Assembly: GCA_947167105.1 (NCBI GenBank)
Contig: CAMVGU010000001.1
Span: forward strand, 1-64,000
DNA: 64,000 nucleotides
DNA from: an uncultured Selenomonas sp.
GTDB lineage: Bacteria > Bacillota > Negativicutes > Selenomonadales > Selenomonadaceae
Reading direction: 5' to 3'
The notes below the pieces were generated by a model. The model saw only the letters and a program-made list of their open reading frames with translations. It did no database searches and was not told the DNA's origin. Shown here piece by piece: positions 1 to 64,000 of the stretch. The position numbers and the translations under genes were made by a program. Every line of letters starts with the position of its first letter. Within the stretch, counting starts at the first letter, position 1.

Positions 1-55
1 GAACGGGTGGCTCTCACCATCAGAATGGGTGGCTCACCTGGGCCAGAATACTCAC
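1..55. mobile_element. Probable terminal repeats of an IS21-family element (end only)
   Basis: Two near-identical units containing GGGTGGCTC, each preceded by GAA(C/T), lie about 22 bp apart, followed by a third partial unit (GAATACTCAC). Spaced GGGTGGCTCAC units are typical of the multiple terminal repeats of IS21-type (istA/istB) elements. The body would lie to the left, outside the window. No transposase is visible here, so this is a family-level inference. Confidence 0.4.
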
Positions 56-200
56 ATTTCCTCAATCGTAGTAAAAACGTAGTAGGAATCAGTGTGTTTT
101 ACTATTCCGCAAACTGCCCCTCGGAGGGGCGTGGCAAGTGAACATTAATTTCATCATAGCATGGGAAATGGCGAATCACAATATCCTTACATCCTTGCAA

Positions 201-234
201 CAAAAAATAGGCAGGCTCCCGAAGGAAACCTGCC
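201..234 (-). terminator. Rho-independent terminator of the GntP permease gene
   Basis: On the minus strand a GGCAGG...CCTGCC stem with a TTCG-type loop is followed by TATTTTTTG, a classic intrinsic terminator. It lies about 140 bp past the permease stop. Apart from the IS-like end at 1-55 and a short GCCCCTC/GAGGGGC hairpin near 117-131, I see nothing convincing in bases 56-374. Short frames there have no ribosome-binding site. Confidence 0.7.
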
Positions 235-374
235 GTCATTTCTCTATTCATACTACCCGGAACATCCGCTGTGTCAGTCTTGCCTCTCTCTGGGGGCGAT
301 CGCCTCGCTCGATTTCTCGCCTTGCCCTTTCTTCCTCCATCTTCTTGACATCACCTTGCGGGCCCCATCATTAT

Positions 375-1637
375 TCATCCATGCACAAGATAAACGATAA
401 TCGAAACGAGGGTGCTGGTGAGGCCTATGGCGGCCTCATAGGGAATCAACTTCATGCGGTTTTTGATACTCATGCCCACGCTTCCACCTGTAGCGTGAAA
501 AAAGGAACCATGGGGAAGTGAATCAATGACCGTGGCTCCAGCGTGAATCATGGCTGCTGACGCAAGGGCAGGAATCCCGGCGCTCAGTAGGGCATCGGCA
601 AAGGTCTGCGCTGCCACGGCTGCTCCGGCGGTAGTGGAAGCGGTAGCTCCTGCCATCAGGATTCCCGCGATGGGTGCCAGTAAAAAATCAGGCATTTGCA
701 ATTGGGACAAAAGCCGAATAACATCTCCTTGGAGCGACGATGCCTTGATAATCCCTGCAATGGTTCCCGTTCCGACCAAGAGAATGGATACGCCGGCAAC
801 CTTGCTGAGACCATACTCCGTGTATTCTATCAATCCCTTGGCCTGACCCGTTGCAAGGATGCTTACAACGCCCCCCAAAGGCAGGGCAAGCAAAGGATCC
901 ACCGAAATTCCTGCCAAGGGGCGAAGCGCCAAGAGAGCAATCACCACTGCCGGCCCCAGAATCGCCGCAGAGAAAGAAGGCAGCTCCTTGCTTTCGCCCC
1001 GTTCCAAATCTGCAGCTGTAATGGCCTCTCCCTGTTTTCTGGCGAGGATACTCGCCAGAATCACCGTCATTCCAAAAGCAAACAGAGCAGGAATGAGGTT
1101 TGCCGCCATCACATCGGTCAAATCCTCTCCAAAGGCTTCCGTGACGGCAATGGTATTAGGGTTAGGTGAGATGATATTTCCTGCTTTGCCGCCGCCGATC
1201 ATGGCCAGAAGGACACACGCCTTGGAAAGTCCGGCCTTTTCGCCGATGGCAAGGGCAATGGGGGCAACGGTGATGACAGAAATGTCAATGAACACGCCGA
1301 CGGAGCAGATTACCATAGTGGCAAGGGCGACAGCAGCAACTGCGCGTCTTTCCCCCATGGTGGTTACAATCCTTTCGGCGATCCTCTGCGCCGCCCCCGT
1401 CTTGATAAGTGCCCCCGCCAAAACACCGCTGGTAAGAATGCGAAGCACCGAGGGCATCATGGCCCCCGCTCCCGAAACCATAGAGGAGACTGTGGCATTC
1501 AGCCCGCCGCCTCCGAGGATACCGCCAAGAATGGCACCGAGAATCAGACAGTATGCCGGCTGGGCTTTGCGTATGATGAGCAAAATGGAAACGACCAACC
1601 CAAAAAGTGCGCCAAAAGTAGAAAACTGAGCTTCCAC
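375..1637 (-). CDS. GntP-family permease (gluconate/hydroxyacid:H+ symporter type)
   Basis: A 420-residue, almost wholly hydrophobic protein with about 12 predicted membrane segments and many Gly/Ala-rich helices. The conserved GntP-family stretch around GGGKAGNIISPNPNTIA (about residues 147-163) is recognisable. The family imports gluconate or related organic acids by proton symport across the inner membrane. The GTG start at 1637 has an AGGAGG site 8-9 bases upstream. It is monocistronic, with a terminator downstream at 201-234. No sugar-acid kinase or dehydrogenase adjoins it, so the substrate cannot be assigned. The family call is firm. Confidence 0.85.
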   Translation of the reverse strand: MEAQFSTFGALFGLVVSILLIIRKAQPAYCLILGAILGGILGGGGLNATVSSMVSGAGAMMPSVLRILTSGVLAGALIKTGAAQRIAERIVTTMGERRAVAAVALATMVICSVGVFIDISVITVAPIALAIGEKAGLSKACVLLAMIGGGKAGNIISPNPNTIAVTEAFGEDLTDVMAANLIPALFAFGMTVILASILARKQGEAITAADLERGESKELPSFSAAILGPAVVIALLALRPLAGISVDPLLALPLGGVVSILATGQAKGLIEYTEYGLSKVAGVSILLVGTGTIAGIIKASSLQGDVIRLLSQLQMPDFLLAPIAGILMAGATASTTAGAAVAAQTFADALLSAGIPALASAAMIHAGATVIDSLPHGSFFHATGGSVGMSIKNRMKLIPYEAAIGLTSTLVSIIVYLVHG

Positions 1638-1836
1638 GTTCTATACCTCCTGTAGCCGAAAACAGGCATATCATCCTTATCACGTTCGCCATAATAAGCG
1701 GTTTTCCTGCCTTGTGCCGGACTCGCCGAGATAATATCGGAATTGTCGTAAAGTATAAAATGGTACAAAAGGCCATTTCGTGGTATATCATAGCCGTCAA
1801 TTGTAGTAGGTTGCTCGCAGATTTGGTGTGGCACTT

Positions 1837-2352
1837 TTAGATTTCAGCCTCAATGTTTCCGATGCGCGTGTAAATCATGCCGTTTTTGCCACGGTCTGAC
1901 CTCATCAGCGAAATCTCATGCACGTCCATCTCTCCAGTCGGCAAGTGCTGCAATAGCGTGTCCATTCTGCCGGTGAACTCAGTTTTTCGAACCAATGTGA
2001 TATGCGGTGCAAATTTCTTGCGGTCATAAGGAATGCCATGTTCGGCAAGAGCCCTTCTCAGCCGTCTGACACAGGAAAAAAGGGGATCGCTTGCTGCTAT
2101 TCCTGCCCAGTAGGTGTCGTGGAAATTTCCGGCACCGTCAAGCTGAATGGCAAATTGTTGAAACGAAATGTCAGACATTGCATCTGTAACAGTGTCGAGA
2201 TTGCCATATTCCCCGATAAAGGCGAGAGTTAGATGGAGATTCTCGGAGGGAACGAAATGTCCTTTTATACCAAGGGATTTCCATTGCTCCTGCAGGGCGA
2301 GGATAGATTGGCGCATTGTCCCTTCGAGTGAGATTGCCAGAAAAAGGCGCAT
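1837..2352 (-). CDS. thpR: RNA 2',3'-cyclic phosphodiesterase (ThpR, 2H phosphoesterase)
   Basis: The roughly 171-residue product carries both signature H-x-T/S-x motifs of the 2H superfamily: HLTLAFIGE near residue 45 and HITLVRK near residue 126. It begins MRLFLAISL, the usual start of this family. The enzyme opens 2',3'-cyclic phosphates on RNA ends and was historically called 2'-5' RNA ligase. I chose the ATG at 2352 over an earlier in-frame ATG (2382) because AAGGAG sits 7 bases upstream and homologues begin here. It stands alone between the permease and a structured intergenic region. Confidence 0.88.
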   Translation of the reverse strand: MRLFLAISLEGTMRQSILALQEQWKSLGIKGHFVPSENLHLTLAFIGEYGNLDTVTDAMSDISFQQFAIQLDGAGNFHDTYWAGIAASDPLFSCVRRLRRALAEHGIPYDRKKFAPHITLVRKTEFTGRMDTLLQHLPTGEMDVHEISLMRSDRGKNGMIYTRIGNIEAEI

Positions 2353-2598
2353 ATATTTCTCCTTTTGCAGAAATGGGAGCACATCGGTGCTATTCTCTGA
2401 ACCGATTCCGCAGGAGGGAAATTTCCTGCAATATACACTGCAATTTTACCATGAACGTGGCATGAATGGCAAGCAATTGAGGTAGTGGAAAATTACATAA
2501 GCTATCGTGTTGTGTCCTTTTCAGATTTCATTTTCTGCATACTAGATTTCATTATTCATATTGTACATTCTTTTCGCTATGATGTAAAGTAAAGACAG

Positions 2599-2689
2599 CG
2601 GACGCAACCGTCGCATCACGCTCCTGCGACGCTGAGGCTAGTCCCTTTAGGGGCGTCCGAACTGGGCCATCCTGGCCGTTGTAGGATGG
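2599..2689 (+). other. Candidate structured RNA or palindromic element upstream of an aldo/keto reductase gene
   Basis: Several exact complementary arms nest in about 90 bases. CGGACGC (2599-2605) pairs with GCGTCCG (2653-2659) and encloses CGTCGCA (2609-2615)/TGCGACG (2625-2631) and a CCC-TTTA-GGG hairpin (2643-2652), giving a three-way junction. A separate CCATCCT (2667-2673)/AGGATGG (2683-2689) hairpin follows. It ends about 15-35 bases before the next gene's start. I do not recognise a known riboswitch class, and it could also be a repeat-derived DNA element. The rest of the 2353-2705 gap is AT-rich and holds no gene that I can support. Confidence 0.45.
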
Positions 2690-2726
2690 CGGTAAGCTAT
2701 CAAGTATGCGAAAGGAAGAAAATACG

Positions 2727-3575
2727 GTGGATTACATTTCCTTGAATGATGGGGTTAAAATACCCCAAATAGGTTTCGGCACGTTTCAGATTCCGGCAGA
2801 TGGTTCTACTTATCGAGCGGTCAAGGCGGCGCTGGTTGCAGGGTATCGGCATATCGACACGGCAGCGGCCTATTTCAACGAGGAAGAAGTGAGGCGTGCC
2901 ATCAAGGAAAGCGGCATTGTGCGGGAGGAGATTTTCCTCACTACGAAACTCTGGTTGCAGGACTACGGTTATGAGCAGGGTAAGAAGGGCATTGAGCGCT
3001 GCCTGCGGCATTTGGGTACATACATTGATCTGATGCTCATCCATCAACCTTACGGCGATGTTGCCGGAGCATGGAAAGCCATGGAGGAATACAAGAAATC
3101 GGAAGATATTCGCTCCTTGGGAGTGTCCAATATGACAACTGCGATATGGCGAGAAATTGTGCCGGAGCTGTCAAGCACGCCCTCTGTCAATCAGGTGGAG
3201 TTCAATCCTTACTGCCAGCAAAAAGAGCTGCGTGCCTTGCTGTCCAAGGAACATGTGGTGATGGAGGCGTGGGCACCATTGGGGCAGGGAAGCAGGGAAC
3301 TTCTCAGAGAGCCTGTGCTGGTGGGGTTGGCTAAGCGGTATCATAAGGACGTAGGGCAAATCATTCTTCGATTTGAAATACAGGAAGGATGTATCGTTCT
3401 GCCTCGCTCCACCAAGCCGGAACGGATGAGCACGAACCTCGATATCTTTGATTTTGAGCTGACTGAAGGCGAGATGGACTCCATCCGTAAGCTGGACAAA
3501 GGACACGGCATCCACAATCCTGATGCGCCGGGAGTGGAGGAAATGCTCAGAAAAGCCTTTGTTATTACGGACTGA
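2727..3575 (+). CDS. Aldo/keto reductase (AKR5-like, NADPH-dependent)
   Basis: About 282 residues with the full AKR TIM-barrel signature: IGFGTFQI at the N-terminus, HIDTAAAY (catalytic Asp and Tyr), TTKLW (catalytic Lys), LIHQP (catalytic His) and a late LPRSTKPERM stretch that binds the NADPH phosphate. It reduces aldehydes or ketones; the substrate is unknown. I prefer the GTG at 2727 because AAAGGAAG lies 9 bases upstream and homologues begin close to this residue. An in-frame ATG at 2706 has no ribosome-binding site and abuts the structured element. It is the first gene of a redox-enzyme cluster. Confidence 0.85.
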   Translation: MDYISLNDGVKIPQIGFGTFQIPADGSTYRAVKAALVAGYRHIDTAAAYFNEEEVRRAIKESGIVREEIFLTTKLWLQDYGYEQGKKGIERCLRHLGTYIDLMLIHQPYGDVAGAWKAMEEYKKSEDIRSLGVSNMTTAIWREIVPELSSTPSVNQVEFNPYCQQKELRALLSKEHVVMEAWAPLGQGSRELLREPVLVGLAKRYHKDVGQIILRFEIQEGCIVLPRSTKPERMSTNLDIFDFELTEGEMDSIRKLDKGHGIHNPDAPGVEEMLRKAFVITD

Positions 3576-3634
3576 AAGCACGGCTTTATCGGTAATAACA
3601 TAAAAATTATTGACGCTGACAGAAAAAGGATGAT

Positions 3635-3666
3635 GAGCGTCTTAGTGCTTTAGCACTTAGAGGCTC
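3635..3666. repeat. Imperfect 32-bp stem-loop between two aldo/keto reductase genes
   Basis: GAGC...GCTC outer arms and AGTGC/GCACT inner arms around a TTTA loop give 12 pairs of 14. There is no T tract behind it, so it is not a standard terminator. It sits just upstream of the ribosome-binding site of the next gene and may be a repeat remnant or a processing or attenuation hairpin. Confidence 0.5.
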
Positions 3667-3699
3667 ACATACGTAGCGAAGCGAAGGAGCAATGAAAAA

Positions 3700-4692
3700 A
3701 TGCAGTATGTAAAATTCGGCAACACGGGTATGGATGTTTCGCGGATTTGCCTTGGCATGATGAGCTTCGGCAAACCCGGCAAGGAAAATGGCGTATTTCC
3801 TTGGGCGAGAAACTACGAGGACGGCAAGGAGATTTTCAAGAAGGCCATCGACCTTGGCATCAATTACTTCGACACGGCCAATGTCTACCAGATGGGCACC
3901 AGTGAGGAAATCACGGGACGTTATATAAAGGACTTTGGGCTGAACCGGGATGAAATCGTGGTGGCAACGAAGGTGAATTTTGAGATGCGCCCCGGCCGTC
4001 CCAACGGCGGCGGCACTTCCCGCAAGAATGTCATGGCAGAGATCGACCATAGTTTGAAACGTCTGGGACTTGATTATGTGGATCTCTATCAGATTCATCG
4101 CTTGGATGCAAACACCCCCATGGAGGAAACCATGGAAGCATTGCATGATGTGGTGAAGAGCGGCAAGGCGCGTTATATCGGCGCATCGACGATTTTCGCC
4201 TGGCAGCTCGAACGTATGCAGAACATTGCCGAGAAGCACGGCTGGACGAAGTTCGTTTCCCTTCAGCCCCAATACAATCTCATCTACCGCGAGGAAGAAA
4301 GGGAAATCATGCCTCTCTGCCAGGATAGGAAAATGGCGGTTGTGCCTTGGAGTCCTCTCGCCGGTGGTCGTTGCGCCCATCCCTGGGGAACGGCAACGGA
4401 ACGCAACAAGATCGACGATGTCTCTCCGATGGTCTGGAACGCTACCAACGATGTGGACAAGGTGGTCGTTGACAATCTCGAAAAGGTAGCGAAGGAACAT
4501 GGCCGCACCATGGCGCAGGAATCCCTCGCATGGATGCTGTCGAAGCCTTACATCACTGCGCCAATCGTTGGCACAACCGCCGTGCAGCACATTGAGGAAG
4601 CCGTTTCCGCCCTCGACATTCAGCTCGATGAGGAGGAAATCAAGGCACTCGAAGCACCCTATGTGCCGCATATCAAGACAGGGGCATTTTGA
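3700..4692 (+). CDS. Aldo/keto reductase (YajO/Tas-like subgroup)
   Basis: The 330-residue product has the AKR barrel signature: CLGMMSFG near the N-terminus, YFDTANVY (catalytic Asp/Tyr), VVATKV (Lys), LYQIHR (His), GASTIFAWQL and a C-terminal PIVGTTAVQHIEEA motif for the cofactor. The order and length resemble the YajO-type subgroup rather than the 280-residue upstream paralogue, so the pair is not a recent tandem duplication. The ATG at 3700 has AAGGAG about 11 bases upstream. Its last codons overlap a headless hydrolase frame. It probably reduces small carbonyl compounds. Confidence 0.85.
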   Translation: MQYVKFGNTGMDVSRICLGMMSFGKPGKENGVFPWARNYEDGKEIFKKAIDLGINYFDTANVYQMGTSEEITGRYIKDFGLNRDEIVVATKVNFEMRPGRPNGGGTSRKNVMAEIDHSLKRLGLDYVDLYQIHRLDANTPMEETMEALHDVVKSGKARYIGASTIFAWQLERMQNIAEKHGWTKFVSLQPQYNLIYREEEREIMPLCQDRKMAVVPWSPLAGGRCAHPWGTATERNKIDDVSPMVWNATNDVDKVVVDNLEKVAKEHGRTMAQESLAWMLSKPYITAPIVGTTAVQHIEEAVSALDIQLDEEEIKALEAPYVPHIKTGAF

Positions 4693-5135
4693 GAACATTG
4701 GAGGGGCGAAAAGTCCTTCGCACGGACAAAGTCAAGGCCATCATTGCCTACGAGCCGGGCGGTACTCCCTTCCTGTTCCCGGAAACGGAAATGCCTAAGA
4801 TAACGGATGCCCGCTTTAAGGCACTTTCTGCCTCGGCCATGGGCGTGCCCATGGGGGATTTCCTGAAGCTAACCAAGATTCCCATTATTCTGTATTACGG
4901 AGATTACATCAGGATCGGTTCCGAAAATGTGGGCGAGGACAAATGGGGGACAGAGTACGCCATGGCGCAGCAATTCGTGGAGACTATCAATCGTCATGGA
5001 GGAGATGCCACCTTGGTACACTTGCCGGATGTAGGCATCAAAGGCAATTCCCATTTCCTTATGCAGGAAAAGAACAATCGTGAGATTTTGGAATTGGCGC
5101 TCAAGTGGCTGCACGAGAAGGGATTAGATAAATAA
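4689..5135 (+). pseudogene. 5'-truncated alpha/beta-hydrolase remnant
   Basis: The frame encodes about 148 residues matching only the C-terminal half of an alpha/beta-hydrolase. It has a central IIAYEPGG strand-turn, PIILYYGDYI, and a late NRHGGDATLVHLPDVG region followed by GNSHF, which holds the likely catalytic-triad His. The nucleophile elbow and oxyanion loop expected upstream are absent. The only start (TTG 4689) overlaps the preceding stop and has no ribosome-binding site. I read it as the tail of a deleted gene fused to the end of the reductase gene. Expression as a translationally coupled fragment cannot be excluded. Confidence 0.7.
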
Positions 5136-5278
5136 TTTTTTTGTACGTACGGAAAGCGAGGATGGCATATTTTTTGAAATGCCGGGAAGCAGCGAATATG
5201 GCGGGGAGTCCACTTCCGACAAGGGAAGAACCGGTGTTTACAAAATTCGTGCATTGATTGAGAAAAGAGGTTGAATAC

Positions 5279-5806
5279 ATGTCCAAAATCTTAATTGCCT
5301 ACTATTCCCGCAAGGGGCAGAACTATGTGAACGGCAGCATCAAGAATCTTGCCAAGGGCAATACCGAAGTCGTGGCAGAGTTTGTCCAAAAGGCTGTAGG
5401 CGGTGATTTGTTTGAAATCGACACGGTAAAAAAATACGCCGAGGACTACACGCAGTGTACCGTGGAGGCCAAGGAGGAACTTCGGGCCAAGGCACGCCCC
5501 GAACTCAGCAAGTATCTTGACAGCATTGACGAATATGACACAATTTTCCTCGGCTATCCCTGCTGGTGGGGGACGATGCCCATGGCTTGCTATACTTTTT
5601 TGGAGCATTACGACACGGCGGGCAAGAAAATTGTTCCCTTCTGCACACATGAGGGGAGCGGTATGGGAGGCAGTGAGAAGGAGATAAAAAAGACCTGCCC
5701 GAAGGCTCAGGTGTTTTCCGGTCTCCCAATCCATGGCGCGGAGGCGGCAAATTCCCAATCTACGGCATCTGCTTGGGCAAAGAAAGCCATTGCGACGCAA
5801 AGCTAA
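5279..5806 (+). CDS. Flavodoxin-like protein
   Basis: A 175-residue protein starting MSKILIAYYSRKGQN, the FMN-phosphate loop of the flavodoxin fold. It also has FLGYPCWWGTMP (the second FMN loop) near residue 95 and FCTHEGSGMGGS near residue 125. It is probably an FMN-binding electron carrier or small flavin reductase of the type often found beside aldo/keto reductases in anaerobes. The ATG at 5279 is chosen over an upstream in-frame codon because AAGAGG lies 8 bases ahead. The 143 bp before it contain no supportable gene. Confidence 0.85.
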   Translation: MSKILIAYYSRKGQNYVNGSIKNLAKGNTEVVAEFVQKAVGGDLFEIDTVKKYAEDYTQCTVEAKEELRAKARPELSKYLDSIDEYDTIFLGYPCWWGTMPMACYTFLEHYDTAGKKIVPFCTHEGSGMGGSEKEIKKTCPKAQVFSGLPIHGAEAANSQSTASAWAKKAIATQS

Positions 5807-5814
5807 TCCTTTAG

Positions 5815-5970
5815 GGAATTTATGAGACCATCAGGAAGCATGGCAAGAAAGTTGTCATCATGGAACCGGTCAAAGGCGGGATGTTGGCGAACTTTCCGCC
5901 GGGACTTGAAAAAGAAATGAAGGCTGTGCAGCCGAACCTTTCCGCTGCATCCTGGGCAATACGTTTGTAA
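5815..5970 (+). pseudogene. Remnant of a ferredoxin-type aldo/keto reductase
   Basis: Translating 5815-5970 gives 51 codons to a TAA that read as an internal piece of a 4Fe-4S-containing aldo/keto reductase: a YETIRKHGKKVVIMEP strand, KGGMLANFP, then SAASWAIRL. There is no start codon context, no N-terminal barrel and no cysteine-rich C-terminus. It lies 9 bases after the flavodoxin stop. It is a decayed fragment of a third reductase in this cluster, not a functional gene. Confidence 0.7.
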
Positions 5971-6012
5971 AGAAAAACTGTTGATGATGCTATATCTAAT
6001 AGGGAGGAAAAT

Positions 6013-6858
6013 ATGAGCGATAAGAAAAAAGAGGTTGTGGTATTGGTCGGCGCAGGCTCCATCGGACAGGCCATTGCCCGGAGAGTGGGCGCAGGAAGGC
6101 ATGTAGTGCTGGGGGATCTTCGGCAGGAACATGCGGATGCGGCAGCAAAGGTCTTAGAGGATGCAGGCTTTGAGACGAGTACGATAGAGGTGGACATTTC
6201 CTCCCGTGAGTCGATTTTGCAGCTTATCGAGCATGCACAGCAGTTCGGGCCTATCACGAATCTCATCAATGCGGCGGGGGTGTCCCCTTCCCAGGCTCCC
6301 GTGTCGGCGATTTTGAAAGTTGACCTTTACGGCACGGCGGTACTTTTGGAAGAATTCGGCAAGGTGATTGCCGAGGGCGGCTCCGGTGTGGTGATTTCTT
6401 CCCAATCCGGCCATCGCCTGGGTGCCCTTTCCGAGGAGCAGAATATGCGGCTTGCCACTACGCCCACAGAGGAACTTTTGGAGCTGGATTTTCTCAAGGA
6501 AATCACGGACACCCTTAAAGCGTATCAGTATTCCAAACGCTGCAACGTCCTGCGGGTCATGTATGAGGCAACGCGCTGGGGCAAGCGCGGCGCAACCATA
6601 AACTCCATCAGCCCCGGCATCATCATTACGCCGCTGGCAAATGACGAACTCAAAGGCCCACGGGGCGAAGGCTATCGCAAGATGCTCTCCGCAAGCCCTG
6701 CGGGACGCGCGGGGACGCCGGACGAAGTGGGAGAGCTTGCCGAGTTTCTCATGAGTAAGCGCGGCAGGTTCATCAGCGGCGCAGACTATCTCATGGACGG
6801 CGGTACCACGGCATCCTATTGGTATGGTGATCTTCAGTATCTGAAGAAAACACATTGA
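6013..6858 (+). CDS. Short-chain dehydrogenase/reductase (SDR)
   Basis: The 281-residue Rossmann-fold enzyme has VLVGAGSIGQAIAR (a dinucleotide-binding glycine motif variant), INAAGVSP (the NAG motif), catalytic YQYSK near residue 175 (YxxxK) and ISPGIIITPL after it. The C-terminus has the usual GRAGTPDEVGELAEFLMS and ISGADYLMDGG signatures. It is an NAD(P)-dependent oxidoreductase of unknown substrate. The region before the YxxxK is longer than usual (about 35 residues after SSQSGH). The ATG at 6013 has a strong GGGAGGA site 5-6 bases upstream. A strong terminator follows at 6977-7026. Confidence 0.88.
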   Translation: MSDKKKEVVVLVGAGSIGQAIARRVGAGRHVVLGDLRQEHADAAAKVLEDAGFETSTIEVDISSRESILQLIEHAQQFGPITNLINAAGVSPSQAPVSAILKVDLYGTAVLLEEFGKVIAEGGSGVVISSQSGHRLGALSEEQNMRLATTPTEELLELDFLKEITDTLKAYQYSKRCNVLRVMYEATRWGKRGATINSISPGIIITPLANDELKGPRGEGYRKMLSASPAGRAGTPDEVGELAEFLMSKRGRFISGADYLMDGGTTASYWYGDLQYLKKTH

Positions 6859-6960
6859 TTGCAGGGAAAAGAGGCAGGAAGGCCAACTTCAGACTGCCCA
6901 GCATCTGTTGTCTTTTGTGTTGAAAGAAAATTCCGTTTGCTGTATCGCACAGTTTCCGTT

Positions 6961-6973
6961 TATCAACACGCCC
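6961..6973. repeat. Solo copy of the terminal sequence of the 22035-22195 element
   Basis: TATCAACACGCCC here is the reverse complement of the start of the 161-bp inverted-repeat element at 22035 (GGGCGTGTTGAT). No partner end is visible in the flanking 150 bp, so this may be a remnant. It directly abuts the terminator stem at 6977. Confidence 0.4.
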
Positions 6974-6976
6974 TGG

Positions 6977-7026
6977 AGACGGTCATTGCAGGAGGATAGC
7001 AGTTCCTTCTGCGATGACCGTCTTTT
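6977..7026 (+). terminator. Strong intrinsic terminator after the SDR gene
   Basis: The arms AGACGGTCAT (6977-6986) and ATGACCGTCT (7014-7023) continue through GCAG/CTGC and AGGA/TCCT, about 18 pairs in all, with a 7-base loop and TTTT at the end. It closes the accessory redox cluster upstream of tgt. Confidence 0.7.
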
Positions 7027-7057
7027 CGCGCATTCAATACCACCGTTTTTATTCGCA

Positions 7058-7101
7058 GCAGGAGTAAGAATTGTCAATTTTTCAGGTGAGCTTACTCCTG
7101 C
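7058..7101. repeat. 11-bp perfect inverted repeat upstream of the tgt promoter
   Basis: GCAGGAGTAAG (7058-7068) and CTTACTCCTGC (7091-7101) are exact reverse complements around a 22-base AT-rich loop. They lie about 20 bp before the predicted -35 of tgt. There is no terminal T tract. It could be an operator or a decayed palindromic repeat. Confidence 0.4.
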
Positions 7102-7121
7102 CGCGACGTGTGTCAATTTTC

Positions 7122-7151
7122 TTGTCTAATTTTCTTATTTTGTGGTAGAAT
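7122..7151 (+). promoter_or_regulatory. Predicted sigma-A promoter of the tgt operon
   Basis: TTGTCT (7122-7127) and TAGAAT (7146-7151) are separated by 18 bases. The TTG start of tgt lies 47 bases beyond. Confidence 0.5.
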
Positions 7152-7164
7152 AGATGGCGTGTGA

Positions 7165-8325
<1,161 letters not shown>

Positions 8326-8363
8326 GTTATTGACAGGTATATTGATTCAAGAGAGGTGTTTCT

Positions 8364-8648
8364 ATGAGCCAGGATATGCTCGCTGCCCTGGGTACCTGGG
8401 GCCCGATAGTCCTGATGATTGCGATTTTCTATTTTTTGTTGTACCGTCCCCAGAAGATTGAGCACAAGAAACGCGCAAAGATGCTGGAAAGCCTGAAGCG
8501 CGGTGATGAGGTGGTGACCATCGGCGGCATTTACGGCAGGATTACGGAGGTGCAGGAGAAGAAACTGCGCCTGAAAATCGCCAACAACGTGGAAATTGAT
8601 GTGGTGCGTGCCTCCATCAATGCTAAGGTCACGGAGGAAGATGCCTGA
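8364..8648 (+). CDS. yajC: Preprotein translocase subunit YajC
   Basis: A 94-residue protein with one N-terminal membrane helix (about residues 12-30, IVLMIAIFYFLLYRPQKIE) followed by a basic stretch and the YajC core KRGDEVVTIGGIYGRI. It associates with SecDF-YidC in the inner membrane. It sits 38 bp after tgt and upstream of secD, as in many bacteria, although three genes are interposed here before secD. The ATG has GAGAGGTG 8 bases upstream. Confidence 0.95.
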   Translation: MSQDMLAALGTWGPIVLMIAIFYFLLYRPQKIEHKKRAKMLESLKRGDEVVTIGGIYGRITEVQEKKLRLKIANNVEIDVVRASINAKVTEEDA

Positions 8649-8650
8649 GT

Positions 8651-9265
8651 ATGGTCAGCAGGACATCTGCGGAAGCGCAGTGCCAGCATGAGGAAAAGAA
8701 GTTGCTGCGGCAGCAGTTCCTGGCTGCCAGGCGCACGCTGACACAGGAGGAACGGCTGGCAGCCAGCCATGAGATGACTGAAGGGCTGAGGGCGCTGCCG
8801 GAGTTCCGGCAGGCGCGGAGCATTTTCCTGTACGCCTCCCTGCCGGATGAAGTCCAGCTTTATGAGCTGATGGATAGCTGTCTGGCAGAGGGCAGGCAGG
8901 TGTCCTTGCCGCTCATCAAGCGCCAAGGGGTCATGGTGCCGGTTTTGCTGCCAGGCCGTGAGGCTTTGGTGACGGGCGAATACGGCATTGCGACAGTCAG
9001 GGCAGAGATGCGCAGGGAGCTTGCGCCGGAGAGACTTGATCTCATTATCGTGCCGGGAGCGGCTTTCGCGCCGGACGGTGCCCGCCTGGGCCTGGGGGCA
9101 GGTTTCTATGACCGCTTTATGGCGGAGCAGGCGCCCCAGGCCTTGCGAGTTGCGCTGGCCTTTGACTGCCAGCTGGCTGAAGGCTTGCCTATGGAGGCAC
9201 ATGACCAGTATGTGCAGTTCATCCTGACGGAAAGCCGTCAAATAATATGTGGGAAGGTAAACTGA
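8651..9265 (+). CDS. 5-formyltetrahydrofolate cyclo-ligase
   Basis: The 204-residue protein carries the family hallmarks: K-x-x-LR-x-x-x-L near residue 17, a PD-x-V strand (SLPDEVQLY) and the C-terminal glycine-rich ATP-binding loop GARLGLGAGFYDRFM. The enzyme converts 5-formyl-THF to methenyl-THF using ATP. It begins 2 bp after the yajC stop, with GGAGGA inside the end of yajC, so translation is probably coupled. The first 12 residues precede the conserved region, so a later start is possible. Confidence 0.9.
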   Translation: MVSRTSAEAQCQHEEKKLLRQQFLAARRTLTQEERLAASHEMTEGLRALPEFRQARSIFLYASLPDEVQLYELMDSCLAEGRQVSLPLIKRQGVMVPVLLPGREALVTGEYGIATVRAEMRRELAPERLDLIIVPGAAFAPDGARLGLGAGFYDRFMAEQAPQALRVALAFDCQLAEGLPMEAHDQYVQFILTESRQIICGKVN

Positions 9266-9266
9266 T

Positions 9267-9977
9267 ATGGAAGTGAAGATTGGCCTGGCGAAGACCTCCA
9301 AATACGCTACTGGGGTTTGCGGCGATAGCTGTGATATCGTAGAGCGGCCCCATGGCGGCATCTCCGCCGTCATTGCAGACGGGCAGGGGAATGGCCTTGC
9401 TGCGCACCATACTAGCAGTTGGGTTGTGCATAAGGCGGTGGAGTTGATTTCGGACGGTGCGCGGGATGGCGCTGTGGCCAGGGCCGTGCATGACTATCTC
9501 TACGCGATGAAGGACAAGAAGGTGTCCTGCACGCTGACTGTTTTGAGTGCAGATCTGGACACGGAAACACTTGTCGTCAGCCGCAATTCTAATTGCCCGG
9601 TCATTGTGAAGACTGAGGAATATGAAACGGTTTACGATGAGGATGTGAGCCCCATTGGGGTGAACCGGCATATGAAGCCGCTGATGTATGAGCTTCCCCT
9701 TACGCCGGGACTGTTGGTTGTTTCATATACGGATGGCATTGCCCATGCGGGGCGCAAGCGCACTGGGCATGAGGCGGATTTTGAGAAAATCATGGACATT
9801 ATCCGCGATAATCCGCCCGAGGATGCGGCCTACATAGCCAAGGCTATCATGGACTATGCACTGGAACTGGACGATGAGAAGGCGACAGATGATATGACTG
9901 TTGTAGTGCTGGGTGTTACAAGTGGTTCACCCGCCGAGCCGAAAATCGAGCAGATTGAGGTTACTTATCCGTATTGA
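9267..9977 (+). CDS. SpoIIE/PP2C-like serine phosphatase-domain protein
   Basis: This 236-residue soluble protein has the PP2C-type metal motifs of the SpoIIE branch: SAVIADGQGNG near residue 33 (metal-binding Asp), a central SYTDGIAHAG near residue 150, and the C-terminal DDMTVVVLGV. It consists of the catalytic domain only. It lies 1 bp after the cyclo-ligase and is followed at 18 bp by a small P-loop protein, so the two are probably co-expressed. A role in dephosphorylating a Ser/Thr-phosphorylated partner is inferred from the family; no target is evident. Confidence 0.75.
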   Translation: MEVKIGLAKTSKYATGVCGDSCDIVERPHGGISAVIADGQGNGLAAHHTSSWVVHKAVELISDGARDGAVARAVHDYLYAMKDKKVSCTLTVLSADLDTETLVVSRNSNCPVIVKTEEYETVYDEDVSPIGVNRHMKPLMYELPLTPGLLVVSYTDGIAHAGRKRTGHEADFEKIMDIIRDNPPEDAAYIAKAIMDYALELDDEKATDDMTVVVLGVTSGSPAEPKIEQIEVTYPY

Positions 9978-9995
9978 GCGCATGGGGGCTTGATT

Positions 9996-10337
9996 ATGAA
10001 AATAGCGATTGTCGGTGTCTGTGCTTCGGGCAAGACTACTTTGGTAGCCGGACTCAGGCAAGCGGGTTATGATGCCTATAATGTGGCTCAGGAACATTCC
10101 TGTGTGCATGACTTCTGGGCTAAGAAACATCCGGACATCGTTGTTATGATTGATGCCACGCTGCCTGCCATCCATAAGCGGCGCCTTGTCTATTGGGGCG
10201 AGGATCGCCTGATTGCCCAGCATAAGCGTCTGGCAGATGCCAGGGCGCATGCTGATCTTTATATCCAGACTGATGATCTGGACGCGGATGCTGTTCGTGC
10301 CAAGGTCATCGAGTTTATCCGTGCAAGAGAGCGTTGA
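9996..10337 (+). CDS. Small P-loop nucleotide-binding protein
   Basis: A 113-residue protein whose N-terminus is a Walker A strand-loop, KIAIVGVCASGKTTL, followed by short alternating strands and helices. An IVVMIDATLP strand could act as Walker B, and there is a basic RRLVYWGEDRLIAQHKRL segment (a possible kinase lid). It resembles minimal adenylate-kinase-type P-loop proteins, but I cannot name a family. I prefer the ATG at 9996 with a GGGGG site 8 bases upstream over the TTG two codons earlier. It pairs with the phosphatase-like gene just upstream. Confidence 0.7.
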   Translation: MKIAIVGVCASGKTTLVAGLRQAGYDAYNVAQEHSCVHDFWAKKHPDIVVMIDATLPAIHKRRLVYWGEDRLIAQHKRLADARAHADLYIQTDDLDADAVRAKVIEFIRARER

Positions 10338-10412
10338 GTTTTCTGGTATGGCACGAACCGCCCCACAGGGGCGGCAAGTAATTTATTCTAAATATGGAAG
10401 GGATTGAATCTT

Positions 10413-11681
10413 TTGCGGAAAGACTGTCTAGCAAAGCTTATTGTTTGCGTCATTGCGATTGTCGGCATCTTCCTGTTTTTCGTGAAGCCGCTGGCTTTTT
10501 CCATACGCCAGGGGCTTGATTTGCAGGGCGGCACCCATGTCGTGCTGCAAGCGGAGGATACGGACATAGCGAAGGTCAACAATGATGCTATGGAGCGTGT
10601 GGTCACCATCATGGAGAAACGCGTGAATGCGCTGGGCCTGACAGAGCCGATTATCCAGCGTGAGGGTGCTGATCGCGTTATCATCGAGCTGCCGGGGGTC
10701 AAGGACCCGGACTCGGCTATCAAAACCATCGGCAAGACTGCAATGCTTGAATTCCGTGATGAGGATGGCAATACCGTCCTTACCGGCACGGACTTGAAGG
10801 ATGCCCAGGCGGCAACGAACCAGAATGGGCAGAATGTGGTGAATCTGACCTTCTCCGATGAAGGGGCGAAAAAGTTCGCTGACCTTACGACGATGAATGT
10901 GGGCCGTACCATCGCCATTCTGCTGGACGGCGAGGTGCTGACCGCACCGAACGTGCGTGAGCCGATTATCGGCGGCAAGGCGGAGATTACCGGCCAGCGC
11001 ACGCTGGAAGAGGCGCAGAATCTTGCTGTCGTGCTGCGTAGCGGTGCCTTGCCGGTCAAGGTCAATATCATCGAGACGCGCACAGTCGGCCCGACCCTGG
11101 GCCAGGATTCCAAGGACAAGTCCGTGTTCGCCTTCGCGGTGGGCCTGGGGGCAGTGCTTGTCTTTATGCTGCTCTTTTACCGCTTGTCCGGCTTTATCGC
11201 GGATATCGCTTTGATGGCCTATACCATCATCCTTCTGCTGTTGCTGTACCTGCTGGATGCTACGCTGACACTGCCGGGGGTGGCTGGCATTATCCTGTCC
11301 ATCGGTATGGCAGTGGATGCGAACGTGCTGATCTTTGAGCACTTCAAGGAGGAGTACCGCCTGAACCGCAAGACCTTGCGCCTGTCCATGGACGCAGGCT
11401 TCGAGCGTGCCTTTACGACGATTTTTGACTCGAATATCACGACGCTGATTGCGGCAGCCGTGCTGTTTTTCCTGGGCACGGGCACGATTCGCGGCTTCGC
11501 GATTACCTTGTTCCTGGGCACCTTGCTGTCCATGCTCACGGCCATTACGCTCACGCGCTACATGCTGCGCCTGATGATCAATTCCAAAATCTTTGACAAT
11601 CCAGGTGCTTATGGCGCCAACGGGTTCATGCTGATGGATGCGCCTAAGAGAGAGGAGGAGCCGAACCATGCCAAAGTTTGA
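10413..11681 (+). CDS. secD: Protein translocase subunit SecD
   Basis: About 422 residues with an N-terminal membrane helix, GLDLQGGTHVVLQ (the D1 motif), a periplasmic P1 domain, and a C-terminal block of five membrane helices including GIILSIGMAVDANVLIFE and the D6 region. SecD with SecF pulls translocating proteins out across the inner membrane using the proton-motive force. I prefer the TTG at 10413 because GGAAGG (10396-10401) is 11 bases ahead; the earlier TTG at 10404 is too close to it. SecD and SecF are separate genes here, overlapping by 14 bp. A GC-rich hairpin (CCGCCCC/GGGGCGG near 10360) precedes the gene. Confidence 0.95.
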   Translation: MRKDCLAKLIVCVIAIVGIFLFFVKPLAFSIRQGLDLQGGTHVVLQAEDTDIAKVNNDAMERVVTIMEKRVNALGLTEPIIQREGADRVIIELPGVKDPDSAIKTIGKTAMLEFRDEDGNTVLTGTDLKDAQAATNQNGQNVVNLTFSDEGAKKFADLTTMNVGRTIAILLDGEVLTAPNVREPIIGGKAEITGQRTLEEAQNLAVVLRSGALPVKVNIIETRTVGPTLGQDSKDKSVFAFAVGLGAVLVFMLLFYRLSGFIADIALMAYTIILLLLLYLLDATLTLPGVAGIILSIGMAVDANVLIFEHFKEEYRLNRKTLRLSMDAGFERAFTTIFDSNITTLIAAAVLFFLGTGTIRGFAITLFLGTLLSMLTAITLTRYMLRLMINSKIFDNPGAYGANGFMLMDAPKREEEPNHAKV

Positions 11682-12585
11682 TATAGCGGGCAAGAGGAAG
11701 CTTTGGTTCCTCATTTCCCTGCTGGTCATCGTGCCGGGGTTGCTCTGCATGTTCATGCGCGGCTTTAATTTCGGTATCGACTTCACAGGCGGTACGATTA
11801 TTGATTTGAAGTTCGACCAGCCGGTCAGCATTGCCGAGGTGCGCCAGAGCCTGGTGCCCTATGGCTTGGAGGGCAGCACTATCCAGTTGTCCGGTGCAGA
11901 ATCCGGCGCAACAGAATCCGATGCGGTGATGATCCGCACGACGGACCTGGAGGAAGAAGACCGCAAGGCTGTAATGGCGGGCATCGAGTCTGAGGTTGGA
12001 CATTATACGGTGCTGCGCGAGGAGAAGGTGGGTGCGACCATTGGCGGCGAGCTGATTACCAATGCCGTGACGGCTCTGGTGGTTTCCTGGCTGCTCATCA
12101 TTGCGTATGTTGCGTACCGCTTCGAGTTCCGCTTTGGCATTGCGGCAGTGCTTGCCCTGGTGCATGATATCCTGATTGTCCTGGCGGTCTTTTCCTTCAC
12201 CCAGCGCCAGATAGATTCTTCCTTTATTGCGGCGCTTCTGACCATCGTCGGTTATTCCATCAACGATACCATTGTTATCTTCGATCGTATCCGCGAAAAC
12301 CTGCGCCTGCATTTTCGCCGGGGCGGGGATATCAATGAGCTGGTAAACCGCTCCATCTACCAGACCCTCACACGTTCGCTGTACACGGTTTTCACCGTCA
12401 TGTTCACGACGGCGGCCCTTTATTTCTTCGGCGGCGAGACCACGAAGGATTTCGCCTTTGCCTTGCTGGTAGGTTTCGGCAGCGGCTGCTATTCTTCCAT
12501 CTTCATTGCCAGCCAGCTCTGGATTGTCTTCCGTGAAAGGGCGGAGAAGAAACGCCATCAGCCGAAAGCGGCTACTGCTAAGTGA
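11668..12585 (+). CDS. secF: Protein translocase subunit SecF
   Basis: The 305-residue partner of SecD: one N-terminal helix, the FGIDFTGGTIIDL motif, a small periplasmic domain, then five membrane helices with TIVGYSINDTIVIFDRIREN (the D4 region) typical of SecF. I chose the ATG at 11668 because GAGGAGG lies 7-8 bases ahead. The start overlaps the last 14 bases of secD, suggesting translational coupling. An intrinsic terminator follows at 12607-12631. Confidence 0.95.
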   Translation: MPKFDIAGKRKLWFLISLLVIVPGLLCMFMRGFNFGIDFTGGTIIDLKFDQPVSIAEVRQSLVPYGLEGSTIQLSGAESGATESDAVMIRTTDLEEEDRKAVMAGIESEVGHYTVLREEKVGATIGGELITNAVTALVVSWLLIIAYVAYRFEFRFGIAAVLALVHDILIVLAVFSFTQRQIDSSFIAALLTIVGYSINDTIVIFDRIRENLRLHFRRGGDINELVNRSIYQTLTRSLYTVFTVMFTTAALYFFGGETTKDFAFALLVGFGSGCYSSIFIASQLWIVFRERAEKKRHQPKAATAK

Positions 12586-12606
12586 ATTTCATTGGAGAGT
12601 GCATGG

Positions 12607-12631
12607 GGAGGCGCGCAGGCGTCTCCTTTTT
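12607..12631 (+). terminator. Intrinsic terminator after secF
   Basis: GGAGGCGC and GCGTCTCC pair around a GCAG loop, followed by TTTTT. It separates the sec genes from recJ. Confidence 0.75.
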
Positions 12632-12714
12632 GCTCTCGTTTCCGTAAAGAAAAAGGGATTTTTCTCTTTGTCGCGAATATACTCTTATGAAATAGGTAAC
12701 AGGAGCAGCACATT

Positions 12715-14691
12715 ATGTGGAAGAAATGGAGAAAATACGAGGAGATTCCGCATTTGCGGGAATTTGCGGCTAAAGCGGGAGTTTCCGAACTGGTAGCGGC
12801 AGCACTCTGGCATCGCGGGCAGAGGACCCCAGAGGCGGTACAGGCTTTTTTGTACCCCGAGGAGCAGCCCTTCCATGAGCCTTTGCTGATGAAGGATATG
12901 GAAAAGGCAGTTGCCAGGATTACGCAGGCGCTGGAGCAGCAGGAAAAGATTGTTGTCTATGGTGATTATGATGTGGACGGCATGACGGCGACAGCCCTGA
13001 TGCTGCATAATCTGCGCGCGCTGGGGGCAGATGTGGATTTTTACATCCCGGATCGCAAGAGCGAAGGCTATGGCTTCAATCTGGGGGCTTTGGAAAAAAT
13101 AGCGGCAGACGGGGCTGGCCTGCTGGTTTCCGTGGACTGCGGCATCGCCTCCTGCGAGGATGTGGCGGCGATGCAGGGGCGGCTTGATATTATCATTACA
13201 GACCACCATCTGCCGGGGACTGCACTTCCGCCAGCGTTGGCGGTGGTCAATCCCCATCGGGAAGATTGCCCGTATCCTGACAAGAACCTGTGCGGTGCCG
13301 GTGTCGCCTTCAAGCTTTGCCAGGCACTCTGGCAAAAGCTAAAGGGGCAGTATTTTGAGGGCGATATGGAACTTGTGGCACTGGGCACGGTGGCGGATAT
13401 AGTGCCGCTGGTAGGTGAGAACCGCAAGATTGTGAAGGCAGGACTGGAAAAGTTGCAGGAATCGGATTTCCTCGGAATCAGGGCGCTGGTGGATGTGGCC
13501 GGCTTGAAAGACAAGGACATCAATGCAGGCCATATCGGCTTTCAGTTGGCTCCGCGGCTGAATGCGGCGGGGCGCGTCGGCAGTGCAAGGCAGGGTGTTA
13601 CGCTGCTGCTGTCGCGGGATATCGACGAGGCTGAGAGCCTGGCTCAGGAACTGGATATGCTGAATAGCCAGCGTCAGGCCATTGAGCAAGAAATCTGCCA
13701 GAGGGCGGAAGAACAGCTCATAAGGGATGGTCAGGAGCCGACTGATCTGCCGGCTCTGGTGGTTGTTGGTGAGGGGTGGAATCCGGGGGTCATTGGCATT
13801 GTGGCCTCGCGCCTGGTGGATAAGTATTACAAGCCTGCCATTGTGCTTTCCAGGCAGCCGGATGGTGTCTGTAAAGGCTCCTGCCGCAGCATTGAGGGAC
13901 TTCATATGTATGAGGCCCTTTCGGCATGCAGGGATGAACTGCTGCAATTCGGCGGGCATGAGATGGCAGCCGGTTTGTCTGTGCATGAAGACAAGGTGGA
14001 TGATTTTCGCCGGGCGTTTTCGGAGTATGCAGCCAGTCATTTGACGGAGGAAGATTACATACCGAAGGTGACCATCGAGTTTGAGATGGAGCCGGCAGAG
14101 ACTTCCATAGGACTGGTGGAGGAGCTTGCTATGCTGGAACCCTACGGCATGGGAAATCCGAAACCGTTGTTCGGCTGCCGGGGCCTGCGAGGATATGAGG
14201 CTCAGGCCATTGGCGGGCAGAAGCAGCATCTGCGCTTTCAGGCAGGCAATCAGGCAAACCCGGTGACGGGGCTGTACTGGAATCACAGCGAGCTGGCCCC
14301 GGTCATCAATGCGGAGTCTGTCGATCTGGTCTATACGCCGTCCGTGAATGAGTGGAACGGGCGCCGCTATCTGCAGTGCCAGGCAGAATCAATTTCCCCG
14401 GCTGCAGGTGAGCGGGTGTTCCCGGAGCGGGAGACCCTGGCTGCTATCTATAAGTATCTCTACCAACTTCAGGCTCAACAGGGGAATATCCCCTTTACGG
14501 CGGCTGAGCTCACTGTGTCATTCAGCCAGGCCCACGGCCATATTTCTTACTATACGTTCCGTCTGGCCCTGCGGATTTTCCAGGAGCTGGAACTGCTGCA
14601 TGAATCCCTGACGGAGCAAGGTTACTATTTGCCGCCAGTGGCGGGCAAGATGGATCTGACGGCTTCGCCGACGTTCCGTCGTCATCGCTGA
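12715..14691 (+). CDS. recJ: Single-stranded-DNA exonuclease RecJ
   Basis: A 658-residue DHH-family exonuclease. Motifs in order: VVYGDYDVDGMTATALM (residues about 78-94), VDCGIAS, the DHH motif ITDHHLPG, ALGTVADIVPL and, in the DHHA1 domain, LQFGGHEMAAGLSV. It degrades 5' single-stranded ends in mismatch repair and recombination. A C-terminal OB-like region and about 100 extra residues make it longer than the E. coli enzyme, as is usual in Firmicutes. The ATG has GGAG 10 bases upstream. relA starts 17 bp downstream. Confidence 0.95.
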   Translation: MWKKWRKYEEIPHLREFAAKAGVSELVAAALWHRGQRTPEAVQAFLYPEEQPFHEPLLMKDMEKAVARITQALEQQEKIVVYGDYDVDGMTATALMLHNLRALGADVDFYIPDRKSEGYGFNLGALEKIAADGAGLLVSVDCGIASCEDVAAMQGRLDIIITDHHLPGTALPPALAVVNPHREDCPYPDKNLCGAGVAFKLCQALWQKLKGQYFEGDMELVALGTVADIVPLVGENRKIVKAGLEKLQESDFLGIRALVDVAGLKDKDINAGHIGFQLAPRLNAAGRVGSARQGVTLLLSRDIDEAESLAQELDMLNSQRQAIEQEICQRAEEQLIRDGQEPTDLPALVVVGEGWNPGVIGIVASRLVDKYYKPAIVLSRQPDGVCKGSCRSIEGLHMYEALSACRDELLQFGGHEMAAGLSVHEDKVDDFRRAFSEYAASHLTEEDYIPKVTIEFEMEPAETSIGLVEELAMLEPYGMGNPKPLFGCRGLRGYEAQAIGGQKQHLRFQAGNQANPVTGLYWNHSELAPVINAESVDLVYTPSVNEWNGRRYLQCQAESISPAAGERVFPERETLAAIYKYLYQLQAQQGNIPFTAAELTVSFSQAHGHISYYTFRLALRIFQELELLHESLTEQGYYLPPVAGKMDLTASPTFRRHR

Positions 14692-14708
14692 GGAAGGAGT
14701 GAGGCACT

Positions 14709-16946
14709 ATGAATGACAAGAATAAAGCTCCGGTGACTATAGAAAGCATTATATCCAGTGTGCGCTCCTACCAGCCTAAGGGCAATATGAATCTGATTCG
14801 GCGTGCCTATGATCTGGCGAAAAGCGCCCACGAGGGGCAGACGCGGGTGTCCGGAGAGGCATATATCATACATCCGTTGCATGTGGCGGAAATCCTGACG
14901 GAACTGCATCTGGATGATGTGACCATCAGCGCGGCTCTGCTGCATGATGTGGTGGAGGACACGATTTATACGAATGAGCAAATGCAGGAGATGTTCGGCG
15001 ATGAGGTGGCAATGCTCATCGACGGTGTGACCAAGCTGGGTATGATCCAGTACAAGTCCAAGGAAGAGGTGCAACTGGAAAACTACCGCAAGATGTTCCT
15101 GGCCATGGCCAAGGACTTGCGCGTGATTATGATCAAGCTGGCGGATCGCCTGCATAATATGCGTACTCTGAAATATATGCGCGATGACAAGCAAAAGCGC
15201 ATAGCGAAGGAAACTTTGGAGATATACGCGCCATTGGCAAATCGCCTGGGCATATCGAATATCAAGTGGGAGCTTGAGGATCTGTGCCTGCGCTATCTGG
15301 ACCCGGAAACATATTATGACCTGGTGGAAAGCGTGAAGCAGAAACGCCAGGAGCGTCAGGTCTTTATCGAGGATTCCATTCAGCAAATCAGGCAGAAACT
15401 GCTGGAAGCGCGCATACATGCGGATATCAGCGGGCGGGCAAAGCATTTCTACAGCATTTACAAAAAAATGAAGCGGGATGATAAGGACATCAGCGAATTG
15501 TATGACCTTTCTGCTGTGCGCGTGCTGGTGAAAAGCGTGAAGGACTGCTATGGCGTGCTGGGTGTCATTCATGCCATGTGGAAACCTATACCGGGCCGTT
15601 TCAAGGACTATATCGCCATGCCGAAGTCCAATGGCTACCAATCCCTGCATACGACTGTTATGACCCGTGGATATCCTCTGGAAATCCAAATCCGTACATT
15701 TGCGATGCATCAGGTTTCTGAGTACGGCGTGGCGGCCCATTGGAAATACAAGGAGACGGGGCGCGGCTCCACGGCAGGCAGCGAGAGCGACCAGAAGATG
15801 TCATGGTTGCGGCAGATGGTCAGCCTGCAACAGGAATACACAGACCCGAAGGAATACTTCGAGGCGATGAAGGTCGATATATTCACGGATGAGGTCTTTG
15901 TCTTTACGCCCAAGGGTGATGTGGTGGATTTGCCCAAGGGGTCGAATTCTATTGATTTCGCTTATCGCATCCATACGGAGGTCGGGCATCACTGTGTTGG
16001 CGCGAGAATCAACGGTAAATTGGTGCCTCTGGAGACGAAGCTTCGCAATGGTGACATTGTATCTGTCATAACCAATAAAAGCAATGGAGGGCCTTCCAGG
16101 GATTGGCTGAATATCGTGGCTTCCTCGGATACACGCAGCAAGATACGCTCCTATTTCAAGAAGGAGAAGCGTGAGGAGAATATCGAGCGTGGCCGGGAGA
16201 TGCTGAAGGATGAAGCCAAGCGGCTGGGCTATGTACCAAAGGAACTGATGAAGGAAGGCCGCCTGGAAGCGGTGGCTGCGAAACTCAACATCATGGCTGA
16301 GGATGATCTGCTGGCGGCACTGGGCTATGGCGGCGTGGCCCTGCACGGCGTGCTGACCAAGCTGGTGGAGCTTTACAAGAAGGAAATGAAGGAGTCAACG
16401 CCGCCCGATGTTTCAAAATTGCTGTCCGAACTGCGTCAGCCGACGGGACAGGGAGGCGGCAGACGGCCCAAATCCAGTCATGGTGTGCTGGTTGAAGGCG
16501 AGAGCGGGCTTTTGGTACGCTTGGCCCGTTGTTGCAATCCGATTCCTGGAGACCCGATCACGGGCTATATCACCCGTGGACGGGGCGTGTCCGTGCATCG
16601 TTCGGACTGTCCGAATGTGCTGAGTGATACGGATCTTTCCAGAATGATCGAAGTAAGCTGGGATATTGGCCTGGATAAGGAATACATGGTGGAGCTGGAG
16701 ATTGTCTGCAATGACCGCAATGGCATCCTGGCTGAGCTCTTGGCTATACCTTCAGAGCTGAAGCTGAATATCCACAGTGTGCACGCAAATCCGAATCGCA
16801 GCAACAAGACCTCGACCGTGCTGTTGGGATTGGATGTGAAGAACGCGAGCCAGATCTCGCAGATTGTGACGCGGCTGCGTCGCCTTAAGGATGTCTACAG
16901 CGTGACGCGCTCCCTGGGCGGAGGCAATAACAGGGGAGGGAGATAG
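14709..16946 (+). CDS. relA: Bifunctional (p)ppGpp synthetase/hydrolase RelA/SpoT
   Basis: At 745 residues it has the full long-RSH layout. The HD hydrolase domain has YIIHPLHVAEIL and LHDVVEDT, both intact and so probably active. The synthetase domain has GRFKDYIAMPKSNGYQSLHT. A TGS domain (VFVFTPKGDVVDLPKGS) and a C-terminal ACT domain follow, preceded by the conserved CCNPIPGDPI. It controls the stringent response. The ATG has AAGGAGTGAGG upstream. The metallo-hydrolase gene begins at the next base after its stop. Confidence 0.96.
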   Translation: MNDKNKAPVTIESIISSVRSYQPKGNMNLIRRAYDLAKSAHEGQTRVSGEAYIIHPLHVAEILTELHLDDVTISAALLHDVVEDTIYTNEQMQEMFGDEVAMLIDGVTKLGMIQYKSKEEVQLENYRKMFLAMAKDLRVIMIKLADRLHNMRTLKYMRDDKQKRIAKETLEIYAPLANRLGISNIKWELEDLCLRYLDPETYYDLVESVKQKRQERQVFIEDSIQQIRQKLLEARIHADISGRAKHFYSIYKKMKRDDKDISELYDLSAVRVLVKSVKDCYGVLGVIHAMWKPIPGRFKDYIAMPKSNGYQSLHTTVMTRGYPLEIQIRTFAMHQVSEYGVAAHWKYKETGRGSTAGSESDQKMSWLRQMVSLQQEYTDPKEYFEAMKVDIFTDEVFVFTPKGDVVDLPKGSNSIDFAYRIHTEVGHHCVGARINGKLVPLETKLRNGDIVSVITNKSNGGPSRDWLNIVASSDTRSKIRSYFKKEKREENIERGREMLKDEAKRLGYVPKELMKEGRLEAVAAKLNIMAEDDLLAALGYGGVALHGVLTKLVELYKKEMKESTPPDVSKLLSELRQPTGQGGGRRPKSSHGVLVEGESGLLVRLARCCNPIPGDPITGYITRGRGVSVHRSDCPNVLSDTDLSRMIEVSWDIGLDKEYMVELEIVCNDRNGILAELLAIPSELKLNIHSVHANPNRSNKTSTVLLGLDVKNASQISQIVTRLRRLKDVYSVTRSLGGGNNRGGR

Positions 16947-17603
16947 ATGGACAAGACGGGCCTAAAAATCATTACGATACCGACTGCGCCAATCGAGGAA
17001 AACTGCTATCTGTGCTATGATGCAGAAAAAAAAGAAGCTTTGGTTATAGACCCAGGCAATGAGGCAGAGAGAATATTGGACGCCATCAGGGAACAGGAAC
17101 TCAAGGTTCAGGCTATCCTGCTGACTCATGGCCACTGGGATCACATTGGTGCGGTGGAAGCTGTGCGCAAGGCGTTGGGGGTCAAGGTATTTATCCACGC
17201 AGATGATGCCGCCATGCTCACGGACAAGCGCCAGAATCTCTTTGCCTTCATGGAGACCCATCATCAATTCGCAGGCAGTGCTGCGGATGTCCTGCTGCAT
17301 GAAGGAGATAAAATCAGCTGCGGCAGCATTGAGTTCCAGGTAATCCACACGCCGGGGCATACGCCGGGCGGTGCCTGCTATTATGCACCGGCAGCGGGGG
17401 TGTTGTTTTCCGGGGATTCCCTGTTTGCTGAGGAAATCGGTCGCTGTGATTTCCCCGGCGGCTCTTTGACAGCACTTATTTCGAGCCTCAAGCGGAAGGT
17501 AATCACACTGCCGGAAGATACGAAGGTTTATCCGGGGCACGGACCTGCAACCGATGTCGGCTGGGAGCGTGCACATAATCCCTATGTGAGTATTGGCAGC
17601 TAA
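16947..17603 (+). CDS. MBL-fold metallo-hydrolase (glyoxalase II-like)
   Basis: The 218-residue protein contains the metallo-beta-lactamase metal site THGHWDHIGAV near residue 60, HTPGHTPGGACYY near residue 133, FSGDSLFAEEIGRCD and a final PGHGP His. The arrangement is that of glyoxalase II-like hydrolases that often follow relA in Firmicutes. The substrate is unproven; a thioester or hydroperoxide-type compound is usual. The ATG abuts the relA stop, and the ribosome-binding site lies in the end of relA (GGGAGGG). Confidence 0.88.
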   Translation: MDKTGLKIITIPTAPIEENCYLCYDAEKKEALVIDPGNEAERILDAIREQELKVQAILLTHGHWDHIGAVEAVRKALGVKVFIHADDAAMLTDKRQNLFAFMETHHQFAGSAADVLLHEGDKISCGSIEFQVIHTPGHTPGGACYYAPAAGVLFSGDSLFAEEIGRCDFPGGSLTALISSLKRKVITLPEDTKVYPGHGPATDVGWERAHNPYVSIGS

Positions 17604-17627
17604 CTTTGCTATATTTTGCAGAAATGA

Positions 17628-17656
17628 GTGACAAAAATAGCAAGAATGTGTATAAT
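17628..17656 (+). promoter_or_regulatory. Predicted promoter of the small gene at 17714
   Basis: GTGACA (17628-17633), a 17-base spacer and TATAAT (17651-17656) with an extended -10 TG form a near-consensus promoter. It lies downstream of the longest possible start (17606), so the shorter start at 17714 is favoured. Confidence 0.65.
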
Positions 17657-17713
17657 GATATTAAGCAAGAAGCAGCGGAGAGACTTTGGAAGAAGCGTGG
17701 GGAGGAGATCGAC

Positions 17714-18115
17714 ATGCAGAAACTCATCTACAATCGTCGCAGCAAGGCAGCATCCATCGGGCGCAAGCTCATCGAAGCGGCGGAGAGGCAGCGCCGGCAT
17801 CCGGGGGATGATCCGGAAGCCCTTTTGGAGCTGGTGGAGAAGCAGGCCAATAAACTTATTGATATGGCTGCCGACCCTATTTTCCTGAAAAATTCGCACG
17901 GTGTGGAAATCGACTGGCTGCTGGCACGCAAGCGCATGAAGCATGATGATGAGGAACTTCTGGAGCAGGCGAAGCAGGCGGCACAGGAAGGTGACAATTC
18001 AGGTGATGCTCCCTTTGTGCAGCGTATCTTTGATGAGTATGTGAAAAAATTTGCCGAGAAGCATGGCAAGGAATTTGAGCTGGCCAAGCCAGAGCCACGC
18101 ATTTATCCGGGCTAA
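17714..18115 (+). CDS. Conserved-looking hypothetical protein upstream of fur
   Basis: A 133-residue soluble, highly charged and mostly helical protein that I do not recognise. It begins with a basic segment (MQKLIYNRRSKAAS), then acidic helices, including DDEELLEQAKQAAQEG, and ends KPEPRIYPG. It has no signal peptide, membrane helix or cysteines. The ATG at 17714 is supported by GGGGAGGAG 7 bases upstream and by a promoter at 17628-17656. The Fur-family gene starts 24 bp downstream, so it may be co-transcribed with it. No function is assigned. Confidence 0.6.
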   Translation: MQKLIYNRRSKAASIGRKLIEAAERQRRHPGDDPEALLELVEKQANKLIDMAADPIFLKNSHGVEIDWLLARKRMKHDDEELLEQAKQAAQEGDNSGDAPFVQRIFDEYVKKFAEKHGKEFELAKPEPRIYPG

Positions 18116-18139
18116 TACGTGTTGAAGAGGTTAGTGCAA

Positions 18140-18595
18140 ATGCCAGAAACTTTCATGATGGACATATTGAAGCAAAAATTGCAGGAGCGCCAGCACAAGA
18201 TGACTGCACAGCGTCAGACTGTGTTGCAGATTTTCCTGGATCATCCGGGAGAACATTTAAGTGCGGAAGATGTGTACGGCATTTTGAGGGATGGCAAGAA
18301 GGATATCGGTCTGGCAACGGTCTATCGCAGTCTGGAACTTTTGTCAGAGCTCGGTATCCTGCAGAAAATGGAGTTCGGCGACGGTTGCAGCCGCTATGAG
18401 GTCAATACGGCAAATCCGGAAGCGCACCACCATCATCATCTGATTTGCACGAAATGCAACAAGGTCATAGAAGTGGAGGAGGATCTGTTGGAGGACTTGG
18501 AGCAGGCAATATTCGAGAAGGCTGGCTTCAAGATTATGGATCACCAAGTAAAGTTCTTCGGTGTTTGCAAGGAATGCCGCGAAAAGGAATCCTGA
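18140..18595 (+). CDS. Fur-family metal-responsive repressor
   Basis: A 151-residue protein with the Fur winged-helix domain (MTAQRQTVLQIF, HLSAEDVYGIL, GLATVYRSLELL) and the metal-binding dimerisation domain (AHHHHHLICTKC and FGVCKEC, the two CxxC structural-zinc pairs). It could be an iron (Fur), zinc or peroxide (PerR) sensor; the subtype cannot be settled by eye. The ATG at 18140 has AGAGG 9 bases upstream; an in-frame GTG at 18119 has no such site. A bidirectional terminator follows. Confidence 0.88.
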   Translation: MPETFMMDILKQKLQERQHKMTAQRQTVLQIFLDHPGEHLSAEDVYGILRDGKKDIGLATVYRSLELLSELGILQKMEFGDGCSRYEVNTANPEAHHHHHLICTKCNKVIEVEEDLLEDLEQAIFEKAGFKIMDHQVKFFGVCKECREKES

Positions 18596-18613
18596 GAAAT
18601 TCTATAAGAAAAA

Positions 18614-18645
18614 CCAGCCAGGGATTGCTCCCTGGCTGGCTTTTC
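18614..18645. terminator. Bidirectional terminator between fur-type gene and fba
   Basis: CCAGCCAGGGA (18614-18624) and TCCCTGGCTGG (18629-18639) are perfectly complementary around TTGC. T-rich sequence follows on the plus strand and an A run precedes it, which serves the converging fba gene. Confidence 0.8.
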
Positions 18646-18662
18646 TTGTGGAGTGAATATCC

Positions 18663-19655
18663 TTACTTGTTGATGAGCGCCATAATCTCGGCAGCACGGC
18701 CATCGGAACCGAGCACATCCTTGATCTTGTGCTGTACGAGCTCCTTGATGTAGGAACGGCCATCCGCCACATACTGACGCGGGTCGAAATGCTCAGGATG
18801 GGCGCAGAAATGCTCACGGATGCCGGCGGTCATGGCAAGACGCAGGTCAGAGTCGATATTGATCTTGCAGACTGCAGACTTTGCGGCCTTGCGGAGCTGA
18901 TCCTCCGGGATGCCCACAGCATCGTCCAGCTTGCCGCCATTAGCGTTGATGATCTTCACATACTTCGGAATAACGGAAGATGCGCCGTGAAGAACGATCG
19001 GGAACTCAGGAATCTTCTTCTCGATTTCGGCAAGGATGTCGAAACGGAGCTCGGGCGGAACCAGCACGCCGTCAGCGTTGCGCGTGCACTGCTCAGGCTT
19101 GAACTTGAAGGCGCCGTGGGAGGTACCAATTGCAATGGCGAGGGAATCAACGCCGGTCTTCTCGACGAATTCCTGCACTTCTTCCGGCTGGGTGTAAGCA
19201 GCATCATGGGCGGCGACCTTGACGTCGTCCTCAATGCCGGCCAGCTTGCCCAGCTCAGCCTCAACAACTACGCCATGGTCGTGGGCATACTCGACAACTT
19301 CTTTTGTGAGCTTGATGTTTTCCTGGAAATCATAGTGGGAGCCATCGAACATAACAGAGGTGAAGCCGCCATCGATGCAGGACTTGCAGGTTGCAAAGTC
19401 AGCGCCATGGTCGAGATGCAGGGCGATAGGAATATCGTTGACCTCGAGGGCAGCCTTTACGAGATGCACGAGGTACTCATGCTTGGCGTACTTGCGGGCG
19501 CCGGCAGAGCACTGCAGGATGATCGGGGAGTTCAGCTCGGCTGCTGCCTCCGTGATGCCCTGCACAATTTCCATGTTGTTCACGTTGAAAGCGCCGATAG
19601 CATAGCCGCCCTCGTAAGCCTTCTTGAACATTTCTTTCGTTCCAACTAATGGCAT
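18663..19655 (-). CDS. fba: Class II fructose-bisphosphate aldolase
   Basis: The 330-residue zinc aldolase shows YAIGAFNVNNMEI, ALHLDHGADFATC (catalytic Asp and zinc His), VVVEAELGKLAGIED, AIGTSHGAFKF (zinc His) and VLHGASSV (zinc His). It splits fructose-1,6-bisphosphate in glycolysis. It starts at ATG 19655 with GGGGG about 8 bases upstream. A good -10 (TATAAT on the minus strand, 19703-19708) lies about 50 bp upstream with a weak -35. It is monocistronic. Confidence 0.95.
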   Translation of the reverse strand: MPLVGTKEMFKKAYEGGYAIGAFNVNNMEIVQGITEAAAELNSPIILQCSAGARKYAKHEYLVHLVKAALEVNDIPIALHLDHGADFATCKSCIDGGFTSVMFDGSHYDFQENIKLTKEVVEYAHDHGVVVEAELGKLAGIEDDVKVAAHDAAYTQPEEVQEFVEKTGVDSLAIAIGTSHGAFKFKPEQCTRNADGVLVPPELRFDILAEIEKKIPEFPIVLHGASSVIPKYVKIINANGGKLDDAVGIPEDQLRKAAKSAVCKINIDSDLRLAMTAGIREHFCAHPEHFDPRQYVADGRSYIKELVQHKIKDVLGSDGRAAEIMALINK

Positions 19656-19702
19656 TTTACATTACCCCCTATTGTAAATCGTTACTGCGATTAACCGTGT
19701 CT

Positions 19703-19708
19703 ATTATA
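19703..19708 (-). promoter_or_regulatory. Predicted -10 box of fba
   Basis: TATAAT on the minus strand, about 50 bp upstream of the fba start. The matching -35 is poor, so the call rests mainly on the perfect -10 and its position. Confidence 0.45.
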
Positions 19709-19734
19709 TCATATAAATCCCTGCAGGTGTATAC

Positions 19735-20631
19735 TTAAAAATGAAATTTTGAAAATTCTTCCTGTTGCAAGAGTTTTTCCATATCCAGCGGCAGGGGGGC
19801 GGTGACATCTATGGCTTTCTGCGTCAGCGGGTGCCGGAAGTGCAGGCGATAGGCATGCAGAGCCTGACGGCTGATGAGCTCCCTGCGGCCGCCGTACAAG
19901 TCATCACCTGCCAGGGGGCAGCCGATGTGGGCCATGTGTACACGGATCTGGTGCGTGCGGCCGGTTTCCAGGCGCAGGCGGACAAGGGAGAGCCCGTGCC
20001 TGCTCTCTATGGTCTCGTAGTGGGTGCGGGCACTCCGGCCATCCTCCGCGACCCTGCGCAGGATGATGCTGGGCAGGGCACGGGCAATGGGGGCATCTAT
20101 GATGCCGGAGGAGGGGGAAGGCACGCCCTCGCAGATGGCTATGTATTCCCGGTGAAACTTTTTTGTGCCGTCCCGGCCAGTCAGCATGTACTGAATTTGG
20201 GGCAGTTTTGCGATCAGCACTAGGCCGGAGGTTTCCCGATCCAGGCGATGAACCGGATGGTAGGCATGCCGTTCGCCATTGGCCAGGAAGTGTGCAAGCA
20301 CTGCATTGCCCAAGGTGCCGTAGGCTTCTTTGGTAGTCGGGTGCACAAGCTGCCCTGCAGGCTTATTGACAATGAGCAGTCCCGTATCTTCATATATGAC
20401 GGAAAGCGGCAATTTCTCCGGACGGATGTCGGAGGACTTTTCGACTTCCCAGCTCACTGTATCGCCTGTTTTGACCACGGTGTTGGCAGCAATGGCAGGC
20501 TGCCCGTTTAGGCAAAAGGTGCCGGAGTGTTTTATGCGCTTCCAGAGTGTGCGGGAGATTCCCTGCTGCATCAGAAAAGCCTTGACGGGCATTTCCGCCA
20601 AGGCTTCAGGCAGCGTTACTGCCATGTGCAT
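19735..20631 (-). CDS. RluA-family pseudouridine synthase
   Basis: A 298-residue protein with an N-terminal S4-like RNA-binding domain and a synthase domain carrying HPVHRLDRETSGLVL (catalytic Asp), VNKPAGQLVHP and TGRTHQIRVHMAHIGCPLAGDDLYGG. It isomerises specific uridines in rRNA or tRNA; the site is not predictable. The start overlaps the uraA stop by one base, so the two are probably translated from one message. A second ATG two codons in is also possible. Confidence 0.9.
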   Translation of the reverse strand: MHMAVTLPEALAEMPVKAFLMQQGISRTLWKRIKHSGTFCLNGQPAIAANTVVKTGDTVSWEVEKSSDIRPEKLPLSVIYEDTGLLIVNKPAGQLVHPTTKEAYGTLGNAVLAHFLANGERHAYHPVHRLDRETSGLVLIAKLPQIQYMLTGRDGTKKFHREYIAICEGVPSPSSGIIDAPIARALPSIILRRVAEDGRSARTHYETIESRHGLSLVRLRLETGRTHQIRVHMAHIGCPLAGDDLYGGRRELISRQALHAYRLHFRHPLTQKAIDVTAPLPLDMEKLLQQEEFSKFHF

Positions 20632-21902
20632 TATTTATCAGCCTCCGTCCCGGTGCCCGTGTTCCCGTCACGCAGGAGCATGATGACGCGGAAGCCCAAG
20701 GACAGGAGAATGGCGACAACTGTAGCCAAAGCCATGCCCTTCAAGGTTACAGTGCCAATGGTGATGCTGGCCGTGGAGACACCGAGGCCCAGCACAATGG
20801 CAGTGAGCAGCAGGTTCATGGGATTATTGTAATCGACCCTCTCCTCCACAAAGATGCGGATTCCGGAGGCAGCAATGACACCAAAGAGCAGCATGGAAAC
20901 TCCTCCCATGACCGGGACGGGAATGCTTTGGATGAGGGCCGCAAGCTTGCCGAGGCAGGAGAGCAGGATGGCAAAGACCGCCGCTCCGCCGATGACCCAG
21001 GTCGAGAAAACCCTGGTGATGGCCAGCACACCGATGTTTTCGCCATAAGTCGTATTCGGTGTGGAGCCAAAAAAGCCGGAGATGATGGTTGAGAGGCCAT
21101 TGCCGAGTATGGAGCGGCTGAGGCCCGGATCAAGAGTGAGATCCTTGCCGACGATATTGCCGGTGACAATCAGATGACCGACATGCTCCGCGATGACGAC
21201 GAGCGCCGCCGGGATGATGATGAGAATAGCACCCGGTTCAAAAGCAGGCGCGTAGAAAGTAGGCAACGCAAACCAGGGAGCGTTTTCCACCATGGACCAG
21301 TCTACCAGGCCGCAGAAGGCCGCAAGCACATAGCCGCAGACGACGCCAAGCAGGATGGGGATAATGGAGAGAAAGCCCTTGAAGGCAACAGAGGCAAAAA
21401 TGGTGATGGCCAGTGTAGCGCAGGAAACAAAGATGACCGTGGCATCAGGTGTCTCAGCGGTGAGACCTGCCATGCCTGCAGCCGTAGGCATCAGCTCCAG
21501 GCCGATGACAGACACGATGGCACCCATGGCCGCGGGAGGAAAGACAATAGAAATCCACTCTGTACCGACCTTGTGGATAAGCAGGGCTACCAGGCAAAAA
21601 ATGATGCCGACCGCAATGAAGCCGCCCAGGGCAGCCTCGTAGCTGTAACCTTCCAGTACCAGCAGCACAGGTGAGATGAAGGCAAAGCTGGAACCGAGAT
21701 AGGCAGGGATGCGCCCTTTGCAGAGCACCAGGTAGAGCAGGGTGCCAATGCCATTGAAAAGCAGCACAGTAGCCGGATTCACATGCAGCAGGATGGGCAC
21801 CAGCACCGTCGAGCCGAACATTGCGAACAGGTGTTGCAGGGACAGGGGCAAGGTTTCCAGGAGCGGCAGCTTCTCATCCACCGCAATCGGACGTTTTTGC
21901 AA
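20631..21902 (-). CDS. uraA: Uracil/xanthine permease (NCS2 family, UraA-like)
   Basis: At 423 residues with about 14 membrane segments it matches UraA. Signatures are LQHLFAMFGSTVLVP near the N-terminus, LGSSFAFISP, VFPPAAMGAIVSVIGLEL and GSTPNTTYGENIGV near residue 285 (substrate-binding region). It imports uracil by proton symport. The TTG start at 21902 is supported by AAAGGAG about 12 bases upstream. No other pyrimidine gene adjoins it, and I could not identify a PyrR-type leader. Confidence 0.9.
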   Translation of the reverse strand: MQKRPIAVDEKLPLLETLPLSLQHLFAMFGSTVLVPILLHVNPATVLLFNGIGTLLYLVLCKGRIPAYLGSSFAFISPVLLVLEGYSYEAALGGFIAVGIIFCLVALLIHKVGTEWISIVFPPAAMGAIVSVIGLELMPTAAGMAGLTAETPDATVIFVSCATLAITIFASVAFKGFLSIIPILLGVVCGYVLAAFCGLVDWSMVENAPWFALPTFYAPAFEPGAILIIIPAALVVIAEHVGHLIVTGNIVGKDLTLDPGLSRSILGNGLSTIISGFFGSTPNTTYGENIGVLAITRVFSTWVIGGAAVFAILLSCLGKLAALIQSIPVPVMGGVSMLLFGVIAASGIRIFVEERVDYNNPMNLLLTAIVLGLGVSTASITIGTVTLKGMALATVVAILLSLGFRVIMLLRDGNTGTGTEADK

Positions 21903-22034
21903 GGAAAAACAACTCCTTTACATTTATAGCATTCAGCAAAGTTTGCAACGTGCAAAATCCGCTGTTTATATTAGCATAAATCAAAGACAGGTGTCCACTT
22001 TTTTGCTTTTTTTTACTTTTTCAACTGTTGCCCA

Positions 22035-22195
22035 GGGCGTGTTGATTAATTCACTCAGCCCATCTTCATGGGTCTTGACTGCCCCTGCTGCGTTGACAAA
22101 TCCTCAGCATAGCCCCACTATGCCTGCGGTTTGTCGCCTTGCATGGACAGCCAATTCCCACAAATCTGGACTAAGCTCATTTAACCAACACGCCC
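22035..22195. repeat. 161-bp inverted-repeat (MITE-like) element before lysC
   Basis: The ends match as imperfect inverted repeats: GGGCGTGTTGATTAA at 22035 and its reverse complement TTAACCAACACGCCC ending at 22195. Internally GACAAAT...GTTTGTC and CAGCATAG...CTATGCCTG arms form a second hairpin, so the whole element can fold into a cruciform. It encodes nothing. The same end sequence occurs alone at 6961-6973 and, with one change, at 41439-41450. Its right end meets the -35 box of lysC. The rest of the 21903-22310 gap is an AT-rich leader region. Confidence 0.65.
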
Positions 22196-22224
22196 TAGAC
22201 AAACACAATTATCTCCTGTATAAT
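22196..22224 (+). promoter_or_regulatory. Predicted lysC promoter
   Basis: TAGACA (22196-22201), 17 bases and TATAAT (22219-22224). The -35 begins at the base after the inverted-repeat element ends. Confidence 0.65.
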
Positions 22225-22254
22225 AGCTGTGGCATAAATGTAAATGTGTAAACT

Positions 22255-22280
22255 ACATATGTCCCTTTCAGGACATATGT
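22255..22280 (+). promoter_or_regulatory. 10-bp perfect hairpin in the lysC leader
   Basis: ACATATGTCC (22255-22264) and GGACATATGT (22271-22280) flank CTTTCA. This lies about 25 bases after the predicted transcription start and 20 bases before the ribosome-binding site. It could be a repressor operator or an mRNA hairpin. It does not resemble the long lysine riboswitch. Confidence 0.45.
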
Positions 22281-22310
22281 TTGCAATACCATGTGATTAG
22301 GGGGAGCATT

Positions 22311-23546
22311 ATGGCGCTTATTGTAAAGAAATTCGGTGGCAGCTCCGTGGCTACGACCGAAAAAATCATGAATATCGCAAAGCGTGTACTGGGGGAGAAG
22401 CAGAAAGATGACCAGATCGTGATGGTCGTTTCTGCAATGGGCAAGACCACGGATGACTTGATCAGCCTGGCCAGGGGCATCGAGAAGGAGCCTTATCAGG
22501 CGAAGTACCAGCGTGAAATGGATATGCTGCTGACCACAGGCGAACAGGTGACGATTGCTCTGCTTGCCATGGCCTTCAAGACCCTGGGTCAGCCTGCCAT
22601 TTCCCTGACCGGCCCCATGGCAGGCATGCACACGAACTCCGCGCATACGAAAGGACGCATTACGGATATTACGCCGGAGCGCGTACACCAGGAACTGGAT
22701 AAGGGGCAGATTGTCGTGGTGGCCGGTTTCCAGGGCATGGATGACCGGGGAGATATGGTGACATTGGGGCGTGGCGGCTCGGATACTTCGGCGGTGGCCC
22801 TGGCAGGCGCCCTGAAAGCTGACAGTTGCGAGATTTTCACGGATGTTGATGGCGTATATTCGGCAGATCCGAGGATGGTGCCCGGCGCACGCAAGATGAA
22901 GGAAATCACCTATGATGAAATGCTGGAGATGGCACGTCTCGGCGCAGGGGTCATGCAGCCGCGCTCCGTGGAGATGGGCAAGGCTTTTGGCATTCCCATA
23001 CATGTGCGTTCTACGTTCACAACCCAGACAGGTACGATGATTAGGGAGGATTACACAATGGAAGATAAGGACTTTGTAGTGCGTGGCGTCGCCCATGATG
23101 ATAAGGTTGCCAAAATTGCTGTGCTGGGCGTTTCCAATACGCCGGGCGTTGCCCACAAGATTTTCTCGTCCCTGGCAAGCGCGAATATTGACGTTGATAT
23201 GATCGTGCAAAGCATTCGCAATATCGAGAAGAATGTTACGGACATGGTTTTTACCGTTTCCACTGATGATCTGGCACAGGCGAAGCAGGTTATGGACAAG
23301 GTCGCCGAGGAACTTGAGGCAATTGCCGTACTGGTCGAGGAAGATGTGGCCAAAGTTTCCATTGTCGGTGCAGGCATGCTCGGCAATCCCGGCACGGCGG
23401 CACGTATGTTCGGTGCTTTGTCGAAGGCCGGCATAAATATTGATATCATCAGCACATCGGAAATCTGCATTTCCTGCCTGGTTAAAGGCTCGCAACTGAA
23501 AGAGGCCGTAAATTCCATCCATGATGAATTTTTCTCCGGGAATTGA
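22311..23546 (+). CDS. lysC: Aspartate kinase (alpha subunit)
   Basis: The 411-residue enzyme phosphorylates aspartate, the first step towards lysine, threonine and methionine. The kinase domain starts ALIVKKFGGSSVA and includes VVSAMGKTTDDLI, GRGGSDTSAVALA and FTDVDGVYSADPR. Two regulatory ACT domains follow (about residues 265-411), ending with the conserved INIDIISTSEI region. The ATG at 22311 has GGGGGAG upstream. It has an internal in-frame start at 23058. It is monocistronic, with a terminator at 23576-23601. Confidence 0.95.
   Translation: MALIVKKFGGSSVATTEKIMNIAKRVLGEKQKDDQIVMVVSAMGKTTDDLISLARGIEKEPYQAKYQREMDMLLTTGEQVTIALLAMAFKTLGQPAISLTGPMAGMHTNSAHTKGRITDITPERVHQELDKGQIVVVAGFQGMDDRGDMVTLGRGGSDTSAVALAGALKADSCEIFTDVDGVYSADPRMVPGARKMKEITYDEMLEMARLGAGVMQPRSVEMGKAFGIPIHVRSTFTTQTGTMIREDYTMEDKDFVVRGVAHDDKVAKIAVLGVSNTPGVAHKIFSSLASANIDVDMIVQSIRNIEKNVTDMVFTVSTDDLAQAKQVMDKVAEELEAIAVLVEEDVAKVSIVGAGMLGNPGTAARMFGALSKAGINIDIISTSEICISCLVKGSQLKEAVNSIHDEFFSGN
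23058..23546 (+). CDS. Probable aspartate kinase beta subunit from an internal start
   Basis: At 23058 an ATG in the lysC frame (codon 250) is preceded by GGGAGG at 23044-23049 with 8-base spacing. The resulting 162-residue product would contain just the two ACT domains. Bacillus subtilis aspartokinase II is known to be an alpha2-beta2 enzyme whose beta chain is made this way from the same gene. Seen here: site, spacing and frame. Inferred: that it is used. Confidence 0.65.
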   Translation: MEDKDFVVRGVAHDDKVAKIAVLGVSNTPGVAHKIFSSLASANIDVDMIVQSIRNIEKNVTDMVFTVSTDDLAQAKQVMDKVAEELEAIAVLVEEDVAKVSIVGAGMLGNPGTAARMFGALSKAGINIDIISTSEICISCLVKGSQLKEAVNSIHDEFFSGN

Positions 23547-23575
23547 TGGCATGGTAAAAACGGGAAAAATTCTCC

Positions 23576-23601
23576 GGCTCTGCTTTGGCAGGGCCTTTTT
23601 T
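23576..23601 (+). terminator. Intrinsic terminator after lysC
   Basis: GGCTCTGC and GCAGGGCC pair around TTTG, followed by TTTTTT. Confidence 0.8.
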
Positions 23602-23726
23602 GCGTAAATAAAATTTAGAAATGGGAAGGATTTAACAAATGTATCTCGAAATGTTCTCTGTAGGTGGACATATTTAAGGTATGTATGTCAGGATAAGGTA
23701 AATTGGAAGTCAAGGGAGGCAACAGC

Positions 23727-24269
23727 ATGAGCAAGGCAAGTAGTATCAGGAACGTTTTGAGAATGCTGGGAAGGCTTGATTTTCTGGGCCGGGGGGTCAG
23801 TCGTGCAAATGTGCCCGAAAAAGGTGCAGGCGGCGGGGAGTGCAGCAAAATACCGATACGCTCCCAGGAAGGTTTTTCCCTGCTGACGGTACTTATCGCC
23901 GTGATGATAGTTGGCATTATGACATCTGTCGCTGTCCCGAAATTTTCTGCGGCGATCACGACAGCCAATACGGCCAAAGTTCAATCAGACTTGACGAATA
24001 TTGATGCGGCTATTACTATGTATAAGCTGGACACAGGCAAGAATCCCAGTAGCATCGAGAACCTGTCTGGCTACTTGACTGATTATGAAAACATCAAGCC
24101 GCCCCAGGGCAACTGCTATGTGAGGAACCAGGAGGAGCCGATTACTGTTTCGGCTGCTGCTTATGGGATTGAGGTCAAGGATAGTGAGTACAGGGCAGTT
24201 TGCGAGGGCAGGACAGCAGGCGAGTTTGGCAAGAAAGCTGCTACGGCGGCAGCCGGAGGCAATACATGA
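23727..24269 (+). CDS. Type IV pilin-like protein (major pilin or pseudopilin, GspG/PilA-like)
   Basis: A 180-residue protein with an unusually long leader of about 47 residues. The class III cleavage site SQEG/FSLL is followed by a hydrophobic helix (LTVLIAVMIVGIMTSVAVP). The globular part has the VQSDLTNIDAAITMYKLDTG alpha-helix and a GspG-like YLTDY region. It is oddly without Glu at mature position 5 (F-S-L-L-T), the residue usually needed for assembly. The ATG at 23727 has GGGAGG 8 bases upstream. It is the first gene of a tightly packed eight-gene operon. Confidence 0.8.
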   Translation: MSKASSIRNVLRMLGRLDFLGRGVSRANVPEKGAGGGECSKIPIRSQEGFSLLTVLIAVMIVGIMTSVAVPKFSAAITTANTAKVQSDLTNIDAAITMYKLDTGKNPSSIENLSGYLTDYENIKPPQGNCYVRNQEEPITVSAAAYGIEVKDSEYRAVCEGRTAGEFGKKAATAAAGGNT

Positions 24270-24865
24270 GATCCTGGGCGGCAGGCGGCGTGGATGCATC
24301 CTATCGTCCCCTGGATTGGCAGATGCTCTGCCGGGAGTGGCGGTTGCTGCTTGCCTGGGGAGCAGTTGCCCTGGCGGTTATGTGCATTTTTTTGCCTTGG
24401 GGTGTACGCCTGTCGGCAGGCTGTGTGCTGACTATGTGGCTGATGGCCCTGGCCGTTCTTGATTGGCGGAGGGGATTGCTGTATGACAGACTGGTCGTGC
24501 CTTTGGGGCTTGCAGGCGTGCTGGCTGCACTGGCCGGTGTGACGGTACAGCCTGTTCAGGCCCTTTTGGGTGCCCTGCTTTCAGGCAGCTTCCTGTGGGG
24601 ATTGAGGATGATTTCACGGGGAGGCCTGGGGCTGGGTGACGTAAAACTCGGATTTGCGCTGGGCTTGTGGCTGGGCTGGCAGGCCGCTTTGATAGCATTG
24701 CTGCTCTCGTTTATAATGGGCGGCCTGGTGGCCTGCGCTTTGCTGCTGCTTCGGCATTGCGGCAAGGATGCAGCCCTGCCTTTTGGGCCCTTCCTGGCTG
24801 CCGGAGCCTATCTGGCGTATATTTTCGGCGCAGGCTGGTGGCAGATGTATGAGGCACTTTTATGA
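24266..24865 (+). CDS. Prepilin peptidase, A24 family, lacking the methylase domain
   Basis: A 199-residue membrane protein with two catalytic aspartates: one in the LAVLDWRRGLLYD stretch and one in GLGLGDVKL, the A24 GxGD motif. It cleaves prepilin leaders at the inner membrane. It lacks the N-terminal cysteine-containing methyltransferase domain of PilD/ComC, so N-methylation would need another protein or may not occur. The ATG at 24266 overlaps the pilin stop by 4 bases and has GGAGG 6 bases ahead. It serves the adjacent pilin and pseudopilins. Confidence 0.85.
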   Translation: MRSWAAGGVDASYRPLDWQMLCREWRLLLAWGAVALAVMCIFLPWGVRLSAGCVLTMWLMALAVLDWRRGLLYDRLVVPLGLAGVLAALAGVTVQPVQALLGALLSGSFLWGLRMISRGGLGLGDVKLGFALGLWLGWQAALIALLLSFIMGGLVACALLLLRHCGKDAALPFGPFLAAGAYLAYIFGAGWWQMYEALL

Positions 24866-25377
24866 GGCGCGCCCAAAGGCTTTCAGGGGAGATTCAGGCA
24901 GGCTGGGTGCTGCTGGAGCTTCTTCTGTGCTGTGCATTGACAGGAGCCCTGGCTATGGTAGCGGTGCCGGCAGTGTATGAGCTGTATTTGGAAGCCGCTG
25001 TAGAGTATGAGACAGAATGCCTGTACAGCGATATACGCAAGTTGCAGGTACTCAGCCGCACGACCTGCTACAACAGGAGCGGGCCGGAGCGCCCTGTGTC
25101 ATGGAAAAAATACCCGTCTTTGGCTCTGGGTGCGACGGGATACCGCTGGCGTCAGGGCAATGCTACCTTCCAGAAACATGAGTGCTTGCCCGGTGTCGAG
25201 ATGGCAGTGGAGGGGTATGTCAGCAGTCCGGAGGCTGTGATTGCCTTCACTGCTACAAGCTGGCCTGATAACCGCCTGATGACGATTGATGTGTATGCCA
25301 GGGGACGCAGGGCTGAGGGACGGCGCATCATGATTAGCAACGGACGTGTCCGTGCAGAAAGAGGGAAGGGGACTTGA
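24862..25377 (+). CDS. Pseudopilin (GspH/FimT-like)
   Basis: A 171-residue protein with the prepilin N-terminus QAG/WVLLELLLCC, where Glu is at +5, then a long hydrophobic helix. The C-terminal region has short strands and two to three cysteines (CYNRSG, ECLPG), as in minor pseudopilins of the GspH/FimT type. The first mature residue is Trp instead of Phe/Met, which is unusual but tolerated in pseudopilins. It overlaps the peptidase stop by 4 bases. It probably forms part of a tip complex with the next two genes. Confidence 0.72.
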   Translation: MRRAQRLSGEIQAGWVLLELLLCCALTGALAMVAVPAVYELYLEAAVEYETECLYSDIRKLQVLSRTTCYNRSGPERPVSWKKYPSLALGATGYRWRQGNATFQKHECLPGVEMAVEGYVSSPEAVIAFTATSWPDNRLMTIDVYARGRRAEGRRIMISNGRVRAERGKGT

Positions 25378-25796
25378 CGACGGATTCAGGCAGGGAACTA
25401 ACAGGGGAAAGAGAGTCCGGGTATTTTTTGGCAGAGGTTTTGGTGCTGAGCCTGCTGCTGGCGGCACTGGCCGGTGGCCTCCTGGTCTATGCCCAGGCTC
25501 GCACGGCCAGCAGCCGTGATGGCTGCCGCATGCAGGCCGCATATCTGGCACAGTTGCAAATTGCAGCTGCAGAGCGGCGGATGGACAGGGAGCATAAGCT
25601 GGAAGGCAAGAGCCTGCCCTGGCTTGGGAAGGCGGATGATTTGACGCTGGACGGAAATCTCTTTCAGGTAGATTCAGAGCTGGCTCCCTGCCCGGAGGGA
25701 GTCTTGCTTTGCGTGACTGTCCGATGGGAGCAGACAGGGAAAAAACAGCAACTGCAACTGGAGAGGGTGATAGCCAGGCATGGTACGGCAAAATGA
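25374..25796 (+). CDS. Pseudopilin (GspI/PilV-like)
   Basis: A 140-residue protein with cleavage site ESG/YFLAEVLVLSL (Glu at +5) and a hydrophobic helix of about 20 residues. The short globular domain includes MQAAYLAQLQIAAAERRM, resembling GspI/PilV minor pseudopilins. The TTG start at 25374 shares its last bases with the previous stop (TTGA) and has GGAAGGGG 4-8 bases upstream. It is translationally coupled within the pilus operon. The family assignment is by architecture. Confidence 0.7.
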   Translation: MTTDSGRELTGERESGYFLAEVLVLSLLLAALAGGLLVYAQARTASSRDGCRMQAAYLAQLQIAAAERRMDREHKLEGKSLPWLGKADDLTLDGNLFQVDSELAPCPEGVLLCVTVRWEQTGKKQQLQLERVIARHGTAK

Positions 25797-26280
25797 CAGG
25801 CAGGGCGGCTATCTGCTGTGGGAGGCAGCACTGGCCCTGCCTGTGCTGGCCGCGCTGCTTGCCACGCTGGCCACGGGATTCCTGTATGCGGGGCGCAGCT
25901 ACCTGCAGGGGATGGCAGAAGCGGAACTCAGGCAGGAAGTGCAGCAAGCTTTCCAGCGCGTGGTGGATGATTGCTGCCGTGGCCGTAAGCTTGTTCCCTG
26001 CACATATGGTTCCTCGGGCAAGGGCGTGACAGTAATGGGTCCTGAAGGGGAAAAATTGGTGAGCTATTGGGTGAACAAATATGACACGACCAGCAAGCTT
26101 GTACGCAAGGATACCAGTACGCCGCTGACAGGCAATCATGCACTGGCCAATGTTCAGATACGTGATTTCGGCTGGAGGGAGGAGGAGCCGGGGCTGTACC
26201 GTCTCTGGCTGAAAGGCTACAGCCGGGCTGCAGGCGGCAAGGAGTACAATCTGGTGACGGAGATTTATTTGCCGCAATGA
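25780..26280 (+). CDS. Pseudopilin (GspJ/PilW-like)
   Basis: A 166-residue protein with cleavage site QGG/YLLWEAALALPV (Glu at +5), a hydrophobic helix, then the helix AELRQEVQQAFQRVVDDCC typical of GspJ/PilW. A beta-rich C-terminus follows (LYRLWLKGY and LVTEIYLPQ). It overlaps the previous gene by 17 bases. In type II secretion and type IV pilus systems, the H/I/J-type pseudopilins form the tip of the fibre. Confidence 0.7.
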   Translation: MVRQNDRQGGYLLWEAALALPVLAALLATLATGFLYAGRSYLQGMAEAELRQEVQQAFQRVVDDCCRGRKLVPCTYGSSGKGVTVMGPEGEKLVSYWVNKYDTTSKLVRKDTSTPLTGNHALANVQIRDFGWREEEPGLYRLWLKGYSRAAGGKEYNLVTEIYLPQ

Positions 26281-26302
26281 TTCGGAGGTGTTTGCTGGCA
26301 TC

Positions 26303-26851
26303 ATGATAAATGGCAGGGAACGGGGGCTGGCCTCAGTCCTGGGGCTGGCCCTGTTGCTGTTGGTGACTTTGCTGGGGCTGGCCCTGTGGCAACTGGTCAG
26401 GAACGGCCTGCAGGACAGCAGCGAGGCTTTGTTGGAGACACGCCTGCGTCTGGCGGCAGAAAGCGGGCTGGAGAAGGCGGCTGTGCGCATCGAGGCATCT
26501 GGCAGCGAGCAGCTAGGCGGCGTGGAGCCGCTGGCGCTGCCGGAGGAAGTGGGGAATTTGCCGCCGCTGCTATTCGAGGAAACCTGCAACTCCGGGCAAG
26601 GAGAGCCTATTACAGTGCAGGTTTTTTTAGTGCGCCTGGAAGGAGGGCAGACAGAGGGGCTGACACCGGGGCAGCAGCCGGCACAGCAGGTCGTGCTGGA
26701 AGCCTGGGCGGCCTTGCCCCAGGATAGCTGGGGCTGGCAGCGGCGCAAGATGGTGCGTGGCCTGCTGGTGAAGAAGGCTGTTGAGAAAGGGGAGACTGTG
26801 AATTATGTTTGGAAAGGCTGGCTGCCTGGCTCACTTGAAAGTGATGGGTAA
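26303..26851 (+). CDS. PilX/GspK-like minor pilus protein
   Basis: About 182 residues. The N-terminus GRERGLASVLGLALLLLVTL resembles the GspK/PilX membrane helix without a clear G/F cleavage site with Glu5. A long helix follows (ETRLRLAAESGLEKAAVRIE), which is typical of PilX-type proteins. The start is uncertain: GGAGG at 26283-26287 sits 15 bases before ATG 26303 but directly abuts a GTG at 26288. Its last 47 bases overlap the next gene. Confidence 0.6.
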   Translation: MINGRERGLASVLGLALLLLVTLLGLALWQLVRNGLQDSSEALLETRLRLAAESGLEKAAVRIEASGSEQLGGVEPLALPEEVGNLPPLLFEETCNSGQGEPITVQVFLVRLEGGQTEGLTPGQQPAQQVVLEAWAALPQDSWGWQRRKMVRGLLVKKAVEKGETVNYVWKGWLPGSLESDG

Positions 26852-28097
26852 AGATGGCTGGCAGAAATCCCTGCTTGCCTGGCTGCACGGAGGATACAGC
26901 CGGGTAGTGGGCATTTATCCCGGCAAAGAAAAGCTGTATTTTATGGAGCTCGGGCGCGAAGGGGAAGATTGGCAGGTTGTGCGGCTGGCGGAGGAGGTGC
27001 TTGCGGAAGAACAGGAAGCAGGCATACAGGCAGGTTTTGGAAGTGTTCAGATTCCCGGGCAGAAAAGACTTGAAAGAATCAGGCTTTGGGCTGAGGGTGT
27101 GAAGATGAGACTTGCCCGGGAAGGCTGGGAGAAAATGCCCCTGGCATTGTGCCTGCCTGATGGAATGGGATTCAGTTGCCTGACAGCCCTGCCGCTGGGT
27201 ATGGAAGGCGAAGAACTGCGGGAGGCTGCTTATTGGGAACTGGAGGGTAAATTGCTGGAAGAGGAACCGGGGCTGGAACTTGCGGAGATGTATTGGGATT
27301 TTGCACATTTGGGCGGAGCCGGGCAGAATTACCTGCTGACCGCGGTGGAGAAGCCGCTTATTGACTCAGTACGGCATGAGTTCCGGGTTCATGGCATGGA
27401 GCTGGCATATCTGACCTTGCCGATGCCTGATCTGCAGAGCATCAGGGCCGATAAGGACAGTTTGTGGCTGGGAGGTACATATGTGAAGTTGGCGCCGTTG
27501 GTACAGCTCCTGCCGCTGGAGGCACTGCGGCCTGCGTTTTATGCAGCGGCAGGGGCCGTATGCCTGGGGGATAGGAACTGGCCAGGGGCAATGGGCCAGC
27601 GGGCAAGTGAAAAATGGAACTACAAGGGTCTGGCCCTGTCCTGGCTTACCTTGGTGTCCTGCATGCTGCTTGGCGTGCTGGCCTCTGATATATGTACCCT
27701 GTATGAAGCAAAGACAGCCAGGGATCAGGCACAGCAGGAACTGGCAGAACTGTCCGAAGCGCGTCAGCAGATGGAACTTCTGGAGAGTGTGCGCCAGGAT
27801 ACTGAACGCAAGGAAGCACAGCTTGCGGAACTATCGGCACATTCTTATCCCTGGTACAGCCTGCTGGTACATTTCGGCGGCATTACTGTGCCCGGAGCCT
27901 GGATCGACGACCTTAAGCTGGAGACTGAGGATAGCCTGAGCTTGTCCGGGCAGGCGGTGGATTTTGGGACGCTGGCGGATTTCATACGAGCCTTCGAGCA
28001 GGATACGGAGTTCTTTCCCGATGGGCCGGTGCTGGAGTCTTCAAGCGTGCAGGAGAAGGGGCAGGGTGTGTCATTTACTCTGCATCTTAAATTGTGA
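26805..28097 (+). CDS. PilM/PilN-like fused pilus assembly protein
   Basis: A 430-residue protein. Residues 1-270 resemble a degenerate actin-like PilM/GspL cytoplasmic domain (VVGIYPGKEKLYFMELG, LALCLPD, LREAAYWELEGKL). A membrane helix at about 275-295 is followed by a coiled coil (about 300-345) and a PilN-like fold with WIDDLKLETEDSLSLSGQA. This is the GspL layout of type II secretion, or a natural PilM-PilN fusion. It anchors the pilus or secretion platform at the inner membrane. The ATG at 26805 has GGGGAG 11 bases upstream. Confidence 0.7.
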   Translation: MFGKAGCLAHLKVMGKDGWQKSLLAWLHGGYSRVVGIYPGKEKLYFMELGREGEDWQVVRLAEEVLAEEQEAGIQAGFGSVQIPGQKRLERIRLWAEGVKMRLAREGWEKMPLALCLPDGMGFSCLTALPLGMEGEELREAAYWELEGKLLEEEPGLELAEMYWDFAHLGGAGQNYLLTAVEKPLIDSVRHEFRVHGMELAYLTLPMPDLQSIRADKDSLWLGGTYVKLAPLVQLLPLEALRPAFYAAAGAVCLGDRNWPGAMGQRASEKWNYKGLALSWLTLVSCMLLGVLASDICTLYEAKTARDQAQQELAELSEARQQMELLESVRQDTERKEAQLAELSAHSYPWYSLLVHFGGITVPGAWIDDLKLETEDSLSLSGQAVDFGTLADFIRAFEQDTEFFPDGPVLESSSVQEKGQGVSFTLHLKL

Positions 28098-28111
28098 GGA
28101 TGGGGATACTG

Positions 28112-28645
28112 TTGAAAGTGAAGGGCAAGGACTGTCTGTTGGTTGCAGGTGTGACCAGCCTGTGGCTGGCAGTGCTGTTCCGGGTCTTTGTGCACGGTCC
28201 TATTATGGATGCGGCAAAGCATGTGGATGAGGAGGCACAGAAGGCTCGTCAGATGGTGACGGCGGTGCAGAATTATCAAAATGCGCATTTGGATAAGGAA
28301 AAATACATCAAGGAGATTTCTGAGGTACAGCAAAGGGCAGACAAGGCCATACCCCAGGAGCTGGAGCAGGCAGGTTTCATAAGCCGTTTGCAGCAGGAGG
28401 CCCTGCAAGCAGGTTTGGCCTTGCGGCAGGTGAAGCCGGGTGAGCCTACGGCAGCCGAGGGGGAATGCCTGGCTCTGCCAGTGCATGTGCAACTGTCTGG
28501 AAATTATTTTCAACTGCTGGATTTCTTGCGGGCATTGGGGCAGGAGGAACGTTTCCTGCAACTGAGGGAATTGGAAATCAGGAGCAGGGACGGGCAACTG
28601 GACTGCGGCTTGCAGCTCAGGATTTTTGCGGAGCTACCCAAATAA
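28112..28645 (+). CDS. PilO/GspM-like inner-membrane pilus assembly protein
   Basis: About 177 residues: one N-terminal membrane helix (CLLVAGVTSLWLAVLFRVFV), a coiled-coil stretch (DEEAQKARQMVTAVQNYQ) and a C-terminal ferredoxin-like domain (LPVHVQLSGNYFQLLDFLRAL), the layout of PilO. It would pair with the PilM/N-like protein. I prefer the TTG at 28112 because GAGGATGGGG precedes it by 7 bases; the GTG at 28094 overlaps the upstream stop but has no ribosome-binding site. Its last codons form one copy of the direct repeat flanking the next gene. Confidence 0.7.
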   Translation: MKVKGKDCLLVAGVTSLWLAVLFRVFVHGPIMDAAKHVDEEAQKARQMVTAVQNYQNAHLDKEKYIKEISEVQQRADKAIPQELEQAGFISRLQQEALQAGLALRQVKPGEPTAAEGECLALPVHVQLSGNYFQLLDFLRALGQEERFLQLRELEIRSRDGQLDCGLQLRIFAELPK

Positions 28646-28682
28646 ACGGCGGATATTTGTGCGCTGGCAGGGCAGATATATT
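28623..28682 (+). repeat. Direct repeat, copy 1 (left of the SpoIIE-type gene)
   Basis: This matches 30880-30939 without gaps over about 60 bp with roughly a dozen differences. Identical blocks include TTTTTGCGGAG at the start and TTTGTGCGCTGGCAGGG in the middle. Copy 1 includes the last codons and stop of the PilO-like gene. Confidence 0.65.
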
Positions 28683-28699
28683 GCTTACTGTCTGTTTTT

Positions 28700-28728
28700 T
28701 TGAAGGATTTTCCATCGTTTTGTAGAAT
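28700..28728 (+). promoter_or_regulatory. Predicted promoter of the SpoIIE-type phosphatase gene
   Basis: TTGAAG (28700-28705), a 17-base spacer and TAGAAT (28723-28728), 55 bases before the ATG. Confidence 0.55.
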
Positions 28729-28782
28729 ACATCAGAAAGTAATCCTATTATGTAGACAGGTTATATAGATAGGGGCGGCACA

Positions 28783-30873
28783 ATGGTTAAATATTTTCCT
28801 CTGGCCTTGGTGGCCATGTTGCCGGTGATTTTGTCGGCAACGCTTTATCTGGCTTTTGCCAGGACATCCCTTTCCCACTGGAGCAATGGCAAAAAGCAGT
28901 TGCTGGCAGGGGTGCTTTTTGGTCTGGCGGCAGTCTTTGGCACGGAGTTCGGTGTGCCCATGGACGGCCTGAGGGTAAATGTCCGGGATGCGGCCCCCTT
29001 GTGCGCGGGGCTGATCTTCGGTGCCCCTGCAGGAATTCTGGCAGGCTTCATAGGCGGCGTGGAAAGGTATCTGGCGGCCTGGTGGGGGGCGGGGTTCTAC
29101 ACCCAGCTGGCCTGTACCTTGGGCACCATTTTTGCAGGGCTATTGGGAGCCTTGCTGCGGCGCTATATGTTCGAGGACAAGAAGCCCGGCTGGGTCTATG
29201 GTCTGGCCATTGGTGCTGTGGCTGAAGTGGTTCATATGACCATGATTTTTTTGACTAATATGGATGATGCCAGAACGGGGTTCTATTTCATACACATCTG
29301 TACTATCCCCATGGTCACTGCCAATGCCTGCTCAGTGATGCTGGCCCTCCTTGTGGTGGGGTTGCTGGGAAAAGAGCGGCTCATCAGGCGACGGGAAGTG
29401 CCACATATCGCCGAAACCTTCCAGAAGTGGTTGCTCATAAGCATTACACTGGCTTTTAGCTGTGCTTTCCTCTTCACCTATGTGCTCCAGACCCGTATCT
29501 ATCAACGCACCACCCAGGAAGTTTTTAGGCAGAACCTGGTGGATATGATGGCGGATGTGACCAAGGAACTGGAGAAAAAGCACGGCATGGGCCCCTCCGG
29601 GGAGATGGGCAGGGTCATGGCAGACATCGCTGAAAACTGGCATGTGGGGGATAATGGCTACTTATTGGTGTGCGATGGAGAAGGCCGCTTGCTGCCCACC
29701 GAGGCAGACCAGGGGCAGGGTGAGCCTGTGGAGATAGCCTGGGACAACCTGCAGGATGGGGAACTTTCCCAAACCACCCTTAATGGCAAGGAAGTCTATA
29801 TCATGCTGCAGAACTATGGGGAATGGCGCATCTTGGCGGTGAGTCCCAAGGAGCAGGAGGATTTTTCCCGGAACCTTTCCATCTACCTCATGACCTTTGT
29901 TATTATCTTGATTTTCTCCTTGCTTTTTGCCATCATCTACTGCCTGATACGGCGGATGATCGTGGATAATATTCACAGCATCAATACATCCCTGGGTCGT
30001 ATAACCGCAGGAAATCTGGATGAAGTGGTGAATGTGCGCAGCAGTGAGGAATTCATCTCCCTGTCAGATGACATCAATAATACGGTGGCTACCCTCAAGC
30101 AGTACATTGAAGAGGCGGCAGCTCGTATTGACAGAGAACTGGAATTTGCCAGGGAGATCCAGTATTCTTCCCTGCCCTCCATTTTCCCCCCATACCCCCA
30201 GCATAAAGAATTTGACATCTATGCTTCCATGGACACTGCCAAGGAAGTGGGGGGAGATTTCTATGATTTCTACTTTGTGGGGCAGAACAGGCTGGCTTTT
30301 GTGGTGGCAGATGTTTCCGGCAAGGGTATCCCTGCTGCCATGTTTATGATGAGGGCAAGAGCTGTTATCAAGGCATTGGCAGAAACCGGGGAGTCGGTGG
30401 ATGAGGTGTTCAGAGATGCCAATGACACCCTTTGCCAGGGGAACGAGCGTGGCATGTTTGTGACGGTATGGCTGGGTATCCTGGATCTTGTCACAGGGAA
30501 GCTTGACTACGTAAACGGAGGCCATACTCCTCCCCGCCTGCTGCACACAGATGGCAGCGGGGAGTGGCTGAAGAAAAAGTCCGGTATCATGCTGGGCAGT
30601 GTGGAGGACGTGCCATATAGACCCCAGACCTGTCAGTTGCAGCCGGGAGACACGGTTTATATCTACACCGACGGGGTTCCGGAAAGCAACAGCGCCAAGG
30701 GAGAGTTCTATGGTGAGGAAAGGCTGGAGAAAGCGCTGAACAGCTCTAGTGGCCTTGATCCAGTTGCTCTGTGCCTGAAGATCAAGGAAGACCTGGAGGC
30801 CTTTGCAGAGGGTGCCGAGCAATTTGATGATATTACCATGCTGGCTTTGCGCTATAATGGCATAGCAAATTAG
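28783..30873 (+). CDS. Membrane SpoIIE-type PP2C phosphatase with LytS-like 5TM sensor and HAMP
   Basis: The 696-residue receptor phosphatase has these parts: membrane block 1-195 containing a 5TMR-LYT motif (GVPMDGLRVNVRDAAPLCAG), a helix at about 215-236, an extracytoplasmic domain at about 237-360 (DNGYLLVCDGEGRLL, Cache-like), a helix at about 365-390, HAMP at about 390-440, and PP2C/SpoIIE at about 455-692. The PP2C domain has metal and catalytic motifs AKEVGGDFYDF, VADVSGKGIPAA, VNGGHTPP, YTDGVPES and FDDITML. It probably senses an envelope or small-molecule cue and dephosphorylates an anti-sigma antagonist-type partner, which is not encoded nearby. It has its own promoter and is flanked by a direct repeat. 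Confidence 0.88.
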   Translation: MVKYFPLALVAMLPVILSATLYLAFARTSLSHWSNGKKQLLAGVLFGLAAVFGTEFGVPMDGLRVNVRDAAPLCAGLIFGAPAGILAGFIGGVERYLAAWWGAGFYTQLACTLGTIFAGLLGALLRRYMFEDKKPGWVYGLAIGAVAEVVHMTMIFLTNMDDARTGFYFIHICTIPMVTANACSVMLALLVVGLLGKERLIRRREVPHIAETFQKWLLISITLAFSCAFLFTYVLQTRIYQRTTQEVFRQNLVDMMADVTKELEKKHGMGPSGEMGRVMADIAENWHVGDNGYLLVCDGEGRLLPTEADQGQGEPVEIAWDNLQDGELSQTTLNGKEVYIMLQNYGEWRILAVSPKEQEDFSRNLSIYLMTFVIILIFSLLFAIIYCLIRRMIVDNIHSINTSLGRITAGNLDEVVNVRSSEEFISLSDDINNTVATLKQYIEEAAARIDRELEFAREIQYSSLPSIFPPYPQHKEFDIYASMDTAKEVGGDFYDFYFVGQNRLAFVVADVSGKGIPAAMFMMRARAVIKALAETGESVDEVFRDANDTLCQGNERGMFVTVWLGILDLVTGKLDYVNGGHTPPRLLHTDGSGEWLKKKSGIMLGSVEDVPYRPQTCQLQPGDTVYIYTDGVPESNSAKGEFYGEERLEKALNSSSGLDPVALCLKIKEDLEAFAEGAEQFDDITMLALRYNGIAN

Positions 30874-30879
30874 AAGTTT

Positions 30880-30939
30880 TTTGCGGAGACGCTCTAATGA
30901 GCGGCGGATGTTTGTGCGCTGGCAGGGTAGACATGTTAC
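30880..30939 (+). repeat. Direct repeat, copy 2 (right of the SpoIIE-type gene)
   Basis: Counterpart of 28623-28682, starting 7 bases after the phosphatase stop. It is noncoding here, with TAATGA where copy 1 has the PilO-like stop region, and it lies about 75 bases before aroC. Confidence 0.65.
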
Positions 30940-30946
30940 GTTTTTC

Positions 30947-30975
30947 TTGCTTTATGGCTTATCATAGCGTACACT
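30947..30975 (+). promoter_or_regulatory. Predicted promoter of the aroCKB operon
   Basis: TTGCTT (30947-30952), 17 bases and TACACT (30970-30975), about 38 bases before the aroC start. Confidence 0.45.
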
Positions 30976-31013
30976 AGGAGCATAATTATTTCTATCAGAT
31001 GAGGTGTGCGCTT

Positions 31014-32174
31014 ATGAGTGGATTGCGTTTCCTGACGGCCGGGGAGTCACACGGCCCTTGCCTGACGGCTATTTTGGAGGGTCTGCCTGCGGGCCTGAAG
31101 CTCGATCGGGCGGCTATAGACAAGGATTTGGCACGGAGACAGCAGGGCTACGGTCGCGGTGGTCGCATGAAGATTGAGACGGACAGAGCTGAGATTCTGT
31201 CCGGAGTGCGTTTCGGCGAGACGCTGGGCGGGCCCATTACGATATCAGTAGCCAATAAGGATTACGGGAACTGGGGGGGCCGTATGGCTCCCTTTGGTGA
31301 GCCAGAGGGTGAAAAAGTGACGGCGGCGCGTCCGGGGCATGCAGATCTCACGGGCGTACTTAAGTATGCCCGCACGGATGTGCGGGATATTCTGGAGCGT
31401 TCCTCGGCACGGGAGACGACGATGCGTGTTGCCGTGGGCGCAGTGTGCAAGGAATTCCTGCGTGTCCTTGGCATTACGGTGGTCTCCCAGGTGCTGGAAA
31501 TCGGCGGCGAACACGTGGATGAGACCGCAGTTGACCGCTCCAGCCTGGGGAAGGAAATGGGCTCGGAACTGAATTGCTATGATGGGGCAGCAGAGAAACG
31601 CATGAAAGCGAAAATAGATGCAGCCAAGGCTGCAGGTGATACCCTGGGCGGCATCTTTGAGGTAACAGTTCGCGGCGTTCCGGTGGGCCTGGGCAGTCAT
31701 ATCCAATGGGACAGACGCCTTGATGCGCGGCTGGCCGGAGCCATGATGTCCATCCAGGCCATCAAGGGCGTGGAAATCGGCGCGGGCTTCAAATGCGCCC
31801 AGCGTCCGGGGAGCGAAATCCATGATGAGGTGTTCCTGGATAAGAAGGGGCGGCCTTACCGCAAGACGAACCGCGCAGGCGGACTGGAGGGGGGCATGTC
31901 GAACGGCGAGGAGATTGTCGTGCGGGCGGTGATGAAGCCTATCCCGACGTTGATGCAGCCCCTGCAATCTGTGGATATCGAGAGCAGGCAGGCTGTGTTG
32001 GCCTGCAAGGAACGCAGCGATGCCTGCGCAGTCCCGGCTGCATCGGTAGTCGGTGAAGCCATGGCTGCCTTTGTCGTGGCCGAGGCTGTCTGCGAGAAAT
32101 TTGGCGCTGATGCGCTGGCAGATGTGCAGGCCGCAATCGCGTCCTATAATGAAAGGCTTGAGCGTATGTGGTGA
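31014..32174 (+). CDS. aroC: Chorismate synthase
   Basis: The 386-residue enzyme makes chorismate from EPSP with reduced FMN. Signatures are LTAGESHGPCLTAILEG at the N-terminus, RRQQGYGRGGRMKIE, RPGHADLTGVLKY, the family stretch ARETTMRVAVGAV and, late, GGLEGGMSNGEEIVVR. The ATG at 31014 is favoured over 30999 because GAGGTG lies between them at proper spacing and homologues start here. It is the first gene of aroC-aroK-aroB. Confidence 0.97.
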   Translation: MSGLRFLTAGESHGPCLTAILEGLPAGLKLDRAAIDKDLARRQQGYGRGGRMKIETDRAEILSGVRFGETLGGPITISVANKDYGNWGGRMAPFGEPEGEKVTAARPGHADLTGVLKYARTDVRDILERSSARETTMRVAVGAVCKEFLRVLGITVVSQVLEIGGEHVDETAVDRSSLGKEMGSELNCYDGAAEKRMKAKIDAAKAAGDTLGGIFEVTVRGVPVGLGSHIQWDRRLDARLAGAMMSIQAIKGVEIGAGFKCAQRPGSEIHDEVFLDKKGRPYRKTNRAGGLEGGMSNGEEIVVRAVMKPIPTLMQPLQSVDIESRQAVLACKERSDACAVPAASVVGEAMAAFVVAEAVCEKFGADALADVQAAIASYNERLERMW

Positions 32175-32186
32175 GGCGGTGTGACT

Positions 32187-32723
32187 ATGAAGAATGTGAT
32201 TCTTATCGGCTTCATGGGCACCGGCAAGACCAGCACGGGCAAGGCACTGGCCCAGCGGCTTGGCAAGGCATTTATTGACCTGGATGCCCGCATTGAGGAG
32301 GAGTACGGCGAAACAATACCGCAGATGTTTGCCAGCAAGGGAGAGGCATATTTCCGCAGCTGTGAGAAGGCAGTGGTGAGGCAGGTTTCAGGGCGTGCCA
32401 ATGCCGTCATCTCCACCGGTGGCGGCACGGTGAAGGACCCGGAGAACCTGGCCATGCTGAGGCAGCATGGCATCATTGTTTGCTTGTCGGCCTCACCGGA
32501 GGCAATCTACGAGCGCACATGCAGGCAAGGCACCCGTCCGATATTGGACGCTGCGGGCACGGATAGGGAAAGCCGGCTCCGGCGGATTGAAGAACTTATG
32601 GAAGAACGTGCCCCGATGTACAGGCAGGCAGATTTCTCGGTGGATACAAGTGATGCATCGCCCCTGCTGGCTGTCGAGCGCATCGTCAAGATCCTGAAAG
32701 GCAGGGGGGAATTGCATGGCTGA
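32187..32723 (+). CDS. aroK: Shikimate kinase
   Basis: A 178-residue P-loop kinase that phosphorylates shikimate: GFMGTGKTSTG (Walker A), FIDLDARIEE (the shikimate-binding Asp), EAYFRSCE and VISTGGGTV (the GGG substrate loop), followed by the lid Arg in RQGTRPIL. I prefer the ATG at 32187, 10 bases after GAGG, over the GTG at 32181. It follows aroC by 12 bp and overlaps aroB by 8 bp. Confidence 0.95.
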   Translation: MKNVILIGFMGTGKTSTGKALAQRLGKAFIDLDARIEEEYGETIPQMFASKGEAYFRSCEKAVVRQVSGRANAVISTGGGTVKDPENLAMLRQHGIIVCLSASPEAIYERTCRQGTRPILDAAGTDRESRLRRIEELMEERAPMYRQADFSVDTSDASPLLAVERIVKILKGRGELHG

Positions 32724-33819
32724 GCAGAATCAGCGCGTGGTACGCGCGGAGCTAGGCGAGCAGAGCTATGATATACGGATAGGCTACCAGTTGGAAAGTG
32801 AAATCAGGGATTTTGTCAGCAAGGCCGGTTTTTCAGACCGGGCGCTTATCGTGACGGACGGCAATGTGGGGCCGCTATATGGTGGGGGTCTGCAGAAACT
32901 GCTGATGGAAGCAGGTCTTCCTCATGCTGAGGTGTTCACGGTGCAGGCAGGTGAACCTTCTAAGAGCCTGGGTGTCGCAGAGCAGATTTATACACGCTGC
33001 ATTGAGCTGGGCATGGATCGCAAATCGCCTATTTTTGCCCTGGGCGGTGGCGTGGTTGGCGACCTGGCCGGCTTTATTGCCGCGACTTATATGCGCGGCG
33101 TGCCTTTTGTGCAGTTGCCGACAAGCCTTTTGGCACAGGTTGATTCCAGCGTGGGTGGCAAGGTCGCAGTAAATCATGCTTTGGGCAAGAACCTGATTGG
33201 CGCTTTTTACCAGCCACGGGCGGTCTTTATGGATTTGTCCCTGACGGACTCCCTGCCGCCGCGTGAAATTTCCACGGGATTGGGCGAGGTCGTGAAGTAC
33301 GGCCTGATCTATGATGAGGAATTTTTCAGCTTTTTGGAGCAGCATGTGGATAGCATACTGGCTTTGGAGCCTGCGGCACTCACTCATATCATTGCCCGTT
33401 CCTGCGAGATCAAGGCAGCAGTGGTCAGCGAGGATGAAAAGGAAGCCGGTCTGCGCCGCATTCTGAACTTCGGGCATACTATCGCCCACGCCATAGAAAA
33501 GGAAACAGGCTATCAGCGCTATAACCACGGGGAGGCAGTGGCCATTGGCATGGTGGGTGCCATTGATATAAGCATTCGTCTGGGACTTCTGGACAGAACG
33601 GTACTGCCGCGGGTTAAGGCACTCCTGCAGTCGCTGCGTCTGCCGGTAGTGGCCGGAGGATGTACTGTTGATGCCATGTACAGGGACATCTTCCACGACA
33701 AGAAAACGGTGGGCGGCAAGGTGACTTGGGTGCTGCTGGGCGGCATCGGCAGTACCGTCTGCCGTAATGATGTGCCCGAGGCAGAAGTACGTGCTGCTAT
33801 GGCAGGCATCCTGTTGTGA
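32716..33819 (+). CDS. aroB: 3-dehydroquinate synthase
   Basis: The 367-residue NAD- and zinc-dependent enzyme closes DAHP into 3-dehydroquinate. Motifs: EPSKSLGVAEQIY, ALGGGVVGDLAGFIAATYMRG, QLPTSLLAQVDSSVGGKVAVN, NLIGAFYQPR, GLGEVVKYG and the zinc ligands in NFGHTIAHAIE and YNHGEAVAIGM. GGGGGG just upstream of the ATG is inside aroK. It ends the shikimate operon and is followed by a dispersed repeat. Confidence 0.97.
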   Translation: MAEQNQRVVRAELGEQSYDIRIGYQLESEIRDFVSKAGFSDRALIVTDGNVGPLYGGGLQKLLMEAGLPHAEVFTVQAGEPSKSLGVAEQIYTRCIELGMDRKSPIFALGGGVVGDLAGFIAATYMRGVPFVQLPTSLLAQVDSSVGGKVAVNHALGKNLIGAFYQPRAVFMDLSLTDSLPPREISTGLGEVVKYGLIYDEEFFSFLEQHVDSILALEPAALTHIIARSCEIKAAVVSEDEKEAGLRRILNFGHTIAHAIEKETGYQRYNHGEAVAIGMVGAIDISIRLGLLDRTVLPRVKALLQSLRLPVVAGGCTVDAMYRDIFHDKKTVGGKVTWVLLGGIGSTVCRNDVPEAEVRAAMAGILL

Positions 33820-33830
33820 GCGTCAAATAG

Positions 33831-33876
33831 CCTTCCCCTCTGGGGAAGGTGGCAGCCGAAGGCTGACGAATGAGGT
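33831..33876. repeat. Dispersed palindromic repeat, copy 1 (CCTTCCCC family)
   Basis: CCTTCCCC/GGGGAAGG form one hairpin and CAGCC/GGCTG a second, then GATGAGGT-like sequence follows (here GAATGAGGT). A related copy is at 47651-47712. This kind of intergenic repeat is common in anaerobic Firmicutes. It lies just after aroB and may help terminate or protect the message. Confidence 0.65.
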
Positions 33877-33907
33877 CACGTTGACACAAATAATTTTTTT
33901 GCGGGTA

Positions 33908-34029
33908 TTGCGTGCCTTGCTTATTTCTGATATGATAAACGGGTGTGTGGGCGGTCCTCTGAGTGAGCCGGGAGAGCAGTTCTCCTTTGTGATGCTTGCC
34001 ATGAACGTCTGTAGTAAGGAGGAAAATAA
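33908..34029 (+). promoter_or_regulatory. Promoter and leader of rplS
   Basis: TTGCGT (33908-33913), 17 bases and TATGAT (33931-33936) give a reasonable promoter. The roughly 85-base leader contains a GGGAGAGCAG/CTCC-type hairpin and could be an L19 autoregulatory leader, but I cannot confirm the fold. Confidence 0.45.
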
Positions 34030-34371
34030 ATGAACATTATCGAGACTCTGGAGAAGGAGCAGCTTCGTTCCGACATTCCTGCTTTTGCTCCCGGTGACAC
34101 GGTGCGCGTGCATGCAAAGATTGTCGAGGGCAATCGTGAGCGTATTCAGGTGTTTGAAGGCGTCGTGATTGCACGCCAGGGTACGGGCGTGCGCGAGACC
34201 TTTACGGTGCGCCGTATTTCCTATGGCGTTGGCGTGGAGCGCATGTTCCCGGTGCATTCCCCGCGTATTGCGAAGATTGAGGTGGTGCGCCATGGTATCG
34301 TCCGTCGCGCTAAGCTCTATTATCTCCGCAACCTTACGGGTAAGGCTGCTCGTATCCGCGAGAAGCGCTGA
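34030..34371 (+). CDS. rplS: 50S ribosomal protein L19
   Basis: The 113-residue protein is a full-length L19: [42 protein letters not shown] (quoted in two parts from one region), [11 protein letters not shown] and the basic C-terminus [15 protein letters not shown]. It sits at the 30S-50S interface. The ATG has TAAGGAGG 7 bases ahead. It has its own promoter and terminator and precedes lepB, an arrangement common in Firmicutes. Confidence 0.97.
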
Positions 34372-34392
34372 GACTTCGACAAAGTCAGGCAG

Positions 34393-34433
34393 GGACTGCC
34401 CCGGCCCTTTCATGGGGCGGGGGCAGTCCTTTT
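34393..34433 (+). terminator. Intrinsic terminator after rplS
   Basis: GGACTGCCCC (34393-34402) and GGGGCAGTCC (34420-34429), with an inner GGCCC/GGGGC extension, end in TTTT. Confidence 0.75.
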
Positions 34434-34455
34434 GGGTTGAGGAGGAAAAAATCTT

Positions 34456-34977
34456 ATGAGTTCTTTAGGAGAAGAGGCCAAGGATTGGATTGTTTCCATA
34501 GTTGTGGCTGTGGTGCTGGCCTTTCTGATCCGTGAGTTCATTGTCGAGCTATATATCGTGGATGGACCGTCCATGCAGCCGACTTTGCAGTCCCAGGAAC
34601 GTCTGGTCGTCAATAAATTCATTTATGGACTGCGCGACCCTGAACGCGGCGAGATACTTGTTTTCGAGTATCCCCGTGACAGGAAGCGGGATTTCATCAA
34701 GAGAGTCATTGGCGTGCCGGGGGATACAGTGGAAATCAAGGAAGGCCGCGTTTTCGTGAATGACCAGCTACTATCCGAGGACTATATCCTGGAAAAGACC
34801 AGGGGTGACTATCCCAAGTCCGTAGTTCCCAAGGGCACGATTTTCGTGATGGGGGACAACCGCAATAATTCCGAGGACAGCCGCTTTGCTGATGTGGGCT
34901 TTGTGCCCTATGAACTTGTCAAGGGCAAGGCTGTGCTGGTATTTTGGCCGATTGAGCAGCTTAAGTCGCTGCCATAA
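34456..34977 (+). CDS. lepB: Signal peptidase I
   Basis: A 173-residue single-spanning serine protease: an N-terminal membrane helix (WIVSIVVAVVLAFLIREFI), VDGPSMQPTL (catalytic Ser), RDFIKRVIGVPGDTVE (catalytic Lys) and MGDNRNNSEDSR. It removes signal peptides on the outer face of the inner membrane. The short Firmicutes-type length fits. The ATG has GAGGAGG about 10 bases upstream. xth follows after 16 bp. Confidence 0.95.
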   Translation: MSSLGEEAKDWIVSIVVAVVLAFLIREFIVELYIVDGPSMQPTLQSQERLVVNKFIYGLRDPERGEILVFEYPRDRKRDFIKRVIGVPGDTVEIKEGRVFVNDQLLSEDYILEKTRGDYPKSVVPKGTIFVMGDNRNNSEDSRFADVGFVPYELVKGKAVLVFWPIEQLKSLP

Positions 34978-34993
34978 TGAGCAGGTGAGTGCC

Positions 34994-35746
34994 ATGAAAT
35001 TCATTTCCTGGAATGTGAACGGCTTGCGGGCCTGCCTGAAAAAAGGCTTTATGGAATCATTCGCGCAGTTGGACGCGGATATCTTCGCCCTGCAGGAGAC
35101 AAAGATGCAGCCGGATCAGGCCATCCTTGACCTGCCGGGCTACAAGCAGTATTGGTACAGCGCAAAGCGCAAGGGATACTCCGGCACGGCGGTTTTTTCC
35201 AGGGTGGAGCCGCTTTCCGTCAGCTACGGCATGGGCGCAGAGGAATTCGATGACGAGGGCAGACTTATCACCCTGGAGTTGCCTGATTGCTACTTTGTCA
35301 CCGCCTATGTGCCCAACTCCAAGCGGGAGTTGGAGCGTCTGTCCGGCCGCATGGAGTGGGAGGATGCCCTGCGCTCCTACCTTGTGGGACTGGACAGGCA
35401 GAAGCCTGTTATCTACTGCGGCGACCTGAATGTGGCCCATGAGGAAATCGACCTCAAAAATCCGAAGACGAACCATCACAACGCAGGCTTCACGGACGAG
35501 GAAAGGGCAAAGCTGACCAGGCTCCTGGAAGCTGGCTTTGTCGATACCTTTCGTGCCCTTTATCCTGAGCGTGCAGGCGTATATACCTGGTGGTCATATC
35601 TCAGAAAGGCCAGGGAGACAAACGCCGGTTGGCGCATTGACTATTTCCTGGTCTCAGAGCGTCTGCGTGAACGGATTGAGGACGCGACCATCCACAATGA
35701 AATCTACGGCAGCGACCATTGCCCGGTGGGGCTGGTGCTGCGCTGA
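34994..35746 (+). CDS. xth: Exodeoxyribonuclease III (AP endonuclease)
   Basis: A 250-residue exonuclease III family enzyme of base excision repair. Motifs: KFISWNVNGLRA, FALQETKMQ (metal-binding Glu), GYKQYW, GYSGTAVFS, YCGDLNVAHEEID, WWSYLRKARETNAGWRIDY and the terminal GSDHCPVGL (catalytic His). I chose the ATG at 34994, preceded by AGGTG; a longer frame starts inside lepB and is not credible. A terminator follows at 35751-35778. Confidence 0.95.
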   Translation: MKFISWNVNGLRACLKKGFMESFAQLDADIFALQETKMQPDQAILDLPGYKQYWYSAKRKGYSGTAVFSRVEPLSVSYGMGAEEFDDEGRLITLELPDCYFVTAYVPNSKRELERLSGRMEWEDALRSYLVGLDRQKPVIYCGDLNVAHEEIDLKNPKTNHHNAGFTDEERAKLTRLLEAGFVDTFRALYPERAGVYTWWSYLRKARETNAGWRIDYFLVSERLRERIEDATIHNEIYGSDHCPVGLVLR

Positions 35747-35750
35747 AAAT

Positions 35751-35778
35751 AAGCCCTTGCTGCTGGCAGGGGCTTTTC
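35751..35778. terminator. Terminator between xth and the convergent HTH gene
   Basis: AAGCCCTTGC pairs with GGCAGGGGCTT around a short loop, ending in TTTT on the plus strand. Both genes converge here and the stem starts within 30 bp of each stop. Confidence 0.65.
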
Positions 35779-35779
35779 G

Positions 35780-36208
35780 TTAGCCCAGAAATTCTTTTTC
35801 GCCCATGCTGAAAAGCAGGGCATTGGCATCCTTCACGGAGAGACGGTGCTCCAGGGCTGAGATGATTATGGAGTCCCAGGAATGGCGCGGATAGAGCAGC
35901 CCCAATCCTGCATAGCGCAATAGATATTGGGTCTCGGAGAGGGAAAGCCCCATGGCCAGAGCCAGGGCGAGGAGCTTGGGGCGGGAGGGATTTTTCTTCT
36001 TGCCTGAGAAAATGTGGTAAGCATAAGCTCTGTCCAGCAGGGAAGCATGCACAACTTTATTTTTGGCCAGGTGCTTGTCCGCCAGCAGGTTTTCCAAATA
36101 TTCATGTATGGGACGGGCCATTTCATCCCGGTTTTCCCGCAGGAAACGGCTGATGTCCTCATCCTCCTTTAGCTGGGAAAACAGTTCTTCCGTGTCTTTT
36201 TCGTGCAT
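35780..36208 (-). CDS. Helix-turn-helix (XRE-like) protein divergent from a Ser/Thr kinase
   Basis: A 142-residue helical protein. The region around residues 68-110 (KKKNPSRPKLLALALAMGLS, then LSETQYLLRYAGLGLLYP) looks like a divergent XRE-type HTH. Genes with this pattern are often found next to eukaryote-like protein kinases in Firmicutes, and here a kinase gene lies 68 bp away on the opposite strand. It may regulate that gene or be its substrate; both are inference. The ATG start at 36208 is preceded by AAAGG on the minus strand. Confidence 0.65.
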   Translation of the reverse strand: MHEKDTEELFSQLKEDEDISRFLRENRDEMARPIHEYLENLLADKHLAKNKVVHASLLDRAYAYHIFSGKKKNPSRPKLLALALAMGLSLSETQYLLRYAGLGLLYPRHSWDSIIISALEHRLSVKDANALLFSMGEKEFLG

Positions 36209-36276
36209 TATTGCTCCCGCCTTTCCTTTTTGCTAAAATCATCATAGTGCAATAGGCTGGGAAAGGCAAGATTGAC

Positions 36277-37653
36277 ATGGAAAACTGGAAGCATATCCTG
36301 GGCGGCCTTTATGAGCCGGTTGACAAGCTGCAGGGTATCGGGGAAGATGGCGGCTGGCTCATATATGACAAGATAGGAAGGCGAACCTGTGTACTGAAGA
36401 AGCGGGAGCTTGCCTCAAAGGAGCTTTACGAAAAACTGCGGGAGATGAAAAATCCCCATCTGCCGGAGCTATATCGCCTGATGGAGCAGGAAGGGTATCT
36501 GTGGGTCATAGAGGAGCATATTGAGGGCAGCAATCTATCTGACAGGCTGACCTATGAGGGCGGAGCCATGGAGGAGGAACTGGCTGTTCATGTGCTGGAG
36601 GGATTGTGCCGCTGTCTGGCGCCGTTGCATAGGCGTGGGATCATCCATCGTGATATCAAGCCCGCCAATATTATGCTGGACAAGAGCGGGCAGGTGAAAC
36701 TCGTTGATTTTGGCATTGCCCGTCAGGTGAAAGAGGATGGGGAGGCTGATACGGAATTTTTGGGCACCAAGGGGTATGCGCCTCCTGAGCAGTATGGCTT
36801 TGGCCAGACAGATGCCAGGAGCGACATCTACTCACTGGGAGTTACCATGCAAAGGCTACTGGGCAAGGAGTACAGGGGATTCCTGCAGCCTGTGCTGTCA
36901 AAATGCACAGCACTTGACCCCGTGAATCGCTACGGCTCTGTCGAGGAAATCCTGGCAGAGCTGGATAGCAGGCAGGGCGGAAGGAATTCGCTAAAGAAAG
37001 CCGGGGCTTGCTTTGCTCTGGCGGCTGTCGCGTTGCTGACTATTTGGGGGGCGGGAGTCGTCCCCGGCGAGGCACCGCCTAAACAAGATGTGTCTGTTGC
37101 GGAGGTAAGCGGGGAGCAAGGGGAGAGCGTGGAAAAGGACGATGATACAAAAGCCCCGGCTCAGTCTCAGGCAGAACTTCAAAGCAAAGAGACAGGCACC
37201 ATGACAGAAGCTGTGCCCTCCGAAGGGTTAGAGCCGGAAACAGTGAATGAAGCAGCCACGACACCGTTCAGATACCCGTTCCTGCAAAGATCCCAATGCA
37301 CCTTCACTTTGCAGGGCAGACCCTTGGAAGAGGGCCTGGGCATACCTGCCGCAACCTGGCAGCAATGGGATGAACAGGGCGAAAGCAGGATATTTCCCTC
37401 GGACTGGACAGTAGCGATGCACATAGAGAATGCCTCCGCAGCGGATTTCACCGACCCTGTCCTGGAAATTTCCAATGGTGGCAAAAGCGAACGCCGAAGC
37501 CTTGCCACTATATCTTCCGGCACAGCCAGGGATATTGCTATTCCCCTGGGGGGAAGCCCCATCCCCGGCAGGCTCTACCAGTTGGGAGTGCGTCTGGAAG
37601 AAGGGGGAGGAGAATCCATGTATTGGAATTTCCAGTTTTATCTGGAAAGGTAA
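36277..37653 (+). CDS. Membrane-anchored eukaryote-like Ser/Thr protein kinase
   Basis: The 458-residue protein has an N-terminal kinase domain (1-235): a weak glycine loop (GIGEDGG), CVLKK (ATP-binding Lys), IIHRDIKPANIML (catalytic loop), VDFGIA and GYAPPEQYGFG (the APE-like motif). A membrane helix at about 242-262 is followed by an acidic, Gln/Thr-rich linker and an extracytoplasmic beta-rich domain of about 120 residues. The outer part has no PASTA repeats, unlike PknB. The divergent HTH gene upstream suggests a regulatory pair. What it phosphorylates is unknown. Confidence 0.85.
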   Translation: MENWKHILGGLYEPVDKLQGIGEDGGWLIYDKIGRRTCVLKKRELASKELYEKLREMKNPHLPELYRLMEQEGYLWVIEEHIEGSNLSDRLTYEGGAMEEELAVHVLEGLCRCLAPLHRRGIIHRDIKPANIMLDKSGQVKLVDFGIARQVKEDGEADTEFLGTKGYAPPEQYGFGQTDARSDIYSLGVTMQRLLGKEYRGFLQPVLSKCTALDPVNRYGSVEEILAELDSRQGGRNSLKKAGACFALAAVALLTIWGAGVVPGEAPPKQDVSVAEVSGEQGESVEKDDDTKAPAQSQAELQSKETGTMTEAVPSEGLEPETVNEAATTPFRYPFLQRSQCTFTLQGRPLEEGLGIPAATWQQWDEQGESRIFPSDWTVAMHIENASAADFTDPVLEISNGGKSERRSLATISSGTARDIAIPLGGSPIPGRLYQLGVRLEEGGGESMYWNFQFYLER

Positions 37654-37938
37654 TGCAAAATCCTATGAAATTGAAAACAGGCAAGGCAGCTTCCATCTGG
37701 CAGATGGGACTGCTTTTTTTGCATTTGCTGTGAATTTCTGCATATATGGCTGTGTCCTGCAGGGACACCACAATTTTTTGGTGATATGCTACTATAGGAC
37801 AATAGAGGAAGGGGGCGAGAGAGAGAAGACTTTTTTCATAAAAATAAAAAATGATACTGAGAGTGATAATTTTACATCTGAGAGTCACAACATGAAAAAT
37901 CAAAATGTTTTATAATATTAGGAGGGAGGGATAGGTGG

Positions 37939-38169
37939 ATGTCAGTGTCTATAAATGAGAAAAAGGTTATGCTGGGCCTTAATATATCCTACTATCGGAA
38001 AGCACGCTCAATGACTCAGACTGAGTTGGCGGAGCAACTGGAAATCACCAGCAACTACCTGTCCCAAGTAGAGCGTGGCTCGAAGATACTTTCCGTGGCT
38101 AAGATTTTCAGGGCAGCAGAGATCCTGGGCGTGGATGAGAAGGACTTCTGGGATTTCAGCAGGAAATGA
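37939..38169 (+). CDS. Small XRE-family transcriptional regulator
   Basis: A 76-residue protein that is almost entirely an XRE HTH: LGLNISYYRKARSMTQTELA, ITSNYLSQVERGSK and a third helix region ending in EKDFWDFSR. Such single-domain proteins act as repressors of nearby genes or phage-like functions. It lies between the kinase and the flagellin-like gene, 134 bp upstream of the latter, so control of either is possible. The ATG at 37939 has GGAGGGAGG upstream. A TATAAT-like -10 is present at about 37911. The 37654-37938 gap is otherwise AT-rich, with no gene seen. Confidence 0.8.
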   Translation: MSVSINEKKVMLGLNISYYRKARSMTQTELAEQLEITSNYLSQVERGSKILSVAKIFRAAEILGVDEKDFWDFSRK

Positions 38170-38252
38170 ACAGCCATTTTAGAGTATTGGAGAGAAAAGA
38201 AAACTCCTGTTGGAGCAGTAGTCGTGGACAAATGGTTTCAGTATTTGAGTTT

Positions 38253-38280
38253 CATGGATTTGGGTAGAAATATAAGTACA
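38253..38280 (+). promoter_or_regulatory. Possible sigma-28-like promoter of the flagellin-like gene
   Basis: TTGAGTTT is followed by 11 bases and GTAGAAAT, the right spacing for the flagellar sigma factor (TAAAGTTT-N11-GCCGATAA). The -10 match is poor, so this is a weak call. Confidence 0.25.
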
Positions 38281-38302
38281 GGATAAAGGAGGGGGAGAGA
38301 GC

Positions 38303-40766
38303 ATGGCTATGTTGATGGCGCATAACAGTTCCTCGGCTATGGCATTGGGGGAATTGAACAAGAATAATAGCCGACTGTCAAAGGATTTGCAGAAAGTTTC
38401 TTCTGGCATGAAGATAAACAGCGCCGAGGACGGGGCGGCTGAGTATGCTATGTCTGAGAAGATGAGGGTTATGGTGCGGTCACTAAATCAAGATTTGCAA
38501 AATTCGCAGATTGGCATAAATATGGTGAGAGTAGCAGAGGGGGGCATCCAGAGCATTGTAGATGAGTTGCGTGATATGAAAGCCATGGCAATTAACTCTG
38601 CCAATGACCATAATAGCGAACTTGACAGGGCTGTACTGCAAAAGGAATTTGCCAGTCATATGGACGGAATCAATGAGATTGCCAGTACTACCGAGTACAA
38701 CAGAATTCCTTTGTTAGATGGCAGATGGTATGGGCCAAGATTAAAGAGCAGGGCAGTCACCATTGAAGGAACTACTGCAGGGACAGGAACTTCTGGTACT
38801 GGTGGGACAGGCAGTGCTGGAGGCGGGACTGGCGGAAGTGAAGGAACCAGTGGCTCCGGTGGGACGAGTGGATCGGGAAGTACAGACGGTACTGGCAGTA
38901 CAGGTGGAGCCAGTGGAACAGGCGGTACCAGTGAGACATCATCAGGCCTGCCTGTGCGTCCAACATCTGAAAATCCTACCATAATTCCCTCTGGAAATTA
39001 CACGATTTCTGTAGATGGTGTTTATAAGCTGGATGCGGGCTATAAAGGCACAATAACTATCACAGCCCAAAATGTTGAACTTCAGCAGACGAATGAGAAT
39101 GAGGATACATACATTGACTGTACGGCAGACCATCAAAATTTATGGCTGAATGGAATTCATATAAAAAACAAAGCGGCTGGGCAAGGTATATTGGTGGAAA
39201 AATCTATTATAAAATTTAATGGAACAGGTAATACGCTGAATTTAAGTGGCAATAATTATTTGTTCAACAATTCCTCCAAAACAAAAGCTATAATCAATGT
39301 TGGTGATGGCTTGGTTATAAATAATGCAGATGGGACTGGCGGTTTAAGCTGTACCAGTGCTCCTAAAAGTGGTGCAAACTTTATATCTCATGCAGCTTGC
39401 ATTGGTTCAGATGTTGGTGAGGCCAGCAGTGGATATATCATTATCAATGGTGGAATTATAGCGTGTGGCGCTGACGAGGGTGGTCAGGCATACACTACTT
39501 CTTATGATGGCGGCGCACATGGAGCCATTATAGGAAGCGGAAAAGATGCCAGCATAGGCATGATTGCTATAAACGGTGGGAAAATTATAGTGGAGAGTCG
39601 CTTTGGCGCGGCTATAGGTTCGGGCTATAATGGCACTGTCAATGGAAATATTGTGATTCGTGGAGGAGAAATAGAGGCAACGGCAAGGAGCAATTCTCAT
39701 GGCATTCAAGGCATATGGGAACATTCTGCAGGAGCGGCTATAGGTGCGGGTGAAAATGGTTCTGTCCATGGAGATATAATCATCAAGGGGGGGCAATGTC
39801 ACAGCTCTTAGTCAGGGGCAGGGGGCAGCTATCGGCAATGGTGGTTTTGAAGCTGTTTCAAAGGCAGGCTCTGTTGGAAACATTGTCGTAAAGAATTGTA
39901 CTTTGTCTGCTAAATCTTTCAGAGGTGAAGCTATAGGGCGAGGAGTAATAGATCGAGAAACTCATTACAATACGTCGTCAGGGATGTATACTTGGGGATA
40001 TTGGAAAGATGCTAAGATAGTAGATGCTGTTGTAAATAACGCTATTGGTGGCAATGATACTGTGGGGAATAAAAATATTTATGGTGGTACATTTGATCCA
40101 GCTTATAGATATAGCATTTCAGGAGCAACATTTTATCAAATATACCAGCGTGATATAAGTGATACTACTGGCAGCGACGCTCCGGATGGGGATACCGGTG
40201 ACCCGCCGGAAAGTAAAATACAAGCAGAGGAAACTGGTGGTACTGAAACTGGAGGCACAGAAGGCGGCAATGAATCTGGAAGCACGGAAATTGGCGGAAC
40301 TGAAACGGGAGAGTCAGGAACAGAAGAAAATAATGGAAGTTATACAGCCTATGTTTATGATGCCATAGAGGGTCACCCTCTGATTATTCATACAGGCCCC
40401 AAGGCGAATCAGAATTTTCGTGTCTATATAAATGATATGCATACAGATGCTATGGGCTTGAAGGGTGTGGCGGTAGACCCAATAGAAAAAGCGCTGGAAG
40501 CTTTAGGGAAACTGGATGCAGCTTTGGAATATGCACTAAATGAAAATGTTTGCATGGGTTCCTACCAGGAGCGTTTGCAAGAAACAGTGGATAATCTTAC
40601 TATACAGCACGAAAACGCCAATGCTTCTGACAGTACTATTCGTGATGCCGATATGGCCAAGGAAATGGTGGTCTTCGTGAAGGATAACATCCTCACACAG
40701 GTGGCTCAGTCCATGCTGGCCCAAGCCAATCAGAGTGCCGGAAGCGTGCTGAATTTATTGCAATAG
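38303..40766 (+). pseudogene. Flagellin-like protein with beta-helix insert, split by a frameshift in a 7-G tract
   Basis: Two frames make one protein. The first (38303-39811) has a flagellin N-terminal domain (VSSGMKINSAEDGAAEYAMS), a Gly/Thr/Ser-rich linker, and a beta-helix-like array of repeats of the form AAIGSG...G-I-I-I-GG. The second frame, shifted +1, continues the same repeats (NVTALSQGQGAAIGNG), then a second Gly/Thr/Glu linker and a flagellin C-terminal domain (STIRDADMAKEMVVF...SMLAQANQSAG) ending at 40766. The switch is at seven Gs, 39787-39793; six would restore one frame of about 820 residues. The repeat register continues through the break, so the gene is recently broken, phase-variable or miscalled. 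The ATG has GGAGGGGGAGAG upstream. Confidence 0.75.
39787..39793 (+). other. Seven-G homopolymer at the frame switch (candidate phase-variation site)
   Basis: The run lies in the codons of an IIIKGG beta-strand repeat. Loss of one G joins the upstream and downstream frames. Runs of this type slip during replication. Confidence 0.6.
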
Positions 40767-40852
40767 CTGGCCTTCATGCTGATAAGCTATTGCCTGAAAA
40801 TATTGTTTTTTTACAATTTGTTAGGGAAACGATGATTAAATGAGTTTTTGTC

Positions 40853-40962
40853 TTTGTCGAAGGATTTTTTCGTCAGGCAAGGAAGATGCCGTGAAGTCGT
40901 AGCAGAGCTACGTCGAACGGCATCTGACGCAGTATGGCGGAAAAAGACTCGTCAAGGGAAAA
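40853..40962. repeat. Palindromic REP-like element downstream of the flagellin-like gene
   Basis: GATGCCGT (40885-40892) pairs with ACGGCATC (40917-40924), and CGTAGC (40898-40903) with GCTACG (40907-40912), forming a two-stage hairpin. T-rich sequence before it and AAAAAGACTCGTC after it suggest longer outer arms. It encodes nothing evident. In the rest of the 40767-41467 gap I see an 8-bp GCAATAGC/GCTATTGC inverted repeat just after the stop and otherwise AT-rich sequence, with no gene. Confidence 0.6.
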
Positions 40963-41349
40963 GAGGAATTAATCAGCGTTTCCTTAGAAAAACAGTAGAT
41001 TTTTCCATATTTTTGGTTTTTGTCCATAGAATGAAAAAATACCTGCCTACGTATCTGCTCACTTATGGCAAATCTTAGCTCCTGCGGACTCTGGTCATGA
41101 AATTCCTTTCAGCAAGTGTAATGGTGTGGCAGTATTTTATGGCAATGTGCGCAATATTGAGTAAATGTAACATCTGAAAATTTGGGAAAAAATAAGTTGT
41201 GCGATCTTTCTCTGTCTGAAAGTTGTAAAGTGGTGATAGGAAGACAGTAAATATTAAAAAAGTTCCTCGAAAAATTAACTTACATTATTTCTCGAAGAAA
41301 AAGCTAATGACCATGTAGACCATTTAGAATGTCATAAAACAAAGCAAGA

Positions 41350-41378
41350 AGTCCCCGTTATATCGGCGGAGACTTTTT
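41350..41378 (+). terminator. Orphan intrinsic terminator in the 41-kb gap
   Basis: AGTCCCCG (41350-41357) and CGGAGACT (41367-41374) pair with one mismatch, followed by TTTTT. No gene directly precedes it within 500 bp, so it may end the flagellin message or belong to lost sequence. Confidence 0.5.
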
Positions 41379-41438
41379 GTTATTGAAATAGGAAAGTTAC
41401 AACTACATATGTAAATATCACAATAACCTAGAAGGTTA

Positions 41439-41450
41439 GGGCATGTTGAT
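41439..41450. repeat. Partial end of the 22035-22195 element family
   Basis: GGGCATGTTGAT differs at one base from the element's left end. It is a short match and no partner is seen. Confidence 0.25.
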
Positions 41451-41467
41451 TGTTTATAAAATCAGGC

Positions 41468-43045
41468 TCACTCTGCCACTTCCCATTCCTCAAGGCTTCG
41501 CTTTTCCCCATCAAAGCTTACGCCTATCTTGAAAAGTTTCCTCTTGTCAGCTCTGTAGGTTTCGGCATAACCTTTGGTTTCAATCTGTTGCAGGGCATCC
41601 TTGGCGGATTTTCCCAATTTGAACTCAAAGATGTAGACAAAATCAGGCGTTTCCACAATGCAGTCTGCCCGTCCCTTGGCGCTGTGGACTTCTACTTGCA
41701 CATACCGTCCCAATAAGGTGAATACCAGGTAAATTACCGTCTGGAAATAGTGCTCGAAGGGGGCATCATCTGCGGTATAGGGAATACCGGCAAAGAGAGC
41801 ACGGAAAATATCTCCGACGCCTTCAATATTGCCTGTTTCGATATATTCATCCACTGTAAAAATATCAGTTCCCGTAGCTGACATGGAGGCAGGAGTATAG
41901 ACTGGCAGCAGGCTGGACAAAAAGCCGTATTTTACTTCGTCATTGGGAAAGCCCAATACATATCTCTGCCTGCGGGCATCGTAATCCCAGATGGTGAGGT
42001 AGCCGGTCTGGTAGAGAAGTGGCACGGGGTCGGAATTTTCAGCCCGGTAGTCCGTCATGGCTGCTGCATCGGCATAGATGGTACGGTTGGTGAATTTGGC
42101 TGGATTCAGCCTCATTTTTTTTACCTGCTTTACCAGGAAGGTGGGAGTGCCAGTGGAGAACCAGTAGGCATCTAAAAGGCCGCTGTCGAGGGCACTCAGT
42201 AAGCTGAAGGGATTATATACCCCCTCTGCACCTACGGCAAAACGGTAGCCGTCATACCTCTGCTGCAAATCTGCCAGGCATTTTTCCTTGCTAATGTGCA
42301 AACCGGCGGCAGTCTTTTCTATCTCTGGCAAGAAATTTGAAAGCATTTCCTCCCTTGTGATGCCGCAGATGCTGGCAAAATCAGGCAATAGGGAAATATC
42401 ATACAGTTGATTCAGGTCGCTGAAAATGCTCACTTTGCTGAATTTGGTGACTCCTGTGATGAATACGAAACGCAGGTATTCGTCATAATTTTTCAGCGTG
42501 CCGAAGAAAGCCTTGAACACCGCTTTGTTGCGTTCTTCCAAAAGTACATTGTCCAGGACTTCCAGCAGGGGCTTGTCGTACTCATCCACAAGCACCACAC
42601 ATTCCCTGCCAGCCTTGGCACTGGCTTTTATCAGCAAATTTTGGAAACGATAGCTCAAAGGCCCAGTTTCCTTGCAGCCATACTCCTTTTCCCACATCTC
42701 AAGCATCTTGTCCAGCACATCTTCCAGGGCAGTGCCGCCTTGATAATTTTGCCCGTTGAAATCAAAGTAAAACACCGGGTGAGGCTGCCAGGCTTCCGAA
42801 TTACCATTTTCCAGCTCATTGATGGCCAGCCCTTCAAAAAGCTCTTTTTTCCCTTCCCAGTAGGCTTTCAAAGTGGAGAGAAAGAGGCTTTTGCCAAAGC
42901 GCCTGGGGCGGCTCAGGAAATATTGCTTATTTCGCCTTGCCAACTCATAAATATACCTGGTCTTATCCACATAGACAAAGCCACCTTTTCTAAGGCTGGC
43001 AAAACTCTGCACACCAATGGGAAGTCTTCGGAATTTGCCCTCCAT
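41468..43045 (-). CDS. AAA-ATPase/PD-(D/E)XK nuclease-like protein
   Basis: A 525-residue protein of the widespread AAA-ATPase-like plus PD-(D/E)XK family. It starts RRLPIGVQSFASLRKGGFVY and has YVDKT and SRPRRFGKSLFLSTL (a P-loop variant), VVLVDEYDKPLLE (Walker B) and a C-terminal nuclease core, KGRADCIVETPDFVYIFEFK, with D and ExK. Many paralogues occur per genome in anaerobes and are thought to be mobile or defence-related, but the role is unproven. I chose the ATG at 43045 because GGAGGTG lies between it and an earlier ATG at 43060. Confidence 0.85.
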   Translation of the reverse strand: MEGKFRRLPIGVQSFASLRKGGFVYVDKTRYIYELARRNKQYFLSRPRRFGKSLFLSTLKAYWEGKKELFEGLAINELENGNSEAWQPHPVFYFDFNGQNYQGGTALEDVLDKMLEMWEKEYGCKETGPLSYRFQNLLIKASAKAGRECVVLVDEYDKPLLEVLDNVLLEERNKAVFKAFFGTLKNYDEYLRFVFITGVTKFSKVSIFSDLNQLYDISLLPDFASICGITREEMLSNFLPEIEKTAAGLHISKEKCLADLQQRYDGYRFAVGAEGVYNPFSLLSALDSGLLDAYWFSTGTPTFLVKQVKKMRLNPAKFTNRTIYADAAAMTDYRAENSDPVPLLYQTGYLTIWDYDARRQRYVLGFPNDEVKYGFLSSLLPVYTPASMSATGTDIFTVDEYIETGNIEGVGDIFRALFAGIPYTADDAPFEHYFQTVIYLVFTLLGRYVQVEVHSAKGRADCIVETPDFVYIFEFKLGKSAKDALQQIETKGYAETYRADKRKLFKIGVSFDGEKRSLEEWEVAE

Positions 43046-43163
43046 TGCCGCCACCTCCATTTTTGTTATGCTCGTTGGTGAGAAAGCCTTCCTCTAAGTT
43101 TTCCTTAATGGCTACAATTATACAGTATACAGCGAAAAGTTGCAGTTTGCCAGTTAAAGATTA

Positions 43164-43193
43164 TTGCTAGGGACTGCTCCCTTGTGCTATCAT
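43164..43193 (+). promoter_or_regulatory. Predicted prfC promoter
   Basis: TTGCTA (43164-43169), an 18-base spacer and TATCAT (43188-43193), 43 bases before the TTG start. Confidence 0.45.
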
Positions 43194-43235
43194 ATGGTGT
43201 GTTGTTCAAATGAGTTGTGATTTGGAGGCAGGATT

Positions 43236-44858
43236 TTGTCAGCTATACAGGAAGAACTGGACAAGGAAATACAGAAGCGGCGTACCTTCGCCATCATCTC
43301 CCATCCTGATGCCGGTAAGACGACCCTCACAGAGAAGCTGCTGCTCTATGGCGGAGCTATCCATCTGGCTGGCTCCATCAAGAGCCGCAAGACTCAGCGC
43401 CATGCTGTGTCAGACTGGATGGAGATCGAGAAGCAGCGTGGGATCTCGGTCACTAGCTCCGTACTGCAGTTCGATTATGAGGGGTGCCGCATCAATATCC
43501 TGGACACGCCGGGCCATCAGGATTTCAGCGAGGATACCTACCGCACCCTGATGGCGGTGGACAGTGCTGTGATGGTGCTGGATATCGCTAAGGGTGTCGA
43601 GGCCCAGACGAAGAAGCTTTTCAAGGTCTGCAAGCAGCGGGGGATTCCCATTTTCACCTTTGTGAATAAGCTGGATCGCTTTGGCAAGGCTCCCCTTGAT
43701 ATTATGGATGAGCTGGAGCATGTGCTGGGCATTCGTTCTTATCCGATGGACTGGCCCATTGGCACGGACGGCAAGTATATGGGTGTCTATGACCGCAGGC
43801 GCAAGAAGATTGAGCTATTTGCGGAGGATAGCTCCCATGGCCAGTCCGAGCGCGTGTCAGAGACTTTCGAGCCGGATGACTCACGGGTGCGGGAGCGTGT
43901 CGGTGAGTCTGCCTGGGAGGCTCTCCAGGATGATATCATGCTGCTGGATGAGGCCGGCGAGGACTTTGATGAGAAAATGGTTGCGGCAGGGGAACTGACC
44001 CCTATGTTCTTTGGCTCGGCCATGACGAACTTTGGCGTGCAGAATTTTCTGGAGGAATATATCCGCCTGGCTCCGCCGCCTCAGCCCCGCAAATCCAGCG
44101 AGGGCCTGATTGCTCCTGATTCGGAGGAGTTTTCTGCTTTCGTGTTCAAGATACAGGCTAATATGAACCCTGCCCATCGTGACCGTCTGGCCTTCATTCG
44201 CATCTGCTCCGGCAAGTTTGAGCGCAATATGGAAGTTTGGCACGAGAAATCAGGCAAGCTGCTGAAGCTCGCCCAGCCCCAGCAGTTCCTGGCTCAGGAC
44301 AGGCAGATCATTGACACAGCTTATCCCGGTGATATTGTGGGCCTGTTTGACCCTGGGGTGTTTGGCATCGGTGATACTATCTGCCAGCAGCGTAAATTTA
44401 AGTATGAGGATTTCCCGGTCTTTCCCCCAGAGAAATTTGCCCGTGTGTCCGCGAAGGATACAATGAAGCGCAAGCAGTTTGTGAAGGGCATCGAGCAACT
44501 GACCCAGGAAGGTGCCATCCAGCTTTTCCAGCAGGCAGGTGCAGGGGCAGAGTCCTATATCGTCGGCACAGTCGGCACTTTGCAGTTCGAGGTGCTGGAA
44601 TACCGCCTGAAGAACGAATACAATGTTGATATAGAGCTGAATATGCAGCCCTACGAGGTCGCACGCTGGCTGGCTTATGAGGACGGCAGCGAGGTGGCAC
44701 CGGCCAGCCTGAAGGGGGCGGATCGTGGCATGTTCGTCTATGACCGCCACGGGAACCCTGTGCTTCTGGTAAATAACGAATGGGCATTGGGCTGGATTAC
44801 GGACAATAACCCTGATTTGCAATTAGGCACGGTACCTTTTGACAGGAAAGAAGCTTGA
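43236..44858 (+). CDS. prfC: Peptide chain release factor 3
   Basis: A 540-residue translational GTPase that recycles RF1/RF2. G motifs: ISHPDAGKTTLTEKL (G1), RGISVTSSV (G2), DTPGHQDFSEDTYR (G3) and FVNKLDR (G4), followed by domain II and the RF3-type C-terminus (VGTLQFEVLEYRLKNEY). RF3 is told from EF-G by the GSIKSRKTQRHAVSDWM segment. TTG start at 43236 with GGAGG about 9 bases ahead. uppP follows 14 bp downstream. Confidence 0.96.
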   Translation: MSAIQEELDKEIQKRRTFAIISHPDAGKTTLTEKLLLYGGAIHLAGSIKSRKTQRHAVSDWMEIEKQRGISVTSSVLQFDYEGCRINILDTPGHQDFSEDTYRTLMAVDSAVMVLDIAKGVEAQTKKLFKVCKQRGIPIFTFVNKLDRFGKAPLDIMDELEHVLGIRSYPMDWPIGTDGKYMGVYDRRRKKIELFAEDSSHGQSERVSETFEPDDSRVRERVGESAWEALQDDIMLLDEAGEDFDEKMVAAGELTPMFFGSAMTNFGVQNFLEEYIRLAPPPQPRKSSEGLIAPDSEEFSAFVFKIQANMNPAHRDRLAFIRICSGKFERNMEVWHEKSGKLLKLAQPQQFLAQDRQIIDTAYPGDIVGLFDPGVFGIGDTICQQRKFKYEDFPVFPPEKFARVSAKDTMKRKQFVKGIEQLTQEGAIQLFQQAGAGAESYIVGTVGTLQFEVLEYRLKNEYNVDIELNMQPYEVARWLAYEDGSEVAPASLKGADRGMFVYDRHGNPVLLVNNEWALGWITDNNPDLQLGTVPFDRKEA

Positions 44859-44872
44859 GGAGGCAATAAGTT

Positions 44873-45724
44873 TTGGATGTAAGTATCATAGAGCTCCTGA
44901 AGGTCGTCATTATCGGCGTGGTCGAGGGGCTGACAGAATGGCTGCCGGTATCTTCCACTGGCCATATGATTTTGGTGGACGAGTTCATCAGGCTGAATGT
45001 TGACCAGAAATTCATGGATATGTTCCTGGTGGTCATTCAACTAGGGGCGATTATGGCAGTCGTGGTGCTGAACTTTGAGAAGCTGAATCCGTTTTCCGGC
45101 TGGAAATCCAGGCAGGAGAAAAAAGATACCGTTGATTTGTGGAAGAAGGTCATTGTTGCCTGCCTGCCGGCTGCAGTCATCGGCCTGGCCCTGAACGACT
45201 ATATGGAGGAACACCTGATGAATGCGCCGGTGGTGGCTGCAATGCTCATCCTGTACGGTGTGCTCTTCATCGTGGTGGAGAATTACAATAAGCGCCGCCG
45301 TCCCCGTGTGCAGAGCCTGGAGCGCTTGGATTACAAGACAGCCCTCATCATCGGTTTCTTTCAGGTACTGTCACTGGTGCCCGGCACGAGCCGTTCCGGC
45401 GCCACCATTCTGGGCGGCATCCTCTTTGGTGCGAGCCGATATGTGGCTACGGAGTTCACTTTCTTCCTTGCCATCCCGGTCATGTTCGGGGCGAGCCTGC
45501 TGAAAATCGTGAAATTCGGCTTCCATTACTCCGGCGCAGAAATACTGATTCTGGTAATCGGCATGGCCACGGCTTTTGTGGTGTCAGTACTGTCCATCAA
45601 GTTCCTGTTGCAGTACATCAAGCGCAATGATTTCAAAGCCTTTGGTTGGTACCGCATTGTGCTCGGTATCGTCGTGCTTGCTTACTTGTTCCTGGTGGGT
45701 GATCCGACGGCGAATAATTTATGA
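44873..45724 (+). CDS. uppP: Undecaprenyl-diphosphatase (BacA/UppP)
   Basis: The 283-residue integral membrane enzyme recycles undecaprenyl pyrophosphate for cell-wall synthesis. The two signature motifs are VVEGLTEWLPVSSTGHMIL (residues about 16-34) and SLVPGTSRSGATILGG (about 165-180), in a protein with about 8 helices. TTG start at 44873 with GAGGAGG 8 bases upstream. It lies between prfC and pth. Confidence 0.95.
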   Translation: MDVSIIELLKVVIIGVVEGLTEWLPVSSTGHMILVDEFIRLNVDQKFMDMFLVVIQLGAIMAVVVLNFEKLNPFSGWKSRQEKKDTVDLWKKVIVACLPAAVIGLALNDYMEEHLMNAPVVAAMLILYGVLFIVVENYNKRRRPRVQSLERLDYKTALIIGFFQVLSLVPGTSRSGATILGGILFGASRYVATEFTFFLAIPVMFGASLLKIVKFGFHYSGAEILILVIGMATAFVVSVLSIKFLLQYIKRNDFKAFGWYRIVLGIVVLAYLFLVGDPTANNL

Positions 45725-45769
45725 TTTTGTGCGGGCGCGTTCAGCGCCCGTTTTTGAGGTAATAGCGTG

Positions 45770-46420
45770 ATGAAAGTTATTGTCGGCCTGGGCAATCCCG
45801 GCCCGAAATACGGCCTGACCAAGCACAATGTGGGCTTTATGCTGGTGAATGCCCTGGCGGAAAAGCTGGGCATCAGCGAGACGGAGTGGAAGGACAAATT
45901 CGAGGCGCTGGTGGCGGAGACCCACATAGGCATGGAAAAGGTTCTCCTGGTAAAGCCCCTGACCTATATGAACGACAGCGGCAGGGCCGTGGGGCCGCTC
46001 TTATCCTGGTACAAGCTGGAGCCGGAGGATTTGGTGGTGGTACACGATGATATGGACATACCAGCAGGTACCATCCGCATCCGCAAAAAGGGCAGCGCAG
46101 GCGGGCACAACGGAATCAAGTCCCTTCTGGCCCATGTGGGGGATGAGCATTTCACCCGCGTGCGCATCGGCATAGGCCGTCCCTTGCCGGGCTGGTCGGT
46201 GATAGATCATGTGCTGGCGCCCTTTCCCAGTGAGGATGTGCCGAAAATCCGCGAAGCCATTGAGTATCTGCTGCCTGCGGTGGAAACCATCGTCACGGAA
46301 GGCACGGATCTGGCGATGAATAAGTACAATCCCAGGAAGCAGAAAAAGCCCAAGCAAACCGAGACTGCACCTGAGCCGGAGGGAGAAACGGATGAGCAAA
46401 GCAAGCAAGCTGGAAAATGA
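45770..46420 (+). CDS. pth: Peptidyl-tRNA hydrolase
   Basis: A 216-residue enzyme that frees tRNA from peptidyl-tRNA. Motifs: IVGLGNPGPKYGLTKHNVGF (catalytic His), LVKPLTYMNDSG, VVHDDMDIPAG (catalytic Asp) and RKKGSAGGHNGIKSL. A charged C-terminal tail of about 30 residues extends past the usual domain (KKPKQTETAPEPEGE). ATG at 45770 with GAGGTAA upstream. It overlaps the radical SAM gene by 29 bp. Confidence 0.95.
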   Translation: MKVIVGLGNPGPKYGLTKHNVGFMLVNALAEKLGISETEWKDKFEALVAETHIGMEKVLLVKPLTYMNDSGRAVGPLLSWYKLEPEDLVVVHDDMDIPAGTIRIRKKGSAGGHNGIKSLLAHVGDEHFTRVRIGIGRPLPGWSVIDHVLAPFPSEDVPKIREAIEYLLPAVETIVTEGTDLAMNKYNPRKQKKPKQTETAPEPEGETDEQSKQAGK

Positions 46421-47663
46421 TGAACGGATTACCCCGGTTTATGCAGACGAGGAGGGCAATATCCTGGATGCACCGGGGCTCTCCGCTATGGGGCGCACGG
46501 GCAGGGAAAATGTGCTGCTGACACCTGGGGATTTAATTCCCCTGCCTGAGAGCGCGGATTTGATGTTGATGCCGGGGCACAGGGCAGTGGGGCAGATGCC
46601 TGACGGCGAAATCCTGCCTATCGCGGGGGCGGCTGTAGCCGCCATCCTGCCAGCAGGCTATACGCGACTTTTCCTGCCGGCCTTTGAGCGTGAGGCAGAG
46701 GCGCAGCGCCTGCCGCTGTACGGTTATACAGCTCTGGCGGTCTACCATGACGAGCTGTACTGCGCGGCCTTGTATACGGACGAAAACGAGAAATGGGATC
46801 CGGTCAATTACAACACCAGGGAACTGAAGAACCTGGTGAAGCGTACGAAGAAGGACTTGCCGGGGAACCGCATCGTGGAGCAGGTGGCAGGTTGTTCCCT
46901 GAAATGGCACTGCTGCACGGCCCAGAATCTATTTTATCGTCGCTGGGAGTGCGGCATCCCCACCTCACCGGTCTGCAATGCGAACTGCTTTGGCTGCATT
47001 TCCCTGCAGCCTGCCGAGTGCTGTCCCTCTCCCCAGAGCCGTATTACCTTCCGTCCCACGCCGGAGGAAATCGCCCAGGTTGGCATCTACCATTTGTCTG
47101 TGGCACCGGAGGGTATAGTAAGCTTCGGTCAGGGCTGCGAGGGAGAGCCGAGCCTGGCAGCGGAGAATATCGCTGCTGGTATCAGACTCATCCGCCAGCA
47201 AACGGATAAGGGCCAGATCAACATGAATTCCAATGCAGGCTGGACAGAGGGTGTGAAGAAAATCGTGGATGCTGGTCTGGACTCCCTGCGCGTCTCCATC
47301 ATCAGCGCCCGTCCCGAGGGTTATGATGCCTATTACCGGGCAAGCTATCATCTGGAAAATGTGAAAGAGTCCATCCGCTATGCCCTGGAAAAAAATGTCT
47401 ATGTGTCCCTAAACCTCCTATATTTCCCTGGCTATAACGACAGGGAGGAGGAACTTGCGGCCTGGCAGGAGTTCTTCCGTGAGCTGCCGGTACAGATGAT
47501 ACAGGTACGCAACCTGAATATAGACCCGGAGGCCTTTTTGAACATTATGCCTGAGCCACGGGGGAATGCCGTGGGTACGAAGCAGTTCCTGGAGACACTG
47601 AAACAGGAGTTTCCGCAGCTCGTAATCGGCAGTTTCAGTCATTTTTCAAAGCCTTCCCTTTGA
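46392..47663 (+). CDS. Radical SAM protein of unknown function
   Basis: A 423-residue protein whose cluster motif CNANCFGC (CxxxCxxC) lies unusually late, near residue 194, after a non-SAM N-terminal region of about 190 residues that has a further cysteine group (CSLKWHCC). The SAM barrel follows (LSVAPEGIVSFGQGCEGEP, MNSNAGWTEGVKKI). I do not recognise the subfamily. It begins inside pth and would be translated with it. Its final codons and stop are supplied by a dispersed repeat (47651-47712). Confidence 0.8.
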   Translation: MSKASKLENDERITPVYADEEGNILDAPGLSAMGRTGRENVLLTPGDLIPLPESADLMLMPGHRAVGQMPDGEILPIAGAAVAAILPAGYTRLFLPAFEREAEAQRLPLYGYTALAVYHDELYCAALYTDENEKWDPVNYNTRELKNLVKRTKKDLPGNRIVEQVAGCSLKWHCCTAQNLFYRRWECGIPTSPVCNANCFGCISLQPAECCPSPQSRITFRPTPEEIAQVGIYHLSVAPEGIVSFGQGCEGEPSLAAENIAAGIRLIRQQTDKGQINMNSNAGWTEGVKKIVDAGLDSLRVSIISARPEGYDAYYRASYHLENVKESIRYALEKNVYVSLNLLYFPGYNDREEELAAWQEFFRELPVQMIQVRNLNIDPEAFLNIMPEPRGNAVGTKQFLETLKQEFPQLVIGSFSHFSKPSL

Positions 47664-47712
47664 GGGTAAGGTGTCAGCCGATAGGCTGACAGATGAGGTG
47701 CAAGGGGAAGGC
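47651..47712. repeat. Dispersed palindromic repeat, copy 2, acting as stop and terminator
   Basis: GCCTTCCCTTTG (47651-47662) and CAAGGGGAAGGC (47701-47712) form near-perfect terminal arms, with an inner GTCAGCC/GGCTGAC hairpin, and TTTTT follows. The radical SAM stop codon (47661-47663) lies in the left arm. It is related to the copy at 33831. Confidence 0.7.
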
Positions 47713-47718
47713 TTTTTC

Positions 47719-47747
47719 TTGACAGGCGTGGCCTGATTTGCTAGACT
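47719..47747 (+). promoter_or_regulatory. Predicted promoter of the glyQS operon
   Basis: TTGACA (47719-47724), 17 bases and TAGACT (47742-47747), just upstream of the T-box leader. Confidence 0.65.
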
Positions 47748-47753
47748 ATGACA

Positions 47754-47979
47754 CAGCGATGAAGAAGAGGAGTAGCGTCTGCCAAAAGCGAGCGGTGAGG
47801 GTGAAAGGCCGCAGGGATGCGAAGGGCACTTCGGAGCAAAATAGCATAGTATGAAGCGGGCAGGAAGCTTTCCTGCCAATCAGGGTGGAACCGCGGAGCT
47901 TTGAGATGAGGAGCCTCGTCCCTGTGACTGAAGTTGTCCCCAAGAGGACTTGCTAAAGTGTCGCAGGGCAGGCTCTTTT
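47754..47979 (+). promoter_or_regulatory. Glycine T-box leader with terminator
   Basis: The T-box sequence AGGGTGGAACCGCGG is at 47883-47897. Upstream, GAAGGGCACTTCGGAGCAA matches the specifier-loop region of glyQS leaders with GGC (glycine) at 47825-47827. A long terminator stem, GAGCCT...CCCTGTGAC (from 47911) with GTCGCAGGGCAGGCTC (to 47975), ends in TTTT. Uncharged tRNA-Gly would stabilise the antiterminator and switch on glyQ-glyS. Confidence 0.9.
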
Positions 47980-48019
47980 CGTATGTCTGCACCTGCGCAA
48001 GTGTGAGGAGTTGTTTTTT

Positions 48020-48913
48020 ATGAAGTTTCAGGAGATGATTCTGGCCCTGCAGCAGTTCTGGTCTGAGCAGGGCTGCATCCTGGCTGAGCCTTACGATGTG
48101 GAGAAGGGCGCAGGTACTATGAATCCCTTCACATTCCTGCGGGTGCTCGGCCCGGAGCCTTGGCACGTGGCCTATGTGGAGCCCTCCAGGAGGCCCGCAG
48201 ACGGGCGCTACGGCGATAATCCGAACCGCCTGTACCAGCACCATCAGTTCCAGGTCATCATGAAGCCGTCGCCGGACAATATCCAGGAGCTGTATCTGGA
48301 GAGCCTGGAGCGTCTCGGCATTGACCCCCGGCAGCATGATATCCGTTTCGTGGAGGATAACTGGGAGTCGCCGACCCTGGGAGCCTGGGGCCTGGGCTGG
48401 GAAGTCTGGCTGGATGGCATGGAGATTACCCAGTTCACCTATTTCCAGCAGGTGGGCAGCCAGGACGTGAAGCCTGTTTCCTCCGAGATTACCTACGGGC
48501 TGGAGCGTCTGGCGATGTACATACAGGGCGTGGAGAACGTCTATGACATCCAGTGGACGGATGAGTACACCTATGGAGATGTGTTCCACCAGAATGAGTA
48601 TGAGCAGTCTGCCTACTCCTTCGACCTGTCGGACGAGAAGCTGCTGTTTGAGCTGTTTGACAAGTATGAGGCTGAGGCTGTGCGCATCATTGAGCAGGGC
48701 TATGTGCATCCTGCCTATGACTATGTGCTGAAATGCTCCCATACCTTCAATCTGCTGGATGCCCGTGGCGCCATCTCGGTGTCCCAGCGCACGGCCTTTA
48801 TTGGCCGTGTCAGGAAGCTGGCGCGTTTGTGTGCGGAATGTTATTTGAAGCAGCGGGAGGAGCTTGGCTATCCGATGCTGCATCGCGGTGAGAAAGGCAG
48901 GGCAGAGGCATGA
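48020..48913 (+). CDS. glyQ: Glycyl-tRNA synthetase alpha subunit
   Basis: A 297-residue catalytic chain of the tetrameric (alpha2-beta2) class II synthetase. Conserved stretches: [68 protein letters not shown] and the class II signature regions. I chose the ATG at 48020 with GAGGAG about 8 bases ahead; the frame's earlier TTG has no such spacing. It is controlled by the upstream T-box. glyS overlaps it by 4 bases. Confidence 0.97.
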
Positions 48914-50991
48914 GCAGAAATCTGTTATTGGAAATCGGCACGGAGGAAGTACCGGCTCATGTGATGCCGGGGATCCTTGCCCAGCTAAAGGAGAATGCCG
49001 CTAAGGCGTTCAAGGAAAATCGCTTGGCCTTCGAGAGTGTGCGCACCCTGGGTACGCCGCGCCGCACAGCCTTGCTGGTGACGGGGCTGGCCGAGAGGCA
49101 GGAGGACGTGGAGAGCGAGAACCGCGGTCCTTCTGTGCAGATTGCTTTTGATGCAGAGGGCAAACCCACCAAGGCAGCCCAGGGCTTTGCCCGGGGCCAG
49201 AAGGTGAAGCCTGAGGATTTGGTGGTGAAGGACGGCTATGTGTATGCCATGGTGCATGAGGCCGGGCAGGAAACGGCAGAGCTCTTGAAGACCATCCTGC
49301 CGGAACTGGTGAATGGACTTAGCTTTCCGAACAACATGCGTTGGCGCGACTTGGACTTCAAGTTCATCCGTCCCATCCGCTGGCTGGTGGCCTTGCTGGG
49401 GGCTGAGGTGGTGCCCTTCGAGGTGGCGGAGGTCAAGAGTGGTCGCGTCTCCCGAGGGCATCGCTTCCTCTCGCCGACTCGTGCAAATAACGGCGAGTTC
49501 GAGATTGGGGATGCGGATTCCTACGAGAAGGCCCTGGAAGCCCAATTCGTGATTGTGGATCAGGAGCGCCGCAAGCAGATGATCCGTGAGCAAATCGAGC
49601 AGGTCGCCAGGGATAGTGGCGGGCAGGCGGAGATTTCCGCGGAATTGCTGGAAGAAGTGCTCTACCTCGTTGAGTACCCCACTGCCCTTTGCGGCAAATT
49701 CGACGAGAAATATCTTAAGCTGCCGGAAGAGGCAGTCATTACGCCCATGCGCGACCACCAGCGCTATTTCCCGGTGAAGGGAGCAGAGGGGAAGCTTCTG
49801 CCCCTCTTTATCACCGTGCGCAACGGCGGCAAGGAATACCTGGAGACTGTGCAGCACGGTAACGAGCGCGTCCTGCGTGCCCGTCTGGAGGATGCTCAGT
49901 TCTTCTTTGACGAGGATCGCAAGAAGTCCTTGGAGGAGCACCGTGAGAAGCTGAAAACCGTGGTCTTCCAGCAGGGTCTCGGCACGATGTACGAAAAGAG
50001 CGAGCGACTGGCGGCCCTGTCCGATTTCATCGCTGATGCCCTGGGCGAGCAGGCAGATGAGAAGGCCCGTAAGCATGCGCACCGCGCGGCCCTCCTGTGC
50101 AAGGCCGACCTTGTTACCGGCATGGTCACGGAGTTCACTGAGCTGCAGGGCATTATGGGCCGTGAGTATGCGCGGCTGGACGGCGAGTGCGAGAAGGTCG
50201 CCCTGGCCATCGACGAGCACTATATGCCGCGTTTTGCAGGGGACAGGCAGCCCCAGACACCTGCCGGTCGCATTGTCAGCGTGGCAGATAAGCTTGATAC
50301 CATTGTGGGCACCTTCTCCCGGGGCAAGATCCCCACAGGCTCCCAGGATCCCTTTGCCTTGCGCCGTCAGGCTCTGGGCCTGGTACACATGCTGATTGAG
50401 GCCAAGTGGCAGTTGGATATTCCCAGTGTGGTTGCCAAGGCCATGGAGCTTTACGGCATTAACGAGGCTAAGACCTGCGCGAAGATGCAGCAGGATGTAG
50501 CGGACTTCCTGCGTCTGCGCCTGAAGAACGTTCTGGAGGGCGAGGGCATCCGCTATGATGTGATTGACGCTGTGCTGACTGATGTGGCTGATGTCTACGG
50601 AGTGGAGCTGCGTGCCCAGGCGGTAGCGGCTTTCCTCAAAACGGAGACGGCCACGGCTAATATCCAGTCCTTTGTGCGTGTGGGGAACCTTGCAGCCAAG
50701 GCTGAGAGCGGGGAGTTCTCGGAAGAACTTTGCAGGGAGGAAGCGGAGAAAACTTTGGCCCAGGTCTATCGGTCTACGGCCAGCTCCGTGGAGAGCCTTA
50801 TTGCAGGCCAGGATTTTGCCGGGGCCATTGATGCACTGACAGAGCTTGCCCGGCCCATTGACAAATTCTTTGATGATGTCATGGTCATGGACAAGGATGA
50901 GAAAATCAAGGGTAACCGTCTGGGCCTGCTGAAGTCCATTGACATGCTCGTGGCGCAGGTAGCGGATTTCAGCAAGGTCGTGCTGGCCTGA
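48910..50991 (+). CDS. glyS: Glycyl-tRNA synthetase beta subunit
   Basis: The 693-residue beta chain binds tRNA-Gly and completes the enzyme. Recognisable are [17 protein letters not shown] at the start, [30 protein letters not shown] and the HD-like region, [18 protein letters not shown] and a helical C-terminal anticodon-binding domain. Its ATG overlaps the glyQ stop (ATGA), so the two subunits are translated together. An FMN-riboswitch promoter begins 16 bp after its stop. Confidence 0.97.
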
Positions 50992-51006
50992 TATTTTCCG
51001 CCCGAA

Positions 51007-51035
51007 TTGACAGTGCAGCGGAAAAAGTGTATACT
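51007..51035 (+). promoter_or_regulatory. Promoter of the riboflavin operon
   Basis: TTGACA (51007-51012), 17 bases and TATACT (51030-51035), a near-consensus promoter just ahead of the FMN riboswitch. Confidence 0.7.
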
Positions 51036-51053
51036 TGGACGCATGAGACATTG

Positions 51054-51286
51054 CTCTTTGAGGCGGGGTGCAAATCCCCACCGGCGGTATAGCCCGCGAG
51101 CTGAGTTTGACTTGGCATGACCCGGTGAGATTCCGGGGCCGACAGTGAGTTTCCCGGAGGGAAACGCAGTCTGGATGGGAAAAGGCATGTAATCGAAGCC
51201 TGGCGGTTTGAGCCGGGCGGGTCTTGCTACGGGCATGCGACAGAAGCCATTGAGAAGAGCAGCTTTTCGATGGCTTCTTTTATTTT
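51054..51286 (+). promoter_or_regulatory. FMN riboswitch (RFN element) with terminator
   Basis: The conserved RFN blocks are present: AGGCGGGGTGCAAATCCCCACCGGCGGTA (positions 51061-51089; key runs GGGGTGCAAATCCCC and CCGGCGGTA), AGCCCGCGAGC, GGTGAGATTCCGGGGCCGAC and GTCTGGATGGGA to about 51186. A terminator follows: GAAGCCAT (51243-51250) and ATGGCTTC (51270-51277) with inner GAGAAG/CTTTTC pairing, then TTTTATTTTT. FMN binding would stop transcription before ribD. Confidence 0.93.
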
Positions 51287-51320
51287 TGCTGAAAAGCATT
51301 GCAAAAAAGAGGTGAGCTGT

Positions 51321-52460
51321 TTGACGGATGCAGACTATATGCGCGAAGCACTGCGTGTGGCGGCACATGCCAGGGGGCGCACATCGCCGAATCCTCTGGT
51401 GGGAGCTGTCATCGTGAAAGATGGCCGCATAGTAGGCGAGGGCTGGCACCGCAAGGCAGGGACGCCTCATGCGGAGGTGCATGCGCTGGCCATGGCGGGA
51501 GAACTGGCGCGAGGGGCAACCCTCTACGTGACCTTGGAGCCTTGTGCCCACTACGGACGCACCGGCCCCTGCGCGAAGGCTGTAGCCGAGGCGGGGGTGA
51601 AGCGTGCAGTGATCGCCATGAGTGACCCGAATCCACTGGTGGCCGGCAAGGGCATAGAGATGCTGCGGCAGGCCGGTGTGGAGGTGGAAGTCGGCCTCTT
51701 GGCCCGTGAGGCTGCCCGGTTAAACGAGGTCTTCCTGCTTTGGATTGAAAGGCAGCGTCCCTTTGTATTGCTGAAAGCGGCCATGAGCCTGGATGGCAAG
51801 ATTGCAACGGCTGCAGGGGACTCCCGGTGGATTTCCGGGGAAGAGTCCAGGGCCAGGGTGCATCTTTGGCGTGATGAGTATGACGGCATCATGGCCGGTA
51901 TCGGCACGGTGCTGGCGGATAACCCCAGCTTGACGGCACGCTTGCCGGATGGTACGGGCAGGAATCCCGTGCGCATCATCGTGGACAGTCAGGCCCGCAC
52001 GCCGCCAGGCGCAAAGGTCGTGCAGGACGGGCTGGCACGGACTGTCATTGCGGTGACGGAAGCGGCCCCGGCAGAGCGTGTTTCTGCGCTGGCAGAGGCC
52101 GGCGCTGAGATACTGCGGGCAGGCCGGGGGCCGCAGGTGGATTTGGTCATGCTGCTACACGAACTGGCTCGGCAGGAGATTACTTCCGTGCTGGTGGAGG
52201 GTGGAGGCACCCTGAATTATTCCATGCTGGAGGCCGGGCTGGTGGATAAGGTTGCCATGTTCGTGGCCCCGAAGCTGCTGGGGGGGCGCAGTGCCAAGAC
52301 CCCGGTGGAAGGTATGGGCTTCCAGAGGCTTAATGAGGCTGCAGAACTGACAGAGCTCACGGCACAGGGCCTGGAGGGCGACATGCTGCTAACAGGCTAT
52401 GTCAAAAATGCAAAGATGCCCCTGTGGCTGAGATTGCCTGGAGAGCAGGCGGGAAAGTGA
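51321..52460 (+). CDS. ribD: Bifunctional riboflavin deaminase/reductase RibD
   Basis: About 379 residues. The N-terminal deaminase has SPNPLVGAVIV, GTPHAEVHAL (zinc His/Glu) and LEPCAHYGRTGPC (zinc cysteines). The C-terminal reductase has LKAAMSLDGKIAT, SRWISGEESR and VEGGGTLNYSML. It carries out steps 2-3 of riboflavin synthesis. I chose the TTG at 51321 with AAGAGGTGA upstream; the frame's first ATG (51270) falls inside the riboswitch terminator and cannot be the start. Confidence 0.95.
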   Translation: MTDADYMREALRVAAHARGRTSPNPLVGAVIVKDGRIVGEGWHRKAGTPHAEVHALAMAGELARGATLYVTLEPCAHYGRTGPCAKAVAEAGVKRAVIAMSDPNPLVAGKGIEMLRQAGVEVEVGLLAREAARLNEVFLLWIERQRPFVLLKAAMSLDGKIATAAGDSRWISGEESRARVHLWRDEYDGIMAGIGTVLADNPSLTARLPDGTGRNPVRIIVDSQARTPPGAKVVQDGLARTVIAVTEAAPAERVSALAEAGAEILRAGRGPQVDLVMLLHELARQEITSVLVEGGGTLNYSMLEAGLVDKVAMFVAPKLLGGRSAKTPVEGMGFQRLNEAAELTELTAQGLEGDMLLTGYVKNAKMPLWLRLPGEQAGK

Positions 52461-52469
52461 GGCGGAGGT

Positions 52470-53102
52470 GTGTTTACTGGTATCATTGAGGAAGTGGGCA
52501 CGGTCGAAAGCCTGAATGCAGGGGTGCTCGCAGTCAAGGCAGAGAAAGTGTTGGAAGATGTGCGGCTGGGCGACAGTATCGCGGTGAATGGCGTATGTCT
52601 GACGGTGACAAGCTTCACCGCGCAGCGCTTCACGGCGGATGTGATGCCGGAGACGGTGCGTCGCACCTCTTTCCGGGAGCTGAAAAAGGGCAGCCCGGTG
52701 AATCTGGAGCGGGCCTTAACCCTGGCTTCCCGCCTGGGAGGGCATATCGTAAGCGGGCATATCGACGGCACGGGCCAGGTGGAAAGCTTCCGTCCGGAGG
52801 GCAATGCCATCCTGCTGAAGGTACAGGCGGCGCCTGGGCTGCTGCGCTATATTGTGGAGAAAGGCTCCGTGGCGCTGGACGGCATCAGCCTGACGGTGGC
52901 GGCGGTGACGGCGCGGGATTTCACCGTGAGCCTGATACCCCATACACGGGAGGCCACGAACCTCAGAGCAAAGCGAGCTGGCAGCCCCATCAATATTGAG
53001 ACGGATATCCTTGGCAAGTATGTGGAGAAATTGCTGCAGGGGGAGCGGGCGCAGCCTGCGGGGGGGCTTACCCGTGAGTTCCTGCTGCAGAATGGATTTT
53101 GA
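52470..53102 (+). CDS. ribE: Riboflavin synthase alpha chain
   Basis: The 210-residue two-barrel protein begins FTGIIEEVGTVESL and has two homologous lumazine-binding halves, with VNGVCLTV and PETVRRTSF in the first and GHIDGTGQV and LDGISLTVAAV in the second. It dismutates two lumazines to riboflavin. The GTG start at 52470 is set by the conserved N-terminus; GGCGGAGG lies close ahead. It is the second gene of the rib operon. Confidence 0.95.
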   Translation: MFTGIIEEVGTVESLNAGVLAVKAEKVLEDVRLGDSIAVNGVCLTVTSFTAQRFTADVMPETVRRTSFRELKKGSPVNLERALTLASRLGGHIVSGHIDGTGQVESFRPEGNAILLKVQAAPGLLRYIVEKGSVALDGISLTVAAVTARDFTVSLIPHTREATNLRAKRAGSPINIETDILGKYVEKLLQGERAQPAGGLTREFLLQNGF

Positions 53103-53120
53103 TTGAAGGGGGATGGAGAT

Positions 53121-54341
53121 ATGCCTGATTTTGCAACGGTTGAGCAGGCCATTGAGGATATCAAGCAAGGCAGGATGATCGTGGTGGTGGATGATGAAGA
53201 TCGCGAGAACGAGGGCGATTTGATTGTAGCGGCGGCCACTGTAACACCTGAGGATATCAATTTCATGGCCAAGTACGCGAAGGGGCTTATCTGCACACCG
53301 ATTGACGGTGCGCGCCTGGATGAGCTGAATATCGGGCAGATGGTTGTGAACAATACGGACAACCATGAAACGGCCTTTACCGTGTCCATTGATGCCTTTG
53401 ACACGGAGACGGGCATTTCCGCCTTTGAGCGCTGCCAGACCATCAGGAAGTTGCTTGATCCCAAGGCCAAGCCCGCAAGCTTCCGCCGTCCGGGCCATGT
53501 GTTTCCCCTGCGTGCGGTGGAGGGAGGCGTGTTGCGCCGTGCGGGCCATACGGAGGCCACGACAGACCTGGCCCGTCTGGCAGGCTTCTATCCTGCCGGA
53601 CTGTGCGTGGAAATCATGGACGATGACGGGCACATGATGCGCACGCCAAGGCTGATTGAGTTCGCCAGGGAGCATGGGCTGCATATCATCACAGTGCAGG
53701 CCCTGATTGAGTACCGCAAGCGCACGGAGACCTTCATAGAGCGGGTGGCTGATGTGGATTTTCCCAGCAAGTACGGCCATTTCCGCATCAAGGCCTACGA
53801 GAGCAAGCTGGATGGCAAATGCCATATTGCCGTGGTCAAGGGCGAGGTGGCAGGCAAGAAAAATGTGCTGGTGCGGGTGCATTCCGAGTGCCTGACAGGA
53901 GATGCCCTCGGCTCCATGCGCTGCGATTGCGGCGACCAACTGGCCCTGGCCCTGAAGAAAATCGAGGCCGAGGGCGAAGGGGTGGTGCTCTACATGCGCC
54001 AGGAGGGCCGGGGCATCGGCCTTGCCAATAAGATGCGGGCCTATGCACTGCAGGACAAGGGTAAGGATACAGTGGAGGCAAATGTGGAACTGGGCTTTGC
54101 GCCGGATTTGCGCGACTATGGTATCGGTGCCCAGATTCTTTCCGACCTGGGCCTCTCCAGCATCCGCCTGATGACAAATAACCCCGCCAAGCGTGCGGGG
54201 CTTGAAGGATACGGCCTGGAAATCGTCGAGCGTGTGCCCTTGCAGGTCAAGGCCAACAAGTTCGACAAGAAGTATTTGACGGTCAAGAAGATCAAGATGG
54301 GGCATAAGCTGTCCGACGAGATACTGGGAGCGTCTAAGTAA
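53121..54341 (+). CDS. ribBA: Bifunctional DHBP synthase/GTP cyclohydrolase II
   Basis: About 406 residues. The N-terminal RibB domain has [27 protein letters not shown] and [10 protein letters not shown]. The C-terminal RibA domain has [20 protein letters not shown] (zinc cysteines), [10 protein letters not shown] and LMTNNPAKR. It supplies both precursors of riboflavin. The ATG at 53121 has GGGGGATGGAG upstream. It is the third gene of the operon; ribH follows 22 bp downstream. Confidence 0.96.
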
Positions 54342-54363
54342 TAAGAAGGAGAGGGAGAAGGAA

Positions 54364-54831
54364 ATGGCAAATATTCTGGAAGGCTATATTACAGGCAAGG
54401 GCCTGAAATTCGGCATCGTGGTGGCCCGCTTCAATGAGTTTATCACCTCAAAGCTGCTGGGGGGCGCACTGGACACCCTGCACCGCCATGAAACGGCAGA
54501 CGAGGATGTAGATGTGGCCTGGGTGCCGGGGGCTTTTGAGATCCCGGTGGTGGCGAAGAAGATGGCTGAAAGCGGCAAATACGATGCAGTCATATGCCTG
54601 GGGGCTGTTATCCGCGGCTCCACGAGCCACTATGACTATGTGTGCAATGAGGTTTCCAAGGGGACGGCCCAGGTGGGCATGTCTACAGGCGTGCCCACCA
54701 TCTTCGGCGTGGTTACTACGGAGAATATTGAGCAGGCAATAGAGCGTGCGGGCACCAAGGCAGGCAATAAAGGTTCGGACAGCGCTATGGCCGCCATGGA
54801 GATGGCCAATCTGCTGAAGAAAATCGGTTGA
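54364..54831 (+). CDS. ribH: 6,7-dimethyl-8-ribityllumazine synthase
   Basis: The 155-residue protein forms the 60-mer capsid or pentamer that makes lumazine. Motifs: [44 protein letters not shown] (active-site His) and [24 protein letters not shown] with GGAGAAGG upstream. It ends the riboswitch-controlled operon ribD-ribE-ribBA-ribH; the following yfcE gene may be in the same message. Confidence 0.97.
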
Positions 54832-54852
54832 GCAGGTACGGAGGGATAGAGG

Positions 54853-55410
54853 ATGAAAATTGGCATTATCAGCGATACCCATGGTCACGAAATGGCCTGG
54901 GCTACGGCTTTCGATAAACATTTCCATGACGCGGATCTCATCATCCATGCCGGTGACGTGCTCTATCACGGGCCACGCAACCCCATGAAGGCAGATTACA
55001 ATCCGGCGGGCTTAGTGCAGCGCATCAATACCTGTCCCGTGCCGGTCATCATAGCGAAAGGCAACTGCGACAGTGATGTGGATGCCAGTTGCCTGGAATT
55101 GCCGATTCTTGCGCCCTATGCCTATGTCTGCCATGAAGGCAGGCGCATCATTGTTACCCACGGTGACGCAGTGATGGCAGACGAGGCGAAGGACAAGCTG
55201 GCGGCGCACATCCATGCGGATATTTTCATCAGTGGGCATGTGCATGTGAATGTTCTGGAAAAGCGGGGCCAGACGATTTTCCTGAATCCCGGCTCGGCGG
55301 CCCTCTCGAAGCGGGAGGACGGGCGGCAGACCGCAGCGGTGCTGGATGATGCAGGCATACGCATCTACGACCTGGATACGGATGAGGTATTGCTGGAATA
55401 CAAATTCTGA
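54853..55410 (+). CDS. yfcE: YfcE-type metallophosphoesterase
   Basis: A 185-residue calcineurin-like phosphodiesterase with all metal motifs: ISDTHGH, HAGDVLYHG, AKGNCDSDVD, VTHGDAV and SGHVHV. The family hydrolyses phosphodiesters in vitro, with unknown physiological substrates. It starts 21 bp after ribH with GGAGGGATAGAGG upstream. A perfect terminator follows at 55423-55453. Confidence 0.9.
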   Translation: MKIGIISDTHGHEMAWATAFDKHFHDADLIIHAGDVLYHGPRNPMKADYNPAGLVQRINTCPVPVIIAKGNCDSDVDASCLELPILAPYAYVCHEGRRIIVTHGDAVMADEAKDKLAAHIHADIFISGHVHVNVLEKRGQTIFLNPGSAALSKREDGRQTAAVLDDAGIRIYDLDTDEVLLEYKF

Positions 55411-55422
55411 AATCTGAGTGGC

Positions 55423-55453
55423 GGGAGCCGGGGCATGCCGGTTCCCTTTTTTT
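55423..55453 (+). terminator. Intrinsic terminator between yfcE and hslO
   Basis: GGGAGCCGG (55423-55431) and CCGGTTCCC (55438-55446) pair with one G-T pair, followed by TTTTTTT. It ends just before the ribosome-binding site of hslO, so hslO may depend on readthrough or an internal promoter. Confidence 0.85.
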
Positions 55454-55468
55454 GAGGAGAAGGATACA

Positions 55469-56386
55469 ATGAGGGATCATTTGGTAAAAGCCACGGCGGA
55501 GGGCGTGCGCGTCTATGCGGCGGTGACAACGGAACTGGTGAATGAGGCTATCCGCCGCCATGACTGCTATCCGGTGGCGGCGGCAGCCTTGGGGCGCACT
55601 ATGACGGGGGCTCTCCTGTTGGCGGCAAATTTGAAGAACAAAGAGGCCCTGACAGTGAAATTCGCGGGCGGCGGCCCTCTGGGGCAGGTGGTGGCGGACG
55701 CGACGCCGGAAGGCTATGTGCGCGGCTATGTGTCGGAGCCCCATGTAAATCTGCCCCTGAATCCCCTGGGCAAGATAGATGTGGGCGGCGGCGTCGGCAA
55801 GGATGGCCTTGTGACGGTGACGCGCTTCACGGGGCTGAAAGACCCGGTGGTGGGAAGCACGGATCTGACGGATGGGGAAATCGCGGACGATTTGACGCGC
55901 TACCTCTACGTCTCGGAACAGACACCTTCCAGCGTGGGCCTGGGGGTGCTGATAAATCCCGAGCTAAAGTGCATTGGCGCTGGTGGATTTATCATCCAGC
56001 CTTTGCCAGATGCGAGGGATGAAGTCATTGACAAACTGGAGGCTAACCTGAAAGAGGTTCAATCTGTCTCTCACATGGTGGAGCAGGGCCTGGATGCCAG
56101 GGGGATTATTGCCGAACTGCTCAGGGGGTTCGAGGTGAACTATCTGACCTCTACGGAGCTGGCCTTCAAATGCCAATGCTCGAAGGGACGCATCAGCGAT
56201 GTCTTGATCAGCCTGGGGGAAAAGGATCTGCATGACATGCTGGAGGAGGGCCATGCAGAGGTGGTCTGCCATTTTTGTGGCGAGAAATACCAGTTTGATA
56301 AAATGGATTTGCAGGCCATATACAATGTGGCTGAGAAAAAACGCAGCGGCAAGCTGGAACTGCCGCAGGAGCTGCTGACATTTTAA
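55469..56386 (+). CDS. hslO: Redox-regulated chaperone Hsp33
   Basis: A 305-residue holdase chaperone activated by oxidation. The C-terminal zinc switch has the paired motifs KCQCSK (CxC) and CHFCGEKY (CxxC). The N-terminal domain shows AAAALGRTMTGALLL and GGGPLGQVVADATPEG. The ATG at 55469 has GAGGAGAAGG upstream; an earlier frame start would run through a terminator. It protects proteins from oxidative stress, in keeping with an anaerobe. Confidence 0.95.
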   Translation: MRDHLVKATAEGVRVYAAVTTELVNEAIRRHDCYPVAAAALGRTMTGALLLAANLKNKEALTVKFAGGGPLGQVVADATPEGYVRGYVSEPHVNLPLNPLGKIDVGGGVGKDGLVTVTRFTGLKDPVVGSTDLTDGEIADDLTRYLYVSEQTPSSVGLGVLINPELKCIGAGGFIIQPLPDARDEVIDKLEANLKEVQSVSHMVEQGLDARGIIAELLRGFEVNYLTSTELAFKCQCSKGRISDVLISLGEKDLHDMLEEGHAEVVCHFCGEKYQFDKMDLQAIYNVAEKKRSGKLELPQELLTF

Positions 56387-56416
56387 GGTTTGTTGAAAAA
56401 GGTGAGAAAAAATTCC

Positions 56417-56544
56417 TTGACTTGCCCTGATTTTTTATATAGAATAGCTCTATGTGATGTCACGGCAGGCCACCATTAGCCCCGGAGGTTTGTACGGGAG
56501 TCATAGCAACGCAAACACTAGAACCTATAGGGGGGAAAAATCGC
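56417..56544 (+). promoter_or_regulatory. Promoter and probable L13 leader of rplM-rpsI
   Basis: TTGACT (56417-56422), 17 bases and TAGAAT (56440-56445) form a strong promoter. The roughly 90-base leader, with the run GGCCACCATTAGCC and then CGGGAGTCATAGCAACGCAAA, looks like the ribosomal-protein L13 leader found in Firmicutes, which is recalled rather than tested. Confidence 0.6.
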
Positions 56545-56985
56545 ATGAAGACAACGTTTATGGCCAATGCAGCTAACGTAGAGCGCAAGTGGTATGTCGT
56601 AGACGCAGAAGGGCAGACCGTAGGCCGTGTGGCCGCAGAGGTCGCGAAAGTTCTTCGCGGTAAAAATAAGCCGACTTTTACTCCGCATGTTGATACCGGT
56701 GATTATGTCATCATCATCAATGCAGAAAAGGTCAAGTTCACGGGCAAGAAGCTCACGGATAAGATGTACTTCCGTCATTCCGGCTATCAGGGTGGCACGA
56801 CCTTTACGGCTGCTGGTCATATGCTGGAGCGTTTCCCGGAGCGCGTCCTGGAGCATGCTATCAAGGGTATGCTGCCCCATAACCGCCTCGGTGCTCAGAT
56901 GTACCGCAAGCTGAGTGTTTACGCCGGCCCGGAGCATCCCCATGCTGCTCAGAAGCCTGAGAAGCTTGAGCTCAACATTCGTTAA
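56545..56985 (+). CDS. rplM: 50S ribosomal protein L13
   Basis: The 146-residue protein matches L13: [41 protein letters not shown] (two adjacent parts), [23 protein letters not shown] and [17 protein letters not shown]. The ATG at 56545 has GGGGGG 7-8 bases upstream. rpsI follows after 23 bp, the near-universal rplM-rpsI pair. Confidence 0.98.
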
Positions 56986-57008
56986 TCTGGAAAGGGAGGA
57001 ACATATAC

Positions 57009-57401
57009 ATGGCACAAGTCAGCTACTACGGCACTGGCCGCAGGAAATCGTCTGTTGCCCGTGTTCGTCTGGTTCCAGGCGAGGGCAAGGTCACGATTAA
57101 CGGTCGCGATATGGAAGAGTATTTTGGTCTGAAGACGCTGGAGCTTATCGTGCGTCAGCCTCTGAACCTCACGGAGACCAATGGCAAATATGATGTTATC
57201 GCCAACGTCGCCGGTGGCGGCGTTGCCGGTCAGGCAGGTGCTGTCCGTCACGGCATCACCCGCGCCCTGATTGAGATGGATGCAGATCTGCGTCCGGCTC
57301 TGAAGAAGGCAGGTTTCGTCACACGCGATCCCCGCGAGAAGGAACGCCGCAAGTACGGTCTGAAAAAGGCCCGTAAGGCTTCCCAGTTCTCGAAGCGTTG
57401 A
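57009..57401 (+). CDS. rpsI: 30S ribosomal protein S9
   Basis: The 130-residue S9 has [57 protein letters not shown] and the basic tail [11 protein letters not shown] whose end contacts the P-site tRNA. ATG with GGGAGGA 9 bases ahead. A terminator follows. Confidence 0.98.
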
Positions 57402-57431
57402 CTTATATTGCGTTCGGAGAAAGTTACAAAA

Positions 57432-57461
57432 GCCCGTCAGCTCACTGCTGGCGGGCTTTTC
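57432..57461 (+). terminator. Intrinsic terminator after rpsI
   Basis: AGCCCGTCAG (57432-57441) and CTGGCGGGCT (57449-57458) pair with one mismatch, followed by TTTT. The upstream AAAA makes it usable in both directions. Confidence 0.8.
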
Positions 57462-57629
57462 TGTTCTCTTTTGCTTTTTTGTGTATCAAAAGTTATTTTA
57501 GAAACGCAAACTCTGTGATATCTTTATGAAACGGCTCTGTAACACATTCAGGGCAGGCTTGTAAGCGGCCATAAGGTTTGATATAATTAAAAATTGTAAA
57601 TTACGTTATCGAAGGAGAATTTACCAAGT

Positions 57630-58091
57630 ATGGCAATACTGGAAATCAAGAAGGCCGGTGATCCTGTGCTGAAGAAGCATTGCGAGCCGGTGGAACGTGT
57701 GAACAAGAAGCTGAAGCAGCTTTTGGACGATATGGCGGAAACGATGTACAAAAGCGATGGAGTTGGACTGGCTGCGCCGCAAGTGGGCGTGCCCCTTCGC
57801 ATGGTGGTTATTGATTGCCAGGATGAAACGGGCTTGATAGAGCTCATCAATCCTGTCATCACATATCGTGAGGGCGAGATGGAGGGTTCTGAAGGTTGCC
57901 TGTCCGTGCCAGGTATTTACGGTGATGTAATGCGTGCGGCTAAGGTCAAGGTGGAGTATCTGAACCGACGTGGCAAGGTGCAGCATCTGACTGCAACGGG
58001 ATTGCTGTCCCGTTGCATCCAGCACGAGCTGGATCATCTGGAAGGACAGCTTTTCATTGATATTGCGACTAGTCTGCGCAAGGAGGACTGA
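57630..58091 (+). CDS. def: Peptide deformylase
   Basis: A 153-residue metalloenzyme that removes the N-formyl group of nascent proteins. Motifs: GVGLAAPQVGV (motif 1), EGCLSVPG (motif 2, metal Cys) and QHELDHLEGQLF (motif 3, HExxH). ATG at 57630 with GAAGGAG about 13 bases upstream. It starts an operon def-fmt-DUF116-rsmB-rlmN-FHA-FHA-phosphatase, all on the plus strand with tiny gaps. Confidence 0.96.
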   Translation: MAILEIKKAGDPVLKKHCEPVERVNKKLKQLLDDMAETMYKSDGVGLAAPQVGVPLRMVVIDCQDETGLIELINPVITYREGEMEGSEGCLSVPGIYGDVMRAAKVKVEYLNRRGKVQHLTATGLLSRCIQHELDHLEGQLFIDIATSLRKED

Positions 58092-58095
58092 GCGC

Positions 58096-59037
58096 ATGAA
58101 ACGGTTTCGCACTATATTCATGGGCACGCCGGATTTTGCCGTGCCATGCCTGGCAAGGCTGGCCCAGGAACATGATGTCATAGGTGTCTACACGCAGCCC
58201 GATAAGCCGCGCGGAAGAGGACAGAAACTTACGCCTTCGCCTGTGAAGGCATGGGCCGAGGCACACGGTATTCCCGTATTCCAGCCGGAGAGGGTCAAGA
58301 CGGCTGAAGCGGTGGCAGGATTGAAGTCGCTTGCGCCAGAGCTGATTGTGGTTGTGGCCTTTGGTCAGATACTGTCCCAGGAGATTCTTGATATTCCGCC
58401 CCAGGGCTGCATAAATGTGCATGCGTCGCTTCTGCCGCGTTACCGCGGAGCGGCACCTATGCAATGGTGCCTGATTGACGGCGTGAAAAAAAGTGGTGTT
58501 ACGACGATGTATATGGATGCAGGCCTGGATACGGGAGATATGCTGTTGCAGCGGGAACTGACCATTGGCCCTGATATGACATTGGCTGAGTTGCATGATG
58601 CGCTATCCGTACTTGGGGCGCAGGCCTTGTCCGAGACTTTGCAGCAGATGGCGGCGGGCACGCTTGTACGTACACCGCAGACAGGCGAGTCGAATTACGC
58701 ACCCATGATGACTAAAGAAACGGGGCATATAGACTGGACAAAGACACCGCAGGCTATCCATAATCTGGTGCGGGGGCTTAATTCTTGGCCGGGAGCTTAT
58801 GCCTTCCTGGCCGGGAAAAAGTATAAAGTCTGGCGCACCCTTATCCTGGATGATTCAGGAGAGAAATTGGCACCGGGCACAGTAGCCGGTGTTGATGCCA
58901 ATGGTATCAATGTGGCTGCTGGTGACGGTACTAAGCGTATATGTATAACGGAACTGCAGGCTCCGGGCAAGAAGAAAATGGCTGCGGCGGATTATCTGCG
59001 TGGTCATAGCTTGGCAGCGGATGCAGTCTTTGAGTGA
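58096..59037 (+). CDS. fmt: Methionyl-tRNA formyltransferase
   Basis: The 313-residue enzyme formylates initiator Met-tRNA, the counterpart of def upstream. Motifs: FRTIFMGTPDFAVPCL, VYTQPDKPRGRGQKL, PQGCINVHASLLPRYRGAAP (catalytic Asn/His), DGVKKSGVTTMYMDAGLDTG and a C-terminal OB-like domain. The ATG at 58096 has AAGGAGG 10 bases ahead; a longer frame starts within def and is rejected. Confidence 0.96.
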   Translation: MKRFRTIFMGTPDFAVPCLARLAQEHDVIGVYTQPDKPRGRGQKLTPSPVKAWAEAHGIPVFQPERVKTAEAVAGLKSLAPELIVVVAFGQILSQEILDIPPQGCINVHASLLPRYRGAAPMQWCLIDGVKKSGVTTMYMDAGLDTGDMLLQRELTIGPDMTLAELHDALSVLGAQALSETLQQMAAGTLVRTPQTGESNYAPMMTKETGHIDWTKTPQAIHNLVRGLNSWPGAYAFLAGKKYKVWRTLILDDSGEKLAPGTVAGVDANGINVAAGDGTKRICITELQAPGKKKMAAADYLRGHSLAADAVFE

Positions 59038-59072
59038 AAAATAGCTGACAAGAGGATTAGTTGGAGGTTCGT

Positions 59073-59918
59073 ATGGCGGATCAGGTGGCAGCTTCGGGGG
59101 CAATGCAGTCCCGGCAGAAAAATAAATTTGCACTCCCCAGCCGCCCCAGGAAGCGTCTGTTTATCGGGATGCACTTGCTGACGACAGTTGTCCTTGCCGT
59201 GCTGCTGGCAGGCATTTGGTATGTTGCAAGGCCGGGTCTGGCTGGTATATGGGAACCCTTGCCCCTGATAGCCGGTGCTGTTTTTGTGGCATTCGTCGTA
59301 GCAGTGCTCTGGGGCTTGCTTTCGATTGTGCTGGCTGTGAAGGGCTTGCCTTATCTGCCGATTTTCAGGCGGCAGACGTTTGCATTAATCAATATGCTAT
59401 TCCCTATGGCAGTAAGCTTAGGCAAGCCGTTTGGCGTTACCAGGCGCCAGTTGGAAGGTTCTTTCATTGCGGTCAGCAATCTGCTGTTTTCGCGCCTGGG
59501 CATCAAGGTGCCGGCAGAACGGCTGCTGGTCGTGACACCCCATTGCCTGCAGCTGGCAACCTGTCCGCATAAAATTACGCGAGATCCGCATAATTGCAAG
59601 CGTTGCGGTGGCTGCGACATTGGGGCGTTAGTGACATTGGCGGATGAGATGGGCTTCCATTTCTTTGTGGCTACCGGTGGCACACTGGCACGGCAGATTG
59701 TCTGCGATACGCGCCCAAAGGCGGTGCTGGCTATTGCCTGCGAGCGCGACCTGATGAGCGGCATCCAGGATGTATATCCGTTGCCGGCGGTGGGTGTGCT
59801 GAACATCAGACCCAACGGCCCCTGCTACAATACCCATGTTGATATGGATGAGGTGCGGGCGCAAATTGAGAAATTGATTCTCCCTAAGGCCAAGCCGGAA
59901 GGACAAATAGATGGATAG
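59073..59918 (+). CDS. DUF116-family membrane protein with cysteine clusters
   Basis: A 281-residue protein: a basic cytoplasmic start, two membrane helices (about 30-55 and 65-90), then a soluble DUF116 domain with cysteines in PHCLQLATCPHK and NCKRCGGCDIG and a later RPNGPCYNTH. The CxxC-rich spacing suggests an Fe-S or zinc site. It is conserved between fmt and rsmB in many Firmicutes, but its function is unknown. ATG at 59073 with TTGGAGG upstream. It overlaps rsmB by 8 bp. Confidence 0.82.
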   Translation: MADQVAASGAMQSRQKNKFALPSRPRKRLFIGMHLLTTVVLAVLLAGIWYVARPGLAGIWEPLPLIAGAVFVAFVVAVLWGLLSIVLAVKGLPYLPIFRRQTFALINMLFPMAVSLGKPFGVTRRQLEGSFIAVSNLLFSRLGIKVPAERLLVVTPHCLQLATCPHKITRDPHNCKRCGGCDIGALVTLADEMGFHFFVATGGTLARQIVCDTRPKAVLAIACERDLMSGIQDVYPLPAVGVLNIRPNGPCYNTHVDMDEVRAQIEKLILPKAKPEGQIDG

Positions 59919-61251
59919 GGCGCGCGATACAGCTCTGCAGGTTTTGCAGGCGGTGGAGGAAAAGGGTGCTTATGCTAATGTGGCACTGGCACAGGCACTT
60001 AGGCGTGCGGAGCTTTCCGATCAGGATCGTCGCTTTGTGACGGAACTGGTTTATGGCACGGTGAAGGCCGGCGGCACGCTGGATTGGATATTGCGCCGTT
60101 ATGTAAATCGTCCTCTATCTAAGATTCCTTCGATGATTCGCCAGATTCTGCGCCTGGGTTTGTATCAGATCTTCTATCTGGATAAAGTGCCGACTGCGGC
60201 GGCCTGTAATACATCTGTGGAATTGGCAAAACACTATGGGCATAAGGGCACTGTTGCCTTCGTGAACGCGGTGCTCAGAACGGCGGTACGTGAACCGGAA
60301 AAGGCTGCATTTCCCAGTGGCAGGGGGCACGGTACTGAGGAACTTGCCCTACGGAGCCAGCATCCGTATTGGTTGGTGAAGCGCTGGGTGAAGCAGTTCG
60401 GATTTGAGGAAACTGCCCGGCTGTGTGAGTTTGACAATGCACAGGCGCCGCTCTGCTTGCGTACAAACACAATGCGTACTACCAGGGAGAAGTTGCTCTC
60501 TGAACTTGCGGAGTGTGGCGCAGAGGCAGTGGCTTCGGTCTGGGCGCCGGAGGGCGTGATTGTGTGCAAGCATGGCGCTCTGGACAGATTGGTGCCCTTG
60601 CAGGAGGGCCGTGCCCAGGTGCAGGATGAAAGTTCAATGCTGGTCGCTCATGTCGTGGCACCGCAACCGGGGGAGTTCATTATAGACTGCTGCAGCGCCC
60701 CCGGCGGGAAAACGACGCATATGGCAACGCTGATGCAAAACAGAGGGCGTATTGTTGCGTGTGATATCTATGAGCACAAACTGACACGCATCGAGGATAA
60801 TGCCCACAGACTGGGACTTTCTATTATAGAGACGCAGCTGCTGGATGCACGTGAACTGGGGAGGAAATATCCCGGCAGGGCGGATCGGGTTTTGGTGGAT
60901 GCGCCGTGCTCCGGGCTGGGGGTGCTGCGCCGCAAGCCAGATGCCCGCTGGCATAAGCAGCCTGAGGAACTGGCAGGATTGCCAGCTTTGCAGCTTGCTA
61001 TTTTGCAAAGTGCGGCTGAGGCTGTGAAGCCCGGGGGGGTGCTGGTCTACAGTACTTGCACGATTGAGCCGGAGGAGAATCAGGCTGTGGTGAAGGCTTT
61101 TTTGGACGAAGCGCCGGATTTCTGTATGGAGCAGACGGGCAGTTTCCTGCCGACAGCAGGAACCCATAGCCGGGACACACTGGTTCAGCTTTTGCCACAG
61201 CGTGATGGGACGGACGGATTCTTCATCGCACGGATGCAGCGCAAGAGGTGA
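59911..61251 (+). CDS. rsmB: 16S rRNA (cytosine-967-C5)-methyltransferase RsmB
   Basis: At 446 residues it has an N-terminal NusB-like RNA-binding domain (ARDTALQVLQAVEEKGAY, VTELVYGTVK) and a C-terminal SAM methyltransferase domain with CCSAPGGKTTHMATLM, ACDIYEHKL, VDAPCSGLGVLRRKPD (catalytic Cys) and YSTCTIEPEEN (second Cys). It methylates 16S rRNA in the small subunit. It starts within the end of the DUF116 gene and precedes rlmN by 8 bp. Confidence 0.95.
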   Translation: MDRARDTALQVLQAVEEKGAYANVALAQALRRAELSDQDRRFVTELVYGTVKAGGTLDWILRRYVNRPLSKIPSMIRQILRLGLYQIFYLDKVPTAAACNTSVELAKHYGHKGTVAFVNAVLRTAVREPEKAAFPSGRGHGTEELALRSQHPYWLVKRWVKQFGFEETARLCEFDNAQAPLCLRTNTMRTTREKLLSELAECGAEAVASVWAPEGVIVCKHGALDRLVPLQEGRAQVQDESSMLVAHVVAPQPGEFIIDCCSAPGGKTTHMATLMQNRGRIVACDIYEHKLTRIEDNAHRLGLSIIETQLLDARELGRKYPGRADRVLVDAPCSGLGVLRRKPDARWHKQPEELAGLPALQLAILQSAAEAVKPGGVLVYSTCTIEPEENQAVVKAFLDEAPDFCMEQTGSFLPTAGTHSRDTLVQLLPQRDGTDGFFIARMQRKR

Positions 61252-61259
61252 AATGAATT

Positions 61260-62312
61260 TTGGCGGATATATTTGGCTTGAGCCTGCCTGAACTGCAAGA
61301 CGTGCTGGAGCCTTTTCAGGTGCCTAAATACCGTGCCAGGCAGGTGGCAGAATGGCTGTACCAGCGTGGGGCACAAAGTTTCGGGGAAATGACCAATTTG
61401 CCCAAGACTCTGCGTGTCAGGCTGAATGAAGAACTAAGCATAGGCCGTCCCAGTGCGGCAGGCCGCCTTGATTCTGTTGATGGCCGCACGACCAAGCTCC
61501 TGCTGGAATTCAAGGACGGTACGGCGGTGGAGACGGTGCTGATGCGCCAGCCTTATGGCAACAGCATCTGTGTGTCTACTCAGGCAGGCTGCAATATGGG
61601 CTGCGCCTTCTGCGCTTCAGCCTTGCATGGCATGACACGTAATCTGACCAGGAACGAAATCCTGGCGCAGGCTGTGGTTATCAATGACATGCTACGTGAG
61701 GAAAACGGGGGCAAGGTCGATACAGTGGTCATCATGGGGTCGGGTGAACCCTTGATGAACTATGACAATGTGCTGGGCTTTATCCGCTTACTGCATGAGG
61801 ATTATGTACTGGGGCTTGGTTATCGCAATTTCACGTTATCTACCTCGGGTATTGTACCGAAAATGTACGATCTGGCTGAGGCGGGAGTGCCTATTTCTTT
61901 ATCGGTATCACTGCACGCACCTAATAATGAACTGCGCAACCGCATCATGCCCATCAACCGTAAATTTCCGCTGGAGGATGTCGTTGCAGCAGCGAGGCAT
62001 TATGCGGAGCTGACGAAACGCCGCGTGACTTACGAATATATCCTGATTGACGGACTGAACGACGGAGAGCCCCAGGCGAAAGAGCTTGTAAAGTTGCTGC
62101 ATGGACAGTTGGCCAGTGTGAACCTCATCCCTATAAATCCCGTCCGGGAAAGGAATCTGTTGCGTCCAAGCCGTGTACGCATTGAGTCCTTTGAGCATTA
62201 TTTGGCAGCACATAAAGTGGTGGTCACTGTACGCCGGGAGATGGGGGCGGATATACAGGCTGCCTGCGGCCAGTTGCGCAACCGGCATTTGGAGCAGGAA
62301 ATGCAGAAATAA
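61260..62312 (+). CDS. rlmN: 23S rRNA/tRNA adenine-C2 methyltransferase RlmN
   Basis: The 350-residue radical SAM enzyme methylates A2503 of 23S rRNA and tRNA A37. It has CNMGCAFCAS (CxxxCxxC), TNLPKTLR, VIMGSGEPLMNYDNV, LSVSLHAPNNELRNRIMP and a VNLIPINPV motif near the C-terminal catalytic Cys region. TTG start at 61260 with GAGGTGA upstream. Confidence 0.96.
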   Translation: MADIFGLSLPELQDVLEPFQVPKYRARQVAEWLYQRGAQSFGEMTNLPKTLRVRLNEELSIGRPSAAGRLDSVDGRTTKLLLEFKDGTAVETVLMRQPYGNSICVSTQAGCNMGCAFCASALHGMTRNLTRNEILAQAVVINDMLREENGGKVDTVVIMGSGEPLMNYDNVLGFIRLLHEDYVLGLGYRNFTLSTSGIVPKMYDLAEAGVPISLSVSLHAPNNELRNRIMPINRKFPLEDVVAAARHYAELTKRRVTYEYILIDGLNDGEPQAKELVKLLHGQLASVNLIPINPVRERNLLRPSRVRIESFEHYLAAHKVVVTVRREMGADIQAACGQLRNRHLEQEMQK

Positions 62313-62357
62313 AGCTCATTGGTACCAGAGGTATGCATTGAAAGGGGGAAGCCCCTT

Positions 62358-63095
62358 ATGGGACTTAGCAAGTTGGAAAATTTTTTAGGAAACCATATAG
62401 AAGGCTTCTTCAATAAGCGCTTTGCGAGTGAACTGGAACCTGCAGAACTGGCTCGTGCCCTGCAAAAAGAGATTGCTCAGCAGGCAGATCAGCTGAAAGA
62501 CAGGACTGTATCTAATCTCTATGTTTTCACGCTTGCATCTGAAGACTATAATCGGCTTTGTGCCAAGAGGGTGAAAAAAGAGCTTTATACCGTTGCTGAA
62601 AAAGAGGTTATACGGATAGATGCATATATGGACGGTGAGCTCTGGCTGGAGATGCGCCAGTCGGAAGCTTTGAAAACTGGTAATTTTGAACTGAAATCCG
62701 GTGAGAAAGCGGAGGAGCGTATCGAGTCTGACGAGCCGGATACGTTGGTGCTGGAGCGTTCATCACTCAGTAACCTGCAGCCTCTGAACTTGCCGATTGA
62801 TTACAGGACAGCCTCCCTGACTGTACTGCAGGGGCCGGATGAGGAAGCTTATCTGGAGTTCGGCGAACGCAAGGTTTATATAGGGCGGCGTGACAAGAAT
62901 GAGTTTATTCTGACGGATACCCAGGCTTCACGCTTGCATGCGTGGATCGCCTATGAGCGTCATCGCCATGTGCTGTACGATGCCCAGAGCACGAATGGCA
63001 CTTATGTCGGCGGTGAGCGCATTGAGCAACATGTGTTGCAGGATGGCGATGAGATTTCCATCGGCTCCACACTATTGGTTTATGAGGTGATTTGA
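62358..63095 (+). CDS. FhaA-like protein (DUF3662 domain plus FHA domain)
   Basis: A 245-residue protein: an N-terminal DUF3662 domain (about 1-120; KLENFLGNHIEGFFNKRFASE, quoted to its first residues, then ELARALQKEI) and a C-terminal FHA domain (about 155-245) with IGRRDKNEFIL, ASRLHAWIAYE and TNGTYVGG, the phospho-Thr-binding loop residues. FhaA proteins are best known next to PknB in Actinobacteria, where they bind phosphorylated partners in cell-wall control. ATG at 62358 with GGGGGAAG upstream. It is followed by a second FHA gene and a PP2C phosphatase. Confidence 0.82.
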   Translation: MGLSKLENFLGNHIEGFFNKRFASELEPAELARALQKEIAQQADQLKDRTVSNLYVFTLASEDYNRLCAKRVKKELYTVAEKEVIRIDAYMDGELWLEMRQSEALKTGNFELKSGEKAEERIESDEPDTLVLERSSLSNLQPLNLPIDYRTASLTVLQGPDEEAYLEFGERKVYIGRRDKNEFILTDTQASRLHAWIAYERHRHVLYDAQSTNGTYVGGERIEQHVLQDGDEISIGSTLLVYEVI

Positions 63096-63096
63096 T

Positions 63097-63555
63097 TTGC
63101 CAACACTCAATACGGCGTTTTTTTTCAAGGTCCTGCGTGTGCTGCTGGAATACGGCATGCTCATATGGCTCCTGCTGATGATCTCGCGACTGGGCAGACA
63201 GATGTTTTTAGATATGCGTGCAGAGTTTCAGGCCCAGTGCCCCCCGGAGAGACGTCAGGACGAGGCGGTACTGGCAGTTATCGAGGCGGGGGAGCCAGAC
63301 CTTGCGGGTCGCCGTTATGCCTTCAGTGAGCAGATTGCCCTCGGTCGCGGTGAGGACAATGATGTAATCATTCCGGAAAATTTTGTTTCGCACCATCATG
63401 CTGTGATTTTCCGACATGGCAACCAATATGTGCTGGAAGACCTGGGAAGCCGTAATCATACCTACGTGAACGGACAGGTACTGGAAGGCAAGGTCTACAT
63501 GCGCTCAGGTGATTTGATACGCATCGGAATGGTTGAGCTGAAATTCGAGAGGTGA
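63097..63555 (+). CDS. Membrane-anchored FHA-domain protein (FhaB-like)
   Basis: A 152-residue protein with one membrane helix near residues 12-30 (LRVLLEYGMLIWLLLMIS) and a C-terminal FHA domain: IALGRGEDNDVII, VSHHHAVIFRHG and LGSRNHTYVNG. It would bind Thr-phosphorylated proteins at the membrane. The TTG start at 63097 follows the preceding stop by one base, with GAGGTGA 7 bases ahead. It sits in an FHA-FHA-PP2C set, which suggests a Ser/Thr kinase just past the window. Confidence 0.8.
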   Translation: MPTLNTAFFFKVLRVLLEYGMLIWLLLMISRLGRQMFLDMRAEFQAQCPPERRQDEAVLAVIEAGEPDLAGRRYAFSEQIALGRGEDNDVIIPENFVSHHHAVIFRHGNQYVLEDLGSRNHTYVNGQVLEGKVYMRSGDLIRIGMVELKFER

Positions 63556-63560
63556 ATGCT

Positions 63561-64000
63561 GTGTTTTCCTATCTGGCAACAGACAAGGGACCTGTGCGCC
63601 CGGTCAATGAAGACAGTGCGGCGGTTTTCGAGCCCTGTGTGTACGTTGTGGCAGACGGCATGGGCGGACAGGCGGCCGGCGAGGTCGCCAGCCAGTTGCT
63701 TGTGAAAGTCGTGCGTCAGGAGTTGGAGGGAAAGGCTGCTGTTAGTGAGACGCAGTTGGAGCAGGCAGTGCTTGCCGCTAATGCTGAAATCCTGCATACA
63801 GCCCGTTCCTTTGCTGGTTATCAGGGCATGGGTACGACTGTGACTATGCTGCATGTGAATGAGCAAGCAGCCCTGGCCTCGTGGGCACATGTGGGCGACA
63901 GCCGCTTGTATCTGTGCCGGGATGGTGTGCTGAGCCAGATGACCCAGGATCATACCTATGTGGAAAGCCTGGTCGCTAAAGGCGAACTGACTGAGGCGGA
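63561..64000 (+). CDS. PP2C-family Ser/Thr phosphatase, partial at the window end
   Basis: The frame from GTG 63561 stays open to base 64000. It reads as the N-terminal 146 residues of a Stp/PrpC-type phosphatase, with FSYLATDKGPVRPVNED, VADGMGGQAAGEVAS (metal Asp), GMGTTVTMLHV, AHVGDSRLYLCRDG and MTQDHTYV. GAGGTGA lies 7 bases upstream. It would reverse protein phosphorylation by a PknB-type kinase, probably encoded next. The C-terminus is not seen. Confidence 0.88.
   Translation, partial: MFSYLATDKGPVRPVNEDSAAVFEPCVYVVADGMGGQAAGEVASQLLVKVVRQELEGKAAVSETQLEQAVLAANAEILHTARSFAGYQGMGTTVTMLHVNEQAALASWAHVGDSRLYLCRDGVLSQMTQDHTYVESLVAKGELTEA

Follow-up and report, generated by a model that had tools for sequence, protein, structure and literature searches.

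The window, a stretch of 64,000 nucleotides from an uncultured Selenomonas sp. (GenBank assembly GCA_947167105.1, contig CAMVGU010000001.1), contains two overlapping open reading frames that carry the two ends of a flagellin, together with a kinase gene and a small regulator gene upstream on the same strand. The features of the locus, in window positions, are as follows.

36277–37653, + strand: Ser/Thr protein kinase gene (Pkinase, E = 1.2e-33).
37752–37769, + strand: palindrome GTGTCCTGCAGGGACACC (also given as GTGTCCTGNNGGGACACC), a candidate operator or promoter element.
37939–38169, + strand: small XRE-type regulator gene, 76 amino acids (HTH_3, E = 2.2e-12), just upstream of the flagellin.
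38303–39811, + strand: upstream open reading frame of 502 amino acids, with the flagellin N-domain, a linker and the greater part of the beta-helix insert (stop codon TAG, 39809–39811).
38318–38725, + strand: Flagellin_N domain (PF00669; profile match, E = 7.8e-30).
38765–38965, + strand: low-complexity Gly/Thr/Ser linker 1, from the translation.
38987–39941, + strand: right-handed beta-helix insert running across the frame break, from AlphaFold models, PDB matches and homology search (limits approximate).
39780–40766, + strand: downstream open frame, with the end of the beta-helix, linker 2 and the flagellin C-domain (stop at 40766).
39787–39793, + strand: run of seven Gs (G7) at the frame break, exceeding the homologous stretch of the orthologue L115 by one base.
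40137–40373, + strand: low-complexity linker 2, from the translation.
40506–40760, + strand: Flagellin_C domain (PF00700; profile match, E = 4.7e-19).

Both flagellin terminal domains score well above the Pfam cut-offs, but the assembly places them in different frames. The overlap of the two frames is confined to 39780–39811 and includes the seven Gs, which fall within a G-rich pair of Gly codons. The initial annotation had described an N-domain frame and a C-domain frame meeting at this run, and all of its coordinates proved correct; its forecast of a single frame of about 820 codons on dropping one G was borne out by translation, since a shift of one base further at G7 gives 820 residues with no stop. 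No other lesion is found across the 323 codons of the downstream half. Both linkers are of low complexity, as had been suggested, and rich in Gly, Thr, Ser and Glu. The AAIGxG...GG repeat had been proposed to keep register over the break, and the full-length alignment agrees: HGDIIIKGG before the break and NVTALSQGQGAAIG after it pair with NGNIIIKGGNIKARSQGFGAGIG of the intact orthologue. From this orthologue, the two Pfam domains, the AlphaFold model and the PDB structure matches, we conclude that the two frames are parts of a single split gene, encoding a flagellin that bears a beta-helix insert.

The orthologue (L115) was found by a scan of genome contigs in a Selenomonadaceae MAG from water-deer rumen, and its insert is 66% identical to that of the window. 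It has an uninterrupted frame of 822 codons in the order flagellin N-domain, Gly/Ser linker, beta-helix, linker, flagellin C-domain. A DNA alignment through the break shows that L115 has AAAGGCGGAAAC at this site, with one base fewer than the window and no homopolymer. Selection could be gauged against this single distant orthologue, with synonymous sites saturated: the N-domain shows 69% identity and a dN of 0.24, and the C-domain 72% identity and a dN of 0.19. Two more genomes, of the window's genus, encode intact insert flagellins, with open frames of 682 and 651 codons. In a family-wide search the insert domain was present in 62 of 189 genomes, either in flagellins or in large non-flagellin proteins. 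Among the loci fetched, insert-bearing flagellins occur in at least 21 Selenomonadaceae genomes, and 14 of these encode the N-domain, insert and C-domain in one frame. The family of beta-helix-insert flagellins is widespread in the Selenomonadaceae, and we found no description of beta-helix-decorated flagellins in the literature searched. Frame breaks are seen in about 7 of the 21 insert flagellins, mostly in draft assemblies and mostly without a homopolymer; those other than the window's are located elsewhere than at its site. A higher breakage rate of insert flagellins relative to others was considered and dropped: the six genomes compared had been picked because they had breaks, and of their ordinary flagellins that were visible in full, roughly 2 of 15 were broken as well. 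Separately, in a non-flagellin protein (L117, 1593–3470) this beta-helix domain is joined to a flagellinolysin-like peptidase (HELTH motif; NF033876, E = 2.7e-53).

We characterized the insert by structure prediction and superposition. An AlphaFold model of the insert alone, built from six sequences, is a beta-helix with a mean pLDDT of 73.5 and a pTM of 0.79; it is good up to about residue 330 of 426, and the part beyond the break contributes additional strands. A full-length model from three sequences was weak (mean pLDDT 53). The best structural match of the insert model is Cthe_2159 (PDB 4phb; Z = 23.0, RMSD of 2.0 Å over 215 residues, 22% identity). This alignment spans the frame break, and the next group of matches lies at Z = 17.6. 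Foldseek alone gave E-values that were not significant, the best being 0.013. At the sequence level, the insert did not match PF14262, and a PDB sequence search with the insert profile returned chance matches only; the Beta helix repeat model PF18889 was matched by the L115 orthologue below the cut-off and by a related protein above it. The insert of a beta-helix into a flagellin, as originally annotated, was thus borne out by the predicted model and the PDB matches. Since PF14262 is not reached by sequence, we describe the insert as having a predicted Cthe_2159-like fold rather than as a member of that family. Cthe_2159 of Clostridium thermocellum (PF14262; PDB 4phb and 4peu) is a beta-helix with cellulose and polygalacturonic acid as ligands (PMC6712302). 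The likeness, a right-handed beta-helix, comes from a predicted model, and the window insert differs in being carried on a flagellin. A comparable adhesive fold type is found in the beta-solenoid of the L. reuteri SRRP adhesin (5nxk), which ranks third among the matches of the full-length model (Z = 17.2), and in the beta-solenoids of fibrillar adhesins (PMC9210967), although neither of these is flagellin-borne. Judged by these structural relatives, the insert may have a polysaccharide-binding or adhesive role.

The split gene resembles ordinary bacterial flagellins (PF00669/PF00700) in having both terminal helical domains at its ends, and differs from them in having as its variable region a long beta-helix carried on Gly/Ser/Thr linkers. 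A foreign functional domain in the variable region is also the design of flagellinolysins, the proteolytic flagellins (PMC5595980). These contain an HExxH metallopeptidase, whereas the window insert is a beta-helix and no HExxH motif was found in the 820-residue reading; the flagellinolysin model NF033876 matches only its C-terminal part (residues 644–746). No beta-helix is among the top ten inserted flagellin domains listed in that survey (PMC5595980). Elsewhere in the window genome, the HExxH motif identifies two flagellinolysin-type genes. On contig C14, at about 28.0–31.5 kb (L010, 4009–7503), a flagellinolysin-type flagellin (HEMTH) is fused head-to-tail to a second flagellin in one frame of 1165 codons with no stop between them. 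A junction 54% identical to this one is present in another genus (L122, genome G129), which indicates that the fusion is not a local artefact.

What, then, explains the break? The account we favor, at somewhat better than even probability, is that a dispensable gene for an accessory flagellin with a Cthe_2159-like insert was recently split by slippage of a single base, and that the break is not a dedicated switch. In this account, the variable region of the flagellin would have been replaced by the right-handed beta-helix on flexible linkers, and the intact protein would be built into the filament alongside the other flagellins, where it would expose a domain for polysaccharide binding or adhesion. 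One extra base in the Gly-Gly codon pair would lead to a 502-residue product without the C-terminal D0/D1 helices. These helices are required for flagellin polymerization, so this product would be unable to polymerize. Because the protein sequence of the downstream half has been conserved and its frame is otherwise undamaged, the break should be recent relative to the split from L115, or else unreal. The gene is essentially undecayed, in keeping with a slip that is probably recent. Of the six genomes of the genus, only three were found to have the insert, and Flagellin_N matches number 11 in the window genome, including a weak one; thus, the decorated flagellin gene looks dispensable.

After a recent slip we rank an assembly or sequencing error, followed by reversible switching. 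An error, leaving the gene intact in the organism, is the most credible of the alternatives but still unlikely. It would account for a single lesion in an otherwise perfect frame and for the intact orthologues, and the assembly is a draft of 66 contigs. Against it, G7 and G8 tracts elsewhere in the assembly mostly leave long frames open: of 26 that were sampled, 24 lie within open frames of at least 225 codons, although in some cases the counted frame may be on the non-coding strand. The G7 at 31273, in a nearby aroC-like gene, is in frame.

The initial annotation had inferred that the decorated flagellin is turned on and off reversibly, through slippage in the G run, an interpretation that we regard as improbable and that our comparisons do not support. 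The break does coincide with a G run, and its length just passes the limit used in a Neisseria survey, in which G/C tracts below 7 are classed as weak phase-variation candidates (PMC5084427). The in-frame state, however, would be G6, which is expected to be fairly stable. The same tract was sought in homologues, where the L115 orthologue lacks a homopolymer at the site and the other insert flagellins show no conserved tract. The position also argues against a switch: the poly(A)/poly(T) tracts studied across prokaryotes are concentrated at gene 5' ends (PMC2831843), and this G run comes late in its gene. Nor is G7 unusual here. Its location at the break, as annotated, holds, but the run is not special, since the window has five G7 runs (31273, 39787, 52280, 53060 and 61033) and the genome 268 overlapping 7-G/C positions, and such runs are normally harmless in this genome. 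Tracts of at least nine Gs are few, and only one, a 9-G tract in an mnmE (trmE)-like reading frame (G000:C10:9555-9563), is clearly inside a recognizable gene, where it is in frame. The longest tract seen, of 17 Gs, lies outside any long ORF (G000:C7:55098-55114). An 11-G tract (G000:C14:28135-28145; L010, 4136–4146) forms part of a short hairpin between genes, immediately ahead of the point at which the second flagellinolysin gene starts, and could affect expression through spacing. A scan of viral contigs for other alleles found no copy of the break site, and the scan of genome contigs, with one genome per species, gave homologues and no further isolate of the window species. The window tract is like the homopolymer contingency loci of Neisseria and Campylobacter in placing a frame break at a G run, and differs from them in being short, unconserved and not unusual for its genome.

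Better support for phase variation comes from a related genome, G128. It encodes two flagellins on different contigs, C175 (L140) and C95 (L146/L091), with tracts of G14 and G10, respectively, in one and the same N-domain loop. As assembled, both are out of frame, and one of the two carries the beta-helix insert. These are strong candidates for phase variation, and far better ones than the window gene. Conservation of the N-loop tract across the family was considered and rejected: among the 189 genomes only G128 has the pattern, apart from one chance-like match in G166. Some Selenomonadaceae flagellins may therefore be phase-variable, but not at the site in the window. A wider scheme, in which the Selenomonadaceae switch carbohydrate-binding decorated flagellins by G-run slippage, in the window insert and twice in the N-loop of the relative, and in addition control them by a dedicated XRE regulator, seems to us doubtful.

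A programmed +1 ribosomal shift, or RNA-polymerase slippage, would yield some full-length protein from the gene as assembled. The shift required is indeed +1, at GGG GGG C, and coding conservation continues downstream, but the L115 orthologue needs no such event and there is no conserved slip site, which makes this explanation very improbable. That the locus encodes two independent proteins, as its two entries in the mechanical ORF list might suggest, can practically be dismissed, as the second frame offers no start-type codon before a TTG at 39903, already within the beta-helix, and the orthologues are single genes.

Small XRE genes related to that of the window lie about 30–55 bp upstream of decorated flagellins on the same strand at L017, L020, L024, L026/L118 and L088. 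Including the window, this adjacency is seen in six genomes, five from the window's genus and one from a different genus, and no XRE gene was present upstream of standard flagellins among those examined. The orthologous flagellin in L115 also has a similar kinase ORF beside it (L115, 4773–6269), with the XRE gene on the far side of the kinase. The palindrome has one copy in the 3.15-Mb genome and none in five congeners, and recurs with two center bases changed 81 bp before the ATG of the L115 orthologue. The XRE regulator may bind the palindrome. Control of the gene through the adjacent regulator and the shared palindrome is more likely than control by a G-run switch.

Taken together, the supposed switch is probably an ordinary mutation or an error, and the main interest of the locus lies in the decorated-flagellin family, some members of which come with their own small regulator. 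The host is a rumen or gut bacterium in which the decorated flagellin is one of about ten flagellin genes. These bacteria, several of them recorded in rumen samples, may have flagella that present a domain of a plant-polysaccharide-binding type in many copies. If so, the filament would be an adhesion organelle.
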